Assembly: GCA_014730275.1 (NCBI GenBank)
Contig: WJIL01000135.1
Location: forward strand, 1 to 37,864
Length of the DNA: 37,864 nt
Reading direction: 5' to 3'
Source of the DNA: Candidatus Lokiarchaeota archaeon
GTDB taxonomy: Archaea; Asgardarchaeota; Thorarchaeia; Thorarchaeales; Thorarchaeaceae
The first letter of the stretch is position 1, and each line of letters begins with the position of its first letter. Below are positions 1-37,864 of this stretch, piece by piece. A program made the position numbers and the translations under genes. The notes beneath the pieces are model-generated. The model had not been told where the DNA came from. It was given only the letters and a program-made list of their open reading frames with translations, and made no database searches.

Positions 1-119
1 CCAACTAGTGGGAATACTTTCTCTCTCCTCCCCCCGTATTACTTGTTCTCCTGAATAGAAGAAAGATGACTTCAAAACCCAAATGACACCAAGACACTTA
101 CAACGTGGTTGAAGGAGCA

Positions 120-1217
120 ATGACACAATGGATTGCTCACGTTGACATGGACGCATTCTTTGCATCAGTAGAGCAGTTCAGAATCAATCCAGCCCTCGTA
201 GGCCAACCTGTATGTGTGGGACCGGATCCCACCAAAGGGCCATCTAGAGGAGTAGTGAGAACTGCGTCATACGAAGCTCGGGAATACGGTATCACATCAG
301 GAATGCCAGTCTCCAAGGCGCATTCCCTCTGTCCTGAAGCAATCTTCGTTAGTAGTTCCTTCCAGCATTACAAGGACGCCTCTGCTGATTTTATGACAGT
401 CTTGTATTCCTACGCAGACGAAGATTCTATCAGAAAAACAAGTATAGATGAGGCATACATAGACGTGTCACATTCGTGCAGTAATTCAACAGAAGGCCAC
501 GGTATCGCGCAATCCATTCAAGATGCAATCAAGCGTTCAACACGCTTACCGTGTTCAATTGGCATAGGACCTAACATGTCCGTAGCCAAGATCTCGACTG
601 ATATGAACAAGCCCATGGGCATTACACTAGCCCCTCGTGAACCAGATGAACTCAGAGATTTCTTGGCTCCGCTTGATGTGAGGGTTATCAATGGTATTGG
701 CTCTAAAACCGCAGAAAAGCTGTATAACCATGGTCTGCACAAGCTCAGTGATATTCAATCTCTCAGTATTCCTCAGCTTGTTCCGATAATGGGTAACTCT
801 GCACAGTGGCTCTACAATCGTGCCTGCGGAATTGATAATCGTACAATTCAACCACGAGGGCATCGTAGAAGCTCGTTCAGCAAAGAAACCACTTTTGCAG
901 AGAATATATCACCAGATGACATGGGAATGATACTGAAAACCATAAGTAATCTGTGTGACTCTCTTTACTCCAAATTGAGCAAGAGAGGACTGGGATATCA
1001 GACAGTTTCCATACGACTGAGATACGCTGATTTCACCACTATTTTGAGAAGCACAACTCTGCCAACTCCAACGGATTCTCATGCAAGCATGGAAAAGACA
1101 GCTATCAATCTGTATGAAGAGAACCGAGCTGAAAATCGCCCGATTCGTCTTCTTGGAGTCAAGCTATCGAGTCTCCAGGATATTGAATCTCAGATGAAAC
1201 TAACTCAGTTCATCTAG
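120..1217 (+). CDS. dinB: DNA polymerase IV, Y-family translesion polymerase
   Basis: Error-prone polymerase that copies past damaged template bases. The N-terminus carries the family palm motif AHVDMDAFFASVEQ, with metal ligand D9, and the catalytic SIDEAYIDVS at residues 108-117. The PCSIGIGPNMSVAKISTDMN stretch and the helix-hairpin-helix region (VINGIGSKTAEKL) follow in the usual order, then the little-finger domain. Length is 365 residues, normal for Dpo4/DinB. The extreme C-terminus QMKLTQFI fits a PIP box (Q-x-x-h-x-x-aromatic-h), so it probably binds the archaeal PCNA clamp. An upstream in-frame GTG at 105 would add five residues. I prefer ATG 120 because family members begin close to the WIAHVDMD motif, although the GGAG at 114-117 is unusually close to it. 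Confidence 0.96.
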   Translation: MTQWIAHVDMDAFFASVEQFRINPALVGQPVCVGPDPTKGPSRGVVRTASYEAREYGITSGMPVSKAHSLCPEAIFVSSSFQHYKDASADFMTVLYSYADEDSIRKTSIDEAYIDVSHSCSNSTEGHGIAQSIQDAIKRSTRLPCSIGIGPNMSVAKISTDMNKPMGITLAPREPDELRDFLAPLDVRVINGIGSKTAEKLYNHGLHKLSDIQSLSIPQLVPIMGNSAQWLYNRACGIDNRTIQPRGHRRSSFSKETTFAENISPDDMGMILKTISNLCDSLYSKLSKRGLGYQTVSIRLRYADFTTILRSTTLPTPTDSHASMEKTAINLYEENRAENRPIRLLGVKLSSLQDIESQMKLTQFI

Positions 1218-1313
1218 CCAATAGGTGAATCTAGGTACTCATCAGTCACGTAACAAGTAGTAGATGAAATTCTGGCTTTTGTATTGGGTTCTATAACGCA
1301 CCTGTATCAGTGA

Positions 1314-1321
1314 ATATTATA
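1314..1321 (+). promoter_or_regulatory. TATA box for sfsA, probable leaderless mRNA
   Basis: ATATTATA is centred about 27 bases before the ATG at 1345. No ribosome-binding site lies between them (the leader is an A-rich AATAAACAATAAC). Archaeal TATA boxes sit about 26 bases before the transcript start, so the mRNA probably begins at or next to the start codon. Confidence 0.5.
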
Positions 1322-1344
1322 GGTCGCCCAGAATAAACAATAAC

Positions 1345-2043
1345 ATGGAGCTGCAGAAAGGCGAAATTGTTGAAGCCAGATTTCTTTCAAGGCCAAACCG
1401 ATTTCTGGGTGTGGTTGCTTTGGAAGGGGAGGAGTTCCAAGCCTTTATCCCTAATCCAGGCCGTATGGAGGAGTTGATGATTAGAGGGAAAACCGTATAT
1501 CTTCGCCATCTGCCTAGCCCCAAAAGAAAAACCGACTATGATCTTATTGCTGTCAAACATAGGGGTATACTTGTATCAATAGATTCACGTTTGCCAAACC
1601 GATTTGTGGGTCAGCTCTTGGAAAAAAAGGAACTACCCTCATTCTCTGAATATTGTGAGGTTAAGGCAGAACCTTCAATGTTTGGAGGGCGTTTCGATTT
1701 CAAGCTTTATAGCGGTTCAGTTGATTCAATCATAGAGGTGAAATCGTGTACACTAGTGAACTCAGGGGTGGCCAGTTTTCCGGATGCCCCAACAAAACGG
1801 GGAGTTCGACATATGATGCATCTGGCGGAGGTACTTCAGGAAGGAATAGCCGATAGAGCATGTGTGATCTTTGTTGTTCAGCGTCCAGACGCTACAATCT
1901 TCACCCCGAACGATAGAACAGATCCTGAATTTGGAAAAGCTCTTAGAGAAGCACATGAAGAGGGGGTAGAAATCATGGTTCTCCTGACCAAGCTTGAAAA
2001 CTGGAAACTTCGGTTACTGAAAGAGTTGGAATACGAGCTATAA
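1345..2043 (+). CDS. sfsA: SfsA family DNA/RNA nuclease
   Basis: Member of the SfsA (sugar fermentation stimulation) family, a nucleic-acid-binding OB-like N-terminus followed by a PD-(D/E)xK nuclease fold. Visible family signatures are IPNPGRMEELM near residues 35-45, FDFKL with D118, IIEVKSCTL with E131 and K133 (the D...ExK catalytic set), and FPDAPTKRGVRHMMHL. Length of 232 residues is typical. The cellular role in archaea is not established; in bacteria it has been linked to maltose regulation and nuclease activity. It stands alone between dinB and the ABC transporter, with its own TATA box. Confidence 0.95.
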   Translation: MELQKGEIVEARFLSRPNRFLGVVALEGEEFQAFIPNPGRMEELMIRGKTVYLRHLPSPKRKTDYDLIAVKHRGILVSIDSRLPNRFVGQLLEKKELPSFSEYCEVKAEPSMFGGRFDFKLYSGSVDSIIEVKSCTLVNSGVASFPDAPTKRGVRHMMHLAEVLQEGIADRACVIFVVQRPDATIFTPNDRTDPEFGKALREAHEEGVEIMVLLTKLENWKLRLLKELEYEL

Positions 2044-2153
2044 TGCAAATAGAGAATATCAATGAGAATTGTCCGCAAAGCTGATAACGGGGTACTAGTA
2101 ACCGGTGTCTACGATATTGGTAGACGGTTCTTCATTACGGAGAGAAGACAAGC

Positions 2154-3071
2154 ATGCAAATTGAGAGCATCGTGGAGAGAATGAGTGGGGAAGAGCTATT
2201 CAGTCTTGCGAGAGAATTCAATATACCCATTACAGAAAGAACGGTTCGCCGCCAGTTGCTTATTGAAAAGCTAATGGATAATTTAGAAGAGTGGCATAAG
2301 AAGGATCTAGCGTCACCTCATGATATTGGGGATTCATCAATCAAACTAAGAGATATCAAGAAGAATTATGCTACAACCGTTGCTGTGGATGGCCTTGATC
2401 TAGATGTGCGTCCTGGGGAAATCGTAGGCCTAGTAGGTCCTAACGGTGCAGGTAAAACCACAACCCTACGTATTCTCACAGGAATCATCAAAGCAACAGC
2501 TGGTGAAGTAGAGATCGCAGGTTACGATATTGAAAAAGACCCCCTTAAGGCAAAAAGAAGAATCGGTTATATACCTGAAAAACCAACATGTTACCCAAGT
2601 TTGAGGGTCAAGGAGTATTTCCAGTTCATTGCAAAGCTGTATGATGTTTCGAAAGTTGAACGGATACTGAGAACTAGAAAATATGTTGATCTTTTTCACC
2701 TAGACAAATACCTAGACTCGTATATTGGAACACTATCAAAGGGTAACCTTCAGCGAGTTCTTGTTGTCGGGATTTTCATTAGACCCCCTCCATTTATTCT
2801 TGCCCTTGATGAGCCAATCTACGGACTCGATCCGCTTGGAGCTTGGAATTTCAAAAAGCAGTTGAGAGAATTGCGAGATGAGGGTTCTGCGATACTCGTT
2901 TCTACTCATATTCTTGAGGTAGCCGAGGCATTGTGTGACAGGTTTGTGATATTGAACCATGGAAAGGCTGTGGGCAGGGGAACATTAACTGAATTGAGAA
3001 ATCGATGCCCGGAGTGTCAAAGCCTTGAAGAAATCTTTCTGCAACTAACTGGTGGTATTCCGGCAAAGTAG
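2154..3071 (+). CDS. ABC transporter ATP-binding protein with N-terminal helical extension
   Basis: ATPase subunit of an ABC-2 type transporter. Walker A is GPNGAGKTT (95-103), the ABC signature is LSKGNLQRV (194-202), Walker B is FILALDEP (214-221), and the switch histidine is H252 in STHILE. The ABC domain begins only near residue 62. Before it lies a charged helical extension, whose core GEELFSLAREFNIPI followed by LLIEKLMDNL resembles the helix-turn-helix spacing of a SAP domain (weak inference). The start has GGAGAG about ten bases upstream. The partner permease follows after nine bases, so the two form an operon. The substrate is unknown. Confidence 0.93.
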   Translation: MQIESIVERMSGEELFSLAREFNIPITERTVRRQLLIEKLMDNLEEWHKKDLASPHDIGDSSIKLRDIKKNYATTVAVDGLDLDVRPGEIVGLVGPNGAGKTTTLRILTGIIKATAGEVEIAGYDIEKDPLKAKRRIGYIPEKPTCYPSLRVKEYFQFIAKLYDVSKVERILRTRKYVDLFHLDKYLDSYIGTLSKGNLQRVLVVGIFIRPPPFILALDEPIYGLDPLGAWNFKKQLRELRDEGSAILVSTHILEVAEALCDRFVILNHGKAVGRGTLTELRNRCPECQSLEEIFLQLTGGIPAK

Positions 3072-3080
3072 GTTTTTGAG

Positions 3081-4643
3081 ATGACTATCACCCTTCTTCA
3101 ACTTGTTTCGAACGAGATCCGCATGTCATTCAATCAGGTGCGGAGAACTGCATCGGAGAAATCTATGCTTGTTTTCTATTTGATAGTGATATCAGCAGGA
3201 ATTTTCATCTCGTATGTGATCTCTCTGCTTGTAGCTTTTTCTCCATTGGTAACAGATATTGAAAGTGCTTTGGTGGAACTTCTCGATAGGGATGTTCTTT
3301 TTACAGCGGCATCATTGCTTCCTATTGCCTCTCTGTTATCGGGATACTTTGGCGAAGAAAGCTCTTCCTACATACAGGCTACGGACGAGCAAGTACTTAT
3401 GCCAGCGCCGGTAAAGACCTATCAGATTTTTGTAAGCAATTACGTGCGTCAGCTCCTGAGGAAAGCAGCATACGTAACAATAGTTGTTCTAGTGTTGTTT
3501 CCTGTAATTCAACAAAATATAGGCATACTACCTGCTCTAGGGATGCTTCTCGCTTCTTCCATTCTCTATTTAGACAGCAACTACTTCATTCACAGTATAG
3601 CCGCTGAAATCTCCTCTGATTCTAATAGAATCAAGAGAGTTGGTGGTGCATTAGTACTTGCTGCGATTATTCTGATTCCCACTATACCGCAAATCACTTC
3701 GAATCCGAATTCGGTACTAGTGCTACACTCCAATGCATATGTTGGAATTATAACAGAAACAACTGGAATTCTTTCTGTAGGATATTTTGCTCCTATAGTT
3801 TTTGCTTCGCTTTTCATGTTCTACATGATTTGGGGCCTAACTGCTACAATTTTCAATGAAACTCCGCGGGGTGACGCATGGGGAGGAGGAGTAGGACAGG
3901 CAACGGGATTCAGCGAAGTTGTCAAGGGTGAGGCTAATTTTGTGAAGTCAAAGCTAGATGATCCAATTGCTTGGATAATGAAGAAGGACTTCTGGAGCAC
4001 GATTCGACTTCCTCTGCAGTTCTGGAAATACATCTACGCGGTTGTTGGCGGGAGTTTTGTAGTATACCTATTTCTAATGACTCCATCTTGGCTACAGCCG
4101 ATTCAGATTCCCCAGCAGTTCCAATCTACAGCGGTACCCGCCTTTATGCTCATACTGGTGCTTCTGGTTCAGGTGTCTTGTGTATCCTCTTTGATGAGTT
4201 TCATGGATGAAAAAGATCGAGTTTACCTACTGAAAAGCAGCCCACTTCGGACGATCGATATTGTTCTTTCGAAGTATATTCGAAGTGCCTTGGAAGCATG
4301 CATCGGATTGTTGCCACAATTGGGATTCCTTGTGTATATTTTCAGAGTTGAAGGTTCAGCCTTTCTTACCAGTCTTGCATTTCCGTTGGTCCTGATTTTC
4401 TCGGCTGCCGGAGTTATGATGGGTTCATACGTCCCCGTCTTTACAAACAATCCTTCCAAACCACCGATACCCCTTGCTCTTGCGTTTCCGGTTGTAGATC
4501 TTGTTCTAGGAGGACTGATAATGACATTGGTATTACAGAGTGCAGAGGCTTGGACAATCCAGATTATCTTGCCTATACTCACTGTTTTGGTTGTGGGCTT
4601 CTTTCTACGCCTATCAGTACAAGCGCTAGACAACTATAAGTGA
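3081..4643 (+). CDS. ABC transporter permease, polytopic membrane protein
   Basis: A 520-residue hydrophobic protein with roughly ten to twelve predicted membrane helices (for example around residues 27-53, 186-205, 228-250, 350-375 and 468-513). It lies directly downstream of the ABC ATPase, which makes it the membrane half of the same transporter. A soluble stretch at about 255-310 (GDAWGGGVGQATGFSEVVKG and onward) separates two helical bundles, so it may be a fused double permease unit. No substrate-binding protein is nearby, which fits an exporter or a lipid/antibiotic-type transporter rather than an importer. I recognise no specific substrate family. Confidence 0.85.
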   Translation: MTITLLQLVSNEIRMSFNQVRRTASEKSMLVFYLIVISAGIFISYVISLLVAFSPLVTDIESALVELLDRDVLFTAASLLPIASLLSGYFGEESSSYIQATDEQVLMPAPVKTYQIFVSNYVRQLLRKAAYVTIVVLVLFPVIQQNIGILPALGMLLASSILYLDSNYFIHSIAAEISSDSNRIKRVGGALVLAAIILIPTIPQITSNPNSVLVLHSNAYVGIITETTGILSVGYFAPIVFASLFMFYMIWGLTATIFNETPRGDAWGGGVGQATGFSEVVKGEANFVKSKLDDPIAWIMKKDFWSTIRLPLQFWKYIYAVVGGSFVVYLFLMTPSWLQPIQIPQQFQSTAVPAFMLILVLLVQVSCVSSLMSFMDEKDRVYLLKSSPLRTIDIVLSKYIRSALEACIGLLPQLGFLVYIFRVEGSAFLTSLAFPLVLIFSAAGVMMGSYVPVFTNNPSKPPIPLALAFPVVDLVLGGLIMTLVLQSAEAWTIQIILPILTVLVVGFFLRLSVQALDNYK

Positions 4644-4664
4644 AATGAGAATCAGCCTCTCATT
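4644..4664 (+). terminator. Hairpin just after the permease stop
   Basis: Arms AATGAGA (4644-4650) and TCTCATT (4658-4664) enclose a seven-base loop immediately after the TGA. No strong T run follows, so termination here is only suggested. Confidence 0.3.
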
Positions 4665-4834
4665 GTGATTTGTTCGAACGGACAAGTATTAAGTAGAATA
4701 CGACAATCTGTGTAGGCAAGAAAGGGGACACCTAGCTGAATGATTCGCCATATCAGAACGCACTATAGCACATCAGGTAGAGCATTTGTCCGTCTCCTGA
4801 AATGATAATCAATGCTACATGAGAGGACATAGAA

Positions 4835-6607
4835 GTGGCAGAAGGACAGGAGCGCGAATACAATGGAGTCCTTTCTGGCAAGAATGTAGAAGCAATCGTC
4901 AAGATGGCAAACGATGGGATAGTAGCCATCGAAGACGGAATCATTGCTTATTCAAATCCTGCTTTTTGTGAAATGCTGGATGTAACGACGAAAGAGGTCA
5001 TTGGAAGACCCTTTGAAGATTATCTCGATCCAACAGCCAAACACATGTATACAGAAAATATTGAGGCCTTCGATTTTGGAGAATCCGGACGTCCGAGTTT
5101 CAGGGTAAGACTCCTTGATTCGAAGCGACATGTTGTAAACGCAGAAATGAGCACTTCTGATTTCATCTTCAACGGAAAACCAGCGATTCTAGCCATAGTC
5201 CGTGATATATCAGAACAGGTTGCCCTAGAAGCATCCTTAGAAGCTTCAGAAGCCCGTTATCGAACCCTTTACGATTCTTCACCGATAGCATATTTCACCC
5301 TGAGCAGGCGTGGAATCATCCAAGATGTAAATACCGCCGCCGAGACCCTTCTCGGATACGACACCTCAGATATGCTCCGTCGGAATATTTCATCACTTAC
5401 AACTGGAAAAGAACGTGGGCGGCGTTCTGCGGACCAAATCGTTTCCGAAGTATTGCAAGGTAAGACCGTACGAGACGTAGAAATGAGGATGCTACATTCT
5501 GATGGCAGTACCATCTGGGTAAGCATCACCGCAAGCCCACTCAGTGTTCCTGATGAACCGCCACGAATAGGATTCATGGCTCTGGACATAAATAGACGGA
5601 AGATGGCGGAGCTCAAGGAAAAAGAAGAAAGAGAACGAGCTAATCTGTATCTGGATGTAATTACGCACGATCTCTCGAATGTCAATCAGACACTTCTATT
5701 CACAATCGGACTTATTGATCAGAGCTTGGACGTTCCACCCGAAATTCAGCAACTGATACGCGAGTCCAACTGGAATATTGATAGAGCAACTCGTATGGTC
5801 ACCAACTTGAGAATCATCTGGGAGCTGGAAAAACACCCGCCAGAAAAGGAAAGGAAAGATCCAGTCGAATGCATCAATCATGCTATCCAATCTGTACGAG
5901 ATACGTTTAGGTGGAAGCAGATAGATGTGGATTGCGAAATGGAAAAGGGAGAATTCGAGATTGCTGGAAACAGATTTCTGCGCCATGTGTTTCTTAACGT
6001 GTTGACAAATTCCGTGCTTTTCACGGAAGGCGATAATGTTGAAATTGAGATAGTAGCTTCCAGCCAGAGTGACATGGTTAGAATAGAATGCATGGACTAT
6101 GGAAAGGGCATACCCGACTCCCTGAAAGAAAGCATCTTCAATCGTAATAGCTCAGAACAGCAAATGGTTGGTCGCGGCCTCGGCCTCACCCTTGCTAGAA
6201 TGGTCATTAATGACCTTGGCGGGCGGATATGGGCGGAAGACAGAGTTGATGGCGACCACACGAAAGGTGCATCAATCGTCATTACATTGCCGCAATGGGT
6301 TGAAGAGGCCGAACTCCCCTGCGGACGCAGCAAATGTGTTATCTTTTATGAATCCGATCATTGTCTTTTCTGCGAACCCACCAAAGAGACACTTTTTGGG
6401 CTCATACGGGAGCTGGGCATTACAGAGCGATTTGTTGAAGTCATCAATGTAGACGATCCTTCAGTTGTGATTGATGAGGATGAACTTCCAATGTTGCCAA
6501 TGATTCGTATCTGTGAAGATGAGCTAACAGGCTTTGTAGGGGAGGACAGAATACGCATGAGCCTCATGCGTCTCCTTATGAAAGAATGTTATCCAGGAGC
6601 AGCTTAG
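4835..6607 (+). CDS. PAS-PAS sensor histidine kinase with C-terminal thioredoxin-like domain
   Basis: Soluble sensor kinase of 590 residues without membrane helices. PAS 1 spans about residues 15-132 and PAS 2 about 137-262. The phospho-acceptor is H278 in YLDVITHDLSNVNQT, a dimerisation-box variant common in archaeal kinases. The ATPase domain follows: N box LNVLTNS (N388, N392), G1 DYGKG (421-425), and G2 GRGLGL (446-451). After residue 497 a separate domain begins with CVIFYESDHCLFC, contains a CLFC pair (C510, C513), and has a later MLPMIRI resembling the thioredoxin cis-proline segment (P555). That arrangement reads as a thioredoxin/glutaredoxin-like fold fused to the kinase. GTG start; GAGAGG lies about ten bases upstream. 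No response regulator is adjacent, so the partner is elsewhere. Confidence 0.9.
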   Translation: MAEGQEREYNGVLSGKNVEAIVKMANDGIVAIEDGIIAYSNPAFCEMLDVTTKEVIGRPFEDYLDPTAKHMYTENIEAFDFGESGRPSFRVRLLDSKRHVVNAEMSTSDFIFNGKPAILAIVRDISEQVALEASLEASEARYRTLYDSSPIAYFTLSRRGIIQDVNTAAETLLGYDTSDMLRRNISSLTTGKERGRRSADQIVSEVLQGKTVRDVEMRMLHSDGSTIWVSITASPLSVPDEPPRIGFMALDINRRKMAELKEKEERERANLYLDVITHDLSNVNQTLLFTIGLIDQSLDVPPEIQQLIRESNWNIDRATRMVTNLRIIWELEKHPPEKERKDPVECINHAIQSVRDTFRWKQIDVDCEMEKGEFEIAGNRFLRHVFLNVLTNSVLFTEGDNVEIEIVASSQSDMVRIECMDYGKGIPDSLKESIFNRNSSEQQMVGRGLGLTLARMVINDLGGRIWAEDRVDGDHTKGASIVITLPQWVEEAELPCGRSKCVIFYESDHCLFCEPTKETLFGLIRELGITERFVEVINVDDPSVVIDEDELPMLPMIRICEDELTGFVGEDRIRMSLMRLLMKECYPGAA

Positions 6608-6683
6608 TGACTTTATACTTCCGGAAAAGAAGAAGAGTTATCGCCTTCTGATTCCTAGTAGTTCCAGTTTAGGAGATATCCTC

Positions 6684-7631
6684 ATGTCATCTTTTGGAAT
6701 TCAAATCGAGCCACAATTTGGGTACGAATTTAGTGAAATCAGAAGAATAGCCAATGTGGCATTGGAGAATGAGTTTGACACAGTCTGGTTTTCAGATCAT
6801 TTCATACTCAACCAAGATGCTACAGACAGGATCCTATTAGATCCATGGCTAGTCATGTCTGCCCTGAGCAGAGAGAACAGCGATATTAGGCTTGGTTCAC
6901 TGGTTTTCTGCAACAGCTACAGAAACCCTGCTCTTCATGCTAAGATGGGGGCAAGCTTAGACAATCTTTCGGGAGGGCGTCTGGAGTTTGGAATTGGGGC
7001 GGGGTGGAAGGAACTAGACTACGAAGCCTATGGAATCGAATACCCGGATGATTTGACGAGAATAGAGCAACTCGGTGAAGGAATTCAAATAATCAAGGGC
7101 GCATGGACCGAAGAAAAATTCTCCTTTGATGGAAAGTATTACTCTGTGAAGAATCTGATTTCCGAACCTAAACCTGTACAGCAACCCCATCCTACAATCT
7201 GGGTAGGCAGCATGACAGGGGGCGACCGCATAGTTGAAGTTGCAGCTCGATATGGAAACGGACTTAACTTAGCATGGTCGTTTACTCCCGATGAATGTCA
7301 AGAGATTTTTGGAAAGATGACATCTATGGCCAAGACACATGAGAGGAAAGATGAGCTGAGTAAATCGGTAGGCCTATGGACTCGTTGGTTCAAGAGCAAG
7401 CAAGAAATGGAGAAGAAGATAGAAGAAGTAGCCAAAGAGCGAAATATGGAAGTTGCCGACTATCGCGAAAGGGTCAGCTCGGCGCTTTGGGGTGATACAG
7501 AAATTATTATTCAACGTGTCAGAGAGTACCAGGAAATAGGGGTAACCCATTTTATCTTCATGTTTCCGTACAGCGAGGAAGAGTCCCAAATCCAAGCATT
7601 TGGTGAATATGTTCTACCAGCTGTCAAGTGA
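6684..7631 (+). CDS. LLM-class F420-dependent oxidoreductase
   Basis: A 315-residue luciferase-like monooxygenase-family flavin or F420 enzyme with a TIM-barrel fold. The N-terminus GIQIEPQFGYEFSEIRRIA, the FDTVWFSDHF motif, SGGRLEFGIGAGWKELDYEAYGI, and PHPTIWVGSMTGGDRIVEVAARYGNG (all in family order) identify it. The GAGWKE..YEAYG block is typical of F420-using members, but cofactor choice cannot be proven from sequence. GGAGAT at 6672-6677 precedes the ATG with good spacing. The gene follows the kinase by 76 bases and could be cotranscribed. The substrate is unknown. Confidence 0.92.
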   Translation: MSSFGIQIEPQFGYEFSEIRRIANVALENEFDTVWFSDHFILNQDATDRILLDPWLVMSALSRENSDIRLGSLVFCNSYRNPALHAKMGASLDNLSGGRLEFGIGAGWKELDYEAYGIEYPDDLTRIEQLGEGIQIIKGAWTEEKFSFDGKYYSVKNLISEPKPVQQPHPTIWVGSMTGGDRIVEVAARYGNGLNLAWSFTPDECQEIFGKMTSMAKTHERKDELSKSVGLWTRWFKSKQEMEKKIEEVAKERNMEVADYRERVSSALWGDTEIIIQRVREYQEIGVTHFIFMFPYSEEESQIQAFGEYVLPAVK

Positions 7632-7806
7632 AATTTGGTGTGGAAGACATCCTGGAGATATAAGGTCCCTTACAGAGACTTTAATATGAGGGTTTTTCAC
7701 CAGAAACCAAAGCACTCGTAGAATGAAGCAATGCTTCAACCTCACACTATCAGTCAGACAATTGGACGATTGTCTCAGCTTTCAGATTCATTCAGGTGCA
7801 AATAAG

Positions 7807-8382
7807 ATGACACAGGAACACCAGCACAGCGAGGAAGAATCAGTTGTTACCCCACCCCCTGAAGAAAAAGAGAAGCTAGTGGCCATATTTCGGCCAAGCC
7901 GTGCTGGAAGACTCATTCATTACGCAGTTGGTTTTATAGCACTGATTTCAGGTACCCTGTTCAATATCATGAGCGCGGGCAGTATCATACCCTACAGCAC
8001 TATTTCCTGGAATATGGGGGTTGGCTCAATTGTCTTTGGCATTGTGGTCGTCCTTGGGGTCGAAGCCGCAAGGAGATACACGCTGTACATCGTCACGACT
8101 TGGAACCTGCGCATACGAACGGGCATCATTAGTAAAGAAACTAGAAGGATATTCTACGACGATATCAGCAAGGTAGAAATTGCTAGTGAACCTCAGGAAA
8201 TTGCAGTTGGGATTGGGGACGTTGTCATCTACAGGGAAGATGATGGTGATGAACCTGTTCTTGTCATGAAGGATATCAATAATCCCAGAGGTATACGGGA
8301 GCTCATTAACAGATTTGTCGAAACCACAGAAGAGCCAACTAGCTGGTCACATGTAGAGAAGACGGTAGTCGCTCCCTGGTAG
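7807..8382 (+). CDS. Membrane protein with bacterial-type PH domain
   Basis: A 191-residue protein. An acidic, proline-rich N-terminus is followed by two membrane helices (about 36-57 and 68-88). A PH-like domain of the YdbS/bPH2 type follows at about 90-172, shown by YTLYIVTTWNLRIRTGIISK and the RIFYDDISKVEI strand pattern that marks the family. The start at 7807 is chosen because AGGTG (7794-7798) sits eight bases upstream; an in-frame ATG at 7723 would add 28 unconvincing residues and lacks a ribosome site. It precedes a leucine-rich repeat gene in the same direction. Function is unknown; such domains usually mediate protein or membrane contacts. Confidence 0.8.
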   Translation: MTQEHQHSEEESVVTPPPEEKEKLVAIFRPSRAGRLIHYAVGFIALISGTLFNIMSAGSIIPYSTISWNMGVGSIVFGIVVVLGVEAARRYTLYIVTTWNLRIRTGIISKETRRIFYDDISKVEIASEPQEIAVGIGDVVIYREDDGDEPVLVMKDINNPRGIRELINRFVETTEEPTSWSHVEKTVVAPW

Positions 8383-8445
8383 TAGCTTCAAAGGAAAGTA
8401 AGACACATTAGTCACCTTTGTTTGACTAGTTAAGAGGGGCTCCAG

Positions 8446-9279
8446 GTGAGCGATATCTCAATTAGCTACGAAACGAAAAGCGGTACTGATTCCGAGAAAA
8501 CTTATTCGAGTGAAACTAAATCCGTGAACCTCTCAGGATGCGATATCACCCACATCGATCTTGAGCAATTCAATCAATTTCAGAATCTCGAAAAGTTGGA
8601 TTTATCAGCAAACTGGCTTGAGACTATTATCCTGGATCCACTCAGCGAGCAAAAAGAACTCGAATATCTCGATCTCAGTTCTAACAGACTCACACAGATC
8701 GATTTGTGGCCCACAGAAAGCATGAATCTGAAGTTTCTTTCACTTGCCATAAACAAAATCCGAAATATCAATTTGGCGCCGTTGGCATTCAGTGTCAAAT
8801 TGGAAGAACTATACCTTCAGACAAATTCCATCCAGAGTATTGAATTAGTTGCGTTGAGCCATTGCAAGCAGTTAAGATTTCTTCGATTAGATGACAATGA
8901 TATCTATGCCATAGATCTAGATGCTTTGGCGGGATGTGCCCGGCTACAAGAGCTATTCTTGGAGAGTAATCCTCTTGAGACAATTGATTTAAGCCCACTG
9001 AGGGGTTGTGAGCAACTCGAAGGTCTCTGGCTTAGAGATACAGGTCTCCTCGCGATTAATTTGCATCCACTGTCAGAATCAAAAAGTCTCCTTTGGCTTG
9101 ATTTGACCGATAACGAACTTCATTTCTTGGATATCACTCCCCTCATGAATTGCCGCGACTTGGAATCCGTCATGGTAGATGATTCCGTCATACTGATAGC
9201 TGACATCAAGTATAAGGAACGTGATTTCCCCTATGCTCTCAAAAAGTTCCGAGATAGAATGTACTGGCCTGAAAGCTAG
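8446..9279 (+). CDS. Leucine-rich repeat protein
   Basis: A 277-residue cytoplasmic protein made almost wholly of leucine-rich repeats. About nine units of 23-24 residues follow the pattern L-x-x-L-x-L-x-x-N-x-I-x-x-I-D-L-x-P-L, from about residue 28 to 250; examples are LEYLDLSSNRLTQIDL and LRFLRLDDNDIYAIDL. The N-terminal 25 residues are polar and Ser/Thr-rich, and the C-terminus is a basic cap. No signal peptide or membrane helix is seen, so it should act inside the cell as a protein-binding scaffold. GTG start, with GAGGGG six to eleven bases upstream. The 63-base gap to the PH-domain gene suggests coexpression. Confidence 0.9.
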   Translation: MSDISISYETKSGTDSEKTYSSETKSVNLSGCDITHIDLEQFNQFQNLEKLDLSANWLETIILDPLSEQKELEYLDLSSNRLTQIDLWPTESMNLKFLSLAINKIRNINLAPLAFSVKLEELYLQTNSIQSIELVALSHCKQLRFLRLDDNDIYAIDLDALAGCARLQELFLESNPLETIDLSPLRGCEQLEGLWLRDTGLLAINLHPLSESKSLLWLDLTDNELHFLDITPLMNCRDLESVMVDDSVILIADIKYKERDFPYALKKFRDRMYWPES

Positions 9280-9381
9280 ACCAGGGCCCGAATCTGACTT
9301 CAAGGCCACATTTGCCCTTGTATTATTTAGGCAACACTCATTCTAATCTTTGGTCCCGGCCTTGCTCATTTGTGATTTGAT

Positions 9382-10053
9382 ATGGGGCAGCCAGAAGAGG
9401 CAGCAGCGAAGAGGACACTGAAAATGGCCGGTGTCTTCCAGGAATTGACTGAAATGTGGATCAGTCGACTGAACAAGTATTTCTCCCAAATCGAATCCCT
9501 CGTCGATGGAGAATGGCTGGATTCCTCAGATTTGAAGGGTATATTGCACGAAGCCAAGGAAGCCTCAAATGAAGCCTTAACAGGCCTTGGAAGAGACTTG
9601 AGTGCTGAATTAATACAGAAATCCTCAGGCATCATTTCAAGGCATGAAAACGAAAGAGCTTCAATGATAGAAGAAATGAATGATTTGAAAGCTCAACTAG
9701 ATCAAGCCCTTTCTGCAGACACCAGTCAGCTAATCCGTGAGAACAATTCACTCAAGCAGGCCCTACTGAAGGTTCCAGAATACCAAGTGCTTGATGCTCT
9801 CGAAGAAGAGAATGATTCAACATACAAAAAACTTGGAGAAGCCTGCGGCATAAGCACACGAAAGACAAGACCTCTAGTTCGTACACTAGAAGAATGGGGA
9901 CATGCCAAAATCGATGAGGATACAAGACCTCACGAAATTCATTTCATATCTTCACCGTGGAACAAGAAGCATCCCAATCATCATCAACTGAATCAGGAAT
10001 TACGAAGCTGTAACACCAGTGAAGAAATCGCGGTTCGCACACCAGATCTATAG
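9382..10053 (+). CDS. Coiled-coil protein with C-terminal winged-helix domain
   Basis: A 223-residue protein of no recognised family. Residues 1-90 are helical, residues about 88-128 form a coiled coil (ENERASMIEEMNDLKAQLDQ), and residues about 131-195 read as a winged helix. In that last part YQVLDALEEENDSTYKKLGE leads to a recognition-helix-like CGISTRKTRPLVRTLEEWG and a short wing. It may therefore bind DNA as a coiled-coil dimer, or act as an adaptor. The tail is His/Asn-rich and polar. The ATG at 9382 has no ribosome site; an in-frame ATG at 9424 has GAGG nine bases upstream and is a credible alternative start. Confidence 0.7.
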   Translation: MGQPEEAAAKRTLKMAGVFQELTEMWISRLNKYFSQIESLVDGEWLDSSDLKGILHEAKEASNEALTGLGRDLSAELIQKSSGIISRHENERASMIEEMNDLKAQLDQALSADTSQLIRENNSLKQALLKVPEYQVLDALEEENDSTYKKLGEACGISTRKTRPLVRTLEEWGHAKIDEDTRPHEIHFISSPWNKKHPNHHQLNQELRSCNTSEEIAVRTPDL

Positions 10054-10058
10054 CCTGC

Positions 10059-10766
10059 ATGAGGGTTTCTCACAGTAGCAACAGCGCTAATGTGCGGAAC
10101 GCTCAAAACATAAAGCATGACATTCCCAAAATAGCCTTGAAAGGAGAATCTGGTTTGTTCCGAGTTGATGATAAGCAATTCACTGTATCTTGGCCGCGCA
10201 GGTGTATAGCCTGTGGAAAGCAGATGGAAGAAGGTTCAGAGAGATACGGTAAAACCTACGAACGTATTTGGATTGACAGAGAAAGCGGTGCATCTGCAGA
10301 CAGCAAGGATGCCATAATTGAACGGCATGAAAAAATACGAGCAACACTTTATATCTGCGAGGATTGTAAGAAGGACGCAAAAGAGAAAGCGGAAAGCACA
10401 GGCAATAAGTATGAGAAAAGGGAAGAGTCTATGTGCAAGGTTTCATTTGCATTCTTTTTTCTTACGATAGGTCTGTTTGCATTCCAACTCATGTTTCCGA
10501 TTCTCCAGCTGGTTACATTTGGATTAGCTGCTGTAATACTGATTATTGCCACACTAAGTATGGGAGCAATCTGGTCGAGAATCGCAAAGCGAGCAGAGCT
10601 TGTGAAAATGCTGCGAGATAATCCTCCAACAGCGTTTTTGGCGATTGATGTCGATCAAGATGGTAAGCTATTTTTCGAGTTTACCAATCCTCAGTATGTT
10701 CACGAATTCAAGAAACTGAATCCCTCATTGAACACAGAAGTGGACCAAGACCCACTTTCGTGGTGA
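10059..10766 (+). CDS. Zinc-ribbon membrane protein, unknown function
   Basis: A 235-residue protein starting five bases after the previous stop. Two CxxC pairs (C49/C52 in RCIACGKQ and C100/C103 in ICEDCKKD) probably form one split zinc ribbon. Two adjacent membrane helices follow (about 128-146 and 148-172), then a basic segment and a small C-terminal domain (AFLAIDVDQDGKLFFEFTNP). The layout, a cytoplasmic zinc module tethered to the membrane, resembles the two B-box membrane proteins at 15.1-17.3 kb but the sequences are not obviously related. No family recognised. Confidence 0.75.
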   Translation: MRVSHSSNSANVRNAQNIKHDIPKIALKGESGLFRVDDKQFTVSWPRRCIACGKQMEEGSERYGKTYERIWIDRESGASADSKDAIIERHEKIRATLYICEDCKKDAKEKAESTGNKYEKREESMCKVSFAFFFLTIGLFAFQLMFPILQLVTFGLAAVILIIATLSMGAIWSRIAKRAELVKMLRDNPPTAFLAIDVDQDGKLFFEFTNPQYVHEFKKLNPSLNTEVDQDPLSW

Positions 10767-10845
10767 TCTCTCAAATAGAGATTGCTTAGAACCATCCCTT
10801 GATAGAAGAACATACGAAACCTTCAGGCATAAGGAAGACAACCAT

Positions 10846-11520
10846 ATGACAGAACTTGGCGAAGCAAGAAGCACATTCTACTTTGAATCCTGTGGTGAAA
10901 TCAACACAAAGAAAACGATAGAACTCGCAATAGAACGAGCAAAACTACTAGGCATCAAGACAATGATTGTTGCCTCTGAAACAGGTTTGTCTGCTCTCAA
11001 ACTCGCAGAAATGTGCACGGATACGGATGTGCGAATCATTGTTGTAACATCCCCAAGAGGCACGAAAGTGGAAGGAACACCGATAGGAGACTTGAGGATA
11101 GGCATTGAAAATGGAAGTATTCGAAGCAAACTTCTCAAAGAAGAAGTCGAAATTGTCCAAGGAACAGATCCGTTCTTCTCGATAGATGCGCCATTGCAAG
11201 AAATAGGTTTCCCAACTACTACATACATTATCCGTAGAGTCTTCAGCCTATTCGGGTCGGGAATAGGTGTTGGAATCGTAGCAGCTATGATGGCTACAGA
11301 TGCTGGAGTTGTGCCATCTGGGGAAGACGTGGTTAGCTTAGCTGGAGACTGGATAGGCCTGAGTAGCGCTATTGTGGTCGAAACGGCCAATACCCGGGGT
11401 TTCCTGAAACAGGGACCAGTTATCAAGGAGATAATTTGCAAACCCCGAAATCCTCGATACAGCTGGCCAGATTTGGTTGGCTGGAATGGTGATTTGTCTC
11501 CGTATGAGAAATTCTGCTAG
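10846..11520 (+). CDS. Stand-alone pyruvate kinase C-terminal-like domain protein
   Basis: A 224-residue protein matching the alpha/beta domain found at the C-terminus of pyruvate kinase, here without the catalytic barrel. INTKKTIELAIERAKLLGIK, TMIVASETGLSALKLAEM, and DVRIIVVTSPRGTKVEG give the Rossmann-like strand-helix order, and FGSGIGVGIVAAMMATDAGV is a glycine-rich segment conserved in archaeal stand-alone members. It lacks pyruvate kinase active-site residues, so it is not a kinase. It might bind an allosteric ligand or nucleotide (inference). ATG start with AAGGAAG about nine bases upstream. The role is unknown. Confidence 0.75.
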   Translation: MTELGEARSTFYFESCGEINTKKTIELAIERAKLLGIKTMIVASETGLSALKLAEMCTDTDVRIIVVTSPRGTKVEGTPIGDLRIGIENGSIRSKLLKEEVEIVQGTDPFFSIDAPLQEIGFPTTTYIIRRVFSLFGSGIGVGIVAAMMATDAGVVPSGEDVVSLAGDWIGLSSAIVVETANTRGFLKQGPVIKEIICKPRNPRYSWPDLVGWNGDLSPYEKFC

Positions 11521-11620
11521 CCCAGAGTATCCTGTTTAGATGCGTATCTAAAGAATCAGAAAGATTAAGAGAGCTATGGACTAGGTCGACTAGCCGCGCT
11601 TCGACAAAAGAGGAATGCAT

Positions 11621-11947
11621 ATGGAGAGGGTTGTTATCCCATCTTCGAAGTACGATGGTTCATTGAGAGTCAATAAGAGGTTGTTCTGGACAAAAATCAT
11701 CAGCGGCATAGCTTTTGGATTCTCAAGCTACTTCGTAACACGATTTACAGAGCTTCCGTGGTATATCTTGATACCGATTTTCTTTGTACCTACACTAATC
11801 ATATCCGTATTCACAATCAGGAGGACAGTAGGTAATGAAATAGAGACAGCTATGCAGAACCTTATGAAAACAGCACTCCGATACTCTGGAAGTTGGTTGA
11901 TGGCATACCTGGCGTTTGCAACAATAGCATATTTCGTGGGGTGGTAA
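11621..11947 (+). CDS. Small membrane protein coupled to the ASST-like gene
   Basis: A 108-residue protein with about three hydrophobic segments (around 27-45, 47-65 and 90-108), ending within a membrane helix. I recognise no family. ATG 11621 is chosen over an ATG six bases earlier because GAGG at 11610-11613 sits seven bases before it. The stop codon overlaps the next start by one base (TAATG), so translation of the two is likely coupled. It may therefore be a membrane partner of the arylsulfotransferase-like protein. Confidence 0.7.
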   Translation: MERVVIPSSKYDGSLRVNKRLFWTKIISGIAFGFSSYFVTRFTELPWYILIPIFFVPTLIISVFTIRRTVGNEIETAMQNLMKTALRYSGSWLMAYLAFATIAYFVGW

Positions 11948-13233
11948 TGTTGAAGCGAAAACACAAACTCATCATCATTTTGCTTGTCATTGAATTGGCC
12001 GCACTACCGGTCTTTTTTGGTCTCCTTCCCACTATGCAACCGTTTGGAATGCCTCTCGACATAGACTACATCTCCAAAGGTCAATACACGGGGAACTACC
12101 TTATGTCGGACAATGGTGGGAAGGTCACAATCGTAAATGACCATCTGGAAGTGTTATGGCAAAGCGACATTCCGGAAGTCTTTGTTCATGAGGCAGAGTT
12201 GCTGCCAGATGGTGATGTTATTGTATGTGATACTGCAGGTGAACGGGTTTACGAAATCGATATTGATGATCCATCCAGAATTGAATGGGAATGGAATCCA
12301 AAGAAGATTAGTGATGTTAATTGGACAGCAGTTGGGAACAGCTGGGGATGGAAAGAATCTGCTTTAGATTATGTTCTGAGTCAAGAGTATCGAGAAGTTG
12401 ATTGGACGCATATTAACGATGCCGAGTGGGTTAATGGTTCAAGAAAAGGACGAGACTACGATTCCATACTCATATCTATGAGAAATTTCGATATGATTGT
12501 TGAAGTGAACTACTCCCAGACAAAGGAAATCATCTGGCACTACGGGGAACCTCTACAGAAAAGCAAGCTCAATCATCAACATAACGTAGATATTAGAGAT
12601 AATGGTAATGTCATCATTTGTGATAGTGAGAACCATCGTATCGTAGAAATCGATTACGAAACTAAGGAAGTGGTCTGGGAGTATGCACCAGAGTTTCCCG
12701 AAGGCGAACTTAGGTGGGCAAGAGACTGCGACGACATTGGAAACGGTACGTACATGATTACCGATTCGAATAATGGGCGTGTATTCTTTCTAGATCGAGA
12801 CACGAAGGAGATATTGGTGGAGTATGGCAAGGACTTCCTAGTGCAGCCTTACGAATCAGATCTTGTTATGATTGATGGTCAGGAAAGAATCCTCGTAGGT
12901 GACTCCCCAGCAACGGCTATTACAATCATCAACCCCGCAGACGGTTCGTTCAAGCATCTTGGTTTCTCATTCATTGCTAACTATATCCGTTTCACAGTTG
13001 GGCTCATTGTGGTTTACTACGGATTCATGTTCGCAATTGCATATCAGGAAGCAGAAGGCGATGATATTACTTCCAAATTGAAGAAACACAAGGTCTACAA
13101 AGAGCTCATCAACCTTGCAATGATATCCATGATATTCTGGTTCTTGGGCACATTCTACCGGTTTCTAATCGAATTTGGATTGTTTCCGGTCATGGACAGA
13201 ATCACGTGGATTCTCGCGAGGCCAAGTACTTGA
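11947..13233 (+). CDS. Arylsulfotransferase (ASST)-like beta-propeller membrane protein
   Basis: A 428-residue protein with an N-terminal membrane helix (about 7-29), a propeller domain (about 50-350), and two C-terminal helices (about 355-378 and 393-418). Repeated propeller strands end in an IxWEWxP/VVWEYAPEF type motif, and NHQHNVDIRDNGNVIICDSE is characteristic of the arylsulfotransferase/PQQ-like propeller families. The propeller probably faces the outside. Whether it transfers sulfate is uncertain, because many archaeal relatives have no tested activity. Translation begins at ATG 11947, overlapping the previous stop; GGGGTGG lies just upstream. Confidence 0.75.
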   Translation: MLKRKHKLIIILLVIELAALPVFFGLLPTMQPFGMPLDIDYISKGQYTGNYLMSDNGGKVTIVNDHLEVLWQSDIPEVFVHEAELLPDGDVIVCDTAGERVYEIDIDDPSRIEWEWNPKKISDVNWTAVGNSWGWKESALDYVLSQEYREVDWTHINDAEWVNGSRKGRDYDSILISMRNFDMIVEVNYSQTKEIIWHYGEPLQKSKLNHQHNVDIRDNGNVIICDSENHRIVEIDYETKEVVWEYAPEFPEGELRWARDCDDIGNGTYMITDSNNGRVFFLDRDTKEILVEYGKDFLVQPYESDLVMIDGQERILVGDSPATAITIINPADGSFKHLGFSFIANYIRFTVGLIVVYYGFMFAIAYQEAEGDDITSKLKKHKVYKELINLAMISMIFWFLGTFYRFLIEFGLFPVMDRITWILARPST

Positions 13234-13334
13234 GCTTGGGTTCTGGTGGAGAACCATCAGAGGATGACCAGAATTCGAGACAGACCAAAGACCTTTTCAC
13301 ATTCCGATGTGACAACATCTGAAGTGAATAGAGA

Positions 13335-15080
13335 ATGTTCCTAGAACGCCCTGACGAGTATCCTCTTGATCAAATGGTTGATGTTGCAGCAGGTCGAACT
13401 CGGGCAGATATTGTTTTGAAGAATGGTTCGGTTGTCAATGTCTTTACTGGCGAAGTAACTGAAGGGGATGTAGCTATCCATGGTGGCTACATAGCAGGAA
13501 TCGGTGAATATCAGGGTAGAGAAATCATAGATATAGAAGGGAAATATGTTGCACCCTCGTTTATTGATGGCCACGTTCATGTCGAATCGAGTATGGTCAT
13601 GCCGCTTCAATATGCGCGAGCTGTTGTTCCTCACGGTACTGGTGCAGTAGTAGCAGACCCCCATGAAATAGCGAATGTACTGGGCATGGAGGGCATCATG
13701 TACATGAGCAAGAGCATGCGTGGAGGACCAATGAGTTTCTACATCATGATTCCATCCTGTGTACCATCAACTGAGCTAGAAACAAACGGCGTATCCCTCG
13801 ATTTCTTGGACATAAAGCCTCTCTTGAGTGAAGACTATGTTTTGGGTCTGGCAGAAGCTATGAATTACCAAGGCGTGGTTACCCGAGATCCAGACATATT
13901 TGAAAAAATCCGAGTGACTCTAAAAAGAGGGAAACGAATCGACGGGCATGCTCCCGGTCTGGAAGGCCTTGATTTGAATGCTTATGCAGCAGCAAGGATA
14001 ACATCGGAGCATGAAGCAACAACCTTGGTAGAGGCAAAGGAAAAACTCGCAGCAGGAATGCATATTCATATCCGAGAAGGCTCAACTGCTCGGAATCTGG
14101 CGGATTTGGCTGGAATCATCAAACCAGAAACAGCCATGTTCTGTAGCTTCGTGACCGATGACCGCAATACGCTCGACCTTATTGAGCGTGGGCACATCGA
14201 TGGTATGATACGCACCGCAGTCGAATTAGGCGTTGACCCCATTCTGGCAATCAAGGTGGCTACAATATCGACAGCCAGACATTATGGAATCCATCAGGCA
14301 GGAGCTGTTGCTCCTGGTTATCACGCAGACCTAGTCGTATTGGACTCACTCCAAGATATTGGTGTAGATATGGTCTTCAAGAGTGGCCATCTCGTTGCTA
14401 AAGACGGCAAAATGACTGGAGAATTTGGCGTTAAGGAATCACCCCATCTGAGGAGATCTGTAAACATCCATTGGCTGGAACCTGAAGATTTCCAAGTGCC
14501 GGCAAAAGGAGACAGAATGAATGTCATCGGGATGGTACCAAATCAAATAGTCACGAATCATCTAATCGAAGAAACCAATATAGAAGACGGACTTGCGGTA
14601 CCTGATATAGACAGAGATTTGGCCAAAGTCACAGTTATCGAAAGGCACAACGCCACTGAGCCGCAGGCCATTGGTTTTGTGAAAGGATCTGGTATCAAGG
14701 AAGGTGCGATGGTATCTTCAATTGCACATGACAGCCATAATATCGTAGTTATTTCAACAAACGATGCGGATCTCATAGAAGCTGCTGTTCAAATTCTTAG
14801 AATGCAAGGTGGGATTTCCGTTGTACGAGATGGTGAGATTCTTGCATCACTTGCACTCCCCATTGCAGGACTCATGTCCGACCAACCGATAGAGCATGTG
14901 AGTGAGAAACTAAAAGATTTGCGAGAAGCAGCCCAAACCATTGGAACATCACTTGAAGAGCCATTTATGGCGATGGCGTTTCTATCGCTACCCGTGATTC
15001 CAGAGTTGAAAATAACCGACAAAGGGCTCGTTGATGTAGATAAGTTCAGGATTATCGATCTCTTCGATATCTCGAACTAA
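13335..15080 (+). CDS. ade: Adenine deaminase
   Basis: Converts adenine to hypoxanthine and ammonia in purine salvage. It is a 581-residue amidohydrolase, matching the length of the bacterial AdeC type. Metal-site motif DGHVHVESS (H80, H82), ADPHEIANV (D108-V115), RIDGHAPGLEGLDLNAYAAA and ITSEHEATT are present, and the C-terminal ade-specific domain includes GGISVVRDGEILASLALPIAGLM. All expected motifs are intact. It converges on the zinc membrane gene, and the stop codons of the two overlap by four bases. No neighbouring purine gene is seen. Confidence 0.97.
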   Translation: MFLERPDEYPLDQMVDVAAGRTRADIVLKNGSVVNVFTGEVTEGDVAIHGGYIAGIGEYQGREIIDIEGKYVAPSFIDGHVHVESSMVMPLQYARAVVPHGTGAVVADPHEIANVLGMEGIMYMSKSMRGGPMSFYIMIPSCVPSTELETNGVSLDFLDIKPLLSEDYVLGLAEAMNYQGVVTRDPDIFEKIRVTLKRGKRIDGHAPGLEGLDLNAYAAARITSEHEATTLVEAKEKLAAGMHIHIREGSTARNLADLAGIIKPETAMFCSFVTDDRNTLDLIERGHIDGMIRTAVELGVDPILAIKVATISTARHYGIHQAGAVAPGYHADLVVLDSLQDIGVDMVFKSGHLVAKDGKMTGEFGVKESPHLRRSVNIHWLEPEDFQVPAKGDRMNVIGMVPNQIVTNHLIEETNIEDGLAVPDIDRDLAKVTVIERHNATEPQAIGFVKGSGIKEGAMVSSIAHDSHNIVVISTNDADLIEAAVQILRMQGGISVVRDGEILASLALPIAGLMSDQPIEHVSEKLKDLREAAQTIGTSLEEPFMAMAFLSLPVIPELKITDKGLVDVDKFRIIDLFDISN

Positions 15081-15886
15081 TCCGTAAGACCAAGCTCTTC
15101 CTTGGCAGCTTGAATCTGTTTGCGTTTCTTGTAGCCAGTGCGTATTGCAAGGAGGGACCCGCTAAACACCATGAGGGTAGCAATACCGAATGCAACGAAC
15201 AGAATTGGCAAAAGATATTGGTTAGGAAGGGATAGCAAATTGAAGAAGAGCCCTCTGAAGATCAGGAAAGCCGCTTCTATAATCAGCATAACGACCAAGG
15301 CCATACCGGCTGCAAGTTGTCTTTCGTGCACATACACCTGCAAGGATGTCTGCAGGAGGAAGGCAGAAAGAAGATTCCCGAGAATGCCTAGTATAATGAC
15401 GGTATCTCCGGGAATAAGCAGATTGGGAATATTAGTCCAACCCCAATCAGTGAAGAACCGAATATAGAGCATACTGATGATGAATACTAATTCAAATACC
15501 ATCATGAGGATAGCCCCTAATCCTGTGACCCGCAGAATCTTGTTGTCAACATCATTTGCCCATTCCATATTGGTAAGTCGGTGATATTCCTCGTTGAGTG
15601 GTTTGGCCCAGCTGCTTTCAGACTTGCACCTTGACTTGGTACAATTTACGATGGTAAACAGCTTGCCGCCATAATCAGCAACCCTTTTCTCCATACACTC
15701 TTCACAAAGCAAATCCCCACACACATGGCAGACGCCTTTTGCAAGCCTGCCAGGATGATTGACGCAATCCCTATCTTGATCTGGACCCAAAACTGGACTT
15801 GCGCAATATTCGCACCGATTCACCTCATCATTGTGAATCACCCGAACTGGACCACCACATGCTGGACATCTTATCGTTTTGGCCAT
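15077..15886 (-). CDS. Zinc-ribbon/B-box-like membrane protein
   Basis: A 269-residue protein. It has an N-terminal zinc ribbon (C7, C10, C25, C28), a B-box-like finger (CVNHPGRLAKGVCHVCG, about residues 41-57, then CEEC at 61-64), two further cysteines (C82, C87), and about four to five membrane helices from residue 122 to 250. The C-terminus is basic. ATG 15886 lies one base after the upstream gene's stop, with GAGGGGTGAC overlapping that stop, so translation is coupled. A longer reading starting at 15919 would overlap the upstream gene and is not favoured. Probably a membrane-tethered protein-interaction module; function unknown. Confidence 0.8.
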   Translation of the reverse strand: MAKTIRCPACGGPVRVIHNDEVNRCEYCASPVLGPDQDRDCVNHPGRLAKGVCHVCGDLLCEECMEKRVADYGGKLFTIVNCTKSRCKSESSWAKPLNEEYHRLTNMEWANDVDNKILRVTGLGAILMMVFELVFIISMLYIRFFTDWGWTNIPNLLIPGDTVIILGILGNLLSAFLLQTSLQVYVHERQLAAGMALVVMLIIEAAFLIFRGLFFNLLSLPNQYLLPILFVAFGIATLMVFSGSLLAIRTGYKKRKQIQAAKEELGLTD

Positions 15887-15887
15887 A

Positions 15888-17291
15888 CTAGTCACCCCTC
15901 TTCGTACTTTTGCCTGCAATAGCCGCTTGCTGTTGCCACGGTCTGGTTGTATCTCGGAGTGTTGATTCCTTCTGCTTTGCTGGCTTGTCCTCGGTCAGCT
16001 CCTTCTCACGAGCCTCCGCCAAGGAAACAAAATCCGTGTGCCGGATAATCTTGTACGTTTCATAGGCTACGCCAATCAGTCCAGCATAGAACAAAGCAGG
16101 AACAATGACCAAAGCCCCAAGAAGCAGTAGTGCGCCCACCAAGACCGGTATGGCCACGATAATCACAACCATTACGATGAGAAAACCGATGGCATTGTCA
16201 CGGTCCCTTCCTCTGCTAGAGCGCATCATCGATTTTGCAACTCTCAGAGCTCCAGCAAGAACATATTTCATGGCACCGGCGTACTTCCCAAGGAATCTTC
16301 GATAAAGACCTCCAACCTTTGAGAAGCGTCCGCCTGCTTCGTCAAAGAGATCATCAATTGGTAGAACCAACGACGTGGTTGTAACGGCTGGACGATACCG
16401 TCCTTCAAAGCAGTTTTGGCAGAGATACACATTCGAGCCGTCCCATCGTTCATCAACGGGTGGCTCCTGAGAAGTCAAGCAACGTCGGCAGAAATAATCT
16501 CCACATACAGCACATTTGGCTGCGGCAAGATACTCTGGGTGATTCTCACATGGCACGAAGACACCTGAAACCGCAAGGGAGACTCCACAGTAGTTGCAAT
16601 CCACTGTGTTATCATCTTGCATTTCGCTCAAAGGATTTGCTCCTCCACAGTTAGAACAGAGAATGGCCATACCCTCTTCTGTTTCAAGGCGACGGACATC
16701 CATGATCTCCTTTGCTTTCTCATCTGAAATACGGGATCCATCGGGAGCAATCATTTTGGTTTCTAGGGGTGAGGGAAGCAATCCATCCTCAATCAATGCG
16801 GCACGGCCACGGTCCCGAACTATAACCGCACCAGGTGGGGGAACAGCTTGGTTCCATCGAGCCAAGAGATAGAGAATGACTGCCGATTCAATTCCCAGAA
16901 TCAGTGCAGCGACATTCCCAATCTGGATATTAAAGGTATATCCAAACCATGGGAAGGTCCAACTGTAGTCGATACCTTGGGTGTACAGAAAGTAGCCAGA
17001 CACAGCAACCGCAAAAACACTGTAACCCAGCTGAGCAAAAACGGCCCATCGACGCAAATCGTCAACGTAGTTTCCTATGACCAAACAAGGAATTGCCACT
17101 CCCACGAATATAAGGAGGGCATAGATTGGGCCCATCCCAGCAAAATCGATGGCTCCAAGTAGAACAGCAGCTAGGAGTCCAGCAGAAGCCAGGAGTCCCA
17201 GAAATCCAAACCCCATTTGCGTGAGGCCAATGAGTCGTAAGCCATGGGGTCTATCATGAATCGTGTCCATCTCATTATTTGTATCTGTCAT
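15888..17291 (-). CDS. Large B-box-like zinc-finger membrane protein
   Basis: A 467-residue protein, first gene of a two-gene operon. About four membrane helices at residues 20-145 are followed by a cytoplasmic part. That part has a CSNCGG...CNYCG ribbon, a B-box-like finger (CENHPEYLAAAKCAVCGDYF, then CRRC), and a CQNC pair. Two more helices near 365-410 and a charged Lys/Glu-rich tail complete it. The upstream site AGGTGAGGAGAT before the ATG is a strong ribosome site. The two proteins share the ribbon/B-box pairing but differ in topology, suggesting they act together. No established family function. Confidence 0.8.
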   Translation of the reverse strand: MTDTNNEMDTIHDRPHGLRLIGLTQMGFGFLGLLASAGLLAAVLLGAIDFAGMGPIYALLIFVGVAIPCLVIGNYVDDLRRWAVFAQLGYSVFAVAVSGYFLYTQGIDYSWTFPWFGYTFNIQIGNVAALILGIESAVILYLLARWNQAVPPPGAVIVRDRGRAALIEDGLLPSPLETKMIAPDGSRISDEKAKEIMDVRRLETEEGMAILCSNCGGANPLSEMQDDNTVDCNYCGVSLAVSGVFVPCENHPEYLAAAKCAVCGDYFCRRCLTSQEPPVDERWDGSNVYLCQNCFEGRYRPAVTTTSLVLPIDDLFDEAGGRFSKVGGLYRRFLGKYAGAMKYVLAGALRVAKSMMRSSRGRDRDNAIGFLIVMVVIIVAIPVLVGALLLLGALVIVPALFYAGLIGVAYETYKIIRHTDFVSLAEAREKELTEDKPAKQKESTLRDTTRPWQQQAAIAGKSTKRGD

Positions 17292-17403
17292 ATCTCCTCA
17301 CCTATGAGATGATACAATGGTACTACTTGTTGCTATGTGCCCACTTATTCCTTTTTGAATCTAATCAGTCCCAACAATGTCACATAGGGAATAGCGCCAA
17401 GAA

Positions 17404-17919
17404 CTATGGAAAACCATTTTCATTTCGCATCTTCCTGAACCAAGGAATTGCCCCACCAGCTTGGAGAATATCTTTCATCACGCTTGGAAGGGGTTCACCA
17501 GATATTGTATCGCCTGAGTCTTTGATTGTCAGGGTTGCTGATTCAAGAGACACCTCAACTTCCGCCGCATCTGGAATAGAAGAGGTTTCTTCAATCCTCA
17601 TAATCGGCAATCCGATGTTGATTGCGTTCCGATAGAATATCCGGGCAAATGACTCCGCAACAACACAGCCAACACCTGATTCTTTGATGACCTGTGGGGC
17701 CTCCTCTCTCGAAGAACCGCCACCAAAATTTTTCCCCGCAACAATAACATCATCTTCCTCTACTTCGTCAGCAAACTCAGGTCTTGGTATCTCTAGTGTA
17801 TGTTTGGCCATCTCTGAATAGTCAAGAAGAGTAAGATAGCGACCCTGAATGATCTGGTCAGTATCGATATCATCACCGAAAACCCATGCTCTGCCAGTTA
17901 TGGTATCATACCAAGTCAT
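17404..17919 (-). CDS. leuD: 3-isopropylmalate dehydratase small subunit
   Basis: Swivel-domain subunit that completes the isopropylmalate isomerase active site in leucine synthesis. GDDIDTDQII (residues 15-24), GKNFGGGSSREEAP (62-75) and the C-terminal AGGAIPWFRK are family marks. The substrate loop after the first motif reads YLTL (28-31) and lacks the arginine of the YLR-type loop associated with homoaconitases, which favours isopropylmalate over homoaconitate (inference). Length 171 is typical of the archaeal form. Its ATG overlaps the leuC stop by four bases. Confidence 0.93.
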   Translation of the reverse strand: MTWYDTITGRAWVFGDDIDTDQIIQGRYLTLLDYSEMAKHTLEIPRPEFADEVEEDDVIVAGKNFGGGSSREEAPQVIKESGVGCVVAESFARIFYRNAINIGLPIMRIEETSSIPDAAEVEVSLESATLTIKDSGDTISGEPLPSVMKDILQAGGAIPWFRKMRNENGFP

Positions 17920-19193
17920 GATGAGAGCCTCCTCGGATCAGTAATCTTTCCTTCCAATGCGCTTGCAGCAACTGTTGCGGGAGAGGCGAGATAGACAAGA
18001 GAATCTGGATGTCCCATGCGCCCTCTGAAATTACGATTGGTGCTTGAAATCGCTACTTCACCCCTGCCAAGGACACCCAAATGTCCACCAATGCATGCTC
18101 CACAGGTGGAGTTGGTAATCACAGCACCTGCACATATGAGAGTCTCAAGAATGCCAGCTCGCATTGCTTCAAGGTATACCTCGGTGCTTGCCGGTGTAAC
18201 TATGAATCTAGTATCGCGATCAGCTTGTTTGCCCTCAACAATCTCCGCTGCAATCTTCAAATCCTCGAATCTTCCGTTAGTACACGATCCGATGAAAGCC
18301 TGGTCAACTGGCGTTCCCTCCACCTCTGAGACTATCTTTCCATTAGAAGGACTATATGGCGTTGAGACAATAGGTTCAAGCGGTTCTTCCTCCAGGTCAA
18401 ACGTCAGAGTGTCAACGTACTCGGCATCGTCATCGGGTTCTACCGGCGACCATTTGGCTCTAGGAGCGTAAGAACGCATCCACTTTCGGACTGCTGGATT
18501 GATCTTCATTGGAGCACATTTCGCTCCTGCCTCCACGGCCATATTGCACATAGTCATGCGTGATGCAACGGACATGGAGTCAATGACAGGACCATGAAAC
18601 TCTAGTGATTGATAATTTGCACCATCAGGCCCGAGTTCAGTCAGTATCTTGAGAATCAAATCTTTGCTCATGACTCTGTGCGATAGTTTGCCGATAATAT
18701 CAATGCGAATGGACTCAGGTACTCGAAACCAGTTTCGACCGGTAGCAGCTACAATGGCACTATCTGTAGATGCAAACCCAGTTGAAAACGCGTTGAATGC
18801 ACCGTAAGTTGTAGAGTGGGAATCCGATCCGATAATCAAGTCTCCTGGCTTCACAAATCCCTTTTCAGCCATGACCTGATGTGCTATGCCGCAGTTAACG
18901 TCACAGAAGTGTGCTATGTTTTGTTCTTTGACGAATTCCCGTATTCTACGATGCATTTCGGCAGTGCTTGCATCTGGTGCCGGTGACCAATGATCATTTG
19001 CAACAAGCATCCGATTCGCATTCCAGACCTTCTCGACTTCCATTTTTTCAAGAACGGGAATGATTCTTGCTAACGCTTCGTTCACCATCAGGAAATCAAC
19101 ATCAGCAATAACTGTCTCACCAGCTGCGGCGGTTCCTGATTGAGTATGATTTCCAAGCAACTTCTCAGCTAGTGTAAGGCCCAATATCTTCAC
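17916..19193 (-). CDS. leuC: 3-isopropylmalate dehydratase large subunit
   Basis: Aconitase-family subunit carrying the 4Fe-4S cluster. Cluster ligands are C304 in IGSCTNGR and C364/C367 in TCGACIGG. HFCDVNCGIAHQVMAEKG and IIGSDSHSTTYGAFNAFSTG are substrate-site motifs. Length is 425 residues, the archaeal/short form. It overlaps leuB upstream and leuD downstream by four bases each, so the heterodimer subunits are translationally coupled. A homoaconitase or methylmalate-type role is possible because these families share architecture, but the leuB and leuD neighbours support leucine biosynthesis. Confidence 0.93.
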   Translation of the reverse strand: MKILGLTLAEKLLGNHTQSGTAAAGETVIADVDFLMVNEALARIIPVLEKMEVEKVWNANRMLVANDHWSPAPDASTAEMHRRIREFVKEQNIAHFCDVNCGIAHQVMAEKGFVKPGDLIIGSDSHSTTYGAFNAFSTGFASTDSAIVAATGRNWFRVPESIRIDIIGKLSHRVMSKDLILKILTELGPDGANYQSLEFHGPVIDSMSVASRMTMCNMAVEAGAKCAPMKINPAVRKWMRSYAPRAKWSPVEPDDDAEYVDTLTFDLEEEPLEPIVSTPYSPSNGKIVSEVEGTPVDQAFIGSCTNGRFEDLKIAAEIVEGKQADRDTRFIVTPASTEVYLEAMRAGILETLICAGAVITNSTCGACIGGHLGVLGRGEVAISSTNRNFRGRMGHPDSLVYLASPATVAASALEGKITDPRRLSS

Positions 19194-20350
19194 CTATTTG
19201 TATCGATTTTTGCCATTGCCTGAACAACAGCATTCGTGACTTCCCTCGTTGTCGAGGGCTCGACATCCTTCCACAGCCCCTTACAAATATCTGGAGTGCG
19301 AATGCTTCCATTCTTCAAGACTTCTTGTACGGCATTTTCAACAAGCAAAGATGCCTCTTTGCATCGCTTATCTTTTCGCTTCGAACCAAGCCAATCATAC
19401 ATCATTGCTACTGATAGAATAGAAGCAATCGGATTGGCCTTGTTTTGTCCAGCTATATCCGGTGCGGAACCATGAACTGGTTCGAACATGGCTCGTTTGT
19501 TTCCTATGTTTCCGGAGGGCGCCATACCGAGACCTCCTTGTAGAGCACCTGCGAGGTCACTGATTATGTCCCCGAACATATTTGGGGCCACCAATACATC
19601 ATAGAATTCAGGCTTAGTCAGGGCCCAGAGTGTCCAAGCATCAACATATGCAAAGTCTGTCTCAATATCCTGATAATCCTCTGCTACTTCCTTGAACATG
19701 CTTCGGAAAAGTTTGCACCCGGCAAGCATATTGCTCTTATCAACACATGTCACACGGCTTCGACCATCAAGTGGAGCCCCATCACGTCTTTTAGCCAAGT
19801 CAAAAGCATATCGTATAACCCGGCTCGAGCCTCTCTTTGTAATCAGCCGGCTATCAACTGCAACTTCCGTCTCTGCTCCCCGCTTCAAAGCCCCGCGAGT
19901 GGGTACGTACAGACCCTCCGTGTTTTCTCGAATAATCACCATATCAATGTCATTGTGATTCTTATCAGCCAAAGGTGTTGGAACACCTTCGTATAGTTTT
20001 GCGGGGCGATGATTCGCATAGAGATCCAGCTCTTGCCTCAAACCGATAACTATACTGTGACCTGCGTGTTTTCCGTCCGGCAACTTAATAGGGTCGCCCC
20101 TCGCGTCACATGCTCCAACTGCTCCAAACAAGATGGCATCTGCCTCGGTTTTTGTAAATTCTTCTGCTTCAATGGACCACTCGCGGCCTTTGTCAACATA
20201 ATACTCTGCACCTACAGAAAATATCTCAGGCTGAATATGAATGCCTCCAATCAAACCAGCCGCTTCTTCCATGACCCTGATAGCTTCAGGAATCACCTCT
20301 TTCCCTATACCATCACCCGGTAGCACGGCCACGTTGTATGTCCTAGCCAA
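19190..20350 (-). CDS. leuB: 3-isopropylmalate dehydrogenase (isocitrate/isopropylmalate family)
   Basis: NAD-dependent oxidative decarboxylase of 386 residues. [10 protein letters not shown] at the N-terminus, [39 protein letters not shown] and [12 protein letters not shown] follow the family order; the aspartate in GSAPDIAG suits NAD rather than NADP. First gene of the leuBCD operon. The start is TTG at 20350 with AAGGTGAT ahead at suitable spacing. leuA, which makes the substrate, is not in the window. Homoisocitrate or isocitrate dehydrogenase activity cannot be excluded from sequence alone. Confidence 0.9.
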
Positions 20351-20429
20351 TTTCTATCACCTTAGGCATTCTCTCTAGGCAATGAATTCCTCATTGCACG
20401 AGGCTATCCTGACCCTTATTGGAAACGGA

Positions 20430-20435
20430 TTTATA
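20430..20435 (-). promoter_or_regulatory. TATA box of the leuBCD operon
   Basis: On the minus strand GGGTATAAATCC. It would place the transcript start near 20405, giving a leader of about 55 bases that includes the AAGGTGAT ribosome site. Confidence 0.5.
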
Positions 20436-20489
20436 CCCTTTATGTTGAACTCGGCCCAATCAGCCTTTCAGCTCCAATATGCTGATAAG

Positions 20490-20512
20490 GGTTGGTTAAC
20501 GATAACCGAACC
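20490..20512. repeat. Imperfect inverted repeat upstream of the miniprotein
   Basis: GGTTGGTTA (20490-20498) faces TAACCGAACC (20503-20512) across four bases, with a one-base bulge. It sits ten bases before the TATA box of the 52-residue gene and in the shared leader region divergent from leuB. A regulator-binding site is possible. Confidence 0.4.
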
Positions 20513-20522
20513 AAGCAAGCAC

Positions 20523-20528
20523 TATAAA
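20523..20528 (+). promoter_or_regulatory. TATA box, probable leaderless miniprotein mRNA
   Basis: TATAAA lies 27-32 bases before the ATG at 20555 with no ribosome site between, the spacing expected for a leaderless archaeal transcript. Confidence 0.5.
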
Positions 20529-20554
20529 CTAGAACCTAGGTGGCTTAGCCAGAA

Positions 20555-20713
20555 ATGACAGAGATTCCGATGCCATCCGATTACACGCCCACCGACGAAG
20601 AGGATGAAGAAGACGAAGGATTCTGCGACAAATGTTGCGAATGTTGGTGCCAGTTAGTCGGAGCAATTATCCTGATTGGACTGCTGATAGCCATATTTAC
20701 GGCAGTTTTCTAA
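20555..20713 (+). CDS. 52-residue acidic, cysteine-cluster membrane miniprotein
   Basis: A small open frame with its own TATA box. The first 22 residues are polar and strongly acidic (DEEDEEDEG). A dense cysteine cluster follows: FCDKCCECWC, with cysteines at 24, 27, 28, 30 and 32. Residues 34-52 form a single hydrophobic helix (LVGAIILIGLLIAIFTAVF) that ends the protein. The layout suggests a tail-anchored protein with a metal- or palmitate-type Cys patch at the membrane face (inference). No family recognised. It precedes a VIT/CCC1-family metal transporter by 126 bases in the same direction. Support is the coherent composition and promoter; no homologue could be checked. Confidence 0.65.
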   Translation: MTEIPMPSDYTPTDEEDEEDEGFCDKCCECWCQLVGAIILIGLLIAIFTAVF

Positions 20714-20799
20714 TAGTCGGCTTGCGGTCTTCATTGGTTTAGGAGCAATGCAGCGGATTAGAAACATTGAAGTCCTAAGAAAGTTCCTGGGTCTACAAG

Positions 20800-20817
20800 G
20801 AGAATAGCACAATTCTC
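20800..20817. repeat. Short inverted repeat before the VIT-family gene
   Basis: GAGAAT (20800-20805) and ATTCTC (20812-20817) separated by six bases, shortly upstream of the AGGTAGG ribosome site. It could be a leader hairpin or operator. Confidence 0.25.
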
Positions 20818-20839
20818 TTCCAACAGGTAGGAAAAACTG

Positions 20840-21538
20840 GTGTCTGATACAACAGAAGAAAACGAACCAGAGATTAGCCATAACATAACTGAGATTAGTG
20901 ACGAAATTATCCACGGCGAGAATTGCTCACGAATTGAAAGAATGATGAGGGCACTTGAGCTAACAGAGGGGGTACAGATTGCAAGACGCTACCTAGCAAT
21001 GAATGCCTTTGATGGTGCTTTAACAATGCTGGGTCTTCTATTGGGAGGCTTAATCATGTTGTATCAAGAACCACCACGGACAGTGTTCAATTCAACTCTA
21101 TTGGGAGCAATAGGAACTAGCTTGGCCATGGCTATCTCAGGTTTCAGCGGCTCGTACCTTACCGAAAGCGCAGAGCGAGACCGTGAAGTTGAAGAAATGG
21201 GCAAGGCCATGCTTTGCGATATGAGCGAGTCCATGTATGCGAGAGCCACGAAAACGACTTCAGTTGTAGTGGCAATCGTTGACGGAGCCTCACCAGCTGT
21301 AGCTGCGTTCATTGTCATTATTCCGTTGCTTACGGTAAGATTCGGTCTCTTCGATTTCTTCACGTCATTCTATGCCGCGATTGTTGTATGTATGATTCTG
21401 CTGTTTGTGTTGGGTCTCTTTCTAGGAAAGGTTTCGAAGAAAAGCATCTGGAGATATGGCGCCAAGACATTCCTAGCAGGCATAATTACCGCATTACTCA
21501 TGTATCTCATTTCGATATACACCGGAGCAACCCCCTAG
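20840..21538 (+). CDS. VIT1/CCC1 family membrane protein
   Basis: A 232-residue protein of the VIT1/CCC1 (DUF125) superfamily, which in plants and yeast moves iron or manganese into vacuoles. An acidic cytoplasmic N-terminus of about 45 residues precedes the signature MNAFDGALTMLGLLLGG (about residues 54-70), then AISGFSGSYLTESAERDREV, VDGASPAVAAFIVIIPLL and two C-terminal helices, five membrane helices in all. The archaeal subgroup is not biochemically characterised, so the metal is uncertain. GTG start with AGGTAGG eight bases upstream. Confidence 0.8.
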   Translation: MSDTTEENEPEISHNITEISDEIIHGENCSRIERMMRALELTEGVQIARRYLAMNAFDGALTMLGLLLGGLIMLYQEPPRTVFNSTLLGAIGTSLAMAISGFSGSYLTESAERDREVEEMGKAMLCDMSESMYARATKTTSVVVAIVDGASPAVAAFIVIIPLLTVRFGLFDFFTSFYAAIVVCMILLFVLGLFLGKVSKKSIWRYGAKTFLAGIITALLMYLISIYTGATP

Positions 21539-21543
21539 AATGC

Positions 21544-21553
21544 TTATATATGG
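21544..21553 (+). promoter_or_regulatory. TATA box of the MoxR-VWA operon
   Basis: TTATATATGG lies six bases after the VIT-family stop. It predicts transcription from about 21575 and a leader of roughly 54 bases before the MoxR ATG. Confidence 0.5.
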
Positions 21554-21628
21554 AAAAGAAAAGCAAGTTCAGGGATGCTTTAATAATCTCATAGGAGAGG
21601 AAGCTAGTAGAACAAGTGAGGGCTTAAG

Positions 21629-22549
21629 ATGGCCAGAACAAGAGAGGACTTCAAGAAAGCTTTCAATAAGAGACTCAAGGCAGCAACTGAAGATGAGCTC
21701 CGTATTGTGATAAAGGAGCAATACCGAGAGGCATTCGACGTGCTTACCGATTGTGAAAACGCAGGCCTCATCCCGGGCATAATTGGGCCGCCCGGTGTGG
21801 GAAAGACACTACTTCTTAGAGCATATGCAAAAAAGAGCGGAAGGGATTTTCATTGGGTGACTGGCGATGAAGGTGTAAGGCCCTCACATCTCGTAGGTTC
21901 TTATAATCCAGCACTGGTTCTTGAGCGAGGCTTCAGTCTCGATTCATTCGATCCAGGCCCCATGTTGAAATGCATGGTTTTTGGCGGAGTATTTGGTCTC
22001 AATGAGGCAAATCGACTACCTGAGTACGTGCAGAACTCACTTCTGGAACCGCTCGAAGAGAGAATGGCCAACGTTCCCAGAATAGGTCGTATCTCGGCTG
22101 ATGAAGAATTCTTCGCAGTGCTTACAATGAATCCGGAAGAAATGGCTGGCGCACATAGGTTAAGTGAAGCGCTTCGAGATCGAATCCGTGTATGGATACG
22201 ACTTGGATATCCAAGAAAAGAAACGGAGATTGAGATTGTAAAGGTCAACTGTCCAGAGTACAAACTCTCTGATCATGTTCTAGAAACAATCTATGACCTC
22301 GTGTCGTCCACCAGGCAATCTACGGATATAGAGATACCAGCATCAATCAGAGCCGGGATATCCATTGCACGACTAGCATCTGAGATGGGACAAAGAAAGA
22401 GAAAGAAGGATGTGAATCATTCAATCCTCTCAGAAGCAGCAAACTACGTCCTTAGTGGGGCATTGCGATTTAGGCCGGGTGTTGATCCCGAACCAGCTGT
22501 GAACCGTATTATCAGATCCACCATTGGAGGGAGAGGAGCTAGCCAATAA
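21629..22549 (+). CDS. MoxR-type AAA+ ATPase
   Basis: A 306-residue AAA+ ATPase of the MoxR/CbbQ kind. Walker A is GPPGVGKT (53-60); Walker B is VFGLNEANR (121-129), with the MoxR-like N-E-A-N-R end; sensor 1 is LTMNPEE (N168); an arginine-finger region follows in SEALRDRI. Such ATPases work with a VWA-domain partner to remodel or metallate a target enzyme. Here the partner is the next gene, which starts on the last base of this stop codon. A role in Rubisco, nitric oxide reductase or methanol dehydrogenase activation cannot be assigned because none of these is nearby. Confidence 0.92.
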   Translation: MARTREDFKKAFNKRLKAATEDELRIVIKEQYREAFDVLTDCENAGLIPGIIGPPGVGKTLLLRAYAKKSGRDFHWVTGDEGVRPSHLVGSYNPALVLERGFSLDSFDPGPMLKCMVFGGVFGLNEANRLPEYVQNSLLEPLEERMANVPRIGRISADEEFFAVLTMNPEEMAGAHRLSEALRDRIRVWIRLGYPRKETEIEIVKVNCPEYKLSDHVLETIYDLVSSTRQSTDIEIPASIRAGISIARLASEMGQRKRKKDVNHSILSEAANYVLSGALRFRPGVDPEPAVNRIIRSTIGGRGASQ

Positions 22550-25050
22550 TGGGGACAAAAGCAAAAATCGATCCTATTCCCAGCATGGTAGTAGAATTTG
22601 CTCACGAGTTTGTCTCTCGAATGAGGGCCCGCAAGGATCTCAAGCAAAAACCAAGCATAAGGCAGACAGAAGCCATTCCTCAATTCTTGAGTGCACGCTA
22701 CTTCAAACAAGGAAGGCTTAGCCTCGACGATTTGGTTGAAGCCGCAGTATATACGACATTCCCGGCTGATCAGAAAGTGGCAAGGGATGTAGCTGAAGAT
22801 ATCGTACTTGGAAGAGAAGATGAGGAAAAGACGATACTCGAAACGCAGCAAAAGAAAGAAGCGCAGAAGAAAGCAAAAAAGGCAGTCACTGATTCACTCA
22901 ATCAAGTCATCAATTCCATATTGCGAGAACAGGAATTATCTGAAAAAATTGAAACCGACAAAATAGCGGATGGTTACAACTATCTGCGAAATCTGAAAAG
23001 GGCAGACAAAGATGACTTGTTGAATTCAGCTACTGACTATCTCACAGAAGGCGACATAGTCTTACGAGGCATTTCTAATGATGAAAGGCTGAAACAGGAA
23101 GCTTCCCAAGAGCTACAAGAACGGATTGGTGGTCTCAGCTCTAGGGATATCGAGAATTCCAAGACACTAGATAGCCTTGATCAGGTTTGTTCATCACATA
23201 ACAGAGCTGAATCTCTAGCAGCCAAAGCGCTACGAGGAGATTCAGAAGTCGAGAAGAAATTCAATGACCTGGCCCAGCGAGATTCTGCTACTGCAGCTCG
23301 GGCTCTATCACATATGAAGGATATTGGGTCTCCAAAAAAAGCTAAACGAAATGCTATGCAAAAGCAGTTGGAGGGTTCAATTCAAAATCTAGAGGAAATG
23401 GCTTCTTACGCTTCTCATCTTAATGAAGTACCCAAGAATGCTGATTCTCATGTGCAGTCAGCTCCCAAGGAATTTCCCATTGACGAAGCAATGAGAATGG
23501 CAGACCGAATCAAGAAACATACTGGAAAATCACTTCATGATCAACTGATGAAGGAATATGATTCTCAATTCAACGAAGGGGCGTCAAAAAATGTAGATCA
23601 TCATCAACTTGCTGACAACGCTACCCCACAACAGCATTGGAAGAATCTGGTTGAGAAAGTAACAGATAGAACTATGGACCGAGCACAGTCACGTTCTGCA
23701 CCGGCTGAATATTTGCTCAAGAAACTGGCACAACACAGCAAGCTAAGCAATGACTTACCGGGACAATGCAGAAGCACTTGGAATGAACAGATGCAACGGC
23801 TTAGTGATGAGGCAATCAAGCAATCGCAATCAAAAGCACATATGCGAAAGAATGTCAGGAGAGCAAGAAGAATGGGCACCAGTCCCTCAGAAGAGGCCAT
23901 TCGTCAGAGAGGACAAGAACTGGGAATGAGTGAAAGCGAGATTCTCGAGTTGGTGAACCCTTCTTTCCAAGTTGCCAAGAAGCTGATTAATCAAGGTGTT
24001 AAGGACTTCGATCGATTGCATGGACTGATATCCTCCGCTGGACTCAGTCAATCTCAGCTCGAAGAACTAGCCGACATGGCAAACAAAAAGGGAAATGCTT
24101 CAGCGCTCGGAGCGGTTGGGCATGTTGATTTGCACGCCGCGTTGGGAATGGGCAGAGGGAGGAGCAGAGGAGAACCAGATCCACAAAGAGCAGACATGGC
24201 ACTGAGGGGTTTACTTGGGGGGCCAGCCACAAATATTGTGACAATTTGGTATACCTACCGAGAAAACCTTCCACCCGAATTCAAGAGAAGACTAAAGCAA
24301 ATTGCGAAACGTCTGCTGATAGATCTTGGTAAAAGCTTCGCTCGGGCAGTAATGGGCTCATCGATGTTGGGCGGTATCCAACCATCCACAACAGTGCGTC
24401 CCTTCCGCATCGGTGATGATATTGATCTCATAGATCTTGAGGAGACCTTGTCACATCTTCTTTCCGAAGGACGTACGGATTTCCGCACGTTGCGGCCAGA
24501 TGATTTCCTAATCACTGAAACATATCATGGCCACAGGGCGTTCTACTGGGCTCTTGACAAAAGCGGTTCAATGCATCATCCGAAGAAACTCGGTATGCTA
24601 TCGATTTCAGTCATGGCAGGACTTTATGGTATCCAAAAAGACGACTTCGGCGTAGTTCTCTTTGACCATGGAACGCATATCGTCAAGGATATAGCAGATC
24701 CAACAAAATCAGTAGAGAAAGTAGCATCGGATCTTCTTGATCTTAGAGCCAGTGGGGGTACTGGGGGTGCGAGTTCGATTAGGCTTGCCCTTCAGAATCT
24801 CGAGAAAACAAGAGCAAGAGAAAAGATATTCATCTTTTGTACAGATGTTTATCTGAGCGACCAGTCAGAATGTGTTGATTTGATGGCCAAAATCAAAAAA
24901 CAGGGAATTGACACAATTCTTCTTGTACCAGCAGCTGAATATGACCGAAAATCAGCTGATGAACTGGCCAAGTCATCTCACGGAGTTGTTCTTGATATTG
25001 ATTCCGTTGATGAATTGCCTCAAAGGCTGTTGCGGCTGACTAACTACTGA
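22549..25050 (+). CDS. Large VWA-domain protein, partner of the MoxR ATPase
   Basis: An 833-residue protein whose start overlaps the MoxR stop (TAATG). Residues 1-640 are highly charged and largely helical, with predicted coiled-coil segments (KKEAQKKAKKAVTDSLNQV; HMRKNVRRARRMGTSPSEEA) and no recognised domain. The VWA domain begins near 660: the MIDAS motif D670-K-S-G-S keeps the DxSxS metal site, followed by SGGTGGASS and FCTDVYLSD, giving a complete metal-dependent adhesion site. The long N-terminus exceeds that of typical CbbO/CoxE partners. Probably acts as the target-recognition arm of the ATPase. Cytoplasmic; no signal peptide. Confidence 0.85.
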   Translation: MGTKAKIDPIPSMVVEFAHEFVSRMRARKDLKQKPSIRQTEAIPQFLSARYFKQGRLSLDDLVEAAVYTTFPADQKVARDVAEDIVLGREDEEKTILETQQKKEAQKKAKKAVTDSLNQVINSILREQELSEKIETDKIADGYNYLRNLKRADKDDLLNSATDYLTEGDIVLRGISNDERLKQEASQELQERIGGLSSRDIENSKTLDSLDQVCSSHNRAESLAAKALRGDSEVEKKFNDLAQRDSATAARALSHMKDIGSPKKAKRNAMQKQLEGSIQNLEEMASYASHLNEVPKNADSHVQSAPKEFPIDEAMRMADRIKKHTGKSLHDQLMKEYDSQFNEGASKNVDHHQLADNATPQQHWKNLVEKVTDRTMDRAQSRSAPAEYLLKKLAQHSKLSNDLPGQCRSTWNEQMQRLSDEAIKQSQSKAHMRKNVRRARRMGTSPSEEAIRQRGQELGMSESEILELVNPSFQVAKKLINQGVKDFDRLHGLISSAGLSQSQLEELADMANKKGNASALGAVGHVDLHAALGMGRGRSRGEPDPQRADMALRGLLGGPATNIVTIWYTYRENLPPEFKRRLKQIAKRLLIDLGKSFARAVMGSSMLGGIQPSTTVRPFRIGDDIDLIDLEETLSHLLSEGRTDFRTLRPDDFLITETYHGHRAFYWALDKSGSMHHPKKLGMLSISVMAGLYGIQKDDFGVVLFDHGTHIVKDIADPTKSVEKVASDLLDLRASGGTGGASSIRLALQNLEKTRAREKIFIFCTDVYLSDQSECVDLMAKIKKQGIDTILLVPAAEYDRKSADELAKSSHGVVLDIDSVDELPQRLLRLTNY

Positions 25051-25844
25051 TCACGAGGTACAAAGCCCCTTTGCGAGCCAAGAGTTTTCTCACGCACATC
25101 TGATATCCACAGCCTATAGGCGCAGGGGTACTCTTCATCACGTAATTCTAGGAATTCTCTTGAGAAGATTTGCCTCATCATTCGCATGAATCGATAGAAA
25201 GGTGTTTCTTGTTCAACAATTTCCGCAATACAGCTGATTTCATAACTCAACCATGGTGGTGAGCCGTTCGTAGGCCAGGAGAAATGTAGAGTTACACGAG
25301 GGTTTTTCCTGATATTCTGATAGCTTCGATCACCATACATCTCAGCTATACCGAAACGAAATCTGTCAATCAGGGTCTCTTCCAAGTAGAGATTCCGATA
25401 AAGCGATATCCGATCATCCATGGTGTCTTCAAAAGGCTGGCCAAACATTTCCAGCAGATTACCTTCTAGGTCATCAATCCGTTCTGCTATCACATCGTCC
25501 TTGAGTGTAAGCCGTACAATCTTAGTAGCGGTATTTACCGGAAAGGGTTTGTCTCTGTCAAATGTGACCAGAGTTGGCTTCATGATATTTGAGCGCCATA
25601 TGCCTCGGAAGATATCGACATCATCATCAAGCATATCAACTGCATTCAGCATACCTGAGTATAGAGGATTTGGCATCGCATTAAGGGGAAAGCCCAAGGT
25701 CACAGCTTCGTCAGTTACGACGATTCGACGTGATTCACGGTCTACAAGGTGTACTGCTGAATGCCTTTCATCTGCCAAACCTAGCTTTCTCCTATTGCTG
25801 CACATAGAGTCGTGTTTGTTTAAATCTCTGTCCCTCAAATTCAT
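25044..25844 (-). CDS. Unknown protein, weak resemblance to flavin split-barrel proteins
   Basis: A 266-residue soluble protein, not confidently recognised. The C-terminal half contains YQNIRKNPRVTLHF and a following strand-rich segment (WLSYEISCIAEIVEQE) reminiscent of the FMN-binding split barrel of pyridoxamine-oxidase-like proteins; this is a weak inference. The middle has TATKIVRLTLKDDVIAERID and an acidic helical part. The frame stays open to 26051, but that portion overlaps the opposite gelsolin-like gene and is Ser-rich shadow sequence. ATG 25844 is chosen because a TATA-like box at 25873-25883 predicts a start just before it. The stop overlaps the end of the VWA gene by seven bases. 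Confidence 0.6.
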   Translation of the reverse strand: MNLRDRDLNKHDSMCSNRRKLGLADERHSAVHLVDRESRRIVVTDEAVTLGFPLNAMPNPLYSGMLNAVDMLDDDVDIFRGIWRSNIMKPTLVTFDRDKPFPVNTATKIVRLTLKDDVIAERIDDLEGNLLEMFGQPFEDTMDDRISLYRNLYLEETLIDRFRFGIAEMYGDRSYQNIRKNPRVTLHFSWPTNGSPPWLSYEISCIAEIVEQETPFYRFMRMMRQIFSREFLELRDEEYPCAYRLWISDVREKTLGSQRGFVPRDQ

Positions 25845-25872
25845 GCGGAAGCAAGATAAGACCGGACTAGCA

Positions 25873-25883
25873 AATAAAATAAG
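25873..25883 (-). promoter_or_regulatory. TATA-like box for the divergent unknown gene
   Basis: The minus strand reads TTATTTTATTT about 30 bases before ATG 25844, with no ribosome site between, which fits a short or absent leader. Confidence 0.35.
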
Positions 25884-25935
25884 GTACCAAAGCGAAGTAC
25901 ACACACTACAAAACCTGAAGGTTTGAGATTTGACA

Positions 25936-26208
25936 ATGCTAGAGGCTCTTGAAATAACGGGGGATGCGGATTTGGTAGAGATAGAGCCGGATAAAGCAGA
26001 AACTAGAACAGATCGGGTGCTCGTCTTCATAGACCATGAGAATGAAACCATTTACTTGTGGAGGGGTAGCAAGGCAAGTGTCTTCAAGAAGCTCAACGGT
26101 ACAAGAGTGATTGCCAGATTAAGCCACAAGTACCCGAATTACAGAATCAAGCCTATTGCAGAAGGACGGGAGCCGGCTGCATTCAAGAGTCTACTCAAGA
26201 GGCGCTAG
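25936..26208 (+). CDS. Single gelsolin-like domain protein
   Basis: A 90-residue protein that reads as one gelsolin fold. Residues 27-50 (RVLVFIDHENETIYLWRGSK onward) match the gelsolin core strand pattern in which a short acidic turn is followed by hydrophobic-Y/V-W-x-G and a basic helix start. KASVFKKLNGTRVIARL forms the expected helix, and IKPIAEGREPAAFKSLL matches the usual ending, an E-G-x-E-P-x-x-F signature before a helix. Single-domain gelsolins are reported from Asgard archaea as actin regulators. There is no signal peptide, so it is cytoplasmic. No actin gene is in the window. ATG 25936 is preferred to TTG 25930. Confidence 0.75.
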   Translation: MLEALEITGDADLVEIEPDKAETRTDRVLVFIDHENETIYLWRGSKASVFKKLNGTRVIARLSHKYPNYRIKPIAEGREPAAFKSLLKRR

Positions 26209-26271
26209 TTCCAGATGCTCATCTCGCGAAGCTGACTACCATACGTAGATGCGTTAGAAGGTGTAGGATAG

Positions 26272-26565
26272 ATGGCCATTGATTTGCGGGCTTATCTGCG
26301 TCTTATCCGAAATATCACGAGGGGTCTCATCACGAGAACCAAGATCATAGCCGCTCTTAATCATGATGAATGGAAGACCGTATCAGAAATTGCCAGTGAA
26401 GTCGAAGTCGGGCCAAGTACAGTAAGATATCATCTCAAAAATATGCAGAAAGAAGAGATTGTTAAGAAAGAAGAAGACGGTCCTGGCTGGAGACTTGAAG
26501 AAGGACAGAAGAAAATAACCGATTGGGTTCCATCTTCCGAGAAGGACAAAGCGGAATCGGAATGA
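26272..26565 (+). CDS. Winged-helix transcriptional regulator (ArsR-like)
   Basis: A 97-residue DNA-binding protein. After a helical N-terminus, TKIIAALNHDEWKTVSEIAS and EVGPSTVRYHLKNMQKEEIV form the helix-turn-helix, followed by a short wing (KKEEDGPGWRLEEG) and an acidic tail. No metal-binding cysteines of the classical ArsR sensor are present. It follows the gelsolin-like gene by 63 bases in the same direction; whether it controls that gene or itself is not known. Confidence 0.85.
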   Translation: MAIDLRAYLRLIRNITRGLITRTKIIAALNHDEWKTVSEIASEVEVGPSTVRYHLKNMQKEEIVKKEEDGPGWRLEEGQKKITDWVPSSEKDKAESE

Positions 26566-26574
26566 GCTATTTCA

Positions 26575-26582
26575 AATATATG
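26575..26582 (+). promoter_or_regulatory. TATA-like box before yjbQ
   Basis: AATATATG 47 bases upstream of the yjbQ ATG, just after the regulator's stop. A T-rich run (26586-26593) follows and could also end the upstream transcript. Confidence 0.3.
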
Positions 26583-26598
26583 CATTATTTTTTATGGG

Positions 26599-26621
26599 GC
26601 ACATGAAGATGAATGATGTGC
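26599..26621. repeat. Inverted repeat in the yjbQ leader
   Basis: GCACAT (26599-26604) and ATGTGC (26616-26621) across 11 bases, eight bases before the yjbQ start. It may be an operator or leader hairpin covering the start region. Confidence 0.3.
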
Positions 26622-26628
26622 ATCCATT

Positions 26629-27051
26629 ATGCCTGATACCGTTGTAGGGTCAATTCAAATAACTACAGAACGTAGCATCCAAGTTAAGGAGATAACAGGT
26701 TCAATACATCAGTGGTTGCGGGAGAATCGGGCAGATGAGGGCATATTGACAATCTCAAGCAAACACACGACAGCTGGTGTAACCATAAACGAGGCAGAAT
26801 CGGGATTGATGCGCGATATAGAAAATCATCTGAAGGAATTAGTGCCTCGCAACAAAGGCTACGAACACGATAGAGTTGACAATAACGCTCACGCACATCT
26901 GATGACTTCACTTATCGGGTCGACGGAATCTGTCCCAGTAAAATCAAGTGAATTAGTACTCGGAACCTGGCAACGCATTTTATTCGTCGAATGCGACGGG
27001 CCCAGAAGCAGGAGTGTCAGCTTGGCATTTGTTGGACGGCTAACGTCCTAG
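26629..27051 (+). CDS. yjbQ: YjbQ family protein (UPF0047)
   Basis: A 140-residue member of the YjbQ/UPF0047 family, a widespread trimeric fold, sometimes annotated as secondary thiamine-phosphate synthase. SSKHTTAGVTINEAE, the NNAHAHLMTSLIG histidine motif, and GTWQRILFVECDGPRSRS are all present and intact. The true physiological substrate of the family is unsettled. No ribosome site is visible before the ATG. It converges with the 95-residue gene, whose stop lies 13 bases away. Confidence 0.93.
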   Translation: MPDTVVGSIQITTERSIQVKEITGSIHQWLRENRADEGILTISSKHTTAGVTINEAESGLMRDIENHLKELVPRNKGYEHDRVDNNAHAHLMTSLIGSTESVPVKSSELVLGTWQRILFVECDGPRSRSVSLAFVGRLTS

Positions 27052-27064
27052 CTGTGCATCGATT

Positions 27065-27352
27065 CTATTGCATTGGTGAATCAGTCGGAACAAGATACTG
27101 TCCGTGGATAGCACCGCTTTTCTGCTGGCTGTATTTGTGTCGCACCGTTGGAAAAGTCTCTTTCATTAGTTTGTGCACTTCGCGTTTCTTGATGTTGTTC
27201 TCTTTGTACCGCACTGTCACCTTCACGAATTTCCAGCCATGCATTCTTACATCAATAACCTGCACAGCATTTTCTTTGAATCGCTTCTCAGTATCTTCAA
27301 GGAAATTCTCGACGTTTTCTGCATTCTTCGCAATATTTGATTGAGCACTCAT
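27065..27352 (-). CDS. Small unknown basic protein
   Basis: A 95-residue protein with a helical N-terminus (NAENVENFLEDTEKRFKENA), a central strand-rich part (VQVIDVRMHGWKFVKVTVRY) and a basic C-terminal half. No signal peptide or membrane helix. A good ribosome site GAGGAAGAA directly precedes the ATG. The composition is uniform and the reading frame is the only one with a coding character here, so it is probably real, but I recognise no family. Its basic charge permits nucleic acid binding. Confidence 0.6.
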   Translation of the reverse strand: MSAQSNIAKNAENVENFLEDTEKRFKENAVQVIDVRMHGWKFVKVTVRYKENNIKKREVHKLMKETFPTVRHKYSQQKSGAIHGQYLVPTDSPMQ

Positions 27353-27564
27353 TTCTTCCTCTTCCCTGTTTTTTCTCTCATCTCTTCCAAGGAGGATCTA
27401 TGATTTGAACTTCATCCTCTTTGGTTGCCAACTACTCTTGAGACAAATAACCGCCTTATCAATAGCCTGCTTCTTGCAGTTGAATGGTTGTTGGATATAA
27501 GAAACCTGTGAATCATATCCTAATCTCACCACACACCCATTCACGAAATCCCATCTGGCATGAA

Positions 27565-28356
27565 TTATGAGCGGTACTTGAAAAGTGCTACTTCATGTCC
27601 TTCCATGAATTCCCATTCACCTTTCATCCCCTGGGAAAGAGCCCCCACCTCAATGTGTAGCATGGCGATACCACAATCCAATCGTCGTTCCTTCAGGTTC
27701 TTTTCATATCTGTCAGCGACGCTAACCTTCACTCCCTCAGGTTCAATACTGAATCTCCAGGGCTGCCTGTTTGCAGCTGAGGGAGCAAGTCGGGCCAACT
27801 CCAAGCAATACTGTAGGCGTTCATCCTGTTCTGTTGGTTCATTCACCATCAATTCATCGAGAGGCTTTCGGTTACGGGACCCTGTTGCCTTTTTCAACAC
27901 CTTCTCGGAAATTGTCAAGTCATTCTTGGCATGTCCAACAGGCGTAACAGCCAGTACTGCTTCATTCGGTTCGATATCGATCCGTAGTTCTGCGTCAGTT
28001 TGTTTCAGCCAGCCGCCAATCCAACATGTATCAAGACCCATTGTGGTAGCTTCCAAAATCAGACCTTCACCAGTATAGCCCAGTGCAGCATAGCCGTTCG
28101 GATCCGTTTCATCAACAATGAAAGCCATGTATGCCTGAGCGCCAGAGATTTTACCAAAGGGTCCGATTGCTCCTCGCACTATTTGTTCGGGGGATTCTTC
28201 AACAAGCAGGCTTCGAACACTCCCAAAAGGCTGAAACTCCTCACAGAATTGTCTCAAGTGCGAGGCAGCTTCACCTTCGAGCTGCTTTTCGCGGTATTTT
28301 CTTCGAGAATGTCTTGCTGAGATTGCTTCTGCCCATCGTTCTGCCGGAATCTTCAT
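27565..28356 (-). CDS. Nitroreductase family protein
   Basis: A 263-residue flavin-binding protein of the nitroreductase superfamily, longer than the usual 170-220 residues. The N-terminus SARHSRRKYREKQL is the FMN-binding R-S-x-R-x-Y/F motif. Then GYTGEGLILEATTMGLDTCW is the conserved core helix segment, and ARLAPSAANRQPWRF is the second half-motif seen in the longer putative-TM-nitroreductase type. The reaction is probably NAD(P)H-dependent reduction of an unknown substrate. A TATA box sits just upstream with no leader, so the mRNA is probably leaderless. It is transcribed divergently from the BON gene. Confidence 0.88.
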   Translation of the reverse strand: MKIPAERWAEAISARHSRRKYREKQLEGEAASHLRQFCEEFQPFGSVRSLLVEESPEQIVRGAIGPFGKISGAQAYMAFIVDETDPNGYAALGYTGEGLILEATTMGLDTCWIGGWLKQTDAELRIDIEPNEAVLAVTPVGHAKNDLTISEKVLKKATGSRNRKPLDELMVNEPTEQDERLQYCLELARLAPSAANRQPWRFSIEPEGVKVSVADRYEKNLKERRLDCGIAMLHIEVGALSQGMKGEWEFMEGHEVALFKYRS

Positions 28357-28380
28357 GTCATACCTAAAATGAAATCCACC

Positions 28381-28386
28381 TTTATA
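28381..28386 (-). promoter_or_regulatory. TATA box of the nitroreductase gene
   Basis: Minus strand AAGTATAAAGG, centred about 27 bases before ATG 28356, implies a leaderless transcript. Confidence 0.5.
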
Positions 28387-28410
28387 CTTGTGGTCTACAT
28401 AATCCCGCTA

Positions 28411-28447
28411 TGCATATAATGCACTATTTTACAGGAATATGGTGCAT
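28411..28447. promoter_or_regulatory. Palindromic operator candidate in a divergent promoter
   Basis: TGCAT-ATA-ATGCA (28411-28423) is a perfect five-base-arm palindrome. The overlapping ATGCAC (28419-28424) recurs inverted as GTGCAT at 28442-28447. The cluster lies between the two opposing TATA boxes of the nitroreductase and BON genes, a suitable position for a shared regulator. Confidence 0.45.
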
Positions 28448-28468
28448 ACAATTCATAAATTTCATAAG

Positions 28469-28477
28469 TATAAATTA
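28469..28477 (+). promoter_or_regulatory. TATA box of the BON-domain gene
   Basis: TATAAATTA within a very AT-rich segment, about 34-42 bases before the ATG. The AAGGAGGATAT ribosome site (28495-28505) follows and is one of the strongest in the window. Confidence 0.55.
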
Positions 28478-28510
28478 TAGAATGATACATGAGTAAGGAG
28501 GATATGGAGA

Positions 28511-29173
28511 ATGGCGAGGACAGATGAGAGTATAAAAAAAGACGTGGCTGATTACCTGTATTGGGACGACCGCGTTGATTCGTCCGACATCAGTATCACA
28601 GTGGATCACGGAGAGGTTACCCTCGAAGGAACTGTTGCAGACTATACCTCTTCGAAGAACGCTGTGCTTGATGCTTGGGACGCTGAGGGTGTGACCAAAG
28701 TCGAGAACAATCTCGATGTAGAGATTCCGACCGAGGTTACCGTTCCAACCGACTCGGAGATTGAATCCAACATCAAGAACATGCTGGAATGGAACTCCAG
28801 TATTGATGCTTCAGAAATCGACGTAGATGTCTCAGCTGGTGTTGTTACGCTCGACGGTACAGTCGATGCATACTGGAAGAAGCTGAGAGCTGAAGATGTT
28901 GCGTCGAGAGCCACTGGCGTACTCAATGTCGCCAATGAGCTCGCTGTTGTTCCAACTGAGGATGTCCTTGACAAGGCCATTGCAGAAGACGTTGTCTCAG
29001 CACTTGAGACCAAGTTCACTGTCAACGCGGATGATGTTGACGTGAAGGTAGAAGAAGGCGTTGTAACCTTGTCAGGAACTCTGCCAAGTTGGACCTCATA
29101 CCGTTCAGCAATGGACGCGGCTGAGAATACCCTTGGCGTCACTGACGTCGTCGATCAGCTTGTCATCGAATAA
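28511..29173 (+). CDS. Triple BON-domain protein
   Basis: A 220-residue acidic protein made of three BON domains at about residues 3-72, 81-147 and 150-219. Each shows the pattern of a helix, a ...EVTLEGTV/VVTLDGTV/VVTLSGTL strand-turn, and a closing ...GVTKVENNL/GVLNVANEL/GVTDVVDQL segment. No signal peptide is visible, so unlike many bacterial BON proteins it should be cytoplasmic. BON domains bind membranes or small ligands and are linked to osmotic stress proteins; the role here is unknown. The strong TATA box and ribosome site, and a codon choice rich in GTT/GAC/ACC, suggest high expression. Confidence 0.9.
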   Translation: MARTDESIKKDVADYLYWDDRVDSSDISITVDHGEVTLEGTVADYTSSKNAVLDAWDAEGVTKVENNLDVEIPTEVTVPTDSEIESNIKNMLEWNSSIDASEIDVDVSAGVVTLDGTVDAYWKKLRAEDVASRATGVLNVANELAVVPTEDVLDKAIAEDVVSALETKFTVNADDVDVKVEEGVVTLSGTLPSWTSYRSAMDAAENTLGVTDVVDQLVIE

Positions 29174-29190
29174 GCTGACTAATCAGAGCA

Positions 29191-29234
29191 TGGAAGGGGT
29201 TTCACCCTTCCAGCAGTCTATTTTCTTTTATTTT
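29191..29234 (+). terminator. Hairpin plus T-tract terminator after the BON gene
   Basis: Arms TGGAAGGG (29191-29198) and CCCTTCCA (29205-29212) with a six-base loop, followed by a T-rich tract (TTTTCTTTTATTTTC) ending near 29235. It also lies just beyond the end of the converging surface-protein gene. Confidence 0.7.
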
Positions 29235-29272
29235 CATCTGGCACCCAGATACTATCGTACCCCGGTCCAATC

Positions 29273-32200
29273 TCAGTTACCCATCTTGTTTTTTCTAAGC
29301 ATCACAACGATTATCACAACCACTATAGCAGCTGCCGAGGCACCGACCACTAGTAATAAACTATCATCGAGTTCCACAGGTGGGGGTGTGGTTGTTGTAG
29401 ATGCTGTGGTTGTGGTGGTAGTAGAGGTTTCCGTTGTTGTTCCAGTGGTAGTGGTTGTTGTTGTTGTGGTGCTTTCCATCAGTACCGTCACCATGACAGT
29501 ATCCTTGCCGGTATTTCCAACTTCGTCAGCAAACACCACCGTATAGTTGAAGGTACCAAGAGAAAGCTGATCTAGGTCGACGGTCACAACCTCATCCGAG
29601 TCAGTCCAATCACCAGTATCGTACAGGCTCCCGTTCTTGTAGATGGTATATGAGTACGGATGCACATCGCTTGCGCTCCAAGCTATTTCATGCCCGCTCG
29701 TGCCCTCGTAGAAACTGATATCCTCCACAGCTTCAACAGCCGGGTCGGTACCATCCACCAGAAATGTGAAATTGGCGTAAGCGGAGTTTGATGCTTGATC
29801 TTTGGCATAGACATGCAACGTATGCCACCCATCACCCGCAATCATTGGAATCGAGGGGAACCACGTAGCAGTTTCGTTTGAAGAGGCATCGTCCCAGTGA
29901 TAGAATACATCTTCAGGATTGTTTTCGGTTAGGCTAAGATTCACCAAAACTCCTGGCGCTTGTAGTGTACCGTTTGCTGGTGCTGTTAAGGAAATAGTCG
30001 GTGCGTCATTATCCAACTCGAAAATGTAATGCTTGTGTCGCCAGTATCCCCATGTATCATTAGCATAGACGTGTAGATGTTTGTTTCCAACGACACCATT
30101 GATTGTTGTTTGATAGGGTTCTGACCAAGTATGATTGCTGACACCCCAACTATAGAAGACAGTATCAGTATCGTCATCCGTAACGTCTACGTCCAGTAGC
30201 GTTCCATCTTGGACCACGCTGTTATTGGCTGGTGTAGTGAGGACTATCGCCGGAGGATCATCGGTTGTGAATACGTAAAGCGCTGAATCCTCTTTTCCGC
30301 CGGTGTCATTGACGTAGACTCTTAGAGTATGACTCTCTTCTCCGGTCGGTTGTATTGCAGTATACGGATCTGTGAGGGTTGTATTATCCGCACCATCCCA
30401 ACTTGCTAGGACAGTGTGTACCATATCAAAGTCATCATCCACTGAAAGCTGAATCTCCCATCCACTTGGAACAACCGTTTCATTAGCAATTTCATAAAGC
30501 GATATCGTCGGTGGATTGTCTGGCGCAAAAACAAAGAGGGCTGATGCATCGTTGCCCCCAGTATCATTGGTATATACATTCAAGATATGATTACTATCCC
30601 CAGTTGGAACTGTCGCCGTATATGGATAGGTAAGAGTCGCATTAGCCCCACCATTCCAGCTTGCCAACACCGTGTCTATCAGTCCGAAATTGTCTTCCAC
30701 TGAAAGTGGGATATCCCCTGCACTTGGTTGAACTGACTCATTGGTTATTCCCGATAACGTAATCGTCGGGCTTTCGGTGTCTATGCCGAAACAAGTCAGG
30801 AATCCATCTTCATTTCCACCATAGCTTTCTTGCAAAGCATGTGTAGTCGGGAAATCGGATGATTCAGTGATTCCCACGACAGTGATATTGCCATTCCACC
30901 ATCCTAGTACGTCTCTACCTTCATCTAAACCGCTTCCGCCCAGATAAGTTGAGAAAGTAAGCGATGTGAGGTCTGTCGTGAGGTTTACAACGAATGCATC
31001 GAGGGGCCCTGCAAACGAGTCGTCGAAAGCCGAAACAGTCGGAAAATCGTTCGACATCGTCCATCCAGTAGCAAAGACACCTTTTCCGCCTATCTCATCT
31101 GTCACGTCGATACCGTAAATACGATCATCTTCAGAACCACCAATGTAGGTGCCTGCCAAAAGGCTAGTACCATCACCTGAGAGCTTCACTAGGAATCCAT
31201 CTCGATACGAATAACCTGTGTCATATGATCCACCCGTAACAGGAAAGTCGTCCGAATACGTCTGACCACCAACATATACAAAGTAATCATCGGAATCGAA
31301 ATCGTATTCCAAAGCGATATCATGTGCGACATCGGTGTCTCCTCCACCTACATAGGTGCTCCAATTCAAAGAGTCTCCAGTTGGGTTAAGCTTTGTAACA
31401 AAGACATCCTCTTGCCACCCATCAAGGTCCCTATCGTATGCTCCAACGGTTGTTGGAAAATCGTTTGATTCTGTACAACCTGTAACGTAAGCATGTCCGG
31501 TTTCGATAACCTCGATGCCAAAACCGGAGAAAGATGGAGAATTGAGCTCGTGGCCATCCCCACCCAGATAAGTAGAGAAATTCAGTCCGCCAGTACTATT
31601 GAACCGAGCAACGAAAGCATCGTTACTTCCACCCTGGTAACTGGTCTGATAGGCGCCAGCAGTCACTGGAAAGTCATTAGAAACCGTATAGCCAACAATG
31701 TAAGGACTATAGTAGCCAACCGTCTCTCCACTCCACGCAATTGAGATGTCGAATGCTTCATCATTTTCTGAGCCACCCAAATAACTCCCGTATAGTAGCC
31801 CATTTCCAGTGGAATTCAATTTGGCGACAAATGCATCACCTGCACTTGCGCGACTGCTCTGGTAGGCGTCATCGGTCGTTGGAAAATTCGTGGATGCTGT
31901 CTCACCCGTTATATAGACGTCTGTTATATCGTCAACTGCAATACCACGTCCCCATTCGCCGTAATTCCCACCTACGAATGTACTATAGACCAAGCCCCCT
32001 GTAGTGTTTATCTTGCAAACAACAGCATCAGTCTGAGCGGGATCTTCATCATATCCATTTTTGACTGGGAAACCACTGGCACCCGTTCCGATAAGATAGA
32101 CATACTGCCCACCTTCGCCATAAGCAATGTCAACGATTCGGTCTAGGCTGCTGCCACCCAGGTAGGTGCTGATTGGGATATTCCAAGGATCAATGATGAG

Positions 32201-33001
32201 AGTTCGAGTTCTATCATAAGCGGAAACATCGAAGCCATACGTCCCACGGTCAATCCTCCTGAACTGCGAAGGAACCTCTTCACCGTTTTTCAAAAACGAA
32301 ACCAAACCAGTATCTTCCAAAATCGACTTTCCGCCTGTTTCCGAGAAGATGGTCACGGTGCTCCTGTCAACGTGGATTGAAGCTTCATCTCCAACTGAGA
32401 GATGGATATCACTGGGATCTCCACCGGGTCTGACAATGAACTCGTATTTCAGTCCTTTTTCAGTCATGAAATAGCGTAAGTCGATATTCTCGTACAGATC
32501 AGGATACCAGATTTCCTGATACGCAGGAACATTCGTGAACCTCTCGTCGCCAATGAAGTAGTTGCTTTCGTGTGTGCTCTTCTTCTTGCCAATCGGTTGA
32601 CAAGCATCGCCACCCTCGAAGAACAACTCCATCGTTTTGTATGTTCCTTCATCGCGCACAGCAAATGTGACTTTGGATACTGAGAACGCAACTGACAGGC
32701 GACTGGAGGTATGATAGAACGAAATATCCGGACTTCCTCCCTGGCCGAGGTTCTTCACAAATCCTGCGAAGGGAATGGACTCGGGAATCTGTCTACGAGA
32801 ACGCTCCACGATATTACGCAAAGGCGACTGGTCTGTCCTGTCATACCTTTCGCTAATCTTTGGACGCGAACTATCAATTTTCTGCTGCTCAGGATACGTA
32901 ATCCCAGAGCCACTAGCTCCAATGGTTACAAACGGAGCCAGCAATAGCAGAAAGGTTCCAAATAGTAAAACTCGTGATGGCCTATGCAAAGGTGATGGCA
33001 T
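29273..33001 (-). CDS. Large surface protein: SBBP beta-propeller, Ig-like repeats, Thr stalk, membrane anchor
   Basis: A 1242-residue exported protein. Residues about 11-31 form a signal peptide. Residues about 55-275 match the N-terminal domain that commonly precedes SBBP propellers (FAGFVKNLGQ...; YPDLYENIDLRYFMTEKGLK). Residues about 275-740 contain seven SBBP blades, each opening with a YLGG-type tetrad (STYLGGSS, STFVGGNY, GSYLGGSE, STYLGGDG, STYVGGGD, GTYIGGSE, STYLGGSG), consistent with one seven-bladed propeller. About four Ig-like repeats and a fifth variant domain follow to about 1170. A threonine-rich stalk (about 1177-1205) and a single helix (about 1212-1233) with an RKNK tail anchor it. 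Many N-glycosylation sequons. Probably an adhesin or S-layer-associated protein. Confidence 0.9.
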   Translation of the reverse strand: MPSPLHRPSRVLLFGTFLLLLAPFVTIGASGSGITYPEQQKIDSSRPKISERYDRTDQSPLRNIVERSRRQIPESIPFAGFVKNLGQGGSPDISFYHTSSRLSVAFSVSKVTFAVRDEGTYKTMELFFEGGDACQPIGKKKSTHESNYFIGDERFTNVPAYQEIWYPDLYENIDLRYFMTEKGLKYEFIVRPGGDPSDIHLSVGDEASIHVDRSTVTIFSETGGKSILEDTGLVSFLKNGEEVPSQFRRIDRGTYGFDVSAYDRTRTLIIDPWNIPISTYLGGSSLDRIVDIAYGEGGQYVYLIGTGASGFPVKNGYDEDPAQTDAVVCKINTTGGLVYSTFVGGNYGEWGRGIAVDDITDVYITGETASTNFPTTDDAYQSSRASAGDAFVAKLNSTGNGLLYGSYLGGSENDEAFDISIAWSGETVGYYSPYIVGYTVSNDFPVTAGAYQTSYQGGSNDAFVARFNSTGGLNFSTYLGGDGHELNSPSFSGFGIEVIETGHAYVTGCTESNDFPTTVGAYDRDLDGWQEDVFVTKLNPTGDSLNWSTYVGGGDTDVAHDIALEYDFDSDDYFVYVGGQTYSDDFPVTGGSYDTGYSYRDGFLVKLSGDGTSLLAGTYIGGSEDDRIYGIDVTDEIGGKGVFATGWTMSNDFPTVSAFDDSFAGPLDAFVVNLTTDLTSLTFSTYLGGSGLDEGRDVLGWWNGNITVVGITESSDFPTTHALQESYGGNEDGFLTCFGIDTESPTITLSGITNESVQPSAGDIPLSVEDNFGLIDTVLASWNGGANATLTYPYTATVPTGDSNHILNVYTNDTGGNDASALFVFAPDNPPTISLYEIANETVVPSGWEIQLSVDDDFDMVHTVLASWDGADNTTLTDPYTAIQPTGEESHTLRVYVNDTGGKEDSALYVFTTDDPPAIVLTTPANNSVVQDGTLLDVDVTDDDTDTVFYSWGVSNHTWSEPYQTTINGVVGNKHLHVYANDTWGYWRHKHYIFELDNDAPTISLTAPANGTLQAPGVLVNLSLTENNPEDVFYHWDDASSNETATWFPSIPMIAGDGWHTLHVYAKDQASNSAYANFTFLVDGTDPAVEAVEDISFYEGTSGHEIAWSASDVHPYSYTIYKNGSLYDTGDWTDSDEVVTVDLDQLSLGTFNYTVVFADEVGNTGKDTVMVTVLMESTTTTTTTTTGTTTETSTTTTTTASTTTTPPPVELDDSLLLVVGASAAAIVVVIIVVMLRKNKMGN
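29379..29477 (-). repeat. Low-complexity threonine-stalk coding tract
   Basis: A run of ACA/ACC/ACT codons on the minus strand (GTTGTTG-type on the plus strand) encodes the threonine-rich stalk. It is prone to slippage and length change. Confidence 0.75.
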
Positions 33002-33101
33002 CTCCTACTCCTTTTCAAATGTCAAAGGTCAAGATTGTAGCCGAATCATTAGTAATAAGTATTATCGGGACCTAAACTCAACAATAGGCCATTTGCACAA
33101 G

Positions 33102-33110
33102 TATATATGG
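33102..33110. promoter_or_regulatory. TATA element possibly serving both directions
   Basis: TATATATGG; the core TATATA is self-complementary. On the plus strand it predicts a transcript start near 33132 and a cold-shock leader of about 128 bases. On the minus strand it predicts a start near 33078 and a leader of about 77 bases for the surface-protein gene, which has GGAGTAGGAG before its ATG. Confidence 0.4.
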
Positions 33111-33259
33111 ACACAGGAGACGAGGTTGTTATACAGAGCAGCATTGTGTTAGGTCTAGATTCGGTATAGGATGTTAGTAACATTTTTTCTGATTCTGATC
33201 ATCTCAATGAGAGTTGACTCAATGCTGAAAATTAACTCTGTACAATAGGCGAAACAACA

Positions 33260-33472
33260 ATGGTAAAAGGTACAGTTAAGTGGTTCAATTCAAGGAAGAA
33301 TTTTGGTTTTATTGAGCGAGAAGAAGGCGAAGACGTCTTCGTTCACGCTTCAGCAATCCAGAGCAATCGGTTTCTCTCAGAGGGAGACAGAGTTGTATTC
33401 GAGACTGAAGAGAGCCCAAGAGGACTACGAGCAGTTAATGTGGTTCTTGAAGATGAGGCAGATGAGGTATAG
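33260..33472 (+). CDS. Cold-shock domain protein
   Basis: A 70-residue CspA-type RNA chaperone: one OB fold with RNP1 KNFGFIE and RNP2 VFVHA, preceded by the usual [10 protein letters not shown] start and an acidic tail. RNP1 has K-N-F-G-F-I where bacterial proteins have K-G-F/Y-G-F-I. Cold-shock domain proteins are patchy in archaea, so it may have come from bacteria (inference). Ribosome-site similarity is weak (AGGCG) and the leader may be long and structured. A clear terminator follows. Confidence 0.95.
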
Positions 33473-33522
33473 ACAAGCGTAGAAGTACTACAAACGATAT
33501 TCAAACTCATCTCAGAACACCA

Positions 33523-33566
33523 TGCTCGCGGATATCCGTGAGCACTACTATTTTTCTTTTTATTCT
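33523..33566 (+). terminator. Hairpin plus T-tract terminator after the cold-shock gene
   Basis: TGCTCGCGG (33523-33531) pairs with CCGTGAGCA (33536-33544), nine base pairs including one G-U, with an ATAT loop. It is followed by CTACTATTTTTCTTTTTATT. It is among the clearest terminators in the window. Confidence 0.75.
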
Positions 33567-33571
33567 CAAAC

Positions 33572-33808
33572 TCAATTCACGGCATTACAGAATTTTGTAG
33601 CAGGATTCAACCATCGTTCTTCCCCCTCAGCCGAGAGTATGACAGGCATGCCGTCGTGTATCCGTGCCACAGTCTTGTTCGGTGTGGTTGTGGCGAAGGT
33701 CACGCTGTACACGGTACGCTCACCATCTTCCGAGTTCCATGTCTCATAGATGCCAGGGAAAGCAAAGAGATCTCTGCTCTTCAGGTGGAAATAGAAGGGT
33801 GTCTTCTC
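33572..33808 (-). pseudogene. Decayed SRAP (YedK/HMCES) fragment
   Basis: The minus strand encodes 78 residues up to a TGA that read as the middle-to-C-terminal part of an SRAP (SOS response-associated peptidase) protein. EKTPFYFHLKSRDLFAFPGI matches the usual K-x-P-Y-Y-I-H-x-K-x-G-x-x-F-A-F-A-G-L-W segment, and the following ARIHDGMPVIL and ERWLNP match the active-site histidine motif (I-H-D-R-M-P-V-I-L) and its tail. The N-terminal half with the essential Cys2 is gone, a stop codon (TAG) lies upstream in the same frame, and the usual C-terminal VN...DDP tail is missing. SRAP proteins crosslink to abasic sites in single-stranded DNA. This copy cannot work; it overlaps the end of a membrane gene in another frame. 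Confidence 0.7.
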
Positions 33809-34367
33809 GCCGATTCTTCCAGAATAGAGCCCAAACAGCTACTCCCAACAAGATAATGATGCCTGAAAATACAAATATACCTAGAATTGCACATATAGTT
33901 GTATCGAAAAGCTCAGGGGCAGCTCGAGGCGGGATTATTGCGAACCGCCGCGTTTCAGAGAAGGGTCCTACTTCAGAGGAATTTGCGGAACGAACACGCC
34001 AGAACCAGAAGCCTTCATCAAGGTCTGTACCAGGGGTAAAGGAAGTAGTCTCCAAGTCTGTACGCTCAATGACATTTGGTGATGTGAAATTCTCGGTCAT
34101 ATCTATCTGGATAGTGTAACTTGTTGCGTTCTCGACTGGAGCCCAGGAAAACGTAGGGCGGGTTTCGTCAGTGGCAATCTCGTGTTCGGGAGAAATCAGT
34201 TGTGGGGGTGGTAAGGAGCTACTCAGAATCAAAGCATATCTACTCTCCATAGGTGCGTGCGAAAGTGGCGAGGTAAGACCCGATACTAAGTTGAGAATAC
34301 CAACGGATAGCAAAATCACAAGGCAAAGCGCCAAGAATCTTCTGGATTCGCGCCTCTTTGAGTTCAA
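33744..34367 (-). CDS. Signal peptide-FnIII-membrane anchor protein, C-terminus altered
   Basis: A 207-residue exported protein. The signal or anchor helix is at about residues 9-31. A fibronectin type III-like domain lies at about 55-145 (RPTFSWAPVENATSYTIQID onward, and FWFWRVRSANSSEVGPFSE, typical of the FnIII end). A membrane helix follows at about 150-180 and a KNRR stop-transfer motif. Everything after KNRR is read out of frame through the SRAP remnant, so the natural end may have been lost there. TTG start at 34367 with GGAGAG nine bases upstream; a TTG at 34376 is the alternative. It follows the secreted 262-residue gene by about 40 bases. Confidence 0.7.
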   Translation of the reverse strand: MNSKRRESRRFLALCLVILLSVGILNLVSGLTSPLSHAPMESRYALILSSSLPPPQLISPEHEIATDETRPTFSWAPVENATSYTIQIDMTENFTSPNVIERTDLETTSFTPGTDLDEGFWFWRVRSANSSEVGPFSETRRFAIIPPRAAPELFDTTICAILGIFVFSGIIILLGVAVWALFWKNRREDTLLFPPEEQRSLCFPWHL

Positions 34368-34415
34368 ATCATACAACTCTCCAATTCAGCTATGTTCCTC
34401 ATTTGGTGACGTATA

Positions 34416-35204
34416 TCACGTGTTATCTATGAATACATAGTGTTGGTCTTTATTGATGGTTACATCCACCTCACTTGGCACTGTAAAAGAGCCTTGTGAT
34501 TGATAGAATTCAACCCAACTGTCCCAGTGACCTGATGGATATCCATCGGAAGCATAGGCTTTAGTGTCCTGGAATTTCAAATCATTATCGGGAGCGTCTT
34601 GGACGAGGCCCTCCTCAAATAAGGTGAAGGATCGGCGAGTGTAAAAACCAACCTTAACCCAATCATCTAGTACAAAATAATTCCCACCAGTTTCAGCGGT
34701 TCGCGTATATTCTAAATACCCTTGAACATACATATTGAAGGTTATATAACCATCATCAGCTATCATTTCGAATGTATAATACCAGCCCTTATGCAGTTGT
34801 GGACCCCCGTGGGTGTGATATGTATACTCACCCCACCAGTTATGTTCCGTCCAGCTCCATATCAAATAGTAATCACCAGAATAGGCTCCAAAGCCAATTT
34901 GATCATAGCTAGCCCCAGGGGCATCTATACACGATAGTAGGGCATAATATCTCCACTCCGAACGATCTCCGGTACTTGGGATTTTGATTGTCGTTTGGAT
35001 CCTGACAGCTCTTTCAGAGACCCACCAAGGAGGAGTACTTCCAGCCCACCAACGATCAAGAGACTGCGAAGACAGAGCAATTGCATCTGGGGGTGCGAGT
35101 TGCGTATGGTTGGTTCCTTGAGTCGCAACGAATCCCATGCTAAGCAGAATCCCGATTACGAAGCATGTAGTGACTAGGTATTTCTTCAATTCTCGGTAAC
35201 TCAA
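34416..35204 (-). CDS. Secreted beta-rich protein of unknown family
   Basis: A 262-residue exported protein with a signal peptide (about 9-30). The mature part is rich in Trp, Tyr and Gly and strand-like: RWWAGSTPPWWVSERAVRIQ and HGGPQLHKGWYYTFEMIADD. The alternation resembles a concanavalin-type or jelly-roll lectin domain, which is an inference only. The single cysteine rules out disulfides. TTG start with AAAGGGGATT eight bases upstream, and a TATA box on the minus strand near 35251-35260 that gives a leader of about 26 bases. Likely cotranscribed with the FnIII protein, and perhaps a cell-surface carbohydrate binder. Confidence 0.7.
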   Translation of the reverse strand: MSYRELKKYLVTTCFVIGILLSMGFVATQGTNHTQLAPPDAIALSSQSLDRWWAGSTPPWWVSERAVRIQTTIKIPSTGDRSEWRYYALLSCIDAPGASYDQIGFGAYSGDYYLIWSWTEHNWWGEYTYHTHGGPQLHKGWYYTFEMIADDGYITFNMYVQGYLEYTRTAETGGNYFVLDDWVKVGFYTRRSFTLFEEGLVQDAPDNDLKFQDTKAYASDGYPSGHWDSWVEFYQSQGSFTVPSEVDVTINKDQHYVFIDNT

Positions 35205-35250
35205 TATTGAATCCCCTTTGACCTACCTAATAGTATTAATAATTGTTTGC

Positions 35251-35260
35251 TTATAAATAT
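35251..35260 (-). promoter_or_regulatory. TATA box of the secreted-protein operon
   Basis: Minus strand ATATTTATAA, in an AT-rich tract, predicting a start near 35230 and a leader of about 26 bases that carries the GGGGAT ribosome site. Confidence 0.45.
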
Positions 35261-35355
35261 TTTGTTAAATATTGTATAGCTAATACTATTATTATTATAA
35301 AACGATAGTTATAAGCTATAGACTGAAGGACAAAATACAGCAAAATCAATGGAAA

Positions 35356-35544
35356 GTGATTATGGGTCGGAACCTATTTACTCCCGGCACCGATACAAAG
35401 ATTGTCTTTCAACTCAGAATAGAACTCCAGGGGAGTGGGAATCAGTGCAGAGATTCAATTTTGGATTTCGCGAATGAATATCCAATGCAAATTCCGACAA
35501 TTATCAACTACGTACTTGAGAAAACCCAGACAGCTATGCGCTGA
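35356..35544 (+). pseudogene. Short reading frame with in-frame stop, possible broken gene
   Basis: A 62-residue frame (GTG 35356, or ATG 35362) with plausible folded character (DTKIVFQLRIELQGSGNQCR; FANEYPMQIPTIINYVLEKT). The same frame continues beyond its TGA for 47 more residues (FEKTEKELQNVEPSSLFDGE onward, to a TAA at about 35686-35688). A different frame then carries SREAIYFTVIPLENEIMKDE and onward to 35850. The pattern fits one gene broken by a stop and a frameshift, or simply chance. No family recognised. The TATAAAA at about 35296-35302 could be its promoter. Confidence 0.3.
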
Positions 35545-35985
35545 TTCGAAAAAACAGAAAAGGAACTTCAAAACGTAGAACCATCGAGCCTTTTTGATGG
35601 GGAAATGTCAGAGCGATATTATGATGAGATATTCGATACTTGGAGTCTTCATCTGAAAGAAAATACATATCTTTTGTCATTAAAGTAATTTAGAGACATT
35701 TGAAATCCCTCAAATCAAGAGAAGCGATTTACTTTACGGTCATTCCCCTCGAGAATGAGATTATGAAGGATGAGAATGTCTATGTATTGAGTTTGCTAGA
35801 TGACAGGTCACAGTTAAATCCGATAATTGCAAAGTTGGAATCCAACTAGAGAGGTAAGTCCGTGCTATAATGAAGATTAACGTATTCTCTGGTTTCCTTG
35901 AGAATAGCTACAAAAGTACAAAGCTAAGGATATCTCGGTAGATGGATGGCGAGAGCAAGCTCATGCATATCGTGGATATCCACAG
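35545..35985. other. AT-rich gene-poor stretch
   Basis: No confident gene. It contains the continuations of the broken frames described above. It also holds an inverted repeat TATTCTC (35883-35889)/GAGAATA (35900-35906) and a perfect 12-base palindrome GTGGATATCCAC (35972-35983) three bases beyond the stop of the minus-strand ParB-like gene. A hand count of 35641-35700 gives 16 G/C in 60 bases. Confidence 0.5.
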
Positions 35986-37065
35986 TCATCGCCTCTGCAA
36001 AGCCTCAACAATAGCCTCGCTGATGAGGTCATCAAGGGGTTTAGGTTCAACAGGAACAGTCACTATCCTTGTGACCAGTATCAACCCGTCATCTCTGTTT
36101 AGATCGTGCGGGAAGCCCTCTCGCCAGCAATCGTCTATGTGCAGCTCCTGCAAGTACTGAGGGATGTCCTCAAGTACAGGCCTGCCAGTAAGCGGGATGT
36201 TCCCCATCCCCACACGCATCACAGCGGTCTGGAATGCCTCGGTACTACCCCATGAATGAACATGTCCTAACCGCGAAGAGCTCCACGGTGCAGGAAGGTC
36301 GATTTCATCAAGCGGTACGGAACGCAGATAGTGCCTTGTCTGCTTACCTTTCACTGATTCCGTCACGAAAGCCATGGCAGCCCTACAGCCCAAGCTCTTA
36401 GCAACGTTCAACCTGTGGATGCCATCGGCTACTGCGTACTGGGGATAACTCCTCGTGTGGGGGTTCAGCGAAAGCCGGGGCAGATGGTCAGCAATCGGGA
36501 CAACCCACACCCGTTGATCTCCTTCAACAAGCTCGGACCTGTCTGTCTTTCCATGCCTACTGCTTGAGAAGTACCGGGCGGTCAGCGTGATATGTTCCTC
36601 GTAGAAATCGGAGACGACCTGTGCACTATCAAACTCGTACTTGATATGCCCGCTGAAAGCTGTGTGGATGATGGCTCCATTATCGTACGTCACATGCGCG
36701 GTCATGTTTTTCCCGGCAATACCGAATGTATAGGGAAGCGCGGTGCCAAAAACCACCGTGATTTGTTTCAGTCGGTCTGCACCAAATTCCACCCTTGAGC
36801 CTCCATGCATCACTTCAAAACTATACCCGCTGGTGTCTGGATATTTCTCTACATCGATCGAGTACGATAACGAGCTGTCGTTGACGAAACTGATATTGAT
36901 GGTCATGTCATCTCCACCAACACTGATGATGAAACTACTCTCGTCATCATGCTGAGCTTCATAGTGTTCATGCATTCGAGGCACAAACAGCATGAAGGTG
37001 CCCACGCCCACGGCTGCTGCCAGAATCAGGACCACGATGATACCTTTCTTCTGCCCGCCGTCCAT
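35986..37065 (-). CDS. Membrane-anchored protein with ParB/sulfiredoxin-like DGIHR motif
   Basis: A 359-residue protein with a single N-terminal helix (about 8-28), then a beta-rich middle (about 45-165) and a C-terminal part. In the latter, YAVADGIHRLNVAKSLGC followed by AAMAFV closely resembles the ParB/Srx nuclease-fold core, a D-G-x-H-R-x-x-A-A-x-x-L-G motif before a strand. An upstream RVWVVPIADHLPRLSLNPH suits the fold's first strand and N-P motif. The rest (GNIPLTGRPVLEDIPQYLQE) is not recognised. With one N-terminal helix the domain could lie outside or inside; no cleavage site is obvious. ATG 37065 is chosen because GGAG lies about nine bases upstream. Locally GC-rich compared with the adjoining AT-rich stretch. 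Confidence 0.65.
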   Translation of the reverse strand: MDGGQKKGIIVVLILAAAVGVGTFMLFVPRMHEHYEAQHDDESSFIISVGGDDMTINISFVNDSSLSYSIDVEKYPDTSGYSFEVMHGGSRVEFGADRLKQITVVFGTALPYTFGIAGKNMTAHVTYDNGAIIHTAFSGHIKYEFDSAQVVSDFYEEHITLTARYFSSSRHGKTDRSELVEGDQRVWVVPIADHLPRLSLNPHTRSYPQYAVADGIHRLNVAKSLGCRAAMAFVTESVKGKQTRHYLRSVPLDEIDLPAPWSSSRLGHVHSWGSTEAFQTAVMRVGMGNIPLTGRPVLEDIPQYLQELHIDDCWREGFPHDLNRDDGLILVTRIVTVPVEPKPLDDLISEAIVEALQRR

Positions 37066-37211
37066 GTCACTCAGCTCCTTGGCCCTGTTGCCAGGCATCA
37101 TATTTGATCCTATCAAGGCCCTAGACGCGTCTTATCTGCAGCAGCTCTAGATGCAGCACGAATCATATTTTCGGTCTGCTCGCCTCGGATAATAGTAGCG
37201 GTGATATGCAA

Positions 37212-37219
37212 TTATATGG
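37212..37219 (+). promoter_or_regulatory. TATA-like element upstream of the three-helix membrane gene
   Basis: TTATATGG at 37212-37219 would place the transcript start near 37242 and leave a leader of about 65 bases before ATG 37307. Confidence 0.3.
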
Positions 37220-37306
37220 GGTGTAATTTCCTTCTTGGCTTTACGATGATTTGAATGGAAACATAGAAAAGAATGAGTGTATGTGCTTAACAAAGAGGAG
37301 TTTCGC

Positions 37307-37636
37307 ATGCAACCTCAATTTACAATTAACATTCCAGGGGTAATATCTTTTATCATTCTGTTGGCAGTGCTTTTGCTGGTATTGGGGTTTGGCGAGAAAT
37401 CCAATCTACAGAAACGAAGGAATATGATTGGAGCAGGAACAATACTAATTGGCGTGGTTGTGATCTTAGGCCCTTTGTCGTTCTACATGTATCTCATTAC
37501 TGCAGTGAGCTTGGTGCTCGGTGTCTCTGACATCCTGCTGCTGTCTCTTAGCTCCGTCCTTGGTGGTGCAATCCTTGCAGCTGGATTCATGAATCTCACA
37601 AGACCCGTAGAGAAAGAAGAACCCACCCCGTTCTAA
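37307..37636 (+). CDS. Small three-helix membrane protein
   Basis: A 109-residue hydrophobic protein with helices at about residues 10-30, 42-62 and 64-98, the last long enough for two spans. A short positively charged loop (EKSNLQKRRN) after the first helix suggests its inside face. No family recognised. ATG 37307 is chosen over a GTG at 37277 because GAGGAG (37295-37300) lies six bases upstream. Confidence 0.65.
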   Translation: MQPQFTINIPGVISFIILLAVLLLVLGFGEKSNLQKRRNMIGAGTILIGVVVILGPLSFYMYLITAVSLVLGVSDILLLSLSSVLGGAILAAGFMNLTRPVEKEEPTPF

Positions 37637-37649
37637 GCATTGTTGGAGT

Positions 37650-37862
37650 TCATGCATCAGACACGCTGGCTGGGATATGCTGAGGATGGAGGCACTGTTT
37701 CTCTGACATTCCGTCTCCACTATGCGTTACCTCTAGTTCACACTCCGAGGATATAACCACATCTCCTTGGTCAACGTAGTAGGCGGCCCGGAATTCGTCA
37801 ACACCATGCATAAAGATGCCACAATCGTAGGAACCATCCTCAAACTCATTGAACCAGATGAA
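37650..37862 (-). CDS. Partial gene at the right edge, C-terminal 70 residues
   Basis: An open minus-strand frame enters from beyond the window and ends at a TGA at 37650-37652. The visible 70 residues (FIWFNEFEDGSYDCGIFMHG, then VDEFRAAYYVDQGDVVISSE and an acidic end) have normal protein composition with aromatic and acidic residues and no low-complexity bias. No family recognised. It converges on the three-helix membrane gene with 13 bases between. Confidence 0.5.
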   Translation of the reverse strand, partial: FIWFNEFEDGSYDCGIFMHGVDEFRAAYYVDQGDVVISSECELEVTHSGDGMSEKQCLHPQHIPASVSDA

Positions 37863-37864
37863 CC

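Follow-up and report, generated by a model that had tools for sequence, protein, structure and literature searches.

Does the short open reading frame at positions 25936-26208 (+) of the window, the whole stretch of 37,864 nucleotides analysed here, encode a single-domain gelsolin that could act on the actin of its archaeal cell, and under what control? The analysis covered its sequence relatives, its predicted structure, the selection acting on it, its occurrence across genomes and its calcium-ligand positions, at which conserved acids were found to be lacking. The protein is the known Thorarchaeota ProGel, already described and crystallised, since PDB entry 7c2f is its closest match both by sequence and by predicted fold and its orthologues in named genomes belong to Candidatus Thorarchaeota. 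The find is thus correct but ordinary, as a close relative already has a solved actin-bound structure.

Identity of the encoded protein

The open reading frame translates into 90 residues (MLEALEITGD...EGREPAAFKSLLKRR), with IYLWRG at residues 39-44 and EGREPAAF at residues 76-83; the reading frame, the coordinates and both motifs claimed by a sequence-only reading of this DNA agree exactly with the sequence. A phmmer search of the PDB returned 7c2f_B as the best match (E 4e-31 over 87 residues, 1-87), followed by gelsolin, villin and Asgard 2DGel chains, the next Asgard match standing at E 8e-7. With a profile of 30 orthologues, the E-value of 7c2f_B improved to 2e-47. The Pfam Gelsolin family (PF00626) scored 17.7 bits against the window protein, under its curated cut-off of 21, and matched 29 of the 30 orthologues at E ≤ 0.1 (top E 5.7e-7). 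A match to the IFT80 beta-propeller (E 0.09, one of 30 orthologues) was dismissed as chance.

The AlphaFold2 model built from the orthologue alignment (pLDDT 82, pTM 0.76) shows the strands in gelsolin order, with residues 49-65 forming a long helix. Foldseek ranked 7c2f_B first in the PDB (TM 0.90, rmsd 1.3 Å, 62% identity), an entry titled "Thorarchaeota ProGel/rabbit actin complex", and the ranks shown below it are gelsolin-family domains. The gelsolin fold proposed from the letters alone was therefore upheld by structure prediction and comparison. The window protein and the Thorarchaeota ProGel of 7c2f also share their lineage and a single domain of ~90 aa, but in the window's genus the long helix differs by N54 and I59. 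The domain fold is the same in the Asgard 2DGels (7c2g, 7c2h, 7whf, 7whg; TM ~0.75), which, unlike the window protein, have two domains, keep their calcium ligands and are only 23-27% identical to it. Eukaryotic gelsolin, villin and adseverin share the fold as well (gelsolin G2 and G3 and severin D2 at TM 0.77-0.79), yet eukaryotic gelsolins contain three to six domains and are calcium-controlled.

The gene is genuine and under strong purifying selection, far beyond chance, as indicated by the PDB and orthologue matches and by its substitutions. It differs from its nearest relative, from the same genus, at 29 nucleotides, of which 25 are third codon positions, and the two proteins differ by only two residues (dN 0.014, dS 0.66, dN/dS ~0.02). 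Translation probably begins at the ATG at 25936, because the in-frame TTG before it would lengthen the protein by just two residues and nearly all orthologues use the same ATG. A listed minus-strand open reading frame of 335 aa (25044-26051), PNPOx-like, overlaps ProGel in antisense; it was rejected as an explanation in view of the selection on the ProGel frame and because its conservation mostly ends before ProGel. In relatives, its conserved part spans ~240 aa and ends in most of them ~115-195 nt upstream of ProGel, and the 5′ part of the longer frame is probably non-coding.

The same genome encodes other gelsolins, namely two 2DGels (C108:12495-13010 and C16:90321-90728) and a 1DGelX-type protein of 315 aa on contig C148 (L063:6655-7602), whose gelsolin domain is joined to a C-terminal domain by a linker rich in proline and lysine. 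All are clearly more distant from the window protein than the ProGel of 7c2f, and the set fits the ProGel/2DGel/1DGelX scheme described previously (PMC9433394). Asgard 1DGelX resembles ProGel in its single gelsolin domain and related sequence but has an additional C-terminal region and is here a separate gene. The presence of this related N-terminal domain might suggest that the window protein is a fragment broken off a larger gelsolin, either a 2DGel or a 1DGelX. Such an origin is barely conceivable and is decisively disfavoured, because the single-domain length of 89-94 aa is kept in 30 genomes at a conserved locus; moreover, the gene has its own start and stop, and the 1DGelX and both 2DGels exist separately in the same genome. 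The protein is thus a free-standing domain of ~90 aa, as the sequence-only reading had supposed.

The window's family comprises 47 genomes, its own included; 37 of them have a ProGel orthologue (50-98% identity), and eight of the ten lacking one at ≥50% identity are less than 90% complete. More remote gelsolin-domain matches occur throughout the phylum. In a scan of named genomes, relatives were found only in Candidatus Thorarchaeota, apart from one weak match of 33 residues in Hongsoonwoonella that we treated as chance. An IMG/VR scan with the orthologue alignment found no viral relatives. Together with the 7c2f match, the named relatives bear out the proposed Asgard origin and narrow it to Thorarchaeota, in which ProGel is a standard, strongly selected gene.

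Many genomes of the family also encode a second single-domain gelsolin of ~90 aa (L074-L081), ~30% identical to ProGel and 47% identical to the 1DGelX domain of the window's genome. No free-standing copy of it was found in the window's genus.

Putative actin-binding helix and calcium-ligand positions

Both Thorarchaeota ProGel and 2DGel are functional, ProGel having been named the Asgard cofilin, and actin binding, severing or sequestering was demonstrated for the Thorarchaeota ProGel orthologue (PMC9433394). The window protein belongs to the gelsolin/cofilin superfamily, with a single domain. By analogy with the characterised protein, from which binding, severing and sequestering are carried over, it would very probably sever filaments and sequester monomers of the cell's own actin as cofilin does, with no need for calcium, so that the likeness to cofilin would be one of mode of action.

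In gelsolin G1 and in cofilin, the equivalent of the long helix occupies the cleft between actin subdomains 1 and 3, and the ProGel helix (residues 49-65, codons at 26080-26130, +) would enter the same cleft. Among the 30 orthologues, seven of its 17 positions are invariant and four more are at least 90% conserved. The window protein retains all the invariant residues (K52, L53, T56, R57, A60, L62 and S63), but N54 and I59 are peculiar to its genus, the relatives having a hydrophobic residue at the former and A or T at the latter. These two substitutions could weaken actin binding. Their position in the helix, together with an identity of only ~62% to the characterised ProGel, leaves some room for the alternative that the protein of this genus keeps the gelsolin fold but no longer severs filaments, its action being limited to sequestering actin or binding it weakly. 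We regard such a loss as unlikely given the strong purifying selection and the retained invariant residues, and favor a ProGel that still severs.

Calcium-ligand residues, which the sequence-only reading had singled out for checking, proved not to be conserved when their positions were read from the alignment of 30 ProGels against the 2DGel domains of the same genome. In place of the type I aspartate, every ProGel has a serine (S63). At that of the type II helix glutamate (residue 51), 18 ProGels have K, ten have E and two have T or N, while the other type II acid position varies and no ProGel has both acids together, although a difference in loop length makes the first type II position harder to equate with confidence. 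The 2DGel on C108 retains the ligand acids, and the more divergent one on C16 retains some of them only. One-domain forms reportedly lack calcium sites (Akil et al. 2020).

Since ProGels have not conserved the ligand acids that the C108 2DGel keeps, the action of ProGel is most likely calcium-independent, and its activity would need no calcium. The loss is not uniform, as ten of the 30 orthologues keep E51, and the window protein has D26; both observations would suit a single-domain gelsolin regulated by calcium. This regulation is nevertheless highly improbable, as the two type II acids never occur together and the type I acid is replaced by the invariant S63.

Gene neighbourhood and the actin locus

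The gelsolin had been called isolated, with no actin gene nearby. It is indeed a single domain, and the only actin gene of the genome lies on another contig (C16:81369-82472), 8 kb from a two-domain gelsolin. However, the word is misleading, because ProGel belongs to a neighbourhood conserved in most of the 28 family genomes with enough flanking sequence. In the window, this block comprises a MoxR/GvpN-like AAA ATPase (21629-22549, +, 306 aa; AAA_5 6e-16), a VWA-domain protein (22549-25050, +, 833 aa; VWA_2 7e-6), a PNPOx-like protein divergent from ProGel (25044-25790, −, with an approximate start; PNPOx_N 8e-5, under the curated cut-off), ProGel itself and an ArsR-type winged-helix regulator (26272-26565, +, 97 aa; HTH_5 5e-11).

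Upstream of ProGel, the VWA gene is found in 25 of the 28 genomes and the MoxR gene in 22; in 24, the PNPOx-like gene is the divergent neighbour, at most 400 nt away, and a VIT1-family gene lies in 21 of the neighbourhoods. The ArsR-type gene follows ProGel by 28-91 nt on the same strand in 23, a spacing that makes an operon with co-transcription plausible. The genes beyond this regulator, from UPF0047 onwards, are common to the same genus only. A functional tie between ProGel and the block is only a suggestion, because the entire upstream region is equally conserved. Given the ArsR-type regulator, the PNPOx-like protein and the MoxR-VWA pair in the block, a stress or redox signal might control ProGel actin turnover through transcription, apart from the actin/2DGel locus, which we consider a long shot. 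The neighbourhood offers a small, testable lead on regulation; a scan for bacterial promoters and terminators gave nothing useful.

Genome G021 consists of a single contig, whose coordinates place actin ~1.9 Mb from ProGel, a distance that would be smaller if the genome is circular. A 2DGel was found ~1.5-20 kb from actin in 12 family genomes (the window's own, G000, at C16:73000-92900, and G003, G004, G007, G010, G011, G012, G013, G015, G016, G017 and G021), with ProGel elsewhere. C108 also carries a sub-threshold profilin match. Two relatives have two tandem copies of the PNPOx-like gene (L048, L068), and positions 29273-33001 (−) of the window encode a 1242-aa protein with DUF7948 and SBBP beta-propeller matches.

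An intron-like insertion in actin genes of relatives

In four related genomes of the 47 in the family (G016:C3:105694-106827+, G012:C20:27517-28650-, G018:C90:841-1974+ and G019:C103:997-2130-; L094, L095, L096 and L097), the actin gene contains, near its 3′ end, an insertion of 30 nt that introduces an in-frame stop. Each of these genomes is from a different genus, and in at least three of the genera other members lack the insertion. By its sequence, the insertion looks like a candidate archaeal splicing-endonuclease intron in Asgard actin mRNA, of which a literature search found no report, and we consider it worth more than the ProGel find itself. It is predicted to fold into a bulge-helix-bulge-like structure with a 3-nt bulge (AAT) and a 4-bp helix (CCAG/CTGG), its right-hand loop exceeding the canonical 3 nt. 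In the G018 gene, the helix carries the compensatory pair TCAA/TTGA. Exact excision of the 30 nt (after T, GCTGCAGC...CTGGTG) gives back SLKTFQKMWVS in all four actin genes.
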